DNA of 53,509 nucleotides, from NCBI GenBank assembly GCA_031275395.1, contig JAISOU010000074.1, forward strand, positions 1-53,509, given 5' to 3'. Position 1 is the first letter of the stretch, and each line of letters opens with the position of its first letter. The DNA comes from Helicobacteraceae bacterium (GTDB taxonomy: Bacteria; Campylobacterota; Campylobacteria; Campylobacterales; SZUA-545). This document shows positions 1 to 53,509 of the stretch, in pieces. Under the pieces are notes generated by a model. That model made no database searches, had not been told where the DNA came from, and saw nothing but the letters and a program-made list of their open reading frames with translations. Position numbers and translations under genes: made by a program.

Positions 1-522
1 GATCTAAAAACTAATAAGTTTGTTTACGCTGGCGCAGTAGAAGAAATTTCTATCCAAGAGCTTGCGCAGACAAAGGAGCATTATATAGGGTTAGCTTACG
101 ATTCGGAAGAGGGCGGCGCGGAAAAAATGCATAACCAAATGCAAAATATATTTTTAGAGCAGATCGAGCGCTTCAACGGGATATTGATCGCCACGACCAA
201 CCTGCTTGACAATATCGACTCCGCCTTTTCGCGCAGATTTGATTATAAGATTAAATTTGAAAAACCTACAGAAAAAGAGCGGCTGGAAATCTGGCAAAAA
301 ACGCTACCCAAAAACGCGCCGATCGCAAAAGATTTAAACCTTGCCGCGATCGCCAAATATCCGCTGACGGGGGCGCAGATCGCGCTTGCGATCAAAAACG
401 CCGTTATGAACGTAGCCATCCAAAACGCGCCGCTTTTTACCAACGCGGTTTTTGAACGCGCGATCAAAAAAGAGTTAAGCGGCGCTTTCGGCGAAGAAAA
501 AACGCTCGGATTTTTATCTTAA
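1..522 (+). CDS. AAA+ ATPase, C-terminal part (5' truncated by window start)
   Basis: The frame is open from base 1, so the gene begins outside the window. The visible part carries the second half of an AAA+ module: a sensor-1 stretch IATTN (bases about 187-201) and an arginine-finger-like SRRF (about 229-240), then a small helical lid (KPTEKERLEIWQKTLP onward). This matches the single-module CDC48/spastin-like branch of AAA+ ATPases, which remodel protein complexes using ATP. No Walker A or clear Walker B is in the visible part; both should lie upstream. The stop codon is followed directly by the ATG of the DNA methyltransferase, so the two genes may be co-transcribed. Function and partner cannot be told from this fragment. 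Confidence 0.75.
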   Translation, partial: DLKTNKFVYAGAVEEISIQELAQTKEHYIGLAYDSEEGGAEKMHNQMQNIFLEQIERFNGILIATTNLLDNIDSAFSRRFDYKIKFEKPTEKERLEIWQKTLPKNAPIAKDLNLAAIAKYPLTGAQIALAIKNAVMNVAIQNAPLFTNAVFERAIKKELSGAFGEEKTLGFLS

Positions 523-1512
523 ATGCTTAGCAGCCTCGCTAATAATCGAACAAAATCGCAAAGCGGCGATTTATTTAGCTACGCCGCCAAAAACGAATCG
601 CCGGCGATTGCAAAGGCGCTGTTTTTGGATAATCTGAGAGGCTTTGGCGCTCGCTACAAACGCTACTGTAAATCGCCGTTGAGATATCCGGGCGGAAAAA
701 GTTTAGCGGTAGGGCTAATCGTAGAAAAACTGCCCGTCGACGTTAAACGAGTCGTTTCGCCGTTTTTTGGCGGCGGAAGCGTTGAAATCGCAATTGCCCA
801 AGAGTTACATATTCCCGTGATCGGCTACGACATTTTCGATATTTTGGTTAATTTCTGGAATCAAGCCATTAACGCTAACTTAGCGCTATGCGAAGCTCTT
901 TTGGCGCTTAAGCCAACGCGCGAAAACTACGACGCTATCAAAAAAGAGCTAACAAAGCATTGGAAAAAAGAAATAACGCTCGATCCGCTTACTTTGGCAA
1001 GAGACTATTATTTTAACTTCAATCTCTCATACGGACCCGGATTTTTAGGCTGGATAAGCAATATATATCTGGATACGGATCGTTATGCGGCTATGTTAAA
1101 TAAATTAAGTTCCTTCAATCCGCAAAATATAAGCGTAAGTTGCGCAAGTTTTGAAAATGCGTTACCAAACTACAGGAACGATTTTTTATACCTTGATCCG
1201 CCATATTACTTAGGCGGCGATTCGAAAATGTTTAAGGGCGTATATCCGCAACGAAATTTTCCCATTCATCATAACGGTTTTGATCACAAAGCGTTAAATG
1301 AAGCGTTGAAATTGCATAAAGGAGGCTTTATTCTCTCCTATAACGATTGCGCCGCCGTAAGAGAAATGTATAAAGCGTACGAAATTTTTGAACCGAGTTG
1401 GCAATACACTATGGGTCAAGGCGAAACTCGAATAGGTAAAAATCGCATAGAGCGCGGCGACGATAACGTTAAAGAAAGCCATGAGCTTTTAATTATTGGA
1501 GAAAGAAAATGA
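523..1512 (+). CDS. D12-class adenine-specific DNA methyltransferase
   Basis: N6-adenine DNA methyltransferase of the D12 (alpha) class. The motif order is visible: a RYPGGKS start of the fold (residues 54-60), SAM-binding FFGGGS (81-86), and the catalytic DPPY tetrad (225-228). Length 329 aa is slightly above the usual 260-300 aa because of a roughly 48-residue N-terminal extension before the conserved core, so an internal start is possible. The ATG follows the upstream stop without a gap, and the 3' end overlaps the next gene by ATGA. It most likely protects host DNA from the endonuclease encoded next. The recognition site cannot be read from sequence; GATC is one possibility given that Dam/DpnII-type enzymes are in this class, but the protein does not look close to DpnII. 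Confidence 0.9.
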   Translation: MLSSLANNRTKSQSGDLFSYAAKNESPAIAKALFLDNLRGFGARYKRYCKSPLRYPGGKSLAVGLIVEKLPVDVKRVVSPFFGGGSVEIAIAQELHIPVIGYDIFDILVNFWNQAINANLALCEALLALKPTRENYDAIKKELTKHWKKEITLDPLTLARDYYFNFNLSYGPGFLGWISNIYLDTDRYAAMLNKLSSFNPQNISVSCASFENALPNYRNDFLYLDPPYYLGGDSKMFKGVYPQRNFPIHHNGFDHKALNEALKLHKGGFILSYNDCAAVREMYKAYEIFEPSWQYTMGQGETRIGKNRIERGDDNVKESHELLIIGERK

Positions 1513-2297
1513 CGCCGAAAAAACGAGCGATGAGTAGCGATCAGGCAAGAGAGGTACGCGCAAAAGGACACGCTGACGCTCGACAATTTGCGCTCTTGAT
1601 CGGACTGCCAAACGATTATAAAAACGATCTGAAAGCAAAGAAGGACGTTATCGATCATAACGGCGACGCGCATAGTGTAAAAAGCGGCAAAGCGTGGTGG
1701 CAAATTTTTTTATATTCGCTTAATCGCATTAGAAGCGATTACGCTTTTACCGCCATGAACGGCGTCGGGCAACTTATTGGAGAGTGCTTGAATTGCTTTC
1801 CGCAAGATCGATCGGATTATCTAATGGATAAAGCGCGCTACAAGAAAGCGCTTGAAATCCCTATGAAACAAATATCCGATAAATTACAAGATAAAAAACG
1901 TTTAGCGGCTTTTCTCGCTAAATCGTTTTTTAACGGCAACGAAGTTCAGTTTCTAACAATCAAACATAATGACAAATATCATATTTTTTACTACAAAAAC
2001 GTTATTGATACGCTTTGCGAAAATTTCACGATAACAAATTCTGTCGCCCATCAAAAAGACCAATTTAATAATCAAAAAGTTTTATTTAAGATCGATGATA
2101 AAAACGCCGGAGAACTTGAAGTAAGAACCGATAGCGATGTTCACTATAGAGAAATTAAATTTCGTTTGAATAAACTCAAAGTGTTAACTTTGCTACAATT
2201 AAAGATCGCTTCCAAAGACGAGCCTATCAAAATCAATGGCGCGGACGTTAATAATAAACTTATTCGTTACGGCGCCGCAATTAAAAAGTTTAAGTGA
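1509..2297 (+). CDS. Probable type II restriction endonuclease partner of the methyltransferase
   Basis: I do not recognise the family with certainty. The assignment rests on position (ATGA overlap with the D12 methyltransferase, same strand) and on polar/aromatic segments seen in type II nucleases: KKDVIDHNGDAHSVKSGK (residues about 44-61) followed by WWQIFLYS, and an acidic stretch ending in EIKFRLNK that could supply an E-x-K. No HNH motif is evident. The second half is clearly richer in A and T than the neighbouring housekeeping genes, consistent with horizontal acquisition of the pair. The alternative is an unrelated accessory gene. Confidence 0.55.
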   Translation: MTPKKRAMSSDQAREVRAKGHADARQFALLIGLPNDYKNDLKAKKDVIDHNGDAHSVKSGKAWWQIFLYSLNRIRSDYAFTAMNGVGQLIGECLNCFPQDRSDYLMDKARYKKALEIPMKQISDKLQDKKRLAAFLAKSFFNGNEVQFLTIKHNDKYHIFYYKNVIDTLCENFTITNSVAHQKDQFNNQKVLFKIDDKNAGELEVRTDSDVHYREIKFRLNKLKVLTLLQLKIASKDEPIKINGADVNNKLIRYGAAIKKFK

Positions 2298-2652
2298 ATT
2301 AAGCGCTAAAAGCCAAGAGAAATAAAACAGTCGCGCTTTACAAAGCGGAAATTAGCCTTTTGGAGCGGCAACTGGTTTATCCGCTGTAGAACGGCGAATA
2401 AAAAGCGACTTTCGGATCGGGCGCATAAAACGCTACTTTTTTTTCCAACAAACCCGCTCCACGAACGCAACCGCGAGCAATCTCCAAAAGTATCATTCTT
2501 CGTGAACCCCTACAACAAAAAGAAGCTAATTCAAGATTAGAAATTATAGATTGTAATTCGTTGTTTTATTATTAGGTAAATCTGTCGTATTCAGTTATTT
2601 CCGCGACTTTAGCCTAGTTTAGGCGATGCAAACGATCGGCGATAAAACAAGG
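2298..2652. other. 355-bp intergenic stretch without a supported gene
   Basis: It lies between the 3' ends of the restriction gene (plus) and the SspB-like gene (minus). One open stretch at about 2429-2551 on the plus strand could be read for 40 residues but has no start codon context and no recognisable content, so it may be a degraded remnant of the accessory module. I see no tRNA, repeat array or clear terminator. Confidence 0.5.
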
Positions 2653-3129
2653 CTATTTCTTAAAAAACTTTTTGTTTTCAGGATTGTCTAAAAAACTCTG
2701 CATACTGCGATCGATAGAGCTATCTCCGCCAGAACCGACGCTTCGCGGTTTGCTTTTACGATTTTGCGGCAGAGCGGAGAGGTTTAAGAAAATAACCGTA
2801 TCTTCCAGTAAGATTTGAATAATCGCGCTGGTGGGAATATTGACCACAGAGGGGAAGTTTTCCGCGCCAAAACCAGCCTCAAAACTTAACCATAAAGCCT
2901 CTTCGTCAAGCTCGGCGCTGCTAAGCGTATAGTCGCTTAAAACAAATAGCGTTAAAGGCTTAAACGCCTGCGCTAAATTATCCGGAAGCGGAGGTTCGAA
3001 AATAATTTCGTTCAGATCGCATAAAATGCCGAACGATTCGCCGCTTTCGATCAGAAAATCTAATATATCCGCGCCATGATCGGCGATCATAGAGCTAAAC
3101 TCTTCGTCTTTAAATATCTTGCCAATCAT
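2653..3129 (-). CDS. Conserved small protein, possible SspB-like ClpX adaptor
   Basis: 158 aa, stop to start contact with pyrB (no gap), so it is probably translated with it. The middle (residues about 60-115) has a layout like SspB, the ClpXP specificity factor: a strand LFVLSDY, then EALWLSFEAGFGA, then VVNIPTSAIIQIL, which parallels IVLNI / VRFNARFGG / VPLAAVLAIY of E. coli SspB. A flexible polar linker with GSGG then leads to a conserved-looking C-terminal tail ending in ENKKFFKK. SspB also has an unstructured tail ending in a ClpX-binding motif. The similarity is by eye and distant; the safe label is conserved hypothetical protein. Confidence 0.4.
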   Translation of the reverse strand: MIGKIFKDEEFSSMIADHGADILDFLIESGESFGILCDLNEIIFEPPLPDNLAQAFKPLTLFVLSDYTLSSAELDEEALWLSFEAGFGAENFPSVVNIPTSAIIQILLEDTVIFLNLSALPQNRKSKPRSVGSGGDSSIDRSMQSFLDNPENKKFFKK

Positions 3130-4011
3130 CTAATACTCCAAAACAAACTTGCTTAATATAGCCATTCGCGTGGCGACGCCGTTATGCACCTGCCGCAAAA
3201 CAAGCGATCGCGGATCGCTTAAAACGCTATCGTCAAGATCGATATTTCTATGAACGGGGCCGGGGTGCATAACGTATATTTGCCGATCGCCTAGTAGCTC
3301 TTTTGTGATCTTAAAATTAACCGCGTAATCGCTAAGGCTAGCGTATATCGGTCGCTCGTGTCGCTCGGTTTGAGTTCTTAACGACATAATCGCGCTTAAT
3401 TCGTCTACAACTTCGCGTATATTCCACGTCGCTCGGACGTTAGAACGTTTGGGTAAAAAATGCGGAGGCGCGACTAATATAACCTCCATTCCAAAGCGCG
3501 TCAAAAGTTTTATGTTGCTGTTTGCCACGCGGGAGTTTCTAATATCGCCGACGATCGCTATCTTTTTGCCACGCACGTCCCCTAAAGCCTGCCGCAGAGT
3601 AAAAAGATCGAGAAGCGCCTGCGTAGGGTGCGCGTGCGCTCCGTCGCCTCCGTTGATCACGCTGGCTTTGACGTATTTTGAAAGGATTTTCGGCGCGCCC
3701 GCGTTTTTATGCCGCACCACGATCGCGCTTGCGCCCATCGCGTCGAGATTAGCCGCCGTGTCGTGCATAGTTTCGCCTTTGGATTCGCTACTGCTCGCCA
3801 CGTCTAAGCTGACGACCTCCGCGCCCAATCTGCGCGAAGCGACTTCAAAACTGCTTCGCGTGCGCGTAGAGTTTTCAAAAAAGATGTTGATGACCAGTCT
3901 GCTGCGCAATTTTTGATTGGTTTCGCCGTTAAGATACCCGTTCGCCTCTTCAAAGATCGCTTCAATCTCGCCGTCCGTTAAATCCGCAGTCGTCGTTAAA
4001 TGCCTTACCAT
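3130..4011 (-). CDS. pyrB: Aspartate carbamoyltransferase catalytic chain
   Basis: Catalyses carbamoyl phosphate + L-aspartate to N-carbamoyl-aspartate, the committed step of pyrimidine synthesis, in the cytoplasm. Family signatures are clear: the carbamoyl-phosphate loop STRTR at residues 48-52, HPTQ at 128-131, and the aspartate-side MHPGPVHR near the C-terminus. 293 aa is normal for the catalytic chain. No regulatory chain gene (pyrI) is adjacent. It starts 4 nt downstream of the PBP stop, so it belongs to the flgC-fliE-pbpB unit here. No strong ribosome binding site is seen before its ATG, which suggests coupling. Confidence 0.96.
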
Positions 4012-4015
4012 AACG

Positions 4016-5725
4016 TTATTTTATCGTTAGTCTGTTATGGCGAATCAAAAGACGCGCCGTATCCGCGAAAATAGGCGCCGCGCTTTGGCTTGCGTTACGG
4101 TTTTTTTTAGGGTCGATCACTAAAACGCCGATTGTATAACGCTTGCGATCGTCGTTGGCGAAGCCAAAAAAGCTGTTATGATAGTCGTCTTTATAGCCGC
4201 CTTCGCTCGCTATGCGCGCCGTTCCCGTTTTGCCCGCGACAAAAATCCCGTCGATCGCCGCCGTTCTAGCCGATCCTCTTAGCGCGGTTTTACGGAGTAT
4301 CTGCTGGAGTTTTATAGAGGTCGCTTCGCTAATCACGCGGACACGCGACTCTCTTTCGATCGCGGGCGCGTCGTCGTCGATAAAACTATCGACAAGGCGC
4401 GGAACGACCGCCACGCCGTTGTTGTTAAAGACGTTGTAGGCTTTAAGAAGCTGCATAAACGTTACGCGCAGTCCGTAGCCGTAGCCTGTCGTAGCGCGGT
4501 AAATATCTGAGCGGTAACGTTGAAGCCCCGCCAAAGAGCCTAACGCTTCGTAAGGCAGATCGATCCCCGTAGGCGTAGCGAATCCAAACGCGGTTAAACC
4601 GTCAAAGAGCTTGTATTCGCTAAGGCGCATCGCTAACTGCGCGATCCCGATATTACTCGAATAGACGATCACGTCCTCGACGCTAAGCCACTCTCTCGGA
4701 TTTGTGTCGGTGATGATATGCTTATCGACCGTAAATCTGCCGTTGTAGCCGCGCACAAGATCATACTGCCCCGCCAATCCCTCCTCCAATAAAAGCGCGA
4801 CTATAAAGGGTTTCATCACGCTACCGGGTTCAAAGGGATATTGAACGGCGTTGATTCTAGCGTTGTTAAGAGCGTCGGACGTGATATTTCCCGCGTCGTA
4901 GCGGGAGCTTGTGGCGATGGCGATCAGCCGTCCCGTGCCGCTTTCCATAACGGCGCATATAATTTCCGCCGCTTCGTATTCCGCTTGCGCCTTGTCTAAA
5001 ATCCGCTCCAAATCCAACTGAAAGAAAGCGTCGATCGAAAGCCGCAAACTGTAGCCGTTTTTGGAGGGCGTAAATTGCGTTTTGCCGTTGTAGATCATAT
5101 TGCCGCCCGCGTCGCGGTATGCGCGAAACGCGCCTTCAGAAGCGGGTTTTAATCGATTTTCATAAAAGCGCTCCAAGCCCATAGCGCCCGCGCCGCCGGA
5201 CTTTTGCACATAGCCTACGATCGGCTGCGCAAGCGATCCGTATTCGTAAAGCCGCGCCTGCGGCGGCTCCGCAGGGACGATCTCCAAAGCGCGGCGTAAG
5301 GCGAACGGGCTTCGCGCGATCGTCTTAAACGCGCCTTTACGATCGAGTTCGGCTGAAAGGTAGCGCATATTTTTCGCCTCGAGCGCGTTTAGATCTTTGG
5401 CTAGAAAAACCCGCGTTTTGCGGTCTAAAAGCTCCGCGATCTCCGTTTCGCTTTTGCCCGTAAAAAACGCGACCATTTTGGCTATTAGCGGCTTGTTTTC
5501 CGCGTCGTTTCCGTCAAAAGCGACGTTAAAACGCCGATCGCTTTGCGCCAAAGTGCGCCAATCAGAGGTTACGATCGCGCCGCGATACGAGGGGATCGGT
5601 TCGGTCTTAAAGTAACTGCGCTCAAGATTATCCTGCTTTAAGGCGTTAAACGCGCTAATAATAAAAAGCGCGAAAAAGAAAAAAATAAATAAAAAGATCG
5701 CGAGGATTTTGCCTGTTTTTTCCAC
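4016..5725 (-). CDS. pbpB: Class B penicillin-binding protein (FtsI/PBP2-type transpeptidase)
   Basis: Peptidoglycan transpeptidase, probably septal. One N-terminal membrane anchor (residues about 6-26), a PBP dimerisation domain, then the transpeptidase domain with SVMK (active serine 302), SSN (356-358) and KTGT (499-502). At 569 aa it fits FtsI-type class B PBPs, and there is no glycosyltransferase domain. It follows fliE by 2 nt. The arrangement flgC-fliE-pbpB is the one I know from Campylobacter jejuni. Which septal or elongation role it plays cannot be settled from sequence alone, though the context favours FtsI. Confidence 0.92.
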
Positions 5726-5727
5726 GA

Positions 5728-6033
5728 TTACATTTGCGTACGGATAATCTCTCTGTATGCGTTTACGGCTTTATTGCGGATTTCAAGCATCAGCTTCATA
5801 CCGCTTTCGGCTTTGCCAAGCGCGATCGCGGCTTGATGAAGGTCTTTAACCGTTCCAGTAGCGATATCGGTAGCGGCTTTTTCGCCCTCCTCTTGCATAA
5901 CGTTCGTTTCCTCAAACGAGCTTTTTAGCAGATCGGCAAAACTTACGCCGCCTTCCGCTTCGCCAATTTTTTGCGGCGTTTTTCCTAACTCTTTTGGGAG
6001 TATCTCGCCGACTTTATTTAGTAGATCCGCCAT
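5728..6033 (-). CDS. fliE: Flagellar hook-basal body protein FliE
   Basis: Small rod-junction protein linking the MS ring to the proximal rod, exported by the flagellar type III system. 101 aa, as usual. The typical FliE core is visible: SFADLLKSSFEETN, then ATDIATGTVKDLHQAAIALGKAE and a C-terminal helix KLMLEIRNKAVNAYREIIRTQM, which ends with the characteristic Met near the terminus. It sits between flgC (26 nt upstream) and pbpB (2 nt downstream). Confidence 0.95.
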   Translation of the reverse strand: MADLLNKVGEILPKELGKTPQKIGEAEGGVSFADLLKSSFEETNVMQEEGEKAATDIATGTVKDLHQAAIALGKAESGMKLMLEIRNKAVNAYREIIRTQM

Positions 6034-6059
6034 TTTCTATTCCTAATCTGTCTTTCGCT

Positions 6060-6557
6060 TTAGGCTCTCATCATTTCAATCGCGCTATTTGCGATCGTCT
6101 TCGCGCTCTGAAACGCCGCAACGTTTGCCTGATATGCCCTGCTCGCTTCGATCATATCGGACATTTCCACAACGGGATTAACGTTGGGATAGGCGACATA
6201 ACCATCTTTATTCGCGTCTGGGTGAGTAGGATCATAGCGCATTTTTGGCGTAGTGTCGTCGCGCACGACCTTATCGACGATCACGCCCATCACGGCGGGA
6301 TTTAGTTTGCGCTCGTAACCAAGCTCCTCGTCGAGCGGATCTTCGTAGCCGAGCGATCGCGTATTTTTGGCGAGTTGCGCGTTAAGCCGCTTGTCGAAAT
6401 CGACCGCTTTGAAAACGGCGGTCTGACGGCGATACGGTCCGCCTTCGTCTGTGCGCGTCGTGTTCGCGTTGGCGATATTCGCGCTGATCAGATTCAGGCG
6501 AAAGCGTTGCGCCGAAAGCCCGTAACCGCTAATATCAAACGAGTTTAGAAACGACAT
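6060..6557 (-). CDS. flgC: Flagellar basal-body rod protein FlgC
   Basis: Proximal rod subunit of the flagellum. The N-terminal heptad-type helix ISGYGLSAQRFRLNLISANIANANTT and C-terminal SRAYQANVAAFQSAKTI are classic for the rod/hook family, and NPVVEMSDMIEASRAYQ is FlgC-like. 165 aa is the usual length. It is the first gene of the unit, with a possible sigma-70 promoter upstream. flgB, which normally precedes flgC in this phylum, is absent; the next gene upstream is unrelated to flagella. Confidence 0.95.
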   Translation of the reverse strand: MSFLNSFDISGYGLSAQRFRLNLISANIANANTTRTDEGGPYRRQTAVFKAVDFDKRLNAQLAKNTRSLGYEDPLDEELGYERKLNPAVMGVIVDKVVRDDTTPKMRYDPTHPDANKDGYVAYPNVNPVVEMSDMIEASRAYQANVAAFQSAKTIANSAIEMMRA

Positions 6558-6608
6558 AACAAAATCCTTTTCGCGTAAAACTCCCTCAATTAAGCAACAT
6601 TTATTCCT

Positions 6609-6638
6609 TATATAGCAAATAAACGCCTATTTTTGCAA
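6609..6638 (-). promoter_or_regulatory. Candidate sigma-70 promoter for flgC-fliE-pbpB
   Basis: On the minus strand TTGCAA is followed after 18 nt by TATATA, about 50 nt before the flgC start. A sigma-54 site would be expected for rod genes in Campylobacter, but the best GG...GC pair here is one base too close. Moderate support only. Confidence 0.35.
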
Positions 6639-6717
6639 TGTTTAAGACCTACGCTAATAAAGGCGACGGCAATACAAGCGTCGCGGCGATACTCGGTGAG
6701 GCGTTTTTATAAACCCC

Positions 6718-6754
6718 GCAAAGCTAAACGACGGTTCAGTCGCGTTAGCTTTGC
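6718..6754 (-). terminator. Stem-loop after the SPOR gene
   Basis: Arms GCAAAGCTAA and TTAGCTTTGC form a 10-bp stem with extra CG pairing inside. It lies downstream of the SPOR gene on the minus strand, before flgC. The sequence after the stem on that strand is GGGGTTTATAAAAA, so the T-tract is imperfect. Confidence 0.45.
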
Positions 6755-6795
6755 AAGGAGCTTATATTTTAGGCGTTTGGCTTTCGCTTCCAAAA

Positions 6796-7527
6796 TTACT
6801 CTTGAACGATAAATGCGTCCGGATTGTAATCGCGTCTGATCTCGGGCAGAGCCGATAGAGCCTGCTCGCGGCTTTGATACGGCCCGACGTAGATTCTGTG
6901 CATCTCTTTACTATTAACCAATTTTGTTTTTACCGCGATGCTTAAACCCCGTTCGCGTAATACCCTTAAATACGCCGGAGCGGGCGGTTTGGTAAGCGAT
7001 TCGATCTGAACGTAGAACAGCTTACTTTGCGTTTTGGGCGCTTGCGGCGCGATCGGCGGCTTTGCGCTCGGAGTCGTCGCTTTAGGCGGTTGCGTCTGCG
7101 CCGCCGGAGGCGTAACGACGGTCGTCTGCGCCGCGGGAGGGGTCGTTTTGGGCGGCTGAGGCTCGATCGGCGGCGTTGTCGTAGCCGTCGTAGCGGCGCT
7201 TTCGCTTTGGCGCGCTTCGCGGTGCCTTGCTATGATCTCGTCGATCGCGCTTCTTGTCTGTTCCGGATCCGAAGCCGTCGGTTGGGGCGCTTCGAATACC
7301 GTTTTAGGCTTCTCGCCGTTCGTTGCGGCGGGGGCAGCCGCGCCCTCTTTTGACGTTTCCTCATAGCGATCCGCGTCGATCATACGAGAGGTTAAAAACG
7401 CGATGACCGCGATTAGTAAAAGCGCCGCGCTGATTAAAAGCGCGTTCTTCACTTTGCCTCCCGCGCCGTCGTCGCGCTTGATCAGAATGTCGTTTAACTC
7501 GTCTTGACTATTTATAATATCCGCCAT
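6796..7527 (-). CDS. SPOR-domain membrane protein
   Basis: 243 aa in three parts: a short cytoplasmic N-terminus, one membrane helix (about residues 26-47), and a periplasmic part made of a proline/threonine/alanine-rich linker with repeated PPAAQT and QPPK units (about 110-165), ending in a SPOR domain (LFYVQIESLT ... MHRIYVGPYQSREQALSALPEI). SPOR domains bind denuded glycan strands at division sites. The position after DUF1882, glyA, lysS and fur matches the Cj0404-type gene of C. jejuni. It is the last gene of the fur-lysS-glyA unit. Confidence 0.85.
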   Translation of the reverse strand: MADIINSQDELNDILIKRDDGAGGKVKNALLISAALLLIAVIAFLTSRMIDADRYEETSKEGAAAPAATNGEKPKTVFEAPQPTASDPEQTRSAIDEIIARHREARQSESAATTATTTPPIEPQPPKTTPPAAQTTVVTPPAAQTQPPKATTPSAKPPIAPQAPKTQSKLFYVQIESLTKPPAPAYLRVLRERGLSIAVKTKLVNSKEMHRIYVGPYQSREQALSALPEIRRDYNPDAFIVQE

Positions 7528-7539
7528 CTTTTTCCTTTC

Positions 7540-8085
7540 TCACATATGTTTTGACCAGTCGCTACCGCGCTCTTTAGCATAAACGGCGTATGGAACGACT
7601 AGTATATTAAACTCCGTCGGCAGATCTAAGGTAGGAAACGTCTTCCATTGCTTTGGCAACCTTTGGGCAAGTTTAGCCGAAAGCGTCTTAGCGAGCTGAC
7701 TGCCTTCGCTAAGAGTCGTATGCCCTTTATGAACGTAGAGGTGCAAATGCCCGCTTGCGCCGCTTTCATACGCCGTAAAGTTCAAAAAACCTTCCTCCCT
7801 TAAAAGCAACTGCGCGCGGTGATAAAACCTCTGCGGATCGCTCCCGTTGTAATCAAAGACAATATTTTCGACCATATCGCCTTTCCATACAAGATCGTGC
7901 GCCACGGTAATTTTTTTAGCGAAATGATCGTTTAAAATCGACAAAGTTAGAGTTTGATCAACTTTTTCAAACTTATCGTATAGCGTTTTTCCGCGAAAAT
8001 CGATCTTTACGCTGCCGTATTCGCGCTTTTTATAGTAGAACTGCGTTTGCATTTTGATTAGCTTTAGGTCTAGTTGGCTAACCAT
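7540..8085 (-). CDS. DUF1882 family protein
   Basis: 181 aa, conserved next to glyA across the Campylobacterota. Function unknown. Two segments resemble archaeo-eukaryotic primase-type motifs: NIVFDYNGSDP (a hydrophobic strand with an acidic residue) and ESGASGHLHLYV (an SGxxGxHxx strand). This is a pattern noticed by eye, and a third catalytic motif was not identified, so it should not be taken as function. The ATG at 8085 is used; an internal Met 12 is a possible alternative. The gap to glyA is 9 nt. Confidence 0.8.
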   Translation of the reverse strand: MVSQLDLKLIKMQTQFYYKKREYGSVKIDFRGKTLYDKFEKVDQTLTLSILNDHFAKKITVAHDLVWKGDMVENIVFDYNGSDPQRFYHRAQLLLREEGFLNFTAYESGASGHLHLYVHKGHTTLSEGSQLAKTLSAKLAQRLPKQWKTFPTLDLPTEFNILVVPYAVYAKERGSDWSKHM

Positions 8086-8094
8086 TGCGCAAAC

Positions 8095-9342
8095 CTAAAA
8101 AGTCGCTTGCGAATAAACGGTAAAACGCTTTGAAAGCGCTTTGATCTCTTCGGAGATCGCGATTTGGCGTTTTTCGTTGGCTATATCGTCTAAAATATCC
8201 GATATTTTTTCGCCGATAAACTTAAACTCCTCCTCTTTCATTCCTCTGCTGGTAAGCGCGGCGGAACCAATACGAACGCCGCTTGTGATAAACGGGCTTC
8301 GCGTTTCGCCCGGCACGGTATTTTTATTGACGCAAATCCCCGCTCTGCCAAGCGCGTTATCCGCGTCTTTTCCGCTAAAGGCTCGATCTAAAAAACTCAT
8401 TAAGATCAGATGATTATCCGTACCGCCGCTAACCACGTTAAACCCGCGTTTTAACGCGACCTGCGCAAGCGCTTTGATATTCGCCTTGACCTGTTTTGCG
8501 TAGCTTTTCCACTCAGGTTTTAGGTTGTAGCCAAAACCGACCGCTTTCGCGGCGATAACGTGCATTAAGGGGCCTCCCTGCAAACCCGGGAAAACCGCTT
8601 TGTCGATCTTTTTGGCGATCTCTTCGTCGTTCGTCAAAACCGCGCCGCCGCGAGGTCCGCGCAAAGTTTTGTGAGTCGTCGTGGTAACGATATGCGAGTG
8701 AGGAAACGGGCTGGGATATTCGCCCGCGCAAACCAACCCCGCGACGTGCGCAATATCGGAAAATAAAAACGCCCCTACCCTATCGGCGATCGCTCTAAAA
8801 CGCGCGAAATCCAGCTCTCTCGAATAGGCGCTAAAACCCGCGACAATGATCTGCGGTTTAACGCTTAAGGCGATCTTTTCCACTTCGTCGTAATCGATCA
8901 ATCCGTTTTCATTAACGCCGTAAGAGAAGCTGTGGTAATTTTGCCCCGTAAAACTGACTTTAGCGCCGTGCGTCAAATGCCCGCCGTGGCTTAAATCCAT
9001 ACCTAAGATCTTGTCGTAGGGTTTAAGAAGCGCCGCATAAACCGCCGCGTTCGCGCTACTGCCAGAATGAGGTTGAACGTTGGCGAAACTAGCGCCGAAA
9101 AGTCGTTTAACGCGATCGATTGCGATCTGCTCGATCTCGTCGACAAACTCGCAACCGCCATAGTAGCGTTTGCGCGGATAACCTTCCGCGTATTTGTTGG
9201 TCAAAACCGATCCCATCGCTTCCATAACGGCGGGAAAGGTGTAGTTTTCGCTCGCGATCATCTCTAAATGATCGTTTTGCCGCCCTAGCTCCTTTTCTAT
9301 CCAGTCGAAAATCTCTTTATCTTCCGTTTGCAAATAACCCAT
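8095..9342 (-). CDS. glyA: Serine hydroxymethyltransferase
   Basis: PLP enzyme that interconverts serine and glycine while charging tetrahydrofolate with a one-carbon unit. 415 aa. The N-terminal [32 protein letters not shown], and the PLP-lysine segment [14 protein letters not shown] are unmistakable. One nucleotide separates it from the lysS stop, so both are in one operon with fur. Confidence 0.98.
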
Positions 9343-9343
9343 T

Positions 9344-10834
9344 TTATTCCTTTGTCCGTTCTGGTTTCATAGCGGGAAACAATAAAACCTCTCTAATCGC
9401 GTCAAAACCCAAAAGGATCATAACAAGTCTATCGATCCCGATCCCTTCGCCCGCCGTCGGCGGCATACCGTAACTAAGCGCGGTAACGTAATCCTCGTCC
9501 ATATACATACCCTCCTCGTCGCCCGCCTCTTTCGCGGCGACTTGCGCTTTGAAACGCTCGAACTGATCGATCGGATCGTTTAATTCGCTAAATCCGTTGG
9601 CGATCTCGTAACCGCCGATAAAAAGTTCGAAGCGATCGGCTATTTCAGGATTTTGATCGCTTCTGCGAGCAAGCGGCGAAACCTCGATCGGAAAATCGAC
9701 GATAAAGGTCGGGTCGATCAGTTTTCCTTCGACAAAAACGTCGAAAAGTTCGGCTTTGATCGCGCCGATCGACCGATCTTTTTTAATCTCGATCGCGTTT
9801 TGTTTTGAGATCGCTACTAACTTTTCTCGATCGTTTAGCGCCGCGCTATCTATGCCGCCGATTTTCGTTAGCGCTTCGTCGTAACTATATCTGGCAAAAG
9901 GCGTTTTTAGGCGGATTGTTTGCCCCTTGAAATTAACCTCGTTGATCTTTAGTGTAGCGGATAGTTCGGCAAAGAGTTTTTCGGTTAGTTTGATCAGATC
10001 TTCATAGGTTTTATACGCCCAATAAAACTCGATTGTAGTAAATTCTGGATTGTGCGTAGAATCCATACCTTCGTTGCGAAAATTGCGATTTAACTCGTAA
10101 ATCGCTTCAAAGCCGCCCGCGATCAATCTTTTTAAGTAAAGTTCGGGCGCGATTCGTAAATATCGATTAACGTTTAGCGCGTTGTGGCGCGTGATAAACG
10201 GTTTAGCGTTAGCGCCGCCCGGAATGGGGTGAAGCATAGGCGTTTCCACCTCTAAAAATCCGTTTTTTTCAAAAAATCCGCGAATCGTAGAGATAATCTT
10301 GCTACGCAAGATAAAGTTTTCTCTGGCGCTCGGATTCATAATTAGATCCAAATAGCGCTGGCGCGATCTAAGTTCTATATCCTGAACGCCGTGAAACTTT
10401 TCCGGTAGCGGACGGATCGATTTAGTTAAAATCTCGATCGATTTTATATGCAGGCTTAGCTCGCCCGTCTTCGTAACGAAACCGTATCCGCTTGCCTGAA
10501 CGATATCGCCTACGTCGATTAGTTTTTTAAGTTCGTTATAGCTTTCGCCAAGATCGTTTAACGATAAAAACAGTTGCGTAGAACCGCTTTGATCTTCGAT
10601 CGTAGCAAACGCCGCTTTGCCCATAACGCGCAAAAGTTTAACGCGCCCGACAAGATAAAAAACGGCGTTTTCGTCGCGATCGCCGCCATTTAATAAATTG
10701 GCGTGCCTATCTCTAAAATCCGCTATGCTTAGATCGCGCCTGACGCGGTTTTCATAAGGGTTTTTACCCTGCTCTTTTAGACGTTCAACTTTAGCGATTC
10801 TGGTTTGAACGTATTCGTTAAAGTCTGGGATCAA
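9344..10834 (-). CDS. lysS: Lysyl-tRNA synthetase (class II)
   Basis: Charges tRNA-Lys. An N-terminal OB-fold ([24 protein letters not shown]) is followed by the class II core with motif 2 ([20 protein letters not shown]) and motif 3 ([13 protein letters not shown]). An in-frame ATG at 10861 would overlap fur by 31 nt. I prefer the TTG at 10834, which overlaps the fur stop as TTGA, lies just after an AAGGCGAAGAG stretch, and leaves 27 residues before the NPY motif, as in C. jejuni LysS. From this TTG the protein is 496 aa (505 from the ATG). Confidence 0.95.
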
Positions 10835-11295
10835 CTCTTCGCCTTCTGACACGCTTTGCATAATCCGCGTATCTGCATCGCGTGGCTGACAATCTTAAAG
10901 CCTTTTGCGGCGGCGATCTCCTTTTGGCGCTTTTCGATCTCTTTATCGACAAACTCGATCATAGCGCCGCAGGAATCGCAGATCATATGATCGTGATGTT
11001 CTTTCAGTCCAAACTCGTATTTTTTGCCGCTTGCGCCAAAGCTAACGCTGGTAACGATACCCGCCTCCTCTAAAAGCGCCAAAGTGCGATAGACCGTAGC
11101 GGTGCCGATATTTAGCCCTTCGTAATTGCGCATAATAACGGCTTTTAACTCTTCGGGGATAAAATGCCCTTCGCTCTCTACGATAGCGCGCAAAATCACC
11201 TCGCGCTGATTGGTGTATTTCAAGCCGTTCGACTTCAAAACGCGCACAAAACGCGACAAGACTTCTTCAAAGCCGATTTTTGCTTTAACGCTCAT
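10831..11295 (-). CDS. fur: Ferric uptake regulator Fur
   Basis: Iron-responsive repressor, 154 aa. It has a winged-helix N-terminus ([23 protein letters not shown] ... [17 protein letters not shown]), the HHDH metal cluster at residues 100-103, and two zinc-binding CxxC pairs (C106/C109 and C146/C149). The C-terminal pair and the position before lysS-glyA support Fur rather than PerR or Zur, although the paralogues cannot be told apart with certainty. It starts 2 nt after cvpA. No Fur box was identified in this window. Confidence 0.93.
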
Positions 11296-11297
11296 CT

Positions 11298-11969
11298 TTA
11301 TTCTCCTTCTTTTTCGTTGTTTTTTACGTCGTCGATAAGATCGGTAGCCGCTTCGCCGCCCTCGATAACCTTATCGGTAATCTCCTCTACGATCCCGTCT
11401 ACCCTTTCGACCGTTTCTTTTACCTCTTTAACGGACTCTTTAGCTTTTTCTGTAACGGCTTGAACGGGCTTTTCTATGTCAAGCTTGATCAAAAATCCGC
11501 CCGTCGCGCTCAAGGCGCGATACAAGACGATCTCCTCGCCGTTTTTCTCGAGCCATTTTGCGACTAGCGTAGTTTGACTAAGCGCATAGACAATGATCGA
11601 AAAGAGGACAAAAACCTTTGCCGCTCCGAGCAAGAAGCCCAACATACGATCGAGCCAAACCATCAAAGCGCGGCTCATACTCTCTTTAGCGCGAATACGT
11701 TTTGAAAGCCACAGACCGAGCAAAAAGCAAACAAGCCAGACCAACATAAAAACAATCGCAAAGCCCGCCAGCTTTATCGCCCCTTCGTTGGTAAGCTGAA
11801 ACGAATGTTCGGACGTCCAGCTGCCTACCCTAAACGCGAGGCGCGATCCCAAAAATACGCCAAGCCCTACGCCTATAAGAGAGAATACTTCTCTGATCGC
11901 GCCGCGAAAAACCCCTTGTACTCCCAACACGACGATGAGAACCAAGACTACAATATCAAGCCAATGCAT
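11298..11969 (-). CDS. cvpA: CvpA family membrane protein
   Basis: 223 aa with four predicted membrane helices in the first two thirds (WLDIVVLVLIVVLGVQGVFRG, FSLIGVGLGVFLG, LAGFAIVFMLVWLVCFLLGLWL, FLLGAAKVFVLFSIIVYAL), then a charged coiled-coil-like tail rich in Lys, Glu and Val. CvpA is linked in other bacteria to colicin V export and envelope homeostasis; its biochemical role is unknown. It directly precedes fur, as in C. jejuni. Confidence 0.85.
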   Translation of the reverse strand: MHWLDIVVLVLIVVLGVQGVFRGAIREVFSLIGVGLGVFLGSRLAFRVGSWTSEHSFQLTNEGAIKLAGFAIVFMLVWLVCFLLGLWLSKRIRAKESMSRALMVWLDRMLGFLLGAAKVFVLFSIIVYALSQTTLVAKWLEKNGEEIVLYRALSATGGFLIKLDIEKPVQAVTEKAKESVKEVKETVERVDGIVEEITDKVIEGGEAATDLIDDVKNNEKEGE

Positions 11970-11982
11970 AAGTTACCCTTTC

Positions 11983-12936
11983 CTAATTCTCAAGAATGAG
12001 AACGGCGTTTTTTTCTTGTTTAAGCGCTTTACGTAGCGTCGCTTCCGCTCTAGCGCAGATCGACTCCGCCGTATCTGCGGCGCGGTGCGCAATAAGCGCG
12101 GCGCCGATCGTAACGTCTATAATTTTATCCTGATAGACAAGTTTGCTCGTTTCCACCCGCGATTGAACGCGCTTTATAGCTAGACGGGCTTGTTCCTGAT
12201 CCGATCGGTTAAAGACGACGCAAAAGACGTTTTCGTGCTTTGAGTTTTCGTTGTAGCGGTAGATACGGTTGTCGCTTCTGATCGAGCCTTGCAGACTTTT
12301 TGCGATAAAAAGCAAAATCTTATCCGTAACGACATAGCCGTATTTTTCTTTCAAATCGTGGTAATTGTCGATCGCCGCAAGCGCGATCCACAGATCGAGA
12401 TTGCGGTTTAAGCCGACCTCCAAAATCTGCCCAAGCTGGCGCTTAAGCAACATCGGCGTTCTTAGGCGCGTAAGGGAATCGACGTAACTATCTACTTCGA
12501 CCTTATTCAGATCGCTCTCTAGCCTGACGATAGTTTCTTCGGCTTTTTTCACCTCGCCGTTAAGTTCGCCAAAATGTAACTTTATTTCCTCTAAAATTGC
12601 GGCGGGGATCGCGGCGTCGCTCTCCAGTTTTTTCAGATCGAGCGCGGATTCTCGCTCGTTTGCAATATCCTTAAACCGCAACGCGCTCGTAGAGTATTCC
12701 AGCAACGTATCCCGCGCTAGCTCCAAAGACAATTCAAGGCTTTTATGAGCGGCGGAATCGGGATTCAGATACCGATCGTTTAACTCGCGTTCGATCTGCG
12801 CGCCGTATTTCTCGGCGACGTCCGAAAACGCCTTTGCGTAGTAGAGCGGCAAAGCTGGCGTCGCGGTTCTGTCTAATAGTTCCAACGCCTCCCTCGAAAT
12901 ATCGCGCGCTATTTTGTCAAGCTCGATTGTAGCCAT
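11983..12936 (-). CDS. Degenerate GGDEF-domain protein
   Basis: 317 aa. A helical/coiled-coil N-terminus (about 1-145) leads into a diguanylate-cyclase fold (about 150-317: DSYVDSLTRLRTP, DLWIALAAIDNYHDLKEKYGY, CVVFNR). The catalytic GGDEF loop is replaced by SKHENVF around residue 233, so cyclase activity is unlikely; it may be a structural or c-di-GMP-independent protein. It is the first gene of the minus-strand cvpA-fur unit and is divergent from mqnC. Confidence 0.75.
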   Translation of the reverse strand: MATIELDKIARDISREALELLDRTATPALPLYYAKAFSDVAEKYGAQIERELNDRYLNPDSAAHKSLELSLELARDTLLEYSTSALRFKDIANERESALDLKKLESDAAIPAAILEEIKLHFGELNGEVKKAEETIVRLESDLNKVEVDSYVDSLTRLRTPMLLKRQLGQILEVGLNRNLDLWIALAAIDNYHDLKEKYGYVVTDKILLFIAKSLQGSIRSDNRIYRYNENSKHENVFCVVFNRSDQEQARLAIKRVQSRVETSKLVYQDKIIDVTIGAALIAHRAADTAESICARAEATLRKALKQEKNAVLILEN

Positions 12937-12984
12937 TAACGCTTCCTTTAACCCTAAAGGCGTGAATTATACCCGCTATTTCAC

Positions 12985-13021
12985 TATACTAAACCTAAAT
13001 TATACTCGTTTTCTCTATAAT
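12985..13021 (+). promoter_or_regulatory. Tandem -10-like hexamers before mqnC
   Basis: Three extended A/T hexamers follow each other at 15-16 nt: TATACT at 12985-12990, TATACT at 13001-13006 and TATAAT at 13016-13021. The last one is only 5 nt before the ATG at 13027, so transcription from it would start at or near the start codon. No Shine-Dalgarno sequence is visible. Confidence 0.45.
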
Positions 13022-13026
13022 TGTTT

Positions 13027-14061
13027 ATGACAAAACGAGAAGCGCTAACGAGAATAAACGACGATCTAAACGTTTTAGGAGCGGCGGCATTGGAGCGAAA
13101 ACGGAGCTTGCACCCCGATCGCGTAACCACTTTTATTATCGATCGAAACATCAACTACACAAATATCTGCCATATCGGTTGCAAGTTTTGCGCCTTTCAC
13201 GTCAAATATGGAGATGAAAACGGCTATGTGTTGCCGTATGAAGCGATCGACCGCAAGATCGAGGAGCTAATAGCCGTCGGCGGCACGCAGATTCTTTTTC
13301 AGGGCGGCGTTAATCCCGCGCTTAAGATCGGCTACTACGAAGAGCTTGTCGATCATATCCATACGACCTTTGCGTCAATCGACATACTCGGCTTTTCCGC
13401 CGTCGAGATCGCCTATATTGCAAAAATCAGCGGCATAACCACAAAAGAGGTTTTAGCGCGGCTAAGAGATCGTGGAATGGGCGCTATGCCGGGCGCCGGC
13501 GCGGAGATTTTAAGCGATCGCGTCAGATCGTACGTCAGCCCCAATAAGGTTAGCGTCGCCGATTGGCTACGTATTCACGGCGAAGCGCACGAATTGGGAA
13601 TGACGACGAGCGCGACGATGGTTTTTGGTTTGGGCGAAAGCGACGAGGAGATCGTCGATCATTTTGAGAGTTTGCGAATCCAGCAGGACAAAACGGGAGG
13701 TTTTACCGCGTTTATTCTGTGGAGCTACCAGCACGATCGCACTCCTTTGCAAAAACTCCGTCCCGATCTAACCAAACAAAGCTCCAACCGCTATTTGCGG
13801 CTTTTGGCGCTAGCTCGGCTCTATCTGGACAACTTTAAGAACATTCAGTCAAGTTGGGTTACGCAAGGCGCATATATCGGACAGCTCGCTTTACGCTTTG
13901 GGGCGAACGATCTAGGTAGCACGATGATGGAAGAAAACGTCGTGGCGGCTACGGGCTGTTCTAATTCGATGGCTACTGAGGAAATGGTGGAGCTGATTAA
14001 AGGCGTGGGCGAAATACCTATGCAAAGAAACACGCGCTATTCGCGTTTAAGAGGTTTTTGA
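13027..14061 (+). CDS. mqnC: Cyclic dehypoxanthinyl futalosine synthase (radical SAM)
   Basis: Radical SAM enzyme of the futalosine route to menaquinone. It cyclises dehypoxanthine futalosine. The cluster-binding CHIGCKFC (CX3CX2C) lies close to the N-terminus, followed by GGTQILFQGGVNP, MGAMPGAGAEILSDRVR and the C-terminal conserved TGCSNSMATEEM. The ATG at 13027 is favoured; an in-frame TTG lies 6 nt upstream. The protein is 344 aa, normal for MqnC. The stop overlaps the TTG start of the next gene. No other mqn gene is in the window. Confidence 0.95.
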   Translation: MTKREALTRINDDLNVLGAAALERKRSLHPDRVTTFIIDRNINYTNICHIGCKFCAFHVKYGDENGYVLPYEAIDRKIEELIAVGGTQILFQGGVNPALKIGYYEELVDHIHTTFASIDILGFSAVEIAYIAKISGITTKEVLARLRDRGMGAMPGAGAEILSDRVRSYVSPNKVSVADWLRIHGEAHELGMTTSATMVFGLGESDEEIVDHFESLRIQQDKTGGFTAFILWSYQHDRTPLQKLRPDLTKQSSNRYLRLLALARLYLDNFKNIQSSWVTQGAYIGQLALRFGANDLGSTMMEENVVAATGCSNSMATEEMVELIKGVGEIPMQRNTRYSRLRGF

Positions 14062-14879
14062 AATTGGGCGATTACAAACGCATAGAGGAGATCGATTTTG
14101 GCGCGCTATACCGATCGCATAAAGCTCTTAGCGGCGATCGGATAAAAAGCGCTAAAGAGTGGGACAAACGCGCCGAAAAAATGGGCGAGAAAATGGCTGG
14201 CGGCGGGTTATACAACGACTTTATTAAATCCAAAGTCGATCTGAGCGGCGCGCAAACTATGCTTGAGATCGGCTGCGGCGCGGGAACTTTTAGTCTGGCG
14301 TTCGCGCCGTATTTGGAAACGATCTACGCTTTCGATTTTTCGGGCGAAATGCTGAAAATCTTAAAAAGACTGCAAAAAGAAAAAGGATTAACCAATATCG
14401 TCAGTTTTCAAGCCGATATAGAGGGCGACTGGGCGATCGCGCCAAAATGCGATATTGTCTTAGCTTCGCGCTGTATGGAAGTAACGGATATGAAAAGCGT
14501 TTTAACGCAAATTGACAATTACGCAAAAAGAGCGGTTTATATCACGGCTAAAGTAGGTAAGAGTTTTCTACATAACGAGCTTTTGGAGGCTTTAGAACGA
14601 AAAGTCGTCGGTCGTCCTGACTATATTTATATTCTTAACATTCTTTTTGAAATGGGAATATACGCAAAAGTCGATTTCGCGCCGATCGGCGATCCCCAAA
14701 ACGATCCGCCAACGACAAAGGCGGCGTTTATCGAGGCGATCGCGGGAATGTCGGACAATTTATCCAAAGAAGAAGAAAAACGCGCCGCCGATTATTTCGA
14801 TCGTTGTCTGTCCGAAGGCAAAACGCCCCGTTTTCGCAACGATTCTTGGGCGCTAATCTCCTATGAAAAACCTTTATAA
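14058..14879 (+). CDS. Class I SAM-dependent methyltransferase
   Basis: 273 aa. SAM-binding motif I MLEIGCGAGTFSLAFAP and the acidic strand IYAFDFSGEML identify a Rossmann-type methyltransferase. The substrate is not known. The gene begins with TTG inside the mqnC stop (TTGA overlap), so its translation is probably coupled to mqnC. A role in quinone chemistry would be guesswork; menaquinone methylation is normally done by UbiE, which this protein does not clearly resemble. Confidence 0.75.
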   Translation: MKLGDYKRIEEIDFGALYRSHKALSGDRIKSAKEWDKRAEKMGEKMAGGGLYNDFIKSKVDLSGAQTMLEIGCGAGTFSLAFAPYLETIYAFDFSGEMLKILKRLQKEKGLTNIVSFQADIEGDWAIAPKCDIVLASRCMEVTDMKSVLTQIDNYAKRAVYITAKVGKSFLHNELLEALERKVVGRPDYIYILNILFEMGIYAKVDFAPIGDPQNDPPTTKAAFIEAIAGMSDNLSKEEEKRAADYFDRCLSEGKTPRFRNDSWALISYEKPL

Positions 14880-14891
14880 ACCGCTTGCCGC

Positions 14892-14989
14892 CATTCCCGC
14901 GAAGCGATAGCTTCCGCGGGAATGACCGCGCTTATAGGTTTTGCTAATCGGCGGTTATTGAAACCATATAAAATGTATGGTTCCTATAA
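14892..14989. terminator. Two stem-loops between convergent genes
   Basis: The first has arms at 14892-14905 (CATTCCCGCGAAGC) and 14910-14924 with a 4-nt loop and one bulged G. The second is nested: AACCATA/TATGGTT (14962-14968 and 14976-14982) enclosed by TTATAGG/CCTATAA (14932-14938 and 14983-14989). The region separates the methyltransferase (plus) from bactofilin (minus), so it may end transcription from both sides. The first element looks like the REP-type repeats common in proteobacteria. Confidence 0.5.
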
Positions 14990-15013
14990 ACCTTAACGCA
15001 TTATCCGCGAAGC

Positions 15014-15424
15014 CTATATCTGCTCTTTTGGTTTGGGCAGTTCGCCTTTGATTTTGCCGCCTACGCCGCCGGCAACGCGAATCTTGCTGTAGCCTTCAAA
15101 GATCGCCTGCGATTCGATGATCAGATTTGACGAAACAAGATCGCCGTTCATTCTACCGCCCGCCAGTATCTCGACGTTGGCGCAATCCGCGTTACCGTCC
15201 AATTCGCCGCTAAGGACTAGCTTTTCGGCGAAAACCTCTCCCTTTAGACTGCCAGAAGAGCCGATCGTAACTATATTTGAAGAACGCACCGTCCCGTCTA
15301 TTTGTCCGTCGATATGGAGTTTGCATTCAACTTCGACGGAACCTGTAATTTTGGTTCCTTTTGCGACGATAGTTGTTCCAGAAGTGTCCACTGCCATGCT
15401 ATTCCCTTTGCCACCGAATCCCAT
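15014..15424 (-). CDS. ccmA: Bactofilin (CcmA-type cell-shape protein)
   Basis: Polymerising cytoskeletal scaffold with a right-handed beta-helix. The bactofilin core is clear: GTTIVAKGTKITGSVEVECKLHIDG, IVTIGSSGSLKGEVFAEKLVLSGELDG, VEILAGGRMNGDL. In Helicobacter pylori CcmA works with the M23 peptidases Csd1/Csd2 in helical shape. I chose the ATG at 15424, which has AAGGAG about 11 nt upstream; a start at 15475 is in frame but less likely. The gene overlaps the upstream peptidase gene by 127 nt in another frame. Confidence 0.88.
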   Translation of the reverse strand: MGFGGKGNSMAVDTSGTTIVAKGTKITGSVEVECKLHIDGQIDGTVRSSNIVTIGSSGSLKGEVFAEKLVLSGELDGNADCANVEILAGGRMNGDLVSSNLIIESQAIFEGYSKIRVAGGVGGKIKGELPKPKEQI

Positions 15425-16266
15425 TGAACTTTTTTCTCCTTGTCGAAGATAGTTTCGTAACTCTGCAAGTCCCACTCCATAAACGCCGTAGGATCTAGCG
15501 GTTTGTTTAAATAACGAACCTCATAGTGCAAATGGGGTCCGTTAGAATACCCTGTATTGCCTGAATATGCGATCAATTGTCCCTTTTGAACAAAGTGTCC
15601 CTGTTGCACCATAACGCGATCGAGATGTCCGTATAAGGTCTTAAAACCAAACGAGTGCGAAAGCGTTATCAAATTGCCATACCCAACCGTTTGCCCGCTT
15701 CGCGTTACCTCTACCACCCCGTCCGCAGAGGCATAAACGGGAGTTCCGATCCTAGCGCGCAGATCGACTCCCGTATGAAACTCCCTTTGCGTACGCCTTA
15801 GCGGGTGATAGCGCCAGCCAAAAGCGCTGGTGTTTCCGCGAAACTCGATGGGCATTCCGCTTGGCACTAGCCTAAGCGTCAACATTCGCTCGGCTACTCC
15901 GACCCGCGCTAAATTAAGCCTTTGGGTCATCTCTTTTTCGGATTTTTTGTCCTGTTGCGCGCTAGATAGCCCCGCGATCGACTCGATGTCGGCGATCTTT
16001 TCGCCAAGCTCGGCGATCGTGGCGTTTTTCTCCTCGATAGCCTCTTCAAGATTGATACTAGAGCTTAAAAGCGTTTTATGCCGCTCTTTAAGTCGATCGA
16101 AAGCGTCCAGCTCCCCAAGCAAAAAGTAAATGCTACAAACGCCAAACAAGACCAGAATCAAAAATCCGATCGCTATATATAACGCCGCGTTTTTGGTCGC
16201 TTCGCCGATCGTGTAGCTTTTAGAGCCGTCAATCGTGGTGATGGTTATTGTGATTTTATCGCGCAT
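15298..16266 (-). CDS. M23 family peptidoglycan endopeptidase (Csd1/Csd2-like)
   Basis: 322 aa inner-membrane protein: one membrane helix (about 26-49), a coiled coil (55-100), then a LytM/M23 domain with the zinc ligands HTGVD (H164, D168) and HLH (245-247). It trims peptidoglycan cross-links; in H. pylori the homologues next to ccmA set helical cell shape. The last 42 codons overlap the bactofilin gene out of frame, and residues after about 290 look like a lineage-specific extension. The start overlaps folC by 11 nt. Confidence 0.9.
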   Translation of the reverse strand: MRDKITITITTIDGSKSYTIGEATKNAALYIAIGFLILVLFGVCSIYFLLGELDAFDRLKERHKTLLSSSINLEEAIEEKNATIAELGEKIADIESIAGLSSAQQDKKSEKEMTQRLNLARVGVAERMLTLRLVPSGMPIEFRGNTSAFGWRYHPLRRTQREFHTGVDLRARIGTPVYASADGVVEVTRSGQTVGYGNLITLSHSFGFKTLYGHLDRVMVQQGHFVQKGQLIAYSGNTGYSNGPHLHYEVRYLNKPLDPTAFMEWDLQSYETIFDKEKKVQWDSVAKGIAWQWTLLEQLSSQKEPKLQVPSKLNANSISTDK

Positions 16267-17395
16267 TCCGCGCTTTCAAAAAAGCTTCTACGACGCTAAA
16301 ACCGCCAAACACCAAATACTCCTCGTTTTTATCGATTACGCCGCTAAACTCGCCTCGCGCGATTTCCTCGCTATCCAGCGCGGAGACAATAGCCCCTTTA
16401 TCGGCGGCGCGTAAATGATCCAGTCCAATCAGCAAACACCGCTTAACAATCGGCTTTAAGATATGCAAAATCGTCTTGTAATCTTTATCGGCGAAGCTAT
16501 TATAAACTAGCGTTACTTGTTTAGCGCCGTAAGCCTCCCGAATAGCCCTAGCCGCGTGCGCGTTATGTCCCGCGTCTATAGAAACGTTGGGCGCGATTTT
16601 GGTCAATCTGCCAAGCAACGGATTGGTTTTGAATAAGGCGGCGCTCGGGTTTAGTTTCAAATACGCGGCTGCCGCGAAGGCTAATTGGCGGTTGATCGCC
16701 ATAAATCTCGCGCCCTCTTTCGTTTCAAAACGATCCAGCGACGGCGCCAGATCGCGAGCTTTGTAGAGCGTTAATTTTCGCTCGTTAGCGATTTTCTGCG
16801 CGATCTCATAGACGACGTTATGCTCCTGTTTGGCTAAAATCGTCGTCGATCGCATAGCTTTTAATTTGGTATGCGCGATAAGCTCGATCGTATCGCCCAA
16901 GATATGCTGATGATCGTAATCGATCGGCGTTATTAGCAGTAACTCGCAAGGAAAAACGCTTGTAGCGTCAAACTCGCCGCCAAGCCCCGCTTCCATAATC
17001 GCCAGATCGCAATCGCAAAAAAGCTCGATCGCTAAAATTGTGGCGTATTCAAAATAGCTTAGCTTTTCCGCCCATTTTGCGCCGATTTTGACGTAAAGTT
17101 TTTCGTGCGCCTCTTGCAAAAGGCGATCGCTCGCCTCCGCGCCGTTTAACCAGAATCGCTCGTTGATCCTTAAAATATGCGGCGAGGAGTAGTGCGCGAT
17201 CCTGATTCCTTTCGTATGGCAGAAGTCGGCTAATATCCTGCCCGTAGAGCCCTTGCCGTTTGTGCCGATAATTTGAACGATCGACGGCGTTTGAAAGCGA
17301 TTGGCGCATTCGCTCCAAAAGCGCGGAAAACGCTCTACGTCTATATTTGAATAGGCTTCGCCCTTGCTTAATAAAAACTCGTTAAAGGCGTTCAT
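16256..17395 (-). CDS. folC: Folylpolyglutamate synthase / dihydrofolate synthase
   Basis: ATP-dependent ligase adding glutamate to folates (and to dihydropteroate in the bifunctional forms). The P-loop IIGTNGKGSTGRILADFC, SSPHILRINERFWLNG, MEAGLGGEFDATSVF and the C-terminal NVSIDAGHNAHAARAI are diagnostic of the Mur ligase-like FolC family. 379 aa is close to the short Campylobacterota forms. It overlaps the upstream GGDEF-like gene by ATGA. Confidence 0.94.
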   Translation of the reverse strand: MNAFNEFLLSKGEAYSNIDVERFPRFWSECANRFQTPSIVQIIGTNGKGSTGRILADFCHTKGIRIAHYSSPHILRINERFWLNGAEASDRLLQEAHEKLYVKIGAKWAEKLSYFEYATILAIELFCDCDLAIMEAGLGGEFDATSVFPCELLLITPIDYDHQHILGDTIELIAHTKLKAMRSTTILAKQEHNVVYEIAQKIANERKLTLYKARDLAPSLDRFETKEGARFMAINRQLAFAAAAYLKLNPSAALFKTNPLLGRLTKIAPNVSIDAGHNAHAARAIREAYGAKQVTLVYNSFADKDYKTILHILKPIVKRCLLIGLDHLRAADKGAIVSALDSEEIARGEFSGVIDKNEEYLVFGGFSVVEAFLKARNAR

Positions 17396-18609
17396 AGCGC
17401 CGCTTTGTAGGCGTTGCCGCCGTTAAGTTTTACAAACCGCAAAGCCGCGTCCGCGGCGCTGATGCAGTCGCCCTCGCTTTTACATTGCGATCGCAAAGCC
17501 GCGCCTACGCTTAAGGTTACGTTAAAGTTTCTATTTTCGTATACAAAGCGTTTGGAAGCCATTTTCGTTACGATCGTTTGTAAAGCGGTTTCGATCTCGC
17601 TTTTTGTTTGATTGACAATCAGCATTAAAAACGTATGACCGATATAGTGTCCGTAAGTAGCGTTTTGCGGCAACGATTTTGAAAGAAAGTCCGCCGCGAT
17701 ACTAAGCACCGTTTCAAAGCTGCCGATTCCTAGTTCGTTTAGCAGGTTTTCAAAATCGTCTATCTCTAAAAATACCGCGACGTAATCGGTTTTGTTTGCG
17801 TCAAACTCCCGTTCGCGCTCCTCCAAATCGGCGTTGATCGACCTGCGATTTGGCGCTTTGGTCGTTTCGTCGCGTAGAGCCTCGCGCTTCGATTTGGCAA
17901 GCTCCTCTTCGAGAGCGTCGATACGGCTTTGCATATCTCCTATGGTCTGCGTTCTATTTTTAAGCGACGAGTTAAAGTTTGCCAACGTTTTTTTGAACGC
18001 GCTTAAAAAATTGTCGCCGCTCGCTTCGCCGCGTTCGATCGTCCGCGCTAGCTCGCTGTTTTCGGCGTTTTGAGCCTCCAACGCGCTGTGAAACTCTTTG
18101 ATCGTCGCTTCCAGCGTTTTTATACGCTCGCTTGCCTCGTTTAACCTCCGCGTTAAAAGGTTAGGAGCGCTTTTAGATTGCAAGCGCGTCCAGCGACGTT
18201 TTTCATCTTCTAAAATCAGCGGGCGCGACATATCGCGCTCTAAAGAGAACTTCGCCTCTTCGCCAAGCTCGCCGCCCATAGCCTCGATCACGACTAATAA
18301 ACGGCGAACCAGCGCCGTAGATACGATAAGCGACGCGAATTCGCTAGAGGAGCTAGTCGCCTGATTTAGCCGCGAGGTTAAAAAGACGATAAGCTCCTCT
18401 TGCGTGCGAATACGATACGCTTCGGCCTCTTTTTTAATGCGCGGCGAAAGGTTTTCTATGGCGCGGGCGATAAAGTTGCAATCGTGGAGATTGAGTCCCA
18501 ACTTTTTCGCTTCGGCGCAGAAAACGCGGCGGTAGTTTTCGGGCGTGATCGGCTCTTTGGTCTGTCTGAAAACCTCTAAAGCGTTTTTGATTGCCTCCGA
18601 TAGCGACAT
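17392..18609 (-). CDS. GGDEF-fold protein with degenerate active site
   Basis: 405 aa. The N-terminal helical part (1-245) includes a coiled coil (about 155-245), followed by a GGDEF-fold domain (about 250-405: DETTKAPNRRSINADLEERE, YVAVFLEIDDFENLLNELG, FNVTLSVGAALR). The GGDEF signature is replaced by IGHTF at residues 323-327, so it probably does not make c-di-GMP. The same neighbourhood (between folC and lptE) is conserved in this phylum. This is the second degenerate GGDEF protein of the window. Confidence 0.75.
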   Translation of the reverse strand: MSLSEAIKNALEVFRQTKEPITPENYRRVFCAEAKKLGLNLHDCNFIARAIENLSPRIKKEAEAYRIRTQEELIVFLTSRLNQATSSSSEFASLIVSTALVRRLLVVIEAMGGELGEEAKFSLERDMSRPLILEDEKRRWTRLQSKSAPNLLTRRLNEASERIKTLEATIKEFHSALEAQNAENSELARTIERGEASGDNFLSAFKKTLANFNSSLKNRTQTIGDMQSRIDALEEELAKSKREALRDETTKAPNRRSINADLEEREREFDANKTDYVAVFLEIDDFENLLNELGIGSFETVLSIAADFLSKSLPQNATYGHYIGHTFLMLIVNQTKSEIETALQTIVTKMASKRFVYENRNFNVTLSVGAALRSQCKSEGDCISAADAALRFVKLNGGNAYKAAL

Positions 18610-19100
18610 CAGCGTTTCAACATAATAATATTTGCGATCAACATATCGAGCGCCTTTAACGCCGCCTCTCTTGCCGCTTCGTTTTTAGCTTCGTCGCTTA
18701 ATACGGAGCTTGGCTCGGCCGCGAAATCGCGTTCGCCGCTTACGCTAAAGCGACGGTTTTTAATTTTATCGCTATTAACGATCGCGCTCATCGTTACGTT
18801 CGATCGATAGAGGATTATAAAGCCGTCCGCGTCTTTTTGTATCGAGGTTACATTGTAACGGTAATCGACAATCTCAATCGTCGTGTCCGCCTCCTCTCTT
18901 GAAACAAGCCGTTTGCCAAAACGCGAAACGATCGCTTCGTTAAGCGCGTTGATTAAAATTGGCGCGCTTTGCGGATCGGCGCGGTTGATAGCCGCGTCGG
19001 CGAAAACCTTATCGCCTAGCGTTTCTTTTATGTAGTGCGCGGCAGGTTTATAGCCGCAACCCGATAGTAGCAGAGATAGGGCGATAAGAACCGCTTTCAT
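18609..19100 (-). CDS. lptE: LPS-assembly lipoprotein LptE
   Basis: 163 aa outer-membrane lipoprotein: a signal sequence ends in the lipobox LLSGC (Cys15), followed by [29 protein letters not shown], which is typical of LptE in the phylum. LptE plugs the LptD barrel for LPS export. The gene overlaps leuS by 4 nt and the GGDEF-like gene by one nt. The order leuS-lptE is conserved. Confidence 0.82.
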
Positions 19101-21544
19101 TTGACTACAAAATTGACGAGTTTTTTGGGAACGACGATCTCTTTAACGATCGTCGCGCCCAAACGCTCGCCGAGCTTATTTTTCGCCGCTACGATAATTT
19201 CGTCGTTAGTCGCTCTTATGTCAAGAGCTACCTCGCCGCGCAATTTGCCGTTAATTTGAATCGCGTAGGTTACGCTATCCTGTTCAAACACGCCTTCGGG
19301 AATCGCGATTGGCGAGAAAAACGTCCGATTAAATAGCCGTTCGCTTAGTTCGTAGCAGATATGCGGCGCGATCGGTTCTAGCAAAGTTAATAAAACAAAA
19401 TATCCTTCGCTCCAAACCTTCTCGTTATTTTGAGCTTGCAGGGCGTTCAAAGCCTCCATACAAGCGGCGATCAACGTGTTGAAAGCGTAGGTTTTTTCAA
19501 AAACCTCCTCGTATTTTACCGCCGCCTCATAGACCTTGCGCCGCGCTAGTTTCTCCGCGCCAGTCAGCGCGTTTTGCGCGATTGCGGGCAAAGCGCAAAT
19601 CGTCGCGTTTTCGGCGTTATTCCATAGGCGATTTAGAAAGCGGCGACAACCTTCTAGCGCGTTGTCGTTCCACTCTAGCTCTTTGGCGGGCGGCGCGGCA
19701 AATAATATAAACATTCGCGTTGCGTCCGCGCCGAAACGTTCGATCATATCGTCGGGATCGACGACGTTTCCTTTAGATTTGCTCATCTTCGCGCCGTCTT
19801 TTAGCACCATACCCTGCGTCAGAAGGGAGCTAAACGGCTCGTCAAAACTTAAACGCCCCGCGTCGCGCAAAGCCTTTGTGAAAAATCTAGCGTATAAGAG
19901 ATGCAAAATGGCGTGTTCGATCCCGCCGATGTAGAGATCGACGGGCAAAAAACGTTCCGTCGCCTCTTTGTCAAACGGCTCTTTTTCCCATAGTTCTCGC
20001 GGGGTCGCGTAGCGCAGAAAATACCAGCTAGATTGAACGAAAGTATCCATTGTGTCGGTTTCGCGCCGCGCTTTCGCGCCGCATTTTGGGCAAACGCATT
20101 CCTTGAAAATCGGGTGGTTTTCTAGCGGATTTCCCTCGCCCGTGATCTGCGCGTCTTCGGGCAGAGCGACCGGTAGATTTTCCTTTTTTTCTGGAACGAT
20201 TCCGCAATTTGGACAGATAATCAACGGAATTGGCGCGCCCCAATAGCGTTGGCGCGAGATTCCCCAATCTTTTAATTTGTAGTTGATAACGCTTTTTCCG
20301 ATCTTGGCGTTTTCAAAATACGTCGCGATCGCCTCTCTCGCTTCCGCGCTTTTTAAGTCGCTAAAATCGCCGCTCTTTTCCAAAACGCCGTCTTGCGTAA
20401 AGGCTTCGTCCGCTTTATCGCCGCCGTCGATAGGAGCGATAACGCGCTTGATCGGCAAGCCGTATTTTTTAGCGAAATCAAAATCGCGGCTATCGTGCGC
20501 GGGAACGCTCATCACCGCGCCGCCGCCGTATTCGCTCAATACAAAATTGGCGCACCAAAGCGGTATTTTCTCGCCCGTCAATGGGTGAATCGCGTTTAGT
20601 CCTAGCGCAATCCCCTCTTTTTCGCCGCCGCCGCGCTCTTTTGGCGGCGTTCTTTGGATCTTTTCAAGCCGCGAAAGATCGGCGCTATCTAGCGTTTTTA
20701 GCGCCTGTAGTTTTCGGACAATCGAATGTTCCGGAGCTAGAGCGCAGTAGGTTACGCCGTAGATCGTATCGGCTCGCGTCGTGAAAACGCCAAAATTGTC
20801 AATTTCTTTGCCTAATTTTGCGATCGAATCGCTATCTAGCGCGAAACTAAACTCCAGCCCCTCGCTACGTCCTATCCAATTTTCTTGCTGGATCAAAACC
20901 TGATTAGCCCATTTGCCTTCTAGTTTTTTTAGATCGCCGAGAAGTTCGGCGGCGTATTTGGAGATCTTAAAGTAGTATTGATTCATCTCTTTCAAAACGA
21001 CGGGCGAGTCGCAACGCCAACATTTGCCCTCGATTACCTGTTCGTTTGCCAGCACGGTTTGATCTTTTGGACACCAATTCAGCAAGCCCGCTTTTTTTTC
21101 GATTAGTCCCATATTCCACAGATCGATAAAAAGCGCCTGTTCGTGCTTGGTGTAGAGCGGATCGCTTGTGGCAAACTCGCGGCTCCACGCAAAGCTCAAG
21201 CCTAGCCGTTTTAGCTCGCCTCGCATCTGATCGATATTGTCGTAAGTCCATTTTTTGGGGTGAATACCGCGTTTGATCGCGGCGTTTTCGGCGGGCATTC
21301 CGAAACTATCCCAACCCATCGGGTGCAAAACGTTAAAGCCGCTCGAGCGGTAATAACGCGCGAAAGCGTCGCTAATGGCGTAGTTGCGCACGTGTCCCAT
21401 ATGGATTCGCCCGCTCGGATAGGGAAACATACTAAGAACGTATTTTTTAGGTTTGGCGCTATTTGCTTCAGGTTCGAAAGCGTTTTGCTTCTCCCAGATT
21501 TTCCGCCATTTCGCTTCAACGTCTTGCGGCTGATAGGCTTCCAC
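19097..21544 (-). CDS. leuS: Leucyl-tRNA synthetase
   Basis: Class I synthetase, 815 aa. HIGH-type motif HMGH at residues 48-51, the zinc/editing insert ([23 protein letters not shown]), the CP1 editing domain ([21 protein letters not shown]), and [12 protein letters not shown] near the C-terminal third are all visible. The start codon is GTG, with AGAGGA upstream. First gene of the leuS-lptE-GGDEF-folC-M23-bactofilin chain, all overlapping or touching. Confidence 0.98.
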
Positions 21545-21798
21545 TAAATATCCTCTTTTGCGTTTTATAGCGTCTTTGCGCTTGCAAGATCTTAATAATT
21601 CAAGTTGGCGATCATAGCAAAAATCGTTTTTGCCTTGCCGCGTATAGCTCGCTCTGTAGTAGAATGAAGGAGCGCAAGGCGCGGAGGAAGCGCCGATCCC
21701 CGATCGTTTGTAAGTTTTGAATACTCGCGACGCAAAAGCCGTCTTATTTCAAAAACCTACGCGCTAGACGCGATCGCCGCCTTGTCCGACCTAAAACG
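21545..21798. other. 254-bp intergenic region with hairpins
   Basis: It lies between DUF6394 and leuS, both on the minus strand, and presumably holds the leuS promoter. On the plus strand GCCTTGC (21632-21638) can pair with GCAAGGC (21674-21680), and GGCGC-GGAGGAA-GCGCC (21678-21694) forms a perfect small hairpin with a purine loop. No gene was supported. Confidence 0.35.
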
Positions 21799-22137
21799 TT
21801 AAATATCTTCTTTAGTCTTTGCCGACTCGATCAAAAACAGCGCCGTCGTTACGACGTTCGAGATCGCCGCACCGATCGTAAGAGCCGTAGCCGCCTCGTA
21901 ATTTTCGCTAAAAAGAAGCGTAAAAAACGCGGGTACAAGGTGCAAATCGGCAACTAGCGACGAGGCTAAAAGCTCCGCCGCGAGTAGATTGCGCACGCCC
22001 ATTTTTAAGAGCGTAGAGATCAGATTTACGCCTGTGGCTATGTAGAGATATACGGGTTCGCTGTGGTATAAAAAGCCCGCCGCCGTAGTCAGGCTCATCA
22101 GCGTAAAGAATACATAAACGACTTTGCCCCAATCCAT
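21799..22137 (-). CDS. DUF6394-type small membrane protein
   Basis: 112 aa with three to four hydrophobic segments (VVYVFFTLMSLTTAAGFLY, VYLYIATGVNLISTLL, AELLASSLVADLHLVPAFFTLLF, ALTIGAAISNVVTTALFLIE). It touches secF with one shared base and so is probably co-expressed with the Sec genes. I know this family only as a conserved Campylobacterota membrane protein next to secDF. No function is known to me. Confidence 0.7.
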   Translation of the reverse strand: MDWGKVVYVFFTLMSLTTAAGFLYHSEPVYLYIATGVNLISTLLKMGVRNLLAAELLASSLVADLHLVPAFFTLLFSENYEAATALTIGAAISNVVTTALFLIESAKTKEDI

Positions 22138-23099
22138 TAGATCGCCCCTCTTTCGTATAGCGCCCTTATTCGCGCTTTTTCCGCTTTTTCCTGCGCGGTT
22201 TTAGCCGCCCTTGCCTTCCACTCGCTAACGCTTACGCCAAAGGGACTAAGCAGGCTTGCCGCAAAAAAGATCGAGCTTAACGTACCGATGATTATGCCGG
22301 CAATCAAGACGAGCGAAAGCGGTTTAAGCGCCTCGCCGCCAAAAAGATAGGTGGTAAGGACGACAAAAAGCGTCGTAAGAGAGGTTAAAGTCGTCCGCGA
22401 AAGAGTTCTGCTGATCGCCTCGTCGATCGTTTCGCTTAATTGGCTTGCGCCCGCTTTGCCCATTATCTCCCTAATGCGATCGAACACGACGATCGTATCG
22501 TTTAGCGAATAGCCCAACACGGTTAAAAGCGCCGCTAAAATATCGAGATTCACGGGGATTTGCAACAAAACCACAAAGCCCACCGTAAGAAGAATATCGT
22601 GTATCGCGCACAGCGCCGCCGCGACCCCAAAGCGCCACTCGAAACGCAAGGTTATGTAGATCAGAATACCGATCAGCGAAACGACTACGGCCATAGTTCC
22701 AGCCGCGCGTAATTGCTCTCCGACCTTTGAACCGACCATATCGATTTTGCGTATCTCGAAGTCGCCCGTATCTTTTAGCGCGTCGCGTATCCGATCGCCA
22801 ACGTCCGAACCTAAAGAGCTTGTCATAGCGGACGCTTTTATAACGATCTCGCTGGGACTGCCAAACTCCTGAACCTGCGCTCCGTCAAAGATCGTCCCCT
22901 TTAGAACCTCGCGTATCTGATCTTGCGGCGCGTCGTTTTGATAGCGAACCTGAATCACCGTGCCGCCCGTAAAGTCGATCCCGTAATTAGGCGATTTAAG
23001 AAATAAAAGCGCGATCGCGGCGATTACGATCCCTATGATTACGATCAAGATCGGCTTTTGCCATTTTGCGAACGGGTATATTCGGCTGTATGGTTGCAT
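22137..23099 (-). CDS. secF: Protein translocase subunit SecF
   Basis: Proton-driven accessory of the SecYEG channel that pulls preproteins on the periplasmic side. 320 aa, six membrane helices. The N-terminal NYGIDFTGGTVIQVRY motif, AALCAIHDILLTVGF and the conserved LTVLGYSLNDTIVVFDRIRE segment are visible. It shares one base with secD and precedes DUF6394. Confidence 0.96.
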   Translation of the reverse strand: MQPYSRIYPFAKWQKPILIVIIGIVIAAIALLFLKSPNYGIDFTGGTVIQVRYQNDAPQDQIREVLKGTIFDGAQVQEFGSPSEIVIKASAMTSSLGSDVGDRIRDALKDTGDFEIRKIDMVGSKVGEQLRAAGTMAVVVSLIGILIYITLRFEWRFGVAAALCAIHDILLTVGFVVLLQIPVNLDILAALLTVLGYSLNDTIVVFDRIREIMGKAGASQLSETIDEAISRTLSRTTLTSLTTLFVVLTTYLFGGEALKPLSLVLIAGIIIGTLSSIFFAASLLSPFGVSVSEWKARAAKTAQEKAEKARIRALYERGAI

Positions 23100-24694
23100 T
23101 AAAGCGCTCCTTTTGGAACCGAGAAATAGCGGTTTATATTTTCTTTAGTAATTTTTGGCGCGAAAAACTCGAAAATGCCTCGCGTGCCGACGATCGCCGT
23201 GAGCATAGAACACAAAATCCCTACGCCCAGCGTTACCGCGAAACCTTTGACGGGGCCCGTGCCGTAAGCGTAAAGCGCGATCGCGGCGATAAGCGTCGTA
23301 ACGTTCGCGTCTAAGATCGCGCTGAAAGCGTTGGCGTAGCCCTGCTCGATCGCCTTTAACGCGCTTTTGCCCTCGTAAAGCAACTCTTTAATCCGCTCGT
23401 TGATAATCACGTTCGCATCGACCGCCATACCGATCGTAAGCACAATGCCGACCATACCGGGCAAGGTCAAGGTAGCCCCAAACAGAGCCATAATCGACAC
23501 GATCAAAAAGAGATTGACAAAAAGCGCCGCAACGCTAATTAACCCTGCGGCGCGGTAGTAGATAATCATAAAAACCGCGACGAGTAAAAAACCGCTAATA
23601 AGCGCGATCGCGCTCGCTTTAATGCTGTCCGCGCCTAGCGACGGCCCGACGCTGCGTTTTTCTTGCATCTCCACGCTCGCCGAAAGCGATCCGCTTCTAA
23701 GCGCGATAGCTAGATCGGCGGCTTCTTTGTCTTTGAAAGAACCGCTGATCTGTCCGCTACCGCCGCCGATTCTTTCGCGGATATTAGGGGCGCTATAGAT
23801 TTTGTTATCCAGCACGATCGCCAGCCGTTTGCCCACGTTTTTGCCGCTAAAATCGCCAAAGATTCTCGCGCCTTCGCTATCGAGCGTGAAGTGGATAACG
23901 GGTCTATTCGTCTGCGGATCGCTACCTACTCTAGCGTCCGTTAAATGTTCGCCGTCGAGAATTGGAATCTGCTTCACAACGTAACGAACGCTCGGATCAT
24001 AAACGTCGGGCAGGATAATCGATCCTAGCGCTCTGGCTTCCGCCTCGCTTAAAATTAAAGCGCGAGCGTTGTTCGCCTCGTCTACCGCCATCATCTGCAA
24101 ATGCGCCGCCTGCGCGATCAGACTTCTAGCCCTCTGTTCGTCTTCGTCGTTTTTAATGCCGGGCAACTCGACAAGGATTTGATCTACGCCCTGCCTTGCT
24201 ACGGTCGGTTCGCTTAAACCAAACTGATCGAGTCGGTTGCGGATCGTTTCCACCGCTTGCGAAACGGAAGAGCTACGCGCCAACTCCGCCTCTTCGTCGC
24301 TTAACGATAAAAAGTAGCGCGAAACGCCGCCGCTAATCTCCTCTTTTACCAAAACGCCGTTTAGCTGTTTGATATACTCGTTGAGTTTGCCCTTTGCCTT
24401 CGAGTCGAGCAGCTCAAACGAAAGGCTTTCCGGATCAAAGCGCAAACCGTCGATCAAAATATCGTTTTGATCCGTATAAACGCCGATCCCGCCCGCGATA
24501 CTTTTGATTCTGTTGGCGATCGCCTCTTCTGTATGCACGCCCAACAGCATATAAAGCCCGCCTTGCAGATCGAGCCCTAGATTGATCTTCGCGCCCCTGT
24601 CCCAATTCAAAAAGGTAGGCAGGCTAAAGGCTACGCCAAATATCAGCGCGACGATAAAAACGACTAAGCGCGAATTAACTCTTGACGGCGTCAA
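23099..24694 (-). CDS. secD: Protein translocase subunit SecD
   Basis: 531 aa partner of SecF. It has an N-terminal LGLDLQGGLYMLLGV motif, a periplasmic P1 domain with QAVETIRNRLDQFGLSEP and a C-terminal six-helix RND-like domain (GMVGIVLTIGMAVDANVIINERIKE). The start is TTG, with AGGAAA upstream and a 20-nt overlap with yajC. Confidence 0.96.
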   Translation of the reverse strand: MTPSRVNSRLVVFIVALIFGVAFSLPTFLNWDRGAKINLGLDLQGGLYMLLGVHTEEAIANRIKSIAGGIGVYTDQNDILIDGLRFDPESLSFELLDSKAKGKLNEYIKQLNGVLVKEEISGGVSRYFLSLSDEEAELARSSSVSQAVETIRNRLDQFGLSEPTVARQGVDQILVELPGIKNDEDEQRARSLIAQAAHLQMMAVDEANNARALILSEAEARALGSIILPDVYDPSVRYVVKQIPILDGEHLTDARVGSDPQTNRPVIHFTLDSEGARIFGDFSGKNVGKRLAIVLDNKIYSAPNIRERIGGGSGQISGSFKDKEAADLAIALRSGSLSASVEMQEKRSVGPSLGADSIKASAIALISGFLLVAVFMIIYYRAAGLISVAALFVNLFLIVSIMALFGATLTLPGMVGIVLTIGMAVDANVIINERIKELLYEGKSALKAIEQGYANAFSAILDANVTTLIAAIALYAYGTGPVKGFAVTLGVGILCSMLTAIVGTRGIFEFFAPKITKENINRYFSVPKGAL

Positions 24695-25019
24695 TTTCTA
24701 TTTTCCTCGCAACGGAGCTTTTGTCGATTTTAACGACGACGTCTTTGCTAATCTCGACTTTGATAAACTCCTCGTTCTCGTCCGCTTTTACCACTTCGGC
24801 GTAAATGCCGCCTGTGGTAACGACGCGATCGCCTCTTTGAAGAGTAGCGATCATCTCTTTATGCCTTTTGGCTTGTTGTTGGTTCGGGCGGATGATAAAA
24901 AAGTAAAAGAAGGCTAACATCACCAAGAGCGGCGGTAACATACCAAGCAACCCTGGCGCTCCCGCCGCCGCGTCTGCGGCGTTTGCCGCGCCTGAAACTA
25001 CTTCGGAAGAATCCGGCAT
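24675..25019 (-). CDS. yajC: Preprotein translocase subunit YajC
   Basis: Small single-span partner of SecDF. An alanine-rich N-terminus leads to a membrane helix (LLGMLPPLLVMLAFFYFFIIRP) followed by NQQQAKRHKEMIATLQRGDRVVTTGG, the family hallmark. The ATG at 25019 (MPDSSEV) is preceded by AAAGGACTTTT, a good ribosome binding site, so it is preferred over an in-frame start at 25070. 114 aa results. Confidence 0.93.
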   Translation of the reverse strand: MPDSSEVVSGAANAADAAAGAPGLLGMLPPLLVMLAFFYFFIIRPNQQQAKRHKEMIATLQRGDRVVTTGGIYAEVVKADENEEFIKVEISKDVVVKIDKSSVARKIEIDAVKS

Positions 25020-25134
25020 AAAAGTCCTTTTTGCAAAATTTTGTTTTTTTCGAAAGCGCAATCCTAACACAAGCGCGCTAATATACGCTTTAATAGGCGC
25101 GTTTGCGTCGAGCGGATTTATCTATTTAGAGGCT

Positions 25135-26292
25135 TTGGGGCTTGATCTCGCGCTTCTAAATACGATCGCGGCGATCGCGGCGATCGCGCTTTGGCTTAAC
25201 GCGGGCAAAAAGATCGCTTTCGCGTTTGGATTTTTCGCGGCGCTTTTATGGTTCTGGTGGATCGGGCTTAGTTTTTTATACACGCAATATCCAATTTTAG
25301 CGCCGTTTGCCGCGCTTGTCGTCGCGTTTAGCTACGCCGTTTTATTTTGGGCGATCGCCTTTTTGCCGCTGTGGGCGCGAGTTTTTGCGATCGCTTTTGC
25401 CTTTAGCTGGATCGAGCCTTTTGGTTTTGCGTGGTTTAAGCCCGAGCTTATCTTAGGAAGCGGCTACTTTTCTACGCATAGTTTCGCGTATCCGATTCTG
25501 GTTTTCTCGTGTTACTTTTTTATCTTTGGTTTTAAGCGCGCGCGCGATTTTGGTTATCGGGCGGCTTGCGGCGCGATCGGCGCTATTTTATTGATCGTTT
25601 GCTTTGTTTTGCCCGCGCCAAAAAGACCCGATTTTCCCGCGCTTGAAATTGAACTCGCGCAAACCGATATCAGTCAGTCGATCAAATGGGAACCGGCGGA
25701 TCTGCCGCGCCAAACGCTAGAGGTTTTCGAGCTAATCAATAAAGCGATCGAGGCGCGAAAAGATACGATCGTTTTGCCCGAAGCGGCTTTTGCTACTTTC
25801 TTAAATAGAGATCGGGCGCTTTTGGACAAGTTGGCGTTAAAAAGTTTTTCGATCTCTATCGTAGCCGGCGGCTTACATCTAAAAGGTAATCAACCCTACA
25901 ACAGCGCCTATATTTTCAAAGACGGCGAATACGAGATCGCCGATAAGGTTTTTCTTGTGCCTTTTGGCGAAGCAAGCCCTCTTCCTAAATGGGCTGGGCG
26001 CTGGATCAATACGCTATTTTTTGGCGGCGCCGTCGATTACCAAACAGCCGCGAAACCGACCGATTTTACGATTAAAAATTACGGCTTTCGTATAGCGATC
26101 TGCTACGAAGCGGGGATCGAAGCTATGTATAAAAAATCGCCGCCATATATGATTGCCATTTCAAATAACGGTTGGTTTATTCCCTCTATAGAACCGACTT
26201 TGCAAAAACTCTTAATGCGCCTATACGCCAGACGCTACGGCAAAATTATATGGCACAGCTCTAATGAAAGCCCTTCGGAAATAATCTATTAA
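25135..26292 (+). CDS. lnt: Apolipoprotein N-acyltransferase (start uncertain)
   Basis: Inner-membrane enzyme that adds the third acyl chain to lipoproteins. Multiple N-terminal helices, then a nitrilase-like domain with the triad in order: Glu in VLPEAAFATFL, Lys in IADKVFLVPFGE, Cys in AICYEAGIE. The TTG at 25135 is the only standard start but has no well-placed ribosome site, and the frame stays open upstream, encoding a plausible first helix (ALIYALIGAFASSGFIYLEAL). The true N-terminus is therefore probably upstream. Divergent from yajC, as in C. jejuni. Confidence 0.85.
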   Translation: MGLDLALLNTIAAIAAIALWLNAGKKIAFAFGFFAALLWFWWIGLSFLYTQYPILAPFAALVVAFSYAVLFWAIAFLPLWARVFAIAFAFSWIEPFGFAWFKPELILGSGYFSTHSFAYPILVFSCYFFIFGFKRARDFGYRAACGAIGAILLIVCFVLPAPKRPDFPALEIELAQTDISQSIKWEPADLPRQTLEVFELINKAIEARKDTIVLPEAAFATFLNRDRALLDKLALKSFSISIVAGGLHLKGNQPYNSAYIFKDGEYEIADKVFLVPFGEASPLPKWAGRWINTLFFGGAVDYQTAAKPTDFTIKNYGFRIAICYEAGIEAMYKKSPPYMIAISNNGWFIPSIEPTLQKLLMRLYARRYGKIIWHSSNESPSEIIY

Positions 26293-26313
26293 ACCGTTAT
26301 TTTCTAAACCAGC

Positions 26314-27294
26314 TTATTTTTGGTAGATTGCGTATTTTGTGGCGAGTTTGTAGGGACGATAAGAGAGCTTGACCTTTCGTAGATTTTCAAAGCCCATATC
26401 GTCGCCGACGTTGATATAAGTACAGTTATATTCGGCTTTTAAGACCTTGCAAAACTCTCGGAAAATATATTGCGCGCTTCCTAAAACCTCAAAATCGGTT
26501 TTCTCGATTAGCACGCTAGCGCTCGTTTTATTAAGTCGTTCGCCGACGGTAAATCCCACCGTGTCGTCGCCCATTTTCAGCACGATACCGATCAAAGAAA
26601 GCTCGGTATAACGTTTCAAAATCCTTCTGATAGCAAAGCGCTCGTGGCTAATACCGTCCAAAAACTGCTCGGTCTGATCTTTTGGCAGATAGCGCATACG
26701 GTTGGCGATCCAACGGTTTAATAGATCGTTGATCGCTTCGCCGTGCTTTTGCGGGTCTAAAATCTCGATCGACGTATTTGGATAGGTTTTACGAAACTTG
26801 TTAATTTCGTTGCGTTTGGCGTGAAATACGTTGCCTTTCAGCTCGATAAGATCGTCCGCAAGGTAGATGTAATCGGCGTATTTTTTTTCAACGAGGAAGT
26901 TTTCCAGTATCTCGAAAATCTCCGCGCCTTTTTCCAAATAATCGACAAACCCCTGCAAGAAAAACTCGCATACATAGTCGATACGCGAATAGTAGATCGA
27001 ACTATTATGTTCGTTCATAATCGCAAAACACTCGATTAGCGCGTCGTTGACCTTTTCTTTTTCGCCAAGCGGGGGCAAAAGCATAGTTAGCTCCTCGCCG
27101 CTTAACAAAAACAGGCAAAACGTATCTTTTACGATCGCGTAAAAACCGCTAGAATAGCTCAACCACACGTAATTTTGGGCGAACGTATAGTCGCTCGCCT
27201 CCGTGTCGATAAAGGCTAGATAACTTTCCATAATCTCTTTGGCTTCAATGTTGAAGGGGACGAGCCGATGCTCTTTGATCGAGAGCGAAACCAT
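26314..27294 (-). CDS. DUF2156 protein (GNAT-like, LPG-synthase C-terminal fold)
   Basis: About 326 aa from the ATG at 27294 (348 aa if started at 27360, but the extra residues look non-conserved). The family shares a fold with the aminoacyl-transferase domain of phosphatidylglycerol lysyltransferases. Segments such as HAKRNEINKFRKTYPN, GFTVGERLNKTSASVLIEKTD and YINVGDDMGFENLRKVKLSYRP are typical of DUF2156. Substrate unknown. It is convergent with lnt and 130 nt after the glycosyltransferase gene. Confidence 0.8.
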   Translation of the reverse strand: MVSLSIKEHRLVPFNIEAKEIMESYLAFIDTEASDYTFAQNYVWLSYSSGFYAIVKDTFCLFLLSGEELTMLLPPLGEKEKVNDALIECFAIMNEHNSSIYYSRIDYVCEFFLQGFVDYLEKGAEIFEILENFLVEKKYADYIYLADDLIELKGNVFHAKRNEINKFRKTYPNTSIEILDPQKHGEAINDLLNRWIANRMRYLPKDQTEQFLDGISHERFAIRRILKRYTELSLIGIVLKMGDDTVGFTVGERLNKTSASVLIEKTDFEVLGSAQYIFREFCKVLKAEYNCTYINVGDDMGFENLRKVKLSYRPYKLATKYAIYQK

Positions 27295-27424
27295 TTTATT
27301 GCTCTTTGCGTTAAGGTAAAACGACAGGCGAAAGCATAGCAAACTTGCGTAAAATTGCAACTAATGCGCGCCAAAAAACGCGAAAACTTGACTTTTGGCT
27401 TGCGGCGCGAAAAAGCGCGGGGCT

Positions 27425-28528
27425 TTAGTAAAGTTTGACGTAACGATCGACGACGGCTTTAACGTCGAAGCGCTCTACCGCCCTTTTTCTCGCGGCTTTT
27501 CCCATTTTTTCGCGCAACTTTTGATCGTTAAAAAGCCTTGCAATCGCCTCTTCTAGCGCCGCGCTATCGCCAACAGGGACTAAAAACCCGCCGATCTGAT
27601 CTTCGATCGTATCGCGGCAACCGACCGCGTTGGTCGTAACGATTGGCAAACTCATCGACATAGCCTCTAAAATCGATCGCGAAACGCCTTCGCGGTAACT
27701 TGGCAGAACAAAAATATCCGCCGCTTGATAGTACGGTTTAATATCTTTTTGTTCGCCCGCAAAAACGACGCAATCGCTATGCGCGATCGTATTAACGCTA
27801 TTCAAAGAAAAAAGATTGCCCTTATCGCCGCCGCCGACAATAACAAACTCGATCAGATCGCCGTATTTATTTTTAAGATTTTGCGCCGCTTTCAAAAGCT
27901 CGAGTATTCCTTTATGCTTGATTAAACGCCCGACAAAAAGAATCGTTACTTTATCTTTTTTGCCCCGCTTGGTTTTTTGCCAAAACTTTGTATCTACGCC
28001 GCTTGATCCGATCAAAAGCGCCTTGCTGGCTTTAACGATTTTTTTTTGCGTAAAAAAGTTTAGATCGTCGCTATTTTGAAAGAGAACTTTCGCGCATAGT
28101 TTGCCGATCGCATAATAACCAAATAGCAGAATATTTTTAACGATTTTCGCCTTTGGCGAATCGTCGATAAAAAAAGAGCCTAAACCCGTAACGGTCGCGT
28201 AGATCGTTTTTATACCCGCTAGCCTTCCCGCGATCGCGCCGTAAAGATTGGGTTTGATCGTAAAGCAGTGTAAAATATCAGGCTTAACGCGCCTTAAGAT
28301 TCTCGCTAAACGAAAGATAACGGCGATTTCCGAAAAAGGACTAAGAGAGGAACGTTTAATTTTATAATCGATAGTTTCAATTTTATCTTGCGCGAAAAGA
28401 TGGCTATATTCGCCGCTAGGGACAAGCGCTATCACGCGGTATCCGTTATTTGCAAGGTAGCGCATAATCGGCAGGCGAAAAAGATATAAATTACCGTCAA
28501 AATGACTAAGAAAAACGATTGTTTTCAT
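27425..28528 (-). CDS. GT4 glycosyltransferase, PglA-like
   Basis: 367 aa GT-B fold enzyme. The N-terminal FLSHFDGNLYLFRLPIM and TVTGLGSFFIDDSPKAKIV resemble PglA of the C. jejuni N-glycan pathway, which adds the second sugar to the lipid-linked bacillosamine. The C-terminal donor half shows FVGRLIKHKGILELL and FVLPSYREGVSRSILEAMSMSLPIV. The gene overlaps the amidotransferase gene (ATGA) and sits two genes after pglB, supporting a role in building the lipid-linked oligosaccharide. The exact sugar is inference. Confidence 0.82.
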   Translation of the reverse strand: MKTIVFLSHFDGNLYLFRLPIMRYLANNGYRVIALVPSGEYSHLFAQDKIETIDYKIKRSSLSPFSEIAVIFRLARILRRVKPDILHCFTIKPNLYGAIAGRLAGIKTIYATVTGLGSFFIDDSPKAKIVKNILLFGYYAIGKLCAKVLFQNSDDLNFFTQKKIVKASKALLIGSSGVDTKFWQKTKRGKKDKVTILFVGRLIKHKGILELLKAAQNLKNKYGDLIEFVIVGGGDKGNLFSLNSVNTIAHSDCVVFAGEQKDIKPYYQAADIFVLPSYREGVSRSILEAMSMSLPIVTTNAVGCRDTIEDQIGGFLVPVGDSAALEEAIARLFNDQKLREKMGKAARKRAVERFDVKAVVDRYVKLY

Positions 28529-30297
28529 TGGTTTTTATTCCAAACCTCCAAACAAAAAAGCGCCCATAACGCCTTTGCTCTCTCCTCGCGCCCCATCTTA
28601 ATATCTAAAACCTTTGGATCTAGCAGATTGCGCCATATCGCGTTTTGCGCTAAAACCAGATCTAAAATCGGCTCTTTTAATTCGTTTTCGACCCAATTTG
28701 ATAGCGGAACTTCAAAGCCGCGTTTAGGCGCGGAAGCGATTTTACCGCCTAATCGTTTTTGGCATAATAGGCGCAAAATATATTTTGTTTTTGTTCCTCT
28801 AATTTTCAGGCGATCGGGCAGACTAGACGCAAGATAAGAAAGCTCTCGGCTTAAAAAGGGGCTTCTAGCCTCTAGCGAATTTGCCATCGTGGCAATGTCC
28901 ATTTTTGGCAAAAGATCGCTAAAAAGCAACAAAGACTGATCGCTTAAAAGCGCCAAACTTAGCGGCGTAGCGTCGGGCAAATTTTCCAAAAACTCCGATA
29001 CCTCTTTTGCGATCGTATTGCTAGTATCTAAAGGCAGAGGAATAGCCGATCGACTTTTACGCCAAAAATCGAGCGGGGTTTTCGCGCTTGCGCTTTCAAG
29101 AAGGCGGTAAAAATAGTTATAGGCGCTTATCTTATTTTTTGGCTTAGCCAATAGCTTAAAAAGCGCGGGAAACTTTCGCGCGATAGAAAACCAGCCGTTT
29201 GCGATCGGAACGTAGCGGCGATAGCCCGCAAAAAGCTCGTCCGCGCCATCGCCGTTTAGGACGACTTTTACATATTTTTTCGCAGCTCTAGCCACATAGA
29301 AACTAGGAATTGCGGAGCTATCCGCAAAAGGTTCGCCATAACGCGTCAAAATGTTTTCAATATCGTTTGTTAAGTCGGGCGAAACGTCGATCGTCGTATG
29401 AAGAGTTCCAATCGCGTTTGCGATCGCTAAAGCCTGCGGCGATTCGTCGTAGCTTCCGGCAAAGCGAACGGTAAAAGTTTTTAAATTACCGCGCTCTTTC
29501 GCGGCGTAATAGCAGACAAGAGAGCTATCTATGCCGCCGCTAAGAAAAGCGCCGACCTCCACGTCGCTGGACTCCAAACGGCTTTTAACGCTTTTTTGTA
29601 ACGCCGTTTCAACTTTTTCTATTGCCTCTTCTTCGCCGATTTGCTTTTGATCGTAATGCAAAACGGGATCAAAAAAACGTCCGGATTCTACTTCAAAGCT
29701 ATTAAGTTTTAGCTTTAGCCACGAAGCTGCCCTAAGTTTAAAAACCTCTTTATAAATCGTTCTTTCAAACGGGATAAAACCAAGCCCTAAAAACGCCTGC
29801 GCCGCTTTTGGATCAAACGTGAAATTAGCTATTTTAGCGAGCGCGTTCAATTCGCTCGCAAAGATAAACCCGTTTTGAAACGAGTAATAAAGCGGCTTTT
29901 TTCCATAACGATCGCGGGCTAAAAAAAGCGATTGATCGTTTTGATCGTAGATCGCGAAAGCGAACATTCCGTCAAGCTCTTCAAGCATATCTGCGCCGCG
30001 CTCCTCGTAAAGCGCCAGAAGCGTTTCGGTGTCGCTTCTTGTTTTAAAATCTTTTTTTAGGCTTTTGCGAAGATCGTTATGATTATATATTTCGCCGTTA
30101 AAAATAATCGTTAAATGATTGCGCCTCATAGGCTGTTTGCCCGCCGCAATATCGACGATACTTAACCTGCAATGAACAAGCGTGATCAGATCTGATTCAA
30201 AAACGCCGTTTTCGTCAGGGCCTCTATGCGCCAAAGCGTTAAGAAGTTTCTGCGCCTTTTCTTGATTTTTGCCATAAAATCCCGCAATTGCGCACAC
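28525..30297 (-). CDS. asnB: Asparagine synthetase-type glutamine amidotransferase
   Basis: 590 aa. A class II glutaminase domain begins at once with Met-Cys (nucleophile Cys2, MCAIAGFYGK), includes HRGPDENGVFE, then the synthetase domain with the PP-loop GAFLSGGIDSSLVCYYA. The start is GTG, within the stop of pglB (TAGTG). The enzyme may make asparagine, or, given its place between pglB and a glycosyltransferase, may amidate a sugar acid in the glycan as WbpS-like proteins are thought to do. Sequence alone cannot decide. Confidence 0.9.
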   Translation of the reverse strand: MCAIAGFYGKNQEKAQKLLNALAHRGPDENGVFESDLITLVHCRLSIVDIAAGKQPMRRNHLTIIFNGEIYNHNDLRKSLKKDFKTRSDTETLLALYEERGADMLEELDGMFAFAIYDQNDQSLFLARDRYGKKPLYYSFQNGFIFASELNALAKIANFTFDPKAAQAFLGLGFIPFERTIYKEVFKLRAASWLKLKLNSFEVESGRFFDPVLHYDQKQIGEEEAIEKVETALQKSVKSRLESSDVEVGAFLSGGIDSSLVCYYAAKERGNLKTFTVRFAGSYDESPQALAIANAIGTLHTTIDVSPDLTNDIENILTRYGEPFADSSAIPSFYVARAAKKYVKVVLNGDGADELFAGYRRYVPIANGWFSIARKFPALFKLLAKPKNKISAYNYFYRLLESASAKTPLDFWRKSRSAIPLPLDTSNTIAKEVSEFLENLPDATPLSLALLSDQSLLLFSDLLPKMDIATMANSLEARSPFLSRELSYLASSLPDRLKIRGTKTKYILRLLCQKRLGGKIASAPKRGFEVPLSNWVENELKEPILDLVLAQNAIWRNLLDPKVLDIKMGREERAKALWALFCLEVWNKNQ

Positions 30298-32573
30298 TAC
30301 TTTAACACCCGATAAATCTTTATTCTCGGCGACATAATTACGGGTTCAAAAAGCGTCGGATCGTAGTTTTCCAGCGCGAAAAGCTGAACGTAGGTCGAAT
30401 TAAACGCCAATTCGCTCATAAGCCAACCCGTTCCTAACGCAAAATTGATAATAACGACAACGCCGTCGCGGTTAAAACCGCGCCCGCTCCTAGCAAATCT
30501 AACGGTTTCGTTTTCTTTAACGTAGCCGGTTTCAAAATAACGGCTAATAGGGACTTCCCGTCCTCTGATTACGGCAATACCACGTTTAGCGTCGATCGTA
30601 AAACGCTCTTGAACGCTATAAAGTTGATATACGCCGTCATTGGCGCCAGATATACGAGCGCCGATAAAAAACGGCGGATCATACTCTTTACCCGTGTCGG
30701 GTTCAAGCGAAGAAAACTGCATAACCGTCGAATATATATAGCTCATCTCGTCCGGCAAAAATAGATAGGTTTCGCGGGTTTTATCGGGTAGAGTCAGGTT
30801 ACTATCACCCAATCGTTTTAAAAAATTTCGCGCCGTCGTTTCGCCGTAATCCTGCATCATCTGAGCGATGATCGACGCATAGCTACGTTCCGCAAATTGC
30901 CGCTCCGTATATTCGACGGCAAGACGCGATAGATTTGCCGCGGAGATCTGATTTGGGGTCGATAAAATAAAGCTTGGCGCAAAGTTATCCGCGCCGCTAT
31001 GTTTACCGCCGTCGGCAAGCGTTTTTAGGTATGTATAGTAGCGAAGCGGATAGCCGTAATCCCACCATGTAATAACGTAATCTTTCCGCGCTTCAGTCCG
31101 CTTTTTAAATTCGTTTAATATCTGAACTTCGTTAGAATCAAAAGGCGGTTGCATAGAATATTCGAAGATATGCAAAATATGCGGCGATAAAAATACGACA
31201 AAAGAGAGCGCTAAAAAAACGTTTTTAAGTTTAATGGGAATAAGATTGGCGACGACGACGATCTTAAAGCTAATACGATCGGCGATGCAAAACAATAGAT
31301 AACTTAATCCCAAAGCCATAACCGCGACGGCAAAAATGGTAAATCTCAAACCGCCGCCATTGATCAATCCGGGTATGCCGTAAGCCATAAAACCAAGTCC
31401 GATAAAAGGAAGCGAGATAAGCATAACTCTATAGCGACTCATCAACGCAATCGTTCCGATCAGCGCGACGATAAACGCCAAAGTATGTCCGCTAATTCGA
31501 GATGCAAATTCGCTAAATGGTATCTCTTGAGCCTCTCTAACCGTCTGCGCTACGTTATAAAAGTGCAAGGTCGCGTTGGTATCCGCCGAAACCGAAGTCG
31601 CCCTGCGAACAATATAGCCTGAAAACTGATGCCAAAAACTGGCGATAACGCCCGAAAAATATAGCGATACGATCGCGGCAAAAATAAGAAGCGGCAAAAT
31701 CAGCCAACGTTTTTTAGTTTGCTCCTCAAATATAACAAAAAGCGCGAAAAGAGCGACGATTATAAAAGAGCCAATCGCTATACCAAAACGCATAGATAAA
31801 ATGCCGGTAAATAAGAAAAAAAGCAGTTTATCATTGTAGCTATGATCGCCGTCTTCGTCAGATTGATAAGAGAGGAGAGAATAAATAAACAAAACGCCCG
31901 CCATACCAAAAATAAGCAATTGCGAATTTGGGTAATACCAGATACTCAAAGGAGCAAAAATCGCGGCGAGAAGTAAAAATATCGATTTTTTGGAGGTTAC
32001 GCCCGCAACGATCGAATACAGGCTTAACGTGGAAAGAACGATAATTAACATATCGTCGTCGTAATAACCGACCATCGTTCTGTTGTAGTAACTCCACGCG
32101 ATCGAACCGATTAACGCCGCCCCAAAACCCATATAACTTTGCTTCAAACTATGCCCGATCAGCACGATAGGAACGACAAGCAAACTTCCTAAAGCGGCGG
32201 GCAGATAAAAGATGAGCGTTTCAAAGGGGATAAAGGGTAAATATTTAGCCAAAAACGCCGTAATGATCGGTAAAGAACGGGTAACGGGGCTAAGTTCGTC
32301 GATATATGCGGGGTTTTCAATCAGATCGCGCGCGCCTTCAGCCCAAAAATAGCCGTCCGGCGTGTTGATCATAAACTCGCCTAGCCAATAAAACTCCGCT
32401 ACGTCCAAATAAAGCGCCGTCCAGATAAGACGGCAAGCAAAACTAAAAAGCCACGCGCCAAAAATTAGCGCCGCCAACGTCTTTACGTCGACGCAATTTT
32501 CTTTAATATCCAAGAAATTATCGATCGCGTATAAAGCTCCCCGCGACTTTTTTTGCTTGTTCAAACCGCCCAT
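30297..32573 (-). CDS. pglB: STT3/PglB oligosaccharyltransferase
   Basis: Transfers a lipid-linked glycan to asparagine in the periplasm. 758 aa, about 13 membrane helices in the first 470 residues, then a soluble domain. Visible features: the first loop TPDGYFWAEGARDL (metal-binding Asp near 73), VGYYDDDML (169-176), the EL5 segment AQTVREAQEIPFSEF (about 342-356, catalytic Glu), and WWDYG at 503-507. It is slightly longer than C. jejuni PglB (713 aa). It lies 75 nt after ureG on the same strand. Confidence 0.93.
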   Translation of the reverse strand: MGGLNKQKKSRGALYAIDNFLDIKENCVDVKTLAALIFGAWLFSFACRLIWTALYLDVAEFYWLGEFMINTPDGYFWAEGARDLIENPAYIDELSPVTRSLPIITAFLAKYLPFIPFETLIFYLPAALGSLLVVPIVLIGHSLKQSYMGFGAALIGSIAWSYYNRTMVGYYDDDMLIIVLSTLSLYSIVAGVTSKKSIFLLLAAIFAPLSIWYYPNSQLLIFGMAGVLFIYSLLSYQSDEDGDHSYNDKLLFFLFTGILSMRFGIAIGSFIIVALFALFVIFEEQTKKRWLILPLLIFAAIVSLYFSGVIASFWHQFSGYIVRRATSVSADTNATLHFYNVAQTVREAQEIPFSEFASRISGHTLAFIVALIGTIALMSRYRVMLISLPFIGLGFMAYGIPGLINGGGLRFTIFAVAVMALGLSYLLFCIADRISFKIVVVANLIPIKLKNVFLALSFVVFLSPHILHIFEYSMQPPFDSNEVQILNEFKKRTEARKDYVITWWDYGYPLRYYTYLKTLADGGKHSGADNFAPSFILSTPNQISAANLSRLAVEYTERQFAERSYASIIAQMMQDYGETTARNFLKRLGDSNLTLPDKTRETYLFLPDEMSYIYSTVMQFSSLEPDTGKEYDPPFFIGARISGANDGVYQLYSVQERFTIDAKRGIAVIRGREVPISRYFETGYVKENETVRFARSGRGFNRDGVVVIINFALGTGWLMSELAFNSTYVQLFALENYDPTLFEPVIMSPRIKIYRVLK

Positions 32574-32648
32574 TATTGTCCTTTTAAAAAGCGCAAGTTT
32601 AGCAGGAACGCGCTAATCGAGCTTTTCGATCTCGCAAAAGTTCGCGGT

Positions 32649-33239
32649 TTAGATCGCCGACCTGATCCACTCGGCGATCTTTTCTATAGTTTTTGGCTCT
32701 TTTTTCGACGCAAAAATAAAAGGCTTTCCGCGTCTTGCCGCCTCTACGTCGCGTAGCATTTGATCTAGATCGACATCCACAAAACGCGCGAGATCGGTTT
32801 TATTTACGATCAGTAAATCGCACATAATAAGCCCCGCGCCCCTTTTGCGTGGAATATCGCCGCCCTGCGCCACATCGACGACATATAGATAAAAATCGAC
32901 AAGTTCGTATGAAAAGGTCGCGGACAAATTATCTCCTCCGCTTTCTACAAAAATGATCTGCGGATTAAACTTTTCTTGCAACTCCTCGCACGCGCGCATA
33001 TTCATTGAAATATCGTCGCGAATCGCGGTATGCGGACAGCCGCCCGTTTCTACGCCTAGAATACGATCGTTATGAATATCTAAATGCGCCTTTAAATAGT
33101 CGGCGTCCTCTTTGGTATAAATATCGTTGGTAACGATCGCTATTGAATAACTACTTTTTAATTCGTCGGTTAGCAACTCGATAAGCGACGTTTTACCGCT
33201 GCCTACAGGCCCCGCCACGCCTATTTTTACCGCGCCCAT
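32649..33239 (-). CDS. ureG: Urease accessory GTPase UreG
   Basis: SIMIBI GTPase that drives nickel delivery to urease with UreF and UreD. P-loop GPVGSGKT at residues 10-17, the metal-binding CPH in VETGGCPHTAIRDD, FVESGGDNLSATFS, and NKTDLA. 196 aa is normal. Last gene of the urea operon, 18 nt after ureF. Confidence 0.97.
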   Translation of the reverse strand: MGAVKIGVAGPVGSGKTSLIELLTDELKSSYSIAIVTNDIYTKEDADYLKAHLDIHNDRILGVETGGCPHTAIRDDISMNMRACEELQEKFNPQIIFVESGGDNLSATFSYELVDFYLYVVDVAQGGDIPRKRGAGLIMCDLLIVNKTDLARFVDVDLDQMLRDVEAARRGKPFIFASKKEPKTIEKIAEWIRSAI

Positions 33240-33257
33240 TTTGTTATCCTTATCTTC

Positions 33258-33941
33258 TTATGTGGCAAACATTTTAGATTCTAATAGCTTATGTCTATAA
33301 ACGACTTCGTCAAAAAGAGGATTAAAATTTGCGATTTTGAGCGCCTTTGCGTTAAGCGCCTCGTCTATGCGATCGCTTAAAAAATCGTCCATACTAAAAA
33401 GTATGCGCTGAATATCGGAAGGTTTGATCTTTGATATTTTAAGAGCGCTTAGCGCTATAGAGGTTAGATTTTTTTTACACCAGAGCGCCAAAAAGATTTT
33501 TATATCGATCGAACGATCGCAAGCAAAGACAGAGAGTAAAACAATCTCATTGCAAGGAGTAATTTTATCGATTGCCGCGTCAAAATAGCGCTTAGTTATA
33601 TCTTTACTAAGAGGCAAGGATTTAATATGCGCTAATATATTTTCCCCGATCGTTTTATAGGCTTTAGCGTAAGAAAAAGTAAGCATAGACGAAAGTAAAA
33701 CGTCGATCTTAACGATTGGGGCAAGCGCGTTTTTTGCTAGCTGTTGATAGACGCTTTTTGCTATCGGAAACTCCAATTTTTGATATTGGTCTAAAACGAT
33801 ATTTTTAAGATAAACTTCAAGCTCGCTTGCGCAATTTACTACGCCAAAACCTATATGCGCTTCCAACCCAAACGAATGAATAAACGCGCCGGACGGAAAA
33901 GCGGAATCTAAGATCTGCGTAAGCGCGGTTAAGTTGTTCAA
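33258..33941 (-). CDS. ureF: Urease accessory protein UreF
   Basis: Helical GTPase-activating/gating partner of UreG. The hallmark LTQILDSAFPSGAFIHSFGLEAHI begins close to the N-terminus. Neither candidate start is ATG: a TTG at 33986 would overlap ureE by 35 nt, whereas the TTG at 33941 lies 10 nt after the ureE stop with GAGAAG before it, so I chose the latter (227 aa). The rest of the protein is divergent, as is usual for UreF. Confidence 0.88.
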   Translation of the reverse strand: MNNLTALTQILDSAFPSGAFIHSFGLEAHIGFGVVNCASELEVYLKNIVLDQYQKLEFPIAKSVYQQLAKNALAPIVKIDVLLSSMLTFSYAKAYKTIGENILAHIKSLPLSKDITKRYFDAAIDKITPCNEIVLLSVFACDRSIDIKIFLALWCKKNLTSIALSALKISKIKPSDIQRILFSMDDFLSDRIDEALNAKALKIANFNPLFDEVVYRHKLLESKMFAT

Positions 33942-33951
33942 GGCTTCTCGT

Positions 33952-34386
33952 TTAATGCGTATGCGACGAATTGACGTTTGGAGCAAAAACGCTTAAATCT
34001 TTTTTAACGACGACCTCTTTATTAAGAGCTAACGATTCGACAATATCCGCGATCGCCGTATCCTCTAAAACGACAATTTTCATATCCTCTATTCTTATCG
34101 GTTGATGACGGTTGCCGATCATATAAGCGCTTTTAGCAAAATCAAGCGCGTTTTGAAACTCAAAAACGTAAGTTTCGATCTTCTCTATCGTAGCCAAAAT
34201 CCTATATCCGTCTTCGGCTATTAGAATATCGCCGTTCTCCAAATGCAAAGAGGCGGTTTTTAAGATAAAAGAAACCCCCTTTTCGCTAAGCGCCGAGAGA
34301 TTTGGCTTGCGCAGATCATACCACGAAAAAACGGCGCGATCGTCCGCCCATTTGCTCCGTTCGATTCTAACGATTTTTCTAATCAT
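33952..34386 (-). CDS. ureE: Urease accessory protein UreE (nickel metallochaperone)
   Basis: 144 aa. The N-terminal peptide-binding domain is recognisable ([27 protein letters not shown]), followed by the metal-binding domain with [14 protein letters not shown]. The conserved GNRH carries a nickel-binding histidine. A short C-terminal SSHTH adds two more histidines but there is no long His-rich tail. ATGA overlap with ureC. Confidence 0.92.
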
Positions 34387-36077
34387 AAAAAATACCTCCT
34401 CGCAAGAGCTACGCTACTAACAAAATCGGAGCGCAATAGCTTGCCGTTTATAGATACGTCGTAGGTTTCCGGATCGATTGAAATATCGCCTGTCCAATCG
34501 TTTAACTTCATATCTTTTTTACTAATTTTACGCGTATTTTTTACCGCTAAAAAACGCTTATCTATAGCGGGCAGATTTTTATATTTAAGCGCCGTTTGCG
34601 AAGTAAAGATCGCGCTTGTGGCGCAAGAGGCTTTTGAAAACGAGCCGAACATTGGTCGATAAAGGTTTGGTTCCGGCGTTGGAATCGAAGCGTTCGAATC
34701 GCCCAACGCCGCGAGCGCCACAAAGCCTCCCTTGATAATTATTTCGGGTTTAACGCCGAAAAACGCGCGATTCCACAAAACCAGATCCGCCATTTTCCCC
34801 ACCTCTACGCTACCGACAAAATCGCTAACTCCGCATGCGATCGCGGGATTGATAGTGTATTTTGCGATATATCGCTTGATTCTAAAATTATCGTCGCCGT
34901 TTGTATCTTCCTCCAGAGCGCCGCACTGGCGTTTCATCGAATCGGCGGTCTGCCACGTGCGCATAATCACTTCGCCCACTCTTCCCATAGCTTGCGAATC
35001 GGAACTGACGATCGAAATAGCGCCTATATCGTGCAAAACGTCTTCCGCGGCGATTGTCTTACCGCGTATTCGGCTTTCCGCAAAGCTAACGTCTTCTGGT
35101 ATTTTAGGGCTAAGGTGATGGCATACCATTAACATATCGAGATGTTCTTCGATCGTATTTTTTGTATATGGAAGCGTAGGATTTGTGGAGCTTGGCAACA
35201 CGTTTTTTAATCCCGCGACGCGCATAATATCGGGCGCGTGCCCTCCTCCCGCGCCCTCGCTGTGAAACGTATGGATCGTTCTATTTTTAAAAGCCGCGAT
35301 CGTATCGCCTACAAAGCCCGATTCGTTAAGAGTGTCGGTGTGAATTGCGACCTGAACGTCGTGAGCGTCCGCCGCGTTCAAACAGACCTCTATCGTATGC
35401 GGAGTCGATCCCCAGTCTTCGTGAAGTTTTAGTCCCATAGCGCCCGCTTCGATCTGCGATTCTAACGCCTTAAAAGAGCTGCTGTTTCCTTTACCCATAA
35501 AGCCGAAATTAAGAGGAAAATTATCGACCGATTGCATCATCTTATGCAGATTCCACATTCCCGGCGAGCAGGTCGTGGCGTTTGTTCCCGTATTTGGCCC
35601 CGTTCCGCCGCCGATCATCGTCGTAACTCCGCTTGCGAGCGCCGCGCCGATCTGACCGGGCGATATAAAGTGAATATGCGCGTCGATTCCGCCCGCCGTT
35701 ACAATTTTTCCTTCGGCGCTAAGTATTTCGGTATTTGCGCCGATTTCCAAGCCCTGTGTAACGCCGTTTGTTATGTTTGGATTTCCGCTTTTGCCAATAG
35801 CGGATATTAAACCGTTTTTTATTGCGATATCGGCTTTATATATACCCGTGTAATCGATAATGATCGCGTTTGTAATAATTAAATCCGCCGTATCGACGGC
35901 AAGCGGCGATTGACTCATTCCGTCGCGAATGGTTTTTCCGCCGCCAAACTTGCTCTCTTCGCCGTAGATCGCGTGATCTTTTTCAATTCTCGCGATTAAG
36001 CCGGTGTCGGCTAGTCTAAAGCGATCGCCCGTCGTCGCTCCATACATTGCGGCGTATTTTTGCTTTGAGATTTTCAT
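34383..36077 (-). CDS. ureC: Urease alpha subunit (UreC; called UreB in Helicobacter)
   Basis: Catalytic subunit with a dinuclear nickel site, splitting urea to ammonia and carbamate. 564 aa. All active-site residues fall at the Klebsiella positions: H134 and H136 (HIH), carbamylated K217 and H219 (LKLH), H246, H272, flap residues C319 and H320, and D360. The enzyme should therefore be active once nickel is loaded. It overlaps ureAB by 4 nt. Confidence 0.98.
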
Positions 36078-36757
36078 TGTTCGCCTTTCAAAAATAGTTC
36101 TAAATTGGCAAAGGCTTTTCGCTTTGTTTCTTTGTCGTCCAAAAAGCCCTCTACCAATGCGTTAAATCCGCTAATATAACGTTTGCCGCTATATGCGATC
36201 AGCACCACTTCTTTATGCGATCCGGGTTCAAAACGAACGGAAGAGCCGGCGGGAATATCAAGACGCGTTCCGTAGGCTTTTTCGCGATCAAAGACAAGGG
36301 CGCGATTAACCTCAAAAAAGTGAAAATGCGAACCAACCTGAATTGGGCGATCGCCGCCGTTTTGAACCTCGATCGTAACGATTTGCGCGGCGCGGTTTAG
36401 CTCTATTTCGCCATCGTCTATTATGTATTCGCCAATCTGTTCGCCGCTCTTTTTTAGCGCGATTGGATTATGGACGCTTACAAGTTTTGTCCCGTCTTCA
36501 AAAACCGCTTCGACCTGAACAATCTCGATCATTTGCGCTACGCCCTCTATCAGATCGTCTTCTTTTAGAATTTTCGCCGCCGCCGTCATTAGCTCCGCGA
36601 CGCTTTTCCCGTCCCTTGCGCCCTCGATAATAAACGAGCTAATCAACGCGATCGCTTCGGGATAATTCAGTTTTAATCCCCGCGCCCTGCGCTCTTGGGC
36701 AAGTTTTGCCGCGCTATAAATCAGTATCCTCTCTTGTTCTCTATCGGTCAAAAACAT
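36074..36757 (-). CDS. ureA: Fused urease gamma/beta subunit (UreA-UreB fusion)
   Basis: 227 aa. Residues 1-100 are a complete gamma subunit ([38 protein letters not shown] ... [18 protein letters not shown]) and residues about 105-227 a beta subunit ([46 protein letters not shown]). The fusion is the form known from Helicobacter UreA (238 aa). Most other bacteria encode two proteins. It sits between ureD and ureC. Confidence 0.96.
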
Positions 36758-36769
36758 CTCTACTCCTTA

Positions 36770-37525
36770 TTAACGTTTTCCAAGATCAAAAGCGCCCTTT
36801 CCTATAATTTCTCTGTAAAGTCGCCAAGCAATATCTATTTTCTTTTTGACAGCGGATATTTTTTCCTCTACGATAAGCGCGATCAAAAGCCGCTTATTCT
36901 GCGTATATTCGCAAGCCGCTATTCCAGCTTCTACAAGTTTTAAGGCAAAGCTATCGTTGTCGATAGCTTTGGCGTAAATTTTAGCGAATAACGCCTCTTT
37001 TTTGCCGCGTCTATTGAGGTAATCTAATAGCCAACTTCCGCTAATCTCATAGCGCTCCATATATTCGACTTTTCCATCGATCGTAAAGAGATTTTTTACG
37101 GCGAACGACGAAAAATTGTAGCGTTCAAAACTTCTGCCTTTGCTTAGTAGATCGCAGTAAAAAAAGCCGCTGTTTTGATCAAGCGATATTCTAAAAAATT
37201 GCAATGTTTTAGAACCGCCGAAAGGTATAACCTCGTCATTGATAAACTCCAGATTTGAACCGCCCAAAATTGCAAAATTGTATCGACAAACGGCAAAATC
37301 GCCTTCGCTTTTATGTACCTTGCTTGCCGATTCGTTTGTTAATACCAGATTAGAATCTTTTAATTTCAGCGATATATTAACCTTGTCTTTTGGAAAAAGC
37401 CCGTCGCCAATCGCCAATATTTTTACATAGTTTTCGCCGCGTTCGTCAAAACGATAAAATCTGCTCGGAAGCGTTATCTTATCGGCGCTCAAAGCGTTGC
37501 GATCGAACGAAAGCGTAAGGCTCAT
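36770..37525 (-). CDS. ureD: Urease accessory protein UreD (UreH)
   Basis: 251 aa scaffold that binds apo-urease and receives nickel from the UreFG complex. Sequence is divergent, as typical for the family, with recognisable parts: the LPSRFYRFDERG start, VNISLKLKDSNLVLTNESASKVHKSEG (the strand containing the family T-x-x-x-A-x-K-V pattern), NLEFINDEVIPFGGSKTLQFFRISLD and CDLLSKGRSF. Assignment also rests on position between urtE (ATGA overlap) and ureAB. Confidence 0.87.
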   Translation of the reverse strand: MSLTLSFDRNALSADKITLPSRFYRFDERGENYVKILAIGDGLFPKDKVNISLKLKDSNLVLTNESASKVHKSEGDFAVCRYNFAILGGSNLEFINDEVIPFGGSKTLQFFRISLDQNSGFFYCDLLSKGRSFERYNFSSFAVKNLFTIDGKVEYMERYEISGSWLLDYLNRRGKKEALFAKIYAKAIDNDSFALKLVEAGIAACEYTQNKRLLIALIVEEKISAVKKKIDIAWRLYREIIGKGAFDLGKR

Positions 37526-38217
37526 ACCGATAGATGTTTTTTAATAACGTCGTCGTTTAGATCGCCAATACGCCCGCTTGCCGCCGCCGCTCCGCGCTCT
37601 AATATATAAAAATAATCGCCGTGCCGCCGCGCAAAGGGCAATTTTTGCTCGATTAACAATGCGGTTATCCCCTCTTCTTTTGTTAGATAGTCGATCACGC
37701 CGCCAATCTCGGCTACAATATTGGGCTGAATCCCCTCCCCGGGTTCGTCTAAAATCAAAAACTTCGGCTCGATACAAAGCGCGCGCGCAATCGCGAGTTG
37801 CTGCTGTTGCCCTCCCGAAAGATCGCCTCCTTTTCTATTGCGCATATCCTTTAGAACGGGAAAAAGATCGTATATCTTACTAGGAATCTTTTTCGTCTTG
37901 TTGCGATTTGCCAATATACCAATTTCAAGATTTTCGCGCACGCTCAAAGAAGAGAATATCTCCCGTCCCTGCGGTACGTAACCAATCGCGAGATTTGCGC
38001 GCTCGTAAGGCGGGCGATCGGTTATATCGCGCCCCTCGTAGATCAACCTTCCGCTCTCTATTGGCAATAGACCCATAATCGCTTTGCATAGCGTCGTTTT
38101 TCCTACGCCGTTTCTGCCCATTAAGCAGGTGCATTTGCCCCGTTTGCACTCCAGATCGACGTCCCATAGAGTATGGCTTTGGTTGTAATATTGATTGAGC
38201 TTTTCGATCTTTAGCAT
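37522..38217 (-). CDS. urtE: Urea ABC transporter ATP-binding protein UrtE
   Basis: 231 aa LivF-like ATPase. Walker A GRNGVGKT (near 33-41), signature LSGGQQQQLAIARAL, Walker B FLILDEPGEG. It ends one gene before ureD and begins directly at the urtD stop. Together with UrtD it powers import through UrtBC. Confidence 0.94.
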   Translation of the reverse strand: MLKIEKLNQYYNQSHTLWDVDLECKRGKCTCLMGRNGVGKTTLCKAIMGLLPIESGRLIYEGRDITDRPPYERANLAIGYVPQGREIFSSLSVRENLEIGILANRNKTKKIPSKIYDLFPVLKDMRNRKGGDLSGGQQQQLAIARALCIEPKFLILDEPGEGIQPNIVAEIGGVIDYLTKEEGITALLIEQKLPFARRHGDYFYILERGAAAASGRIGDLNDDVIKKHLSV

Positions 38218-38994
38218 CTATTCGCCTAGATAAACTTTTCTTACCTGTTCGTTTGCCTGAACGCTCTGCATAGAACCTTCCGCTAGCGTCGATCCCTCGT
38301 GAAGCACGGTAACTTTCGCGTCCAGACTGCGAATAAACTCCATATCGTGTTCTACTACCACGACCGCGTGATCTTTTGCAAGCGCGGTAAGAATCTCCCG
38401 CGTTTTTTCCACCTCTGCGCTTGTCATACCCGCCACAGGCTCGTCGATAAGCATCAGTTTTGGATTTTGCATGATAAGCGCCCCTATCTCCAACCACTGC
38501 TTTTGTCCGTGCGAAAGCGCGCCCGCCGCGAAATAAGCGCGATCGCTTAAGCCGATTAGTTCCGCCGTTTGCGCGATCTTATCCTTTTGTTCGCTTGTAG
38601 AGCGCGCGAATAGCTTTTTGAAAAACCGCTTATCCGCCTGCATAGATAGCTCAAGATTTTCAAAAACCGTGAGATTTGTAAATACCGTAGGCTTTTGAAA
38701 CTTGCGCCCGATTCCAAGCTCGGCTATGCTCGGCGGATCAAGTTTAGTCAGATCGACCGCCTTTGCGAATATCGCCTGTCCGCTATCCGGTTTCGTTTTT
38801 CCCGTAATTACGTCCATCATTGTCGATTTACCCGCCCCGTTCGCGCCGATAACGCAACGAAGCTCCTTGTAGTCGATTGTCAGCGAAAGAGAGTTTAGCG
38901 CTTTGAAGCCGTCGAAACTGACCGTTATATCGTCCAACAGCAAGATTCGATCGCCCGCTTCAAGCTCGCCGATAAACTCCGAGTTAATTTTCAT
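38218..38994 (-). CDS. urtD: Urea ABC transporter ATP-binding protein UrtD
   Basis: LivG-like ATPase. Walker A GANGAGKS, a SHGQKQWLEIGALIM signature and Walker B LMLIDEPVAGM. I start it at the ATG at 38994 (MKINSEFIGEL, 258 aa), which overlaps the urtC stop as ATGA. A longer frame to 39186 encodes Arg-rich sequence antisense-like to nothing known and overlapping urtC, and is rejected. Confidence 0.94.
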   Translation of the reverse strand: MKINSEFIGELEAGDRILLLDDITVSFDGFKALNSLSLTIDYKELRCVIGANGAGKSTMMDVITGKTKPDSGQAIFAKAVDLTKLDPPSIAELGIGRKFQKPTVFTNLTVFENLELSMQADKRFFKKLFARSTSEQKDKIAQTAELIGLSDRAYFAAGALSHGQKQWLEIGALIMQNPKLMLIDEPVAGMTSAEVEKTREILTALAKDHAVVVVEHDMEFIRSLDAKVTVLHEGSTLAEGSMQSVQANEQVRKVYLGE

Positions 38995-40085
38995 CTCGCG
39001 CCTCGCCTCGCGAATAATCCCGCAATGCCTTTTGGCAAAAAGAGCGTGGATAACGCAAACATACCGCCAAGCGCGTAAAGCCAATAATCCGCCAGCGCGG
39101 AGGCAAAATAACTGCTCGCATAATTCACGGCAAACGCGCCTACGATTGCGCCCCAAAGAGAGCCGCGCCCGCCGATCGCCACCCAAACGATAAGCTCGAT
39201 CGACGTTAAAGTCGAAAAGCGATCTGGATTGATAATGCCCACTTGCGGCACATACAAAGCCCCCGCCACGCCCGCCAAAATCGCCGCGACGACAAAGATA
39301 AATAGCTTATAGCCTACTATGCGGTAACCAAAAAATCCCACTCGGCTTTCGCCGTCGCGGATTGCCGCTACGACGCAACCTAGTTTTGAATTGATAATAA
39401 ACCGACAGATCGCGTAGCTTACGATCAGCGCAAAAAACGAAGCCCATAACAGCGCGGCGCGGGTATATGAGCTTTGCAGATCAAAACCGAAAATATCTTT
39501 AAAGTCGGTTAATCCGTTACTGCCGCCAAAGCCCAGATCGTTTAGAGAAAACGCCTGCCATAAAGCGAAAGTCAAAGCCTGCGTGATAATCGAAAGATAT
39601 ACTCCCGTGACCTTAGATTTAAACGCCAAGAAGCCAAAAATAAACGCCAAAATACCGGGTATAGCAATCGTCATAGCGACGGCAAAAAACGCGTTGTCAA
39701 AGCCAAGCCAAAACCAAGGCAACTCTTTATAGTTCATAAACACCATAAAATCGGGCAACACAGGATCGCCATATACGCCGCGATCGCCGATCTGACGCAT
39801 AAGGTACATCGCAAAAGCGTAGCCGCCCAACGCGAAAAACGCTCCATGCCCTAAACTAAGTACGCCCAGATAACCCCACAAAAGATCGAGCGAAAGCGCC
39901 AGAAGCGCAAAAGCCAGATATTTACCGATAAGCGTAACGGTATATCCCGTAATATGAAAAATCGAATCGGGCGGAATCAGTAAATTTGCCGCGCTAATAA
40001 CGACGACGATAACAAAGAGCGCTCCAAGCGTAATAAAACCGCCTCTGTCGCGTTTGAAAAGCCCGATTAAAATAGGTTCTCTCAT
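38991..40085 (-). CDS. urtC: Urea ABC transporter permease UrtC
   Basis: 364 aa LivM-like inner-membrane permease with about ten hydrophobic spans. YTVTLIGKYLAFALLALSLDLLWGYLGVLSLGHGAFFALGGYAF is the characteristic branched-chain/urea permease segment; near the C-terminus ELIVWVAIGGRGSLWGAIVGAF. One stop-start contact with urtB, ATGA overlap with urtD. Confidence 0.94.
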   Translation of the reverse strand: MREPILIGLFKRDRGGFITLGALFVIVVVISAANLLIPPDSIFHITGYTVTLIGKYLAFALLALSLDLLWGYLGVLSLGHGAFFALGGYAFAMYLMRQIGDRGVYGDPVLPDFMVFMNYKELPWFWLGFDNAFFAVAMTIAIPGILAFIFGFLAFKSKVTGVYLSIITQALTFALWQAFSLNDLGFGGSNGLTDFKDIFGFDLQSSYTRAALLWASFFALIVSYAICRFIINSKLGCVVAAIRDGESRVGFFGYRIVGYKLFIFVVAAILAGVAGALYVPQVGIINPDRFSTLTSIELIVWVAIGGRGSLWGAIVGAFAVNYASSYFASALADYWLYALGGMFALSTLFLPKGIAGLFARRGAR

Positions 40086-41660
40086 CTACTCCTCCGCGTC
40101 CCGTCCCTTTTGGGGGAAAAGCCCTCGCGGACGCTTTTGGATAAAGAGAATCACAAAAACCAATATTAAGATCTTCGCTAACATCGCGCCCGCAAACGGC
40201 TCCAAAATCTTGTTTAATTCGCCCAACGTCAATGCGCCGAGCGCCGCGCCCCAAAGATTGCCCACGCCGCCAAAAACGACGACCATAAAGGAATCGACGA
40301 TATATGCCTGCCCCAAGTTTGGGCCTACGTTGGTAAGTTGGCTAAGCGCCACGCCCGCCATACCCGCAACGCCCGATCCGATCCCAAAAGTAAGCGCGTC
40401 GATAAAGCCAGTATTGATCCCCATAGCCTGCGCCATCGATCGGTTTTGCGTAACGGCGCGCACCTTTAAGCCAATCGAGGTTTTATTTAAAAGAAACATC
40501 ACGAGCGCGAAAACCAAAACCGCGAAAATCAGAATATAAAAGCGGTTGTAAGTAAGCGATAAAAAACCGTTGATTTCAAACGATCCGCTCATCCAAGCGG
40601 GCGTTTGTACGTCGCGGTTTTGCGCCGAAAAACAGGTTCTCGCCAGTTGCTGCAAAATTAAACTTATGCCGAAGGTGGCCAGCAAAGCCTCTAACGGACG
40701 GGCGTAAAGACGACGCAAAACCAATCTTTCTATCAAAACGCCTACAAAAGCGCTAACTAAAAACGCCGACGGAATCGCGATCAGAACCGAATATTCGATC
40801 AAGTTCGGCGCCCATTGTTGCAACGCGTATGTAGTATATGCGCCGATCATAATCAGCTCGCCGTGCGCCATATTGATCACCTTCATAACGCCAAAAGTGA
40901 TAGCTAACCCGATCGCGGCAAGCAGTAAAATCGAACCCGCGCTAAGTCCAAAATACAAGGTTTCTAATGCGCGGTAAAAACTCTGTTTGCTCTCTATTTT
41001 TTCTATCGATCGCGCTATCGCCTCTTTGTATGGTTCGTCCTCGATCGCGCTTAACTCCTTCAAAGTCGTCAGCGCTTTAGGCGACATATAACCGCCAAGC
41101 TCTACGATCGTCTTTAACCGATCCTCCGCGCCATACCTTCTCGCGCCTAAAACGGCGAGCGATTGCGCCAAAATCTCTCTGATCGTTTCGTCGCTCTCTT
41201 TTTCATAAGCGTTTTTAAGTAAAGAGAGATCCTTTTCCTCGACGTTGTTTAACGCCTCTTTTGCCGCGTGTAGTCTTGTTTTTGGATCGCTTGCGAAGAG
41301 ATTCGCGGCGATCAGCGCCGATCTTAGAACGTTTCTTAACCTATTGTTGATTGTGATCTTTTGCGGCGGATTATTTTCGTCTATCGTTAGAGGATCGCCG
41401 CCGATAACCTCTAAATAATTTGAATCCGATAAGAAAAATAGTTTGTCGTCGATCTTATAAAGGTTCCCCGCAAGCATTTGCTCCAGTATGCGCAAAAAAC
41501 GATCGTCTTGCGCGTAGTTTTCGCTAAGAGCCGCGATCGCCTCTTCTTTTTGCGCGAAACTCGAAGCCTCTTTCAGCGCGCTTAAATCTTCCTCTAAACT
41601 CGCCCCGAAAGAAAACGCGATAAAAAACGAATAAAAAAATACCCAGCAAAAGAGCTTCAT
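40086..41660 (-). CDS. urtB: Urea ABC transporter permease UrtB
   Basis: 524 aa. A signal-like N-terminus and a long soluble helical domain (about 20-235) precede the LivH-like permease (about 240-524: LAITFGVMKVINMAHGELIMIGAY, VVVFGGVGNLWGAALGAL). The extra periplasmic domain is the usual mark of UrtB compared with LivH. It is separated from urtA by 68 nt containing a strong stem-loop. Confidence 0.94.
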   Translation of the reverse strand: MKLFCWVFFYSFFIAFSFGASLEEDLSALKEASSFAQKEEAIAALSENYAQDDRFLRILEQMLAGNLYKIDDKLFFLSDSNYLEVIGGDPLTIDENNPPQKITINNRLRNVLRSALIAANLFASDPKTRLHAAKEALNNVEEKDLSLLKNAYEKESDETIREILAQSLAVLGARRYGAEDRLKTIVELGGYMSPKALTTLKELSAIEDEPYKEAIARSIEKIESKQSFYRALETLYFGLSAGSILLLAAIGLAITFGVMKVINMAHGELIMIGAYTTYALQQWAPNLIEYSVLIAIPSAFLVSAFVGVLIERLVLRRLYARPLEALLATFGISLILQQLARTCFSAQNRDVQTPAWMSGSFEINGFLSLTYNRFYILIFAVLVFALVMFLLNKTSIGLKVRAVTQNRSMAQAMGINTGFIDALTFGIGSGVAGMAGVALSQLTNVGPNLGQAYIVDSFMVVVFGGVGNLWGAALGALTLGELNKILEPFAGAMLAKILILVFVILFIQKRPRGLFPQKGRDAEE

Positions 41661-41693
41661 AACCTATCCTACAATTAACTTCGCCGTTTTTTA

Positions 41694-41717
41694 GCCAAGC
41701 CTCAAAAGAGGCTTGGC
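41694..41717 (-). promoter_or_regulatory. Perfect stem-loop between urtA and urtB
   Basis: Ten-bp arms GCCAAGCCTC/GAGGCTTGGC with a 4-nt loop. On the transcript strand the stem is followed by TAAAAAACGG and not by a T-run, so it is unlikely to be an intrinsic terminator. It more likely stabilises the urtA mRNA end or attenuates read-through, giving more binding protein than permease. Confidence 0.6.
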
Positions 41718-41728
41718 GCTATCTTAAA

Positions 41729-42988
41729 CTACTTCAAGCATTTTTTGGTTTTGACGTTGTAGTTGCCGCAAGAGATCGGTTTTGTCCAATCCGCCTCAAG
41801 ATCGCGGCTTCCCTCCAAAAAGTCGCTCCAAGCGTCGCCATTGACTAACCCGCCGGTCTGCCAAACGACCTCGAATTGTCCGTTCGCTTGGATTTCGCCG
41901 ATCAGAACGGGTTTTGTGATATGGTGATTTTTTAGCATTGTCGAAGTTCCCCCCGTAAGATTAGGGACGCTTACGCCGATAATCGCGTCGGAAACTTTGG
42001 CGACGTTGGTAGTTTTCGCCTTTTCGACCGCTTTAACCCACATATTAAAGCCGATATAGGTCGCCTCCATTGGATCGTTTGTTACGCGCTTATTGTCTTT
42101 AATAAAAGTTTTCCAACTTTTGATAAAAGCGTCGTTCGCGGGGGATTTGACGCTTTGAAAGTAGTTCCACGCCGCTAAATGCCCGACAAGCGGTTTGGTA
42201 TCCACGCCCGCTAACTCCTCTTCGCCTACGGAAAAGGCGATTACGGGGATAGAATCGGCGTTGATGCCCTGATTGGCAAGCTCTTTGTAAAACGGGACGT
42301 TTGCGTCGCCGTTGATCGTGGATACGACCGCCGTTTTCTTGCCCGCGCCGCCGAACTTTTTAATGTCGCTAACTATGCTCTGCCAGTCGCTATGCCCAAA
42401 GGGGGTGTAGTTGATCAGAATATCCGCGTCTTTAACGCCTTTAGACTTCAGATAGGTTTCTAAAATCTTATTGGTCGTTCTCGGATAAACGTAATCCGTT
42501 CCCGCTAACACCCACCGTTTTACGCCGACCTCGTTCATCAGGTAATCGACTGCGGGGATCGCTTGCTGATTAGGAGAGGCGCCGGTATAAAAGATGTTTT
42601 TGGAAGACTCTTCGCCTTCGTATTGCACGGGATAGAAAAGTAAACCGTTAAGCCGCTCGAAGACGGGCAAAACAGATTTGCGCGACACGCTCGTCCAACA
42701 GCCAAAAACGACGTCCACCTTGTTTTTGGATAAAAGCTCTTCGGCTTTTTCGGCGAAGAGCGGCCAATTTGAAGCGGGATCAACGACTACGGCTTCTAGT
42801 TTCTTGCCTAGCAAACCGCCCTTTTTATTCTGCTCCTCAATCAGCAGAAGAACGGTGTCTTTTAACGTCGTTTCCGAGATCGCCATCGTTCCAGATAACG
42901 AATGAAGGACGCCGACCTTGATCGTATCGGCGGCGTGAACCGTCGCAAAAGCAACCAGTAAGGCTACAACTAATCGTATGAATTGCAT
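41729..42988 (-). CDS. urtA: Urea ABC transporter substrate-binding protein UrtA
   Basis: Periplasmic urea-binding protein, 419 aa from the ATG at 42988, which has AAGGAG 5-8 nt upstream. Signal peptide MQFIRLVVALLVAFATVHA, predicted cleavage before ADTIKVG. The mature part begins as in UrtA/FmdD proteins (IKVGVLHSLSGTMAISE), with VDVVFGCWTSVSRKSVLPVFE and LLFYPVQYEGEESSKNIFYTGA. An in-frame start at 43048 lies in the control region and is rejected. First gene of the eleven-gene urea operon. Confidence 0.95.
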   Translation of the reverse strand: MQFIRLVVALLVAFATVHAADTIKVGVLHSLSGTMAISETTLKDTVLLLIEEQNKKGGLLGKKLEAVVVDPASNWPLFAEKAEELLSKNKVDVVFGCWTSVSRKSVLPVFERLNGLLFYPVQYEGEESSKNIFYTGASPNQQAIPAVDYLMNEVGVKRWVLAGTDYVYPRTTNKILETYLKSKGVKDADILINYTPFGHSDWQSIVSDIKKFGGAGKKTAVVSTINGDANVPFYKELANQGINADSIPVIAFSVGEEELAGVDTKPLVGHLAAWNYFQSVKSPANDAFIKSWKTFIKDNKRVTNDPMEATYIGFNMWVKAVEKAKTTNVAKVSDAIIGVSVPNLTGGTSTMLKNHHITKPVLIGEIQANGQFEVVWQTGGLVNGDAWSDFLEGSRDLEADWTKPISCGNYNVKTKKCLK

Positions 42989-43017
42989 AAACGCTCCTTG
43001 CGGAAGAAATGTAAAAA

Positions 43018-43081
43018 CAATGGTTACTATACAACCAATTGATCTCAAATCGGACTATATAAGCGCTTAAAAAATAAGCGC
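43018..43081. promoter_or_regulatory. Two inverted repeats upstream of urtA (candidate operators)
   Basis: First repeat, 43018-43041: arms CAATGGTT and AACCAATTG around TACTATAC, leaving a TATAGT hexamer (minus strand) in the centre, so a bound protein would cover the -10 region. Second repeat, 43063-43081: GCGCTTA/TAAGCGC with a 5-nt loop. The order from urtA is RBS, first repeat, second repeat. Regulator unknown. Confidence 0.45.
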
Positions 43082-43292
43082 CTAAATCAGATCGGGCGGC
43101 TTACTCGATAAATTGGCGATTTAATTCGGCAAGCAAGACAATCTTTGCGAGCAAAAGGGATCGAAACGGCGTTTTCGCGTTCAGGAGGTTATATTTTTGG
43201 CAAAAAATTGCGCTTCGCAAAAGAAATCGCGGCGTTTTATTGTATTTAGGGCGAAATAATTGACAAAATGCAAAAAAAAGCGGCAAAAACCT
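43082..43292 (+). other. Intergenic region with a possible 20-codon leader ORF
   Basis: Between divergent urtA and the small plus-strand gene. AGGAGG (43183-43188) precedes a TTG at 43197 by 8 nt, opening a 20-codon frame that ends at 43259 and encodes a basic peptide (MAKNCASQKKSRR...). TTGACA follows at 43259. The peptide may be a leader or chance; there is no coding evidence beyond the ribosome site. Confidence 0.2.
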
Positions 43293-43320
43293 TTGACATG
43301 CCCAAAAAATGCGCTAGAAT
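43293..43320 (+). promoter_or_regulatory. Near-consensus sigma-70 promoter
   Basis: TTGACA (43293-43298), 16-nt spacer, TAGAAT (43315-43320), and about 33 nt later GGAGG before the ATG at 43360. It is one of the best promoter matches in the window. Confidence 0.7.
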
Positions 43321-43359
43321 TGCTCGTCGAAATTGTTTTTATAGGAGGACATATAGGAT

Positions 43360-43710
43360 ATGAACAGCAAAGCAAGTCTAGATCGCGCGCTGACGCTTTA
43401 TCTGGAGAAGAAATACAGCAAAGTTTTTCTCACGCCCGACGACGTCAAACGCGAAACGCTGGTCAATCCCAATATCGTTCCTAGCACTTCGGATAAACAC
43501 AACACTTGGTTGCTCCGAGACATAGTAGAGTTTCTTAATCGCCCATTTTACTCCAGAGAGATTCGCCAAATGGGGCGCAGAGAGAAAAAAGAGTATGTAA
43601 TTCGCGCCACCACCGAAACGCTAAACGGTATGTGGGGAAAAAAGATTTCCATCGCCAATACAGCCGCGTTGGAAGCCTCTTTTAATCGAGAAGAGCGAGA
43701 AGTCGCTTAA
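43360..43710 (+). CDS. Small conserved-looking protein of unknown function
   Basis: 116 aa, basic and soluble, with no signal peptide, membrane segment or cysteine. I do not recognise it. It has a near-consensus promoter and an AGGAGG-type ribosome site, so it is probably well expressed. Visible segments: LYLEKKYSKVFLTPDDVKRETLV, SDKHNTWLLRDIVEFLNRPFYS, REIRQMGRREKKEYVIRATTETLNGMW. It stands alone, divergent from the urea operon, and its 3' end overlaps that of the MidA-like gene by 29 nt. Confidence 0.75.
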   Translation: MNSKASLDRALTLYLEKKYSKVFLTPDDVKRETLVNPNIVPSTSDKHNTWLLRDIVEFLNRPFYSREIRQMGRREKKEYVIRATTETLNGMWGKKISIANTAALEASFNREEREVA

Positions 43711-44671
43711 ACTTTTCGCCTAGTTGGGCGGGGTCTAAAAGGGCGCGAATGCGCCCTACTTCTTTTATGTATGTCTCAAAACCCGCTTTTTCTTGGTATA
43801 GATTAAGCAAATCGGTAAGCCCCATTTCCAGTAGAGCGGTATTTTGCGTTTTAATCTCCGCGTTTGCAAAACCCGCGCCTAAAAACGCTTGCTTAATATG
43901 CCAAAACGGCGCGTCGGCGCTCAGATCGGCTTGCGCGAAATATGGCGAAAGCGTTTTTAACTCAAAAAGCGGCAAAACTTTGTGCTTCGCGTAAATCCTC
44001 GCCGAAAAATCGTTGCGCGGCGCGATTTCGCCATAGTCGAAGGTCATAAACGCAATCTTTTCAAAGCGTCGTTTCAGCGCCGAAGCGAACTCCTCGTAAC
44101 CGCAAAAAAGCTCTCCCCTAATTATGCCTAGCTCTCTTGCCTTTTCAATCGTCTGGCGATCGGCCTCTTTCCACTCGATAACGCCGTTTCCAACAAAAGC
44201 GATCTTCTCGCCGTCAATCAGATCGAAAGCAAACGCGTCAAATAGTTCGTTGGCGTAGATAAACGCCGTTTTCGCCTCGATATGTTTGATCGAAGGAACG
44301 ATTAGCGGATCGATCGCCTCGCCAAAACTCGCGCTTAAATACCTTTTTTGCTTTTCGCGTAGCGCCGCGATCGGCTCGATGATCGCAAACTTTAGAGTAT
44401 TTAGCAGGCGCGGCTCTAACGTATGGATAAATTGGATTACATCGGCGATCAGCCGCCCGTCGTGCGCTCCAAACTCGATCACGATCGCGTTTTCCGATAA
44501 ACGGGCGCTTTCTATCTGTCGTATTATAAAGTTGGCGATCGCGCCGCCAAAAAATGGCGTAACGCTAACGCTGGTGTAAAAATCCCCGCGTTTTCCTATC
44601 GCGGGCGCTTTCATATAGTAACCCTCCACGCCGTAGAGCCATTCGCGGACGTAATCGCAAAAGCGAACCAT
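43682..44671 (-). CDS. MidA/NDUFAF7-like SAM-dependent methyltransferase
   Basis: COG1565-type protein arginine methyltransferase-like, about 329 aa. In mitochondria the homologue NDUFAF7 methylates a complex I subunit; the bacterial substrate is unknown. The family segments GKRGDFYTSVSVTPFFGGAIANFI, IVIEFGAHDGRLIADVIQFI and FIYANELFDAFAFD are visible. The ATG at 44671 shares a base with the argD stop (TAATG), preferred to an ATG 15 nt upstream. Confidence 0.88.
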   Translation of the reverse strand: MVRFCDYVREWLYGVEGYYMKAPAIGKRGDFYTSVSVTPFFGGAIANFIIRQIESARLSENAIVIEFGAHDGRLIADVIQFIHTLEPRLLNTLKFAIIEPIAALREKQKRYLSASFGEAIDPLIVPSIKHIEAKTAFIYANELFDAFAFDLIDGEKIAFVGNGVIEWKEADRQTIEKARELGIIRGELFCGYEEFASALKRRFEKIAFMTFDYGEIAPRNDFSARIYAKHKVLPLFELKTLSPYFAQADLSADAPFWHIKQAFLGAGFANAEIKTQNTALLEMGLTDLLNLYQEKAGFETYIKEVGRIRALLDPAQLGEKFKRLLALLD

Positions 44672-45846
44672 TACAGATCGCGACAAGCCGCTTCAAGCCG
44701 CTTAAAGCCTTTGTTGATCTCCTCTTGAGCGATCGTTAGCGGCGGCAAAAGGCGAATATGATTCGCGCCGGCGCGCAAAACGAGAACGCGCTTTTCGTGC
44801 GCTTTGTCCAAAATAGCCTTTTGCGTCAGCGCGTCTTTGGCTACGATCGCCTTCATTAGCCCAAGCCCCGTTACGCCGATAAAAAGGTTTGGAAAGTTAA
44901 GCGCCAGCGATCGGCACATATCGCCAAAATAGTCGATCGAGCGTTGCAAAGCCCCGCTTTTTTGCATCTCCTCTAAAACCGCCAACGTCGTCAAAGCGGC
45001 GCTTGCGGAAAGAAAGTTGCCGCCAAACGTCGAGCCGTGATCGCCGTAGTCGAAAACCTCTTTTAGAGCCGTAACAACCGCGCCAATCGGAACGCCGCCG
45101 CCCAAACCTTTGGCAAAGGTCGTAATATCGGGATAAACGCCGTAGATTTGCGCCGCGCTAAACTCGCCGCACCGATAAACCCCGCATTGGATCTCGTCGG
45201 CGATCAACAGTAGTTTCTTTTTTGAGAGAAACGCGGCAAGTTCTTGCAGCTCTCGTTTATCTAGCGGCGCGATCCCGCCTTCGCCCTGAACTACCTCTAG
45301 CATAACGCCGATTGTTTGGCGATCAACGAGCGTTTCTATCTGCGCTAGATTGTCCGCGTAAACAAAGCCGTCGGGAAAAGGCCCGAAATGTTCGTGAAAT
45401 CTCTCTTGCGCGGTGGCTTTTAGCGTGGCGATCGTCCGCCCGTGAAAGGAGTTTTTCAGCGTAACGATCTTATGCCGTCCGCTTTTTTCGCCAAACTTAC
45501 GCGCTAGCTTGATCGCGCCTTCGTTTGCCTCCGCGCCGCTATTTGCGAAAAAAACGCGGCTATCTTGGGCGCATAACGCCGCGATCTTTTGCGCCAACTC
45601 GATTTGCGGACGGATCAGGTATAGATTCGAGCTGTGCAAAATCTTGGCTGCCTGTTTTGTAATCGTTTCGACCAAACGCGCGTTGTTGTGTCCGATCGAA
45701 TTAACGCCGATCCCGCTTGTAAAGTCGATATAATCGCGCCCGTCTTCGTCGAAAAGCGTCGCGTTTTGCCCGCGCTCAAAGGCGATCTCGCGCCTTGCGT
45801 AGGTATGCAAAACAAACCGATCGTCTAACTCTTTTAAGTCGTCCAT
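44671..45846 (-). CDS. argD: Acetylornithine aminotransferase
   Basis: Class III PLP aminotransferase, arginine synthesis (N-acetylglutamate semialdehyde to N-acetylornithine). 391 aa. RVFFANSGAEANEGAIKLARKFG, NSFHGRTIATLKATAQ, LLIADEIQCGVYRCGEFSA and the PLP lysine in TTFAKGLGGGVPIGA are clear. A related succinyl-diaminopimelate aminotransferase activity is common in the family. Coupled to the MidA-like gene. Confidence 0.95.
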   Translation of the reverse strand: MDDLKELDDRFVLHTYARREIAFERGQNATLFDEDGRDYIDFTSGIGVNSIGHNNARLVETITKQAAKILHSSNLYLIRPQIELAQKIAALCAQDSRVFFANSGAEANEGAIKLARKFGEKSGRHKIVTLKNSFHGRTIATLKATAQERFHEHFGPFPDGFVYADNLAQIETLVDRQTIGVMLEVVQGEGGIAPLDKRELQELAAFLSKKKLLLIADEIQCGVYRCGEFSAAQIYGVYPDITTFAKGLGGGVPIGAVVTALKEVFDYGDHGSTFGGNFLSASAALTTLAVLEEMQKSGALQRSIDYFGDMCRSLALNFPNLFIGVTGLGLMKAIVAKDALTQKAILDKAHEKRVLVLRAGANHIRLLPPLTIAQEEINKGFKRLEAACRDL

Positions 45847-45912
45847 AAATCACTCCTTAGCGCCGCTATTTTAATAAAAATCCCCTCGCTAAATCGATCG
45901 CGCCTAGAAAAG

Positions 45913-46197
45913 TTAAACGCCTATATTGACGAGCGAGAGCGATTTTTTGGGACAATGATAGATACATTTTATGCAACGCGAGCATAGGCTATCGTCGCAT
46001 TTCCACATTTTCGCGCTTACCGTTATCGCCTTATGTTCGCACCACTTTTGACAAGCGCCGCAATATACGCACTTATCGAGATCGTTTTTAACGCCTAAAC
46101 GCGCTTTCATTTTTCTCTTTAAGGACTTATGCCTTAAAGCCGATAGAACAAAAAGCGCGATAACGACAATGGACGCGATCGTAATTACAGTTAACAT
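45913..46197 (-). CDS. Membrane-anchored 2x[4Fe-4S] ferredoxin-like protein
   Basis: 94 aa. One N-terminal membrane helix (about 4-20) and a basic stretch, then two cluster motifs: C43, C46, C49, C53 and C72, C75, C78, C82-Pro; an extra Cys67 is also present. Electron carrier at the inner face of the membrane by the positive-inside rule; partner unknown. Its promoter has four 11-bp-spaced repeats shared in part with the response regulator promoter. Confidence 0.8.
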   Translation of the reverse strand: MLTVITIASIVVIALFVLSALRHKSLKRKMKARLGVKNDLDKCVYCGACQKWCEHKAITVSAKMWKCDDSLCSRCIKCIYHCPKKSLSLVNIGV

Positions 46198-46231
46198 TTT
46201 AACTCCTTGCGTTTGTTTTAATTACGCCGTT

Positions 46232-46286
46232 ATGATAGAGGGGTAAATTAAACGGAAGTTAAACGGCGTATAAACGCAATGTAAAC
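46232..46286 (-). promoter_or_regulatory. Pho-box-like direct repeats and -10 before the ferredoxin gene
   Basis: On the plus strand TAAAC-type repeats begin at 46248 (TTAAAC), 46259 (TTAAAC), 46270 (ATAAAC) and 46281 (GTAAAC), exactly 11 bp apart. On the transcribed strand the nearest repeat, GTTTAA, is 10 nt before TATCAT (46232-46237). This is the layout of OmpR/PhoB-class activator sites overlapping the -35 position. Confidence 0.7.
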
Positions 46287-47404
46287 TAGAAAAAGTTTTT
46301 AAGACGGAGGTTTTCGCAAGGAAACGCGAGAATAAACGACGCGCCTTTGTTTGGCGCGCTTTTGATCTGTATCCGAGCGCCGTGTATATTCGCGATCTTT
46401 TTTACGATCGACAGACCCAAACCGCTACCTTCCAAACCGCGATCGCGGGATTTATCCGCTTTGTAAAATCTTTCAAATATATGAACCTGATCCTCTTTAG
46501 AGATTCCTATACCATTATCGGTTATAGTAAAATAGATATTCTCGCCTTTTTCTTTTAACGAAATATAGATCTTGCCTTTAGGCGGCGTAAATTTGATCGC
46601 GTTACGCAAAAGATTGACCCACGCTTGCGCGAGTAGCTCCTTATCGCCTATAAACTCTATTTTTTCCATTGACAGCTCAAGCGTTAAATCCTTTCTTATC
46701 CACTGCGGCTCAAGCGCTAAAACGACGTTTTCTATCTGTTTATCCAGCTCGAACGGCGCGGAATTAAGCGGCGTGGTTTGCGCTTCTAACGCGGAGAGTT
46801 TCAAAAGATTATCGCTTAGTTTTGAAAGTCTTACGCTCTCCGTTTCGATCACGTCTAAATAACGTTTTTTCTCTTCGGCGCTTAACTTCTCGTTTCTAAG
46901 AAGCGCGGCAAAACCGCTAATAGAGGTAATAGGCGATTGTATTTCGTGCGAAACGTTCGATATAAAATCTTGACGCGCCTGTTCCATAGTCCCTAACTGA
47001 CTCGCCATTTTATTTACGCTATTAGCCAGATCCTTAAGTAATTGCGGGGGATTATGCAACCGATCGTTTTGGCTTTCAATAAAAACGTTGAAATCGCCTT
47101 GCGACACCTTATTTAACGCAGACATAATCTCGCTTAAGAAATCAAGATAAATATCTTTGGGATTTCTTCTGCCGTGCGTATATCGAAAAATTGTCGCGCC
47201 TATAATCATAATCGCGTAAAACAGAGTCAATCCGATCAGCGCGGGAATGATATACGAAACAAAATCAGAACCGATCGCCAAAAACTCTTTGGCGATATAA
47301 TAACCCGCAATAAAAGAGCATATAAAAACGCCGTTTGCGAAAAAGCGCCTAAAATATATTCGGCGTATATCATCTTTATGTAATCTTGTTTTACGATTGC
47401 TCAT
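46286..47404 (-). CDS. Sensor histidine kinase (HAMP, HisKA, HATPase)
   Basis: 372 aa. Two membrane helices (about 21-38 and 50-73) with only a dozen residues between them, so there is no real periplasmic sensor domain. Then a HAMP-like linker (SALNKVSQGDFNVFIE), phospho-acceptor H153 in FISNVSHEIQSP, N box AWVNLLRNAIKFTP and G boxes DNGIGISKED and GSGLGLSIVKKIA. The HEIQSPITS box resembles Firmicutes kinases more than typical Campylobacterota ones, suggesting possible transfer. ATGA overlap with the regulator. Confidence 0.93.
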   Translation of the reverse strand: MSNRKTRLHKDDIRRIYFRRFFANGVFICSFIAGYYIAKEFLAIGSDFVSYIIPALIGLTLFYAIMIIGATIFRYTHGRRNPKDIYLDFLSEIMSALNKVSQGDFNVFIESQNDRLHNPPQLLKDLANSVNKMASQLGTMEQARQDFISNVSHEIQSPITSISGFAALLRNEKLSAEEKKRYLDVIETESVRLSKLSDNLLKLSALEAQTTPLNSAPFELDKQIENVVLALEPQWIRKDLTLELSMEKIEFIGDKELLAQAWVNLLRNAIKFTPPKGKIYISLKEKGENIYFTITDNGIGISKEDQVHIFERFYKADKSRDRGLEGSGLGLSIVKKIANIHGARIQIKSAPNKGASFILAFPCENLRLKNFF

Positions 47405-48078
47405 TTTAGCGTTTCCAAACGATAGCCTAAACCTCTAATAGTCGTTATCCTAAACCCGTATTGATCGGCTGAAAACCGTTCTCTTAAACGATTGATATGA
47501 ACGTCTAGCGTTCGTTCGTTGCCCTCAAAATCATAACCCCAAATATCTTCTATCAGAGCGCTTCTGGTAAATGTTTTTCCCTCTCCCGCAGAGAGCTTAA
47601 AAAGAAGCTCGAACTCTTTTGGCGGAATATCGCTTTTTTTACCGTTCAAACTAATAGAGTAACTATTTTTATCTATCAATAAAGAGCCGATCGAAACGCT
47701 TTGCGAAGTTATGATTTTGTATCGTTTAAGAAGCGCCTTAACTCTAAGAATCAGCTCCTGCGGTTCAAAAGGTTTTGTAAGATAGTCGTCCGCTCCTCTT
47801 TCAAATCCTTTAATTTTTTGTGCGATCTCGGCTTTCGCGGTCAGCATTAAGATCGGCGTTTCCTCGCGGTATTCGCGTATGTATCGGCATAGCTCGAATC
47901 CGTCCATTTTAGGCATCATAATGTCGATAATATAGAGATCGATCTTTGCGTCGTTTATCTCTTCAAGTGCCCTTTCGCCGTCGATCGCCTCGCATATATA
48001 AAATCCCTCTCTTTTTAATAGCGCGCCGACAAGCTCGCGGATATGATCGTCGTCGTCTATGATTAAAATCTTGCTCAT
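47401..48078 (-). CDS. OmpR/PhoB-family response regulator
   Basis: 225 aa. Receiver domain with the acidic pocket IIDDDDH, phospho-acceptor Asp52 in IIDIMMPKMDG, LTAKAE and the KPFEP loop, then a winged helix (PPKEFELLFKLSAGEGKTFTRSALIEDIWGYDFEGNERTLDVHINRLRERF). It is translated with the kinase. Direct repeats at its own promoter suggest autoregulation. Confidence 0.95.
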   Translation of the reverse strand: MSKILIIDDDDHIRELVGALLKREGFYICEAIDGERALEEINDAKIDLYIIDIMMPKMDGFELCRYIREYREETPILMLTAKAEIAQKIKGFERGADDYLTKPFEPQELILRVKALLKRYKIITSQSVSIGSLLIDKNSYSISLNGKKSDIPPKEFELLFKLSAGEGKTFTRSALIEDIWGYDFEGNERTLDVHINRLRERFSADQYGFRITTIRGLGYRLETLK

Positions 48079-48104
48079 TAAGAAACTCCGTCCGTAAATC
48101 TTTC

Positions 48105-48137
48105 ATTTTACAACGCGAATATAAACGCAATGTAAAT
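48105..48137 (-). promoter_or_regulatory. Direct repeats and -10 before the response regulator gene
   Basis: The plus-strand repeats ATAAAC (48121) and GTAAAT (48132) are 11 bp apart; on the transcribed strand GTTTAT is followed after 10 nt by TAAAAT (48105-48110). The 16-mer ATAAACGCAATGTAAA at 48121-48136 is identical to 46270-46285 in the ferredoxin promoter. Confidence 0.7.
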
Positions 48138-48214
48138 TAAACCGACAAAATGCGGCTCTAATCGCGGATTAGACCCTTTTTCGTAATAGCTCCGCTTCGC
48201 GTCTTGCGCCGCGA

Positions 48215-49336
48215 TCATACTAACGGCGGTTTTATGGTAATAAAGGCGATCTCGTTTGGGGCAAACATTCGCAAAGGAGGCCCCCAATATCCCACGCCGC
48301 GGCTAACATATACTTTAGCGCGATCGTCGTGTTGGTAAAGCCCCGCGAGATACGGCTGCGCGAAACGCACTAAAAGGTTAAACGGAAATATCTGTCCGCC
48401 GTGCGTGTGTCCGTTTAACATCAGATCAAAACTTTGCGGTTCAAAATCGTTAATAGAGATCGGCTGGTGGGCGAGGACGACGACAAAATTATCGGCTTTT
48501 ACGTCCTTTAGCGTCTTTTTCGCGTCAGGAAGCAAAAAGCCTAGCCGTTTGCCGGAATAGTCCAATATGCCCGCTATATCAATCTCGCCAAAATCGCCGC
48601 TGATACGAACGGATTCGTTTCGCAAAACTTCAATCCCAAGCGAATCGAGATAATCCATAGCTTCGATCGCGTTTGAATAATTTTCGTGATTGCCGCTTGC
48701 AAAGTAGATTCCGTATTTGCTCTTTGTCTTTGCGATCTCCCGCAAAGCTAATTTGATCTTATTGAGCCGCGCATCGACCAGATCGCCCGTGATAACGATA
48801 ATATCGGGCTTTAGCGCCTCGACCTGTTCTTTGATTCTGGCGGCAAACGACTGGTTTAATAGCGCGCCGTTGCCAAGATGCAGATCGGTTAAATGCGCGA
48901 TCGTAAGCGGCGCTTTGACGCGGGTCGTTTCGATCGTAACCTCTTTGATATTGGGCGCGGTTGTGGCGGAAAAAAAGCCGTAGGCAAGATAAGCGAACGA
49001 TACGACAAGCGCGCCGATTCGCATTTTGTTGTCGAAACGATCGCTCTTATAAGCGCGACGCGCGACGCGAATCGCCCAATCGCTAAGAAGCGCCGCCATA
49101 AACAGCGTAAAAACCGCGCCGACCATCAGCGCGAAAAGGTCTTCAAAGTAACTAGGCAGCAACTCGGCGCGGCGCAGATGCATATAGCTAATCGCCATAG
49201 CGGCGCATAAGACGACTATGGCGTAAGCGGCGATCTTTACGATTTTTCGCGTCGCAATCGGGCGAATCATACAAAAGCATATTCCAAACGCCATAGCCGA
49301 ATAGACGACAGTCATAACGATCGAAAACTTGGACAT
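48215..49336 (-). CDS. Membrane-bound metallophosphoesterase (YaeI/LpxG-like)
   Basis: About 373 aa: four membrane helices in the first 130 residues, then a calcineurin-type phosphoesterase with the five metal motifs in order: AHLTDLHLG, ITGDLVDA, SGNHENYS, LAHQPI and LNGHTHGGQIFP. Such enzymes hydrolyse phosphodiesters, in some bacteria of lipid A precursors. Substrate unknown here. The ATG at 49336 with AAAGG upstream is preferred to a TTG one codon earlier. Confidence 0.88.
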   Translation of the reverse strand: MSKFSIVMTVVYSAMAFGICFCMIRPIATRKIVKIAAYAIVVLCAAMAISYMHLRRAELLPSYFEDLFALMVGAVFTLFMAALLSDWAIRVARRAYKSDRFDNKMRIGALVVSFAYLAYGFFSATTAPNIKEVTIETTRVKAPLTIAHLTDLHLGNGALLNQSFAARIKEQVEALKPDIIVITGDLVDARLNKIKLALREIAKTKSKYGIYFASGNHENYSNAIEAMDYLDSLGIEVLRNESVRISGDFGEIDIAGILDYSGKRLGFLLPDAKKTLKDVKADNFVVVLAHQPISINDFEPQSFDLMLNGHTHGGQIFPFNLLVRFAQPYLAGLYQHDDRAKVYVSRGVGYWGPPLRMFAPNEIAFITIKPPLV

Positions 49337-49407
49337 CAAAAAAACCTTTATTTAGAAAATCTTATTTTTGACGATACTTAACGTCAAATAACAAAAGGAT
49401 ACCGAAA

Positions 49408-49908
49408 ATGCGTTTTTATAAAAGCGTTGCCCTCGCGCTGTCGTTCACGAGCGCCGCTTTTGCTACCGAAACGACCGAATCCGCCGAACCAACCGAGTTC
49501 GCCCAACCAGCCCAACCCGTTGCGGGCGAATCGCAAGCGAGCGCCGAATACCTGATTCCCAACGCGCCGATCCTAAAGCCGACCAACATTATCACGATCC
49601 GCGCTATCGGGCTAGGCGTATCCAAAGAGGGCGCGATCAATCGGGCGCAAGAGATGGCGCTGGCAAAACGCGCCGCAATTTTGGACGGCTATCGCCAGCT
49701 TGGCGAAAAGCTACACGGCATAAAAATTAGCGGCAGGGACTCCGTTAAAGACTCGGTGTTATTGCGATCGGAGATTCGCGCAGAAGTTCGTAGCATTGTG
49801 CGCGGCGCGGAGGTTATAGAAACGATTTGGGATAACGATCTCTGCCAAGTCGAAATGGAAGTAAAGATCGACGGCAGACGCTGGTATAAAGTTTTGTCGG
49901 GATTGTAA
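49408..49908 (+). CDS. FlgP-like LPP20-family envelope protein
   Basis: 166 aa. A signal peptide of about 19-20 residues (MRFYKSVALALSFTSAAFA), a Ser/Thr/Glu/Pro-rich linker, and an LPP20-type domain (IRAIGLGVSKEGAINRAQEMALAKRAAILDGYRQLGEKL). The C-terminal CQVEMEVKIDGRRWYKVL resembles FlgP, which forms the basal disk of the flagellar motor in C. jejuni. There is no Cys in the signal region, so it would not be a lipoprotein, unlike what is described for LPP20/FlgP proteins. Confidence 0.75.
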   Translation: MRFYKSVALALSFTSAAFATETTESAEPTEFAQPAQPVAGESQASAEYLIPNAPILKPTNIITIRAIGLGVSKEGAINRAQEMALAKRAAILDGYRQLGEKLHGIKISGRDSVKDSVLLRSEIRAEVRSIVRGAEVIETIWDNDLCQVEMEVKIDGRRWYKVLSGL

Positions 49909-49916
49909 TCTTAAAC

Positions 49917-49954
49917 GCGGCGACTTCCAAAGGATTGGTAAAGAGAATCGCCGC
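49917..49954 (+). terminator. Possible terminator after the FlgP-like gene
   Basis: GCGGCGA (49917-49923) pairs with TCGCCGC (49948-49954), followed by TCTTAAT. The 24-nt loop is large and the T-tract short, so support is weak. Confidence 0.3.
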
Positions 49955-50080
49955 TCTTAATCCTAACAAACGCCCGCTTAACTCGACCTAACGCCCACAA
50001 ACTATGCTAAGAGCTAGAAAAACTCCCTTTTGCGGTCATAATATGAGGAAATATATCGGCAAAATCTCTTGCGTAACGGC

Positions 50081-50174
50081 GGGAAGGCGAGGGAATCGAA
50101 CCCCCCATAGAGATCGCCACCGATTCTAACGACGGGTTTGAAGCCCGCGACGCCCACCAGAACGTATGCCCTCC
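50081..50174 (-). tRNA. selC: Selenocysteine tRNA (anticodon UCA)
   Basis: On the minus strand the acceptor arms GGAGGGC and GCCTTCC pair (7 bp with one G-U), the anticodon arm CGGGCTTCAAACCCG carries the UCA anticodon, a long variable arm (ATCG/CGAT core) follows and the T loop is GGTTCGATTCC. About 94 nt, as expected for tRNA-Sec. The end boundary is uncertain by one base, and CCA is not encoded (GCCG follows). It is divergent from selA. Confidence 0.93.
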
Positions 50175-50243
50175 GCTAAATCGCGCCTTAAATAAACGAA
50201 TAAGTATAACGGGTTTAGAATTAACAAAACAAAAGGAGAAAAT

Positions 50244-51563
50244 ATGCCTTCGCCGCGCGACATTCCAAAGGTCGATCGCCTCTTAGAGCGCGAAAAACTC
50301 GCCGTTATCCCCATAAAATTGCGGACGCGACTGATACGCGAAACGCTCGATCATCTACGCGCGCAAATAGCGACGCGAGAGGTTTCTTGCGACGTAGAGT
50401 CGATCGAACGCGCAATCTTGGAGCGGTTTGAATCGCTGATCGCGCCTTCGCTACGACCGCTAATCAACGCGACGGGAATCGTCGTGCATACCAACTTGGG
50501 ACGAAGCGCGATCGCGCCTGAACTCTTTAGCGAAATCGCGCCGATCGTTACGGGTTATTGCAACCTAGAATACGACGAGCAAACGGGCAAACGCGGTAGC
50601 CGTTACGATCGTTTAGAGCGGCTAATGCGCGAAGCGCTTGGCGCGGAAGCCGCGCTTGTCGTTAATAATAACGCGGCGGCGGTTTATCTAATTCTAAATA
50701 CTTTTGCGCTCAAAAAAGAGGCTATTATCAGTCGCGGCGAATTAGTGGAGATCGGCGGAAGTTTTCGTATTCCCGAAACTATGCGTTTAAGCGGCGCGAT
50801 ATTACGCGAAGTCGGAACGACCAACAAAACAAGATTAAGCGATTACGAAGAGGCGATCGGCGAAAATACAGGCGTTATTATGAAGGCGCACCGATCCAAT
50901 TTTTCTATTAGCGGTTTTACAAGCGAAGTCGCGTTTAGCGATCTAATTGCGCTTGCGAAAGAAAAAGGGTTGATCGATTATTTTGATTTGGGAAGCGGGC
51001 AATTTTCGTCGTTAAGCGCTAACGAACCGCTTTTAAGCGACATCTCCGCGCTTAATCCCTCTCTGGTCAGTTTTAGCGGCGATAAACTTTTTGGCGGGGC
51101 GCAGGCGGGAATTATTTTCGGTAAAAAGGTTTTGATCGATCGCTTAAAGAAAAATCAACTGCTTAGAGCGCTTCGCGTAGATAAGTTAGTGATAGCGGTT
51201 TTAGAGGCGACTTTACGCCGATATATTTTAGGGCGCGAAGAGGAGATTCCAACCGTTAAGATGATCAGAGCGACTAAAGAGGAGTTAGAGCTTAGAGCAA
51301 AAAGACTTCAGAAGGCGCTTTTACCGATTGAAACTTCGATCGAAACGACAAAAAACTACGTAGGAGGAGGAGCCGCGCCAAACGAGGAGCTAATCGGCGT
51401 AGCGCTCGTATTTGAAAAAAACGTCGAAGTTTTACAGGAGCGCTTACGATCAGAAGGAATTATATCGAGAGTGGAAAACGACAAACTCTACCTTGAAACG
51501 CGAACGATATTTGAAAACGATTTACAAAAGATCGCGCAGGGCGTAAAAAGGGCTTGCCAATGA
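50244..51563 (+). CDS. selA: L-seryl-tRNA(Sec) selenium transferase
   Basis: PLP enzyme that converts Ser-tRNA-Sec to Sec-tRNA-Sec using selenophosphate. 439 aa. RPLINATGIVVHTNLGRSAI, VVNNNAAAVYLIL and the PLP lysine K281 in SFSGDKLFGGAQAG identify it. A strong AAAGGAG site precedes the ATG. It overlaps selB as ATGA. Confidence 0.97.
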   Translation: MPSPRDIPKVDRLLEREKLAVIPIKLRTRLIRETLDHLRAQIATREVSCDVESIERAILERFESLIAPSLRPLINATGIVVHTNLGRSAIAPELFSEIAPIVTGYCNLEYDEQTGKRGSRYDRLERLMREALGAEAALVVNNNAAAVYLILNTFALKKEAIISRGELVEIGGSFRIPETMRLSGAILREVGTTNKTRLSDYEEAIGENTGVIMKAHRSNFSISGFTSEVAFSDLIALAKEKGLIDYFDLGSGQFSSLSANEPLLSDISALNPSLVSFSGDKLFGGAQAGIIFGKKVLIDRLKKNQLLRALRVDKLVIAVLEATLRRYILGREEEIPTVKMIRATKEELELRAKRLQKALLPIETSIETTKNYVGGGAAPNEELIGVALVFEKNVEVLQERLRSEGIISRVENDKLYLETRTIFENDLQKIAQGVKRACQ

Positions 51564-53383
51564 AACGTTTGATCGTAGGAGCGGCGGGACATATCGATCA
51601 CGGAAAAACGGCGTTAATAAAGGCGATCACAGGCTTTGACGGCGATCAGACAAAAGAGGAAAAAGAGCGCGGGATTACTTTGGATCTTAGTTTTAGCCAT
51701 TTAGAAACGTCGAACGCCTCTATATCGTTTGTCGATGCGCCCGGACACGAAAAACTCGTTAAAAATATGATCGCGGCGGCTTTTGAATTAGACGCGCTTT
51801 TGCTTGTCGTCGCCGCAGACGACGGGATTATGCCGCAGACGAACGAACATTTAATGATAGCCGATATGCTCGGCGTTAAAAGCGCGATTGTAGTTATTAC
51901 GAAAACCGATAAAATCGCCCCCGATCGTTTAACCGAAATTAAAGAACGGATAGAAGCTCTATTTAACGATTGCTTAACGACTAAAATCACGGCGATCGTC
52001 GCTTTTTCTATCTATAAAAACGAAACAATCGCCGACGTGAAAAACGCGCTTTTTTCGCTTGAGCCGATCGAACGAAAATGCGGCGGATTTTTTCGTTACT
52101 ACTGCGATCGCGTCTTTGTGTCAAAAGGATCGGGCGTTGTGGTAACGGGCGCGGTTTTAGACGGCGAGGTCAAAGAGGGCGATAAGGTTTTTGCGTACGA
52201 TCTTAAAAAAGAGCTGATCGTTCGCGGCATAGAAACGCGCAACAAAGCGACAAAAGTAGCGCTTGCGGGCGAACGCGCCGCACTAAATATCAAAGGCGCG
52301 GAAGCTAAAGAGTTATTTCGCGGCGTTTTGCTGGCAAAAAAAGGCTATTTGCGCGGATTTAACCGCGTTGGCATTTTTATACGCGCAATCGGCGGCGAAA
52401 AGTTAAGGCATAACGCAGAAATTATATTATTTCTAGGCGCAAATCGCTTTGAGGCGCGTTTAATGTTTCTCGACGAAAAACTAGGCTTTGCGGAGCTTGT
52501 TATAGAGGGCGAGGTTTTTGCGGTTTTCGGCGATCGTTTTATTATCAGAAACGGCTTTAAGACAATCGGGGGAGGAGAGGTACTGCTTCCTATCGGCGAT
52601 CCGCTTAGTAAAACGCAAAAACTGACGCTTCTATCGGCGCTTAAAGATCGCCGCTTCGATCTGGCGTTTGCGGAGTTAATCGCTTCGCACAACAGAGGTT
52701 TTGGACTAATTAGCTCGAATCAACGTTTTGCGCTATCGCACGAAGAGGCTTTGGCGATCGCTTTGAAACTTTCTAATACGTTCGTCGATCAAGAGGCGCT
52801 TGTGGCTTACGATCTTAACGCGCAAAAAACCTTGCAAAAAGCGGCGATGGATATTTTTGTTAAAAACCGCCGCGCTATGCTCTCTGCGCATACCCTTAGC
52901 GAACGTTTCAAATGGGCAAGCAAAGCGTTTGTAGAAATCTCGTTATCCGCTTTGTTAAAATCGGGAAAACTTAAACTGGAAAACTCGCTATATCGACATA
53001 TCGACTGCGATATTATAGACGAACAGGAGTATATACGAGAAACGCTTTTTTCGCTGATCGATAAAGCTAGTTTCGCGCCGCAAGCGCCCTATAATATATA
53101 CGATTCTATCGATCTTGATCGCATAGAAGGCGATAAGGCGTTAAAAACGCTGACAAAACAGGGAAGAGTAACAAGATTGGAGCATAATATTTTCATTTCT
53201 TCCGAATGGCTTGCAAAAATGACGGACGCGCTTAGAAACTTAATCAAAGAAAATGGTTACGCCGACGTTCAAAGCGTTAAATCGCGTTTTAACTTGAGCA
53301 GAAAATACGCGGTGGCTTATCTGGAACGTTTGGATAAGTTTGGAGATATTCGCCGCGAGGAAGATCGCCGCGTTTTGCGATAA
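51560..53383 (+). CDS. selB: Selenocysteine-specific elongation factor SelB
   Basis: GTPase that delivers Sec-tRNA-Sec to UGA codons with a SECIS element. G1 GAAGHIDHGKTALIKAI, G3 VDAPGHEKLVKNM and G4 TKTD are near the N-terminus, followed by EF-Tu-like domains 2-3 and C-terminal winged helices (LRNLIKENGYADVQSVKSRFNLSRKYAVAYLERLDKFG). I use the ATG at 51560 (607 aa), overlapping the selA stop; a TTG two codons earlier is in frame. selD and selenoprotein genes are not in the window. Confidence 0.97.
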   Translation: MKRLIVGAAGHIDHGKTALIKAITGFDGDQTKEEKERGITLDLSFSHLETSNASISFVDAPGHEKLVKNMIAAAFELDALLLVVAADDGIMPQTNEHLMIADMLGVKSAIVVITKTDKIAPDRLTEIKERIEALFNDCLTTKITAIVAFSIYKNETIADVKNALFSLEPIERKCGGFFRYYCDRVFVSKGSGVVVTGAVLDGEVKEGDKVFAYDLKKELIVRGIETRNKATKVALAGERAALNIKGAEAKELFRGVLLAKKGYLRGFNRVGIFIRAIGGEKLRHNAEIILFLGANRFEARLMFLDEKLGFAELVIEGEVFAVFGDRFIIRNGFKTIGGGEVLLPIGDPLSKTQKLTLLSALKDRRFDLAFAELIASHNRGFGLISSNQRFALSHEEALAIALKLSNTFVDQEALVAYDLNAQKTLQKAAMDIFVKNRRAMLSAHTLSERFKWASKAFVEISLSALLKSGKLKLENSLYRHIDCDIIDEQEYIRETLFSLIDKASFAPQAPYNIYDSIDLDRIEGDKALKTLTKQGRVTRLEHNIFISSEWLAKMTDALRNLIKENGYADVQSVKSRFNLSRKYAVAYLERLDKFGDIRREEDRRVLR

Positions 53384-53509
53384 AATCCAGCGAAAGCGGC
53401 GCGGTTAAGACGGATTTTGCTAGCATTTTGCCAATTTATTAAAGATTGCAAACGAAGGTTCGTCTATGATTTTAACTATTTGGGGGGGGGGGGGCGGGCG
53501 GGGGGGCGC
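53384..53509. repeat. Window end with poly-G tract
   Basis: The last 28 bases (53482-53509) hold a run of 13 G (53482-53494), then a G-rich run broken by single C (a further 7 G at 53500-53506). It may be a sequencing or assembly artefact at a contig edge, or a homopolymeric phase-variation tract. An ATG at 53466 would read into it. No complete gene is present here. Confidence 0.5.

Follow-up and report, generated by a model that had tools for sequence, protein, structure and literature searches.

The direct repeats at this locus raise the question of which genes the neighbouring two-component system controls, and of its origin in a genome of the Helicobacteraceae. The system lies in the window, the whole stretch of 53,509 nucleotides analysed here, where a response regulator gene, a sensor histidine kinase gene and a ferredoxin gene stand together (Table 1). 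The comparisons suggest, with a probability that we put at roughly four in five, that it is a horizontally acquired, efflux-activating two-component system of the Bacillota type, with its own operon, the ferredoxin gene, an AcrAB-type pump and an HAE3/MMPL-type exporter as predicted targets. This reading is based on MAG data and on a motif that was partly refined on its own targets.

Table 1. Coordinates of the cassette, its genes, its promoter elements and the flanking genes in the window.
Feature	Position	Strand	Remarks
Acetylornithine-aminotransferase-like gene, one flank	44671..45846	-	Name from sequence reading
Inserted cassette: regulator, kinase, ferredoxin and their two promoters	45850..48214	-	
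Two-[4Fe-4S] ferredoxin, 94 aa	45913..46197	-	Fer4; hydropathy
Ferredoxin promoter, -10 hexamer TATCAT	46232-46237	-	
Ferredoxin promoter, four GTTTA half-sites	46249-46286	-	46282-46286, 46271-46275, 46260-46264, 46249-46253; 11-bp steps
Sensor histidine kinase, 372 aa	46286..47404	-	HisKA + HATPase_c
OmpR/PhoB-type response regulator, 225 aa	47401..48078	-	Pfam Response_reg + Trans_reg_C
Regulator promoter, -10 hexamer TAAAAT	48105-48110	-	
Regulator promoter, half-sites	48122-48137	-	ATTTA 48133-48137 and GTTTA 48122-48126, 11 bp apart
Calcineurin-like phosphoesterase gene, other flank	48215..49339	-	

The regulator scored far above the cut-offs of both Pfam models (Response_reg and Trans_reg_C). 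In the kinase, HisKA and HATPase_c were the only domains found, and the hydropathy profile showed two hydrophobic, transmembrane segments separated by about 11 residues. Almost no part of the kinase is thus extracytoplasmic, which supports the preliminary description on this point and agrees with the make-up of intramembrane-sensing kinases (two helices, a linker of no more than 25 residues and no other sensor domain). The ferredoxin has two cluster motifs and, by hydropathy, one N-terminal transmembrane segment; according to the positive-inside rule, its cluster domain would be cytoplasmic. The query of the genome contigs with this protein found no relative, and the search of 96 Clostridia-side genomes gave only matches of 30–47% to other ferredoxins, none of which lay beside such a system among those inspected. 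The phosphate system PhoB/PhoR was considered and rejected, as both proteins missed the curated cut-offs (PhoB, 198 bits of the 296 needed; PhoR, 210 of 334).

The four regularly spaced repeats described before the ferredoxin gene were read directly on the minus strand; the array starts on the final base of the kinase stop codon. At the regulator promoter, the pair and its spacing stood as described, but the assignment to the TAAAC type failed for the outer half-site, which is one base off. The distance from the proximal 6-mer half-site to the -10 hexamer was 10 nt at both promoters, as had been claimed. The shared 16-mer ATAAACGCAATGTAAA was likewise found at 46270 and 48121, with no other copy on that strand of the window; however, its place differs: at the ferredoxin gene it forms the outermost pair, at the regulator gene the promoter-proximal one. 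No consensus -35 element was found at either promoter. The arrangement GTTTA-N6-GTTTA occurs in the window as three overlapping pairs, all at these promoters, against 0.17 expected, and none of 300 dinucleotide shuffles contained a run of at least three half-sites. The repeats in the window are real and not a product of chance. Being head-to-tail repeats approximately 11 bp apart near the -35 position, they support the proposed geometry of an OmpR/PhoB-type activator site.

At the scale of the genome, all statements rest on pattern searches of the kind that the preliminary description had proposed. The repeat pair without the -10 element gave 14 matches in the 2.08-Mb genome versus 6 for the reversed control; thus, the pair alone is weak and not specific. 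When the -10 element was included in a pattern taken from the window only (GTTTA-N6-GTTTA-N11-TANNNT, at most one mismatch), ten matches were obtained, six of them inside open frames of 135–710 codons. The four non-coding matches were the promoters of the regulator, the ferredoxin, an RND adaptor (contig C70) and an HAE3/MMPL-type RND exporter (contig C12). The repeat pair with the -10 element is specific in this genome, and the notion of a self-contained regulon was wrong: two more conserved promoters, both of RND exporters, carry the site. A stricter version of the motif, refined after these two new sites had been seen, gave, at up to two mismatches, four matches here, three orthologous ones in G008, the sister species, and a single one in 13 further genomes of the family. 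Four further matches with three mismatches in G008 and one in G011 were set aside, as most of them lie in coding frames and look like chance. The repeat pair on contig C16 of the genome of the window (G000) was also rejected; it has the wrong spacing to its -10 element, and no match to it was listed in G008.

The promoter on contig C70 is that of an AcrA/AcrB-type RND efflux operon. Its site has a poor -10 element (AATAAT), and a second promoter with TATAAT lies nearer to the start codon; at the HAE3 promoter, TATTAT comes after the site, with a start codon some 30 nt further on. It could be argued that only the cassette is controlled and that these two sites arose by chance, given that the cassette sites were seen first and that the -10 element of the RND site is weak. 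We consider this unlikely, because the RND and HAE3 sites are the sole other non-coding matches with at most one mismatch in 2 Mb, both stand before exporters, and the donor group likewise has exporters as targets (see below). Moreover, both sites are kept in G008 (29/33 identical), while their 50-bp upstream flanks diverge (30/56 and 37/52). Relatives without the system have no operator site before their orthologs of the RND and HAE3 genes. Of those with an HAE3 ortholog but no site, G010 is the closest, and its genome is just 75% complete. The carriers of the system here are two species only, and these are sisters; therefore, the match between system and sites within the family amounts to one evolutionary event.

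In several relatives, a TetR gene is located directly before the RND adaptor gene, and G000 and G008 are without it. These relatives have a TGTAAC-GTTACA-type operator together with the TetR gene; an operator-like sequence is kept in G000 and G008, with no adjacent TetR gene. Relatives of TetR were observed elsewhere, on contig C160 of G008 and on contig C26 of G000, the latter in two frames and perhaps broken. In addition, 53 bp downstream of the first cluster, the RND promoter of both species carries a second GTTTA-like one (TTTTA, GTTTA and ATTTA in 11-bp steps; upstream positions -111 to -95).

Comparison with the relatives shows that the cassette is an insertion. The cassette of 2.4 kb has a GC content of 41.6% versus 49.5–52.8% for the two flanking genes, and the flanking aminotransferase and phosphoesterase genes adjoin in G006, G007, G010 and other relatives. 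In G008, the DNA of which is about 91–94% identical, the regulator gene starts at the corresponding position, next to the same phosphoesterase gene; this start and the promoter before it are 91% identical, and the regulator site with its -10 element is identical at 31/33 positions. Three of the four genome sites recur in that species (regulator, RND and HAE3). The kinase and ferredoxin genes were not found in G008, where the contig breaks off after 35 codons of the regulator gene. These data bear on the possibility of contamination, with the cassette brought in from a gut Clostridium by an error of binning or assembly; its closest relatives do include Clostridiales MAGs. However, both flanks lie within one 53.5-kb contig and consist of genes that adjoin in relatives, the regulator start and promoter recur at the same place in G008, and the operator is also found on native genes in other contigs. 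Contamination is thus extremely improbable in our estimation.

Several other features of the surrounding DNA were observed. In G008, a TPR-repeat gene is located between the phosphoesterase and regulator genes (8100–9390 of the extracted G008 locus), and an apparent remnant of the 3' end of the TPR-repeat gene is present at 48160–48223 of the window. On contig C35 of G008 (positions 1–400 of the extract), a Fur-like gene precedes the aminotransferase gene instead of the ferredoxin gene; thus, either the G008 locus is rearranged there or the assembly is broken. A compact selenocysteine cluster occupies 50078–53383 of the window, with tRNA-Sec (50078–50175, minus strand) beside selA-like and selB-like genes, the names being taken from sequence reading.

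The regulator was 67.7% identical to a protein of Faecalispora jeddahensis and 60–65% identical to those of other Clostridia, and, G008 aside, it shared no more than 40% identity with the full-length regulators of its own family. In a tree of 74 regulators, it was sister to the regulator of a Clostridiales MAG (96/87) inside a Clostridia-dominated clade (98/90), and the sequences of its own order were placed elsewhere. The closest relatives of the kinase belonged to Bacillota (42–50%), and the identity with kinases of its own order was 35% over the full length. The own-order kinases at this level, those of G080 and G243, were rejected as counterparts; they have no ferredoxin, and the regulators that go with them are placed outside the clade. 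Two Clostridia regulators that have the motif share the identical segment GYDFEGNERTLDVHINRLRERF with the window regulator. The comparison thus shows a cassette of Clostridia/Bacillota-type ancestry that was apparently acquired horizontally. Several close relatives seem to come from termite guts, as judged from MAG names only.

The operator was then sought in 80 loci of kinase relatives, mostly from Bacillota, with the pattern derived from the window and with its reversed version. Exact sites numbered 28 versus 0 for the reversed pattern, and sites with at most one mismatch numbered 45 versus 5; among other two-component systems of the host order, 58 loci were covered and gave no exact site. 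Most of the donor sites stand before the regulator gene or before an adjacent exporter gene or adjoining transcription unit, the exporters being DrrAB-type ABC, MsbA-type ABC, EmrB-type MFS and MATE proteins. The same repeats with the same spacing were present across phyla, in relatives from Firmicutes, Chloroflexota and Acidobacteriota, upstream of the regulator gene and of drug-efflux genes next to it. As in the window, a run of such repeats comes after the kinase gene in Faecalispora, C. beijerinckii and two Clostridia-type MAGs. Two genome-wide matches unlinked to the system were again at ABC exporters. By clade, recognition segment, operator and exporter targets, the last as judged from site position, the system belongs to a Bacillota efflux-linked two-component family. 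The autoregulation and the direct control of the ferredoxin gene, both put forward in the preliminary description, are strongly supported as predictions by this comparison. The insertion, the Clostridia clade and the operator shared with the donors together suggest that a Bacillota efflux-control system was transferred with its operator.

Two observations concern individual donor loci. Two copies of the system, both with an operator upstream of the regulator gene, are present in the Clostridiales MAG G400; the size of this MAG, 8.8 Mb, suggests a mixed bin. Upstream of the Faecalispora system (1–3200 of the extract), there is a long repetitive stretch with frames repeating SSLMRGTWIE, which looks like a CRISPR array.

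The donor loci also bear on whether the repeats could serve a regulator native to the genus and not the neighbouring one. The regulator family has some twelve more matches in this genome, and other OmpR-type regulators, such as PhoP, also read GTTTA repeats (PMC3335776). However, the relatives have native regulators in common with this genome (the closest, on contig C78, has orthologs in the genus), yet these relatives have no such sites at the promoters in question, and foreign relatives with the identical recognition segment have the same sites beside their own genes. Control by a native regulator is therefore very unlikely, and the neighbouring, acquired regulator is retained as the candidate reader of the repeats.

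Among known systems, BaeSR of E. coli is a two-component system tied to RND export; BaeR is 35% identical to the window regulator and belongs to a different lineage. The most similar systems are found beside multidrug exporters in Faecalispora jeddahensis, Clostridium beijerinckii and Paenibacillus (two loci), and they appear to be unnamed. They resemble the window system in sequence (regulator, 57–68% identical; kinase, 42–50%), in the regulator-kinase order, and in having the repeats with their spacing before the regulator gene and/or the adjoining transcription unit, but their targets are ABC, MFS or MATE exporters, and the closest ones have no adjoining ferredoxin gene. The nearest described analogue, likened by description, is HitRS-HitPQ of Bacillus anthracis, the targets of which differ from those of the window system. 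HitS has two helices and a 15-residue loop and answers envelope-active compounds, and HitR acts through a direct repeat at the promoter of the ABC transporter HitPQ upstream of its own genes (PMC3968170, PMC7790381). As for the operator, the closest published one that we found is the enterobacterial PhoP box, (T/G)GTTTA-N5-(T/G)GTTTA, with an 11-bp period and active at 12 or 23 nt from the -10 element (PMC3335776); an exact match to the window pair is present in the phoP promoter of E. coli K-12. However, the PhoP protein is only 30% identical to the window regulator, compared with 60–68% for the Clostridia regulators, and its recognition segment differs, which rules out a PhoP ortholog. In the PHO box, too, two direct repeats of 11 nt are bound in a head-to-tail manner (review PMC4415409). 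The literature searches returned no account of this operator in connection with RND pumps.

We propose that a change in the membrane or close to it is sensed by the intramembrane-type kinase, with its two helices and very short loop, which then phosphorylates the regulator. Phosphorylated dimers would bind head to tail on GTTTAcATTsC-GTTTAw with 11-bp spacing, over the -35 position. At an operator placed 10 nt upstream of a -10 hexamer without a good -35 element, the regulator would recruit RNA polymerase as a class II activator and so raise its own operon, the neighbouring anchored ferredoxin, the AcrAB-type RND pump and the HAE3/MMPL-type RND exporter. The ferredoxin gene, with four half-sites, is probably the strongest target. 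The make-up of the kinase and the analogy with HitS suggest that the signal is likely a membrane-perturbing compound and that the output is export, and the ferredoxin may putatively take part in a reductive detoxification step. In Bacillota, the operator would control neighbouring ABC, MFS and MATE exporters, and after the transfer it would have come to stand at native RND promoters. A more tentative extension, to which we give somewhat less than even odds, is that the regulator crossed phyla with its operator and that two native Gram-negative RND promoters then gained it, one in place of the adjacent TetR repressor gene kept in relatives, the anchored ferredoxin being a new redox arm without a counterpart in the donors.

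If so, this would be a case of regulon capture that can be traced, as the systems of the donors, the transplanted switch, the insertion site in its empty state, and orthologous promoters that have or lack the operator can all be aligned. In addition, the pattern GTTTA-N6-GTTTA-N11-TANNNT predicts the efflux targets of a widespread and seemingly unnamed family of Bacillota two-component systems.
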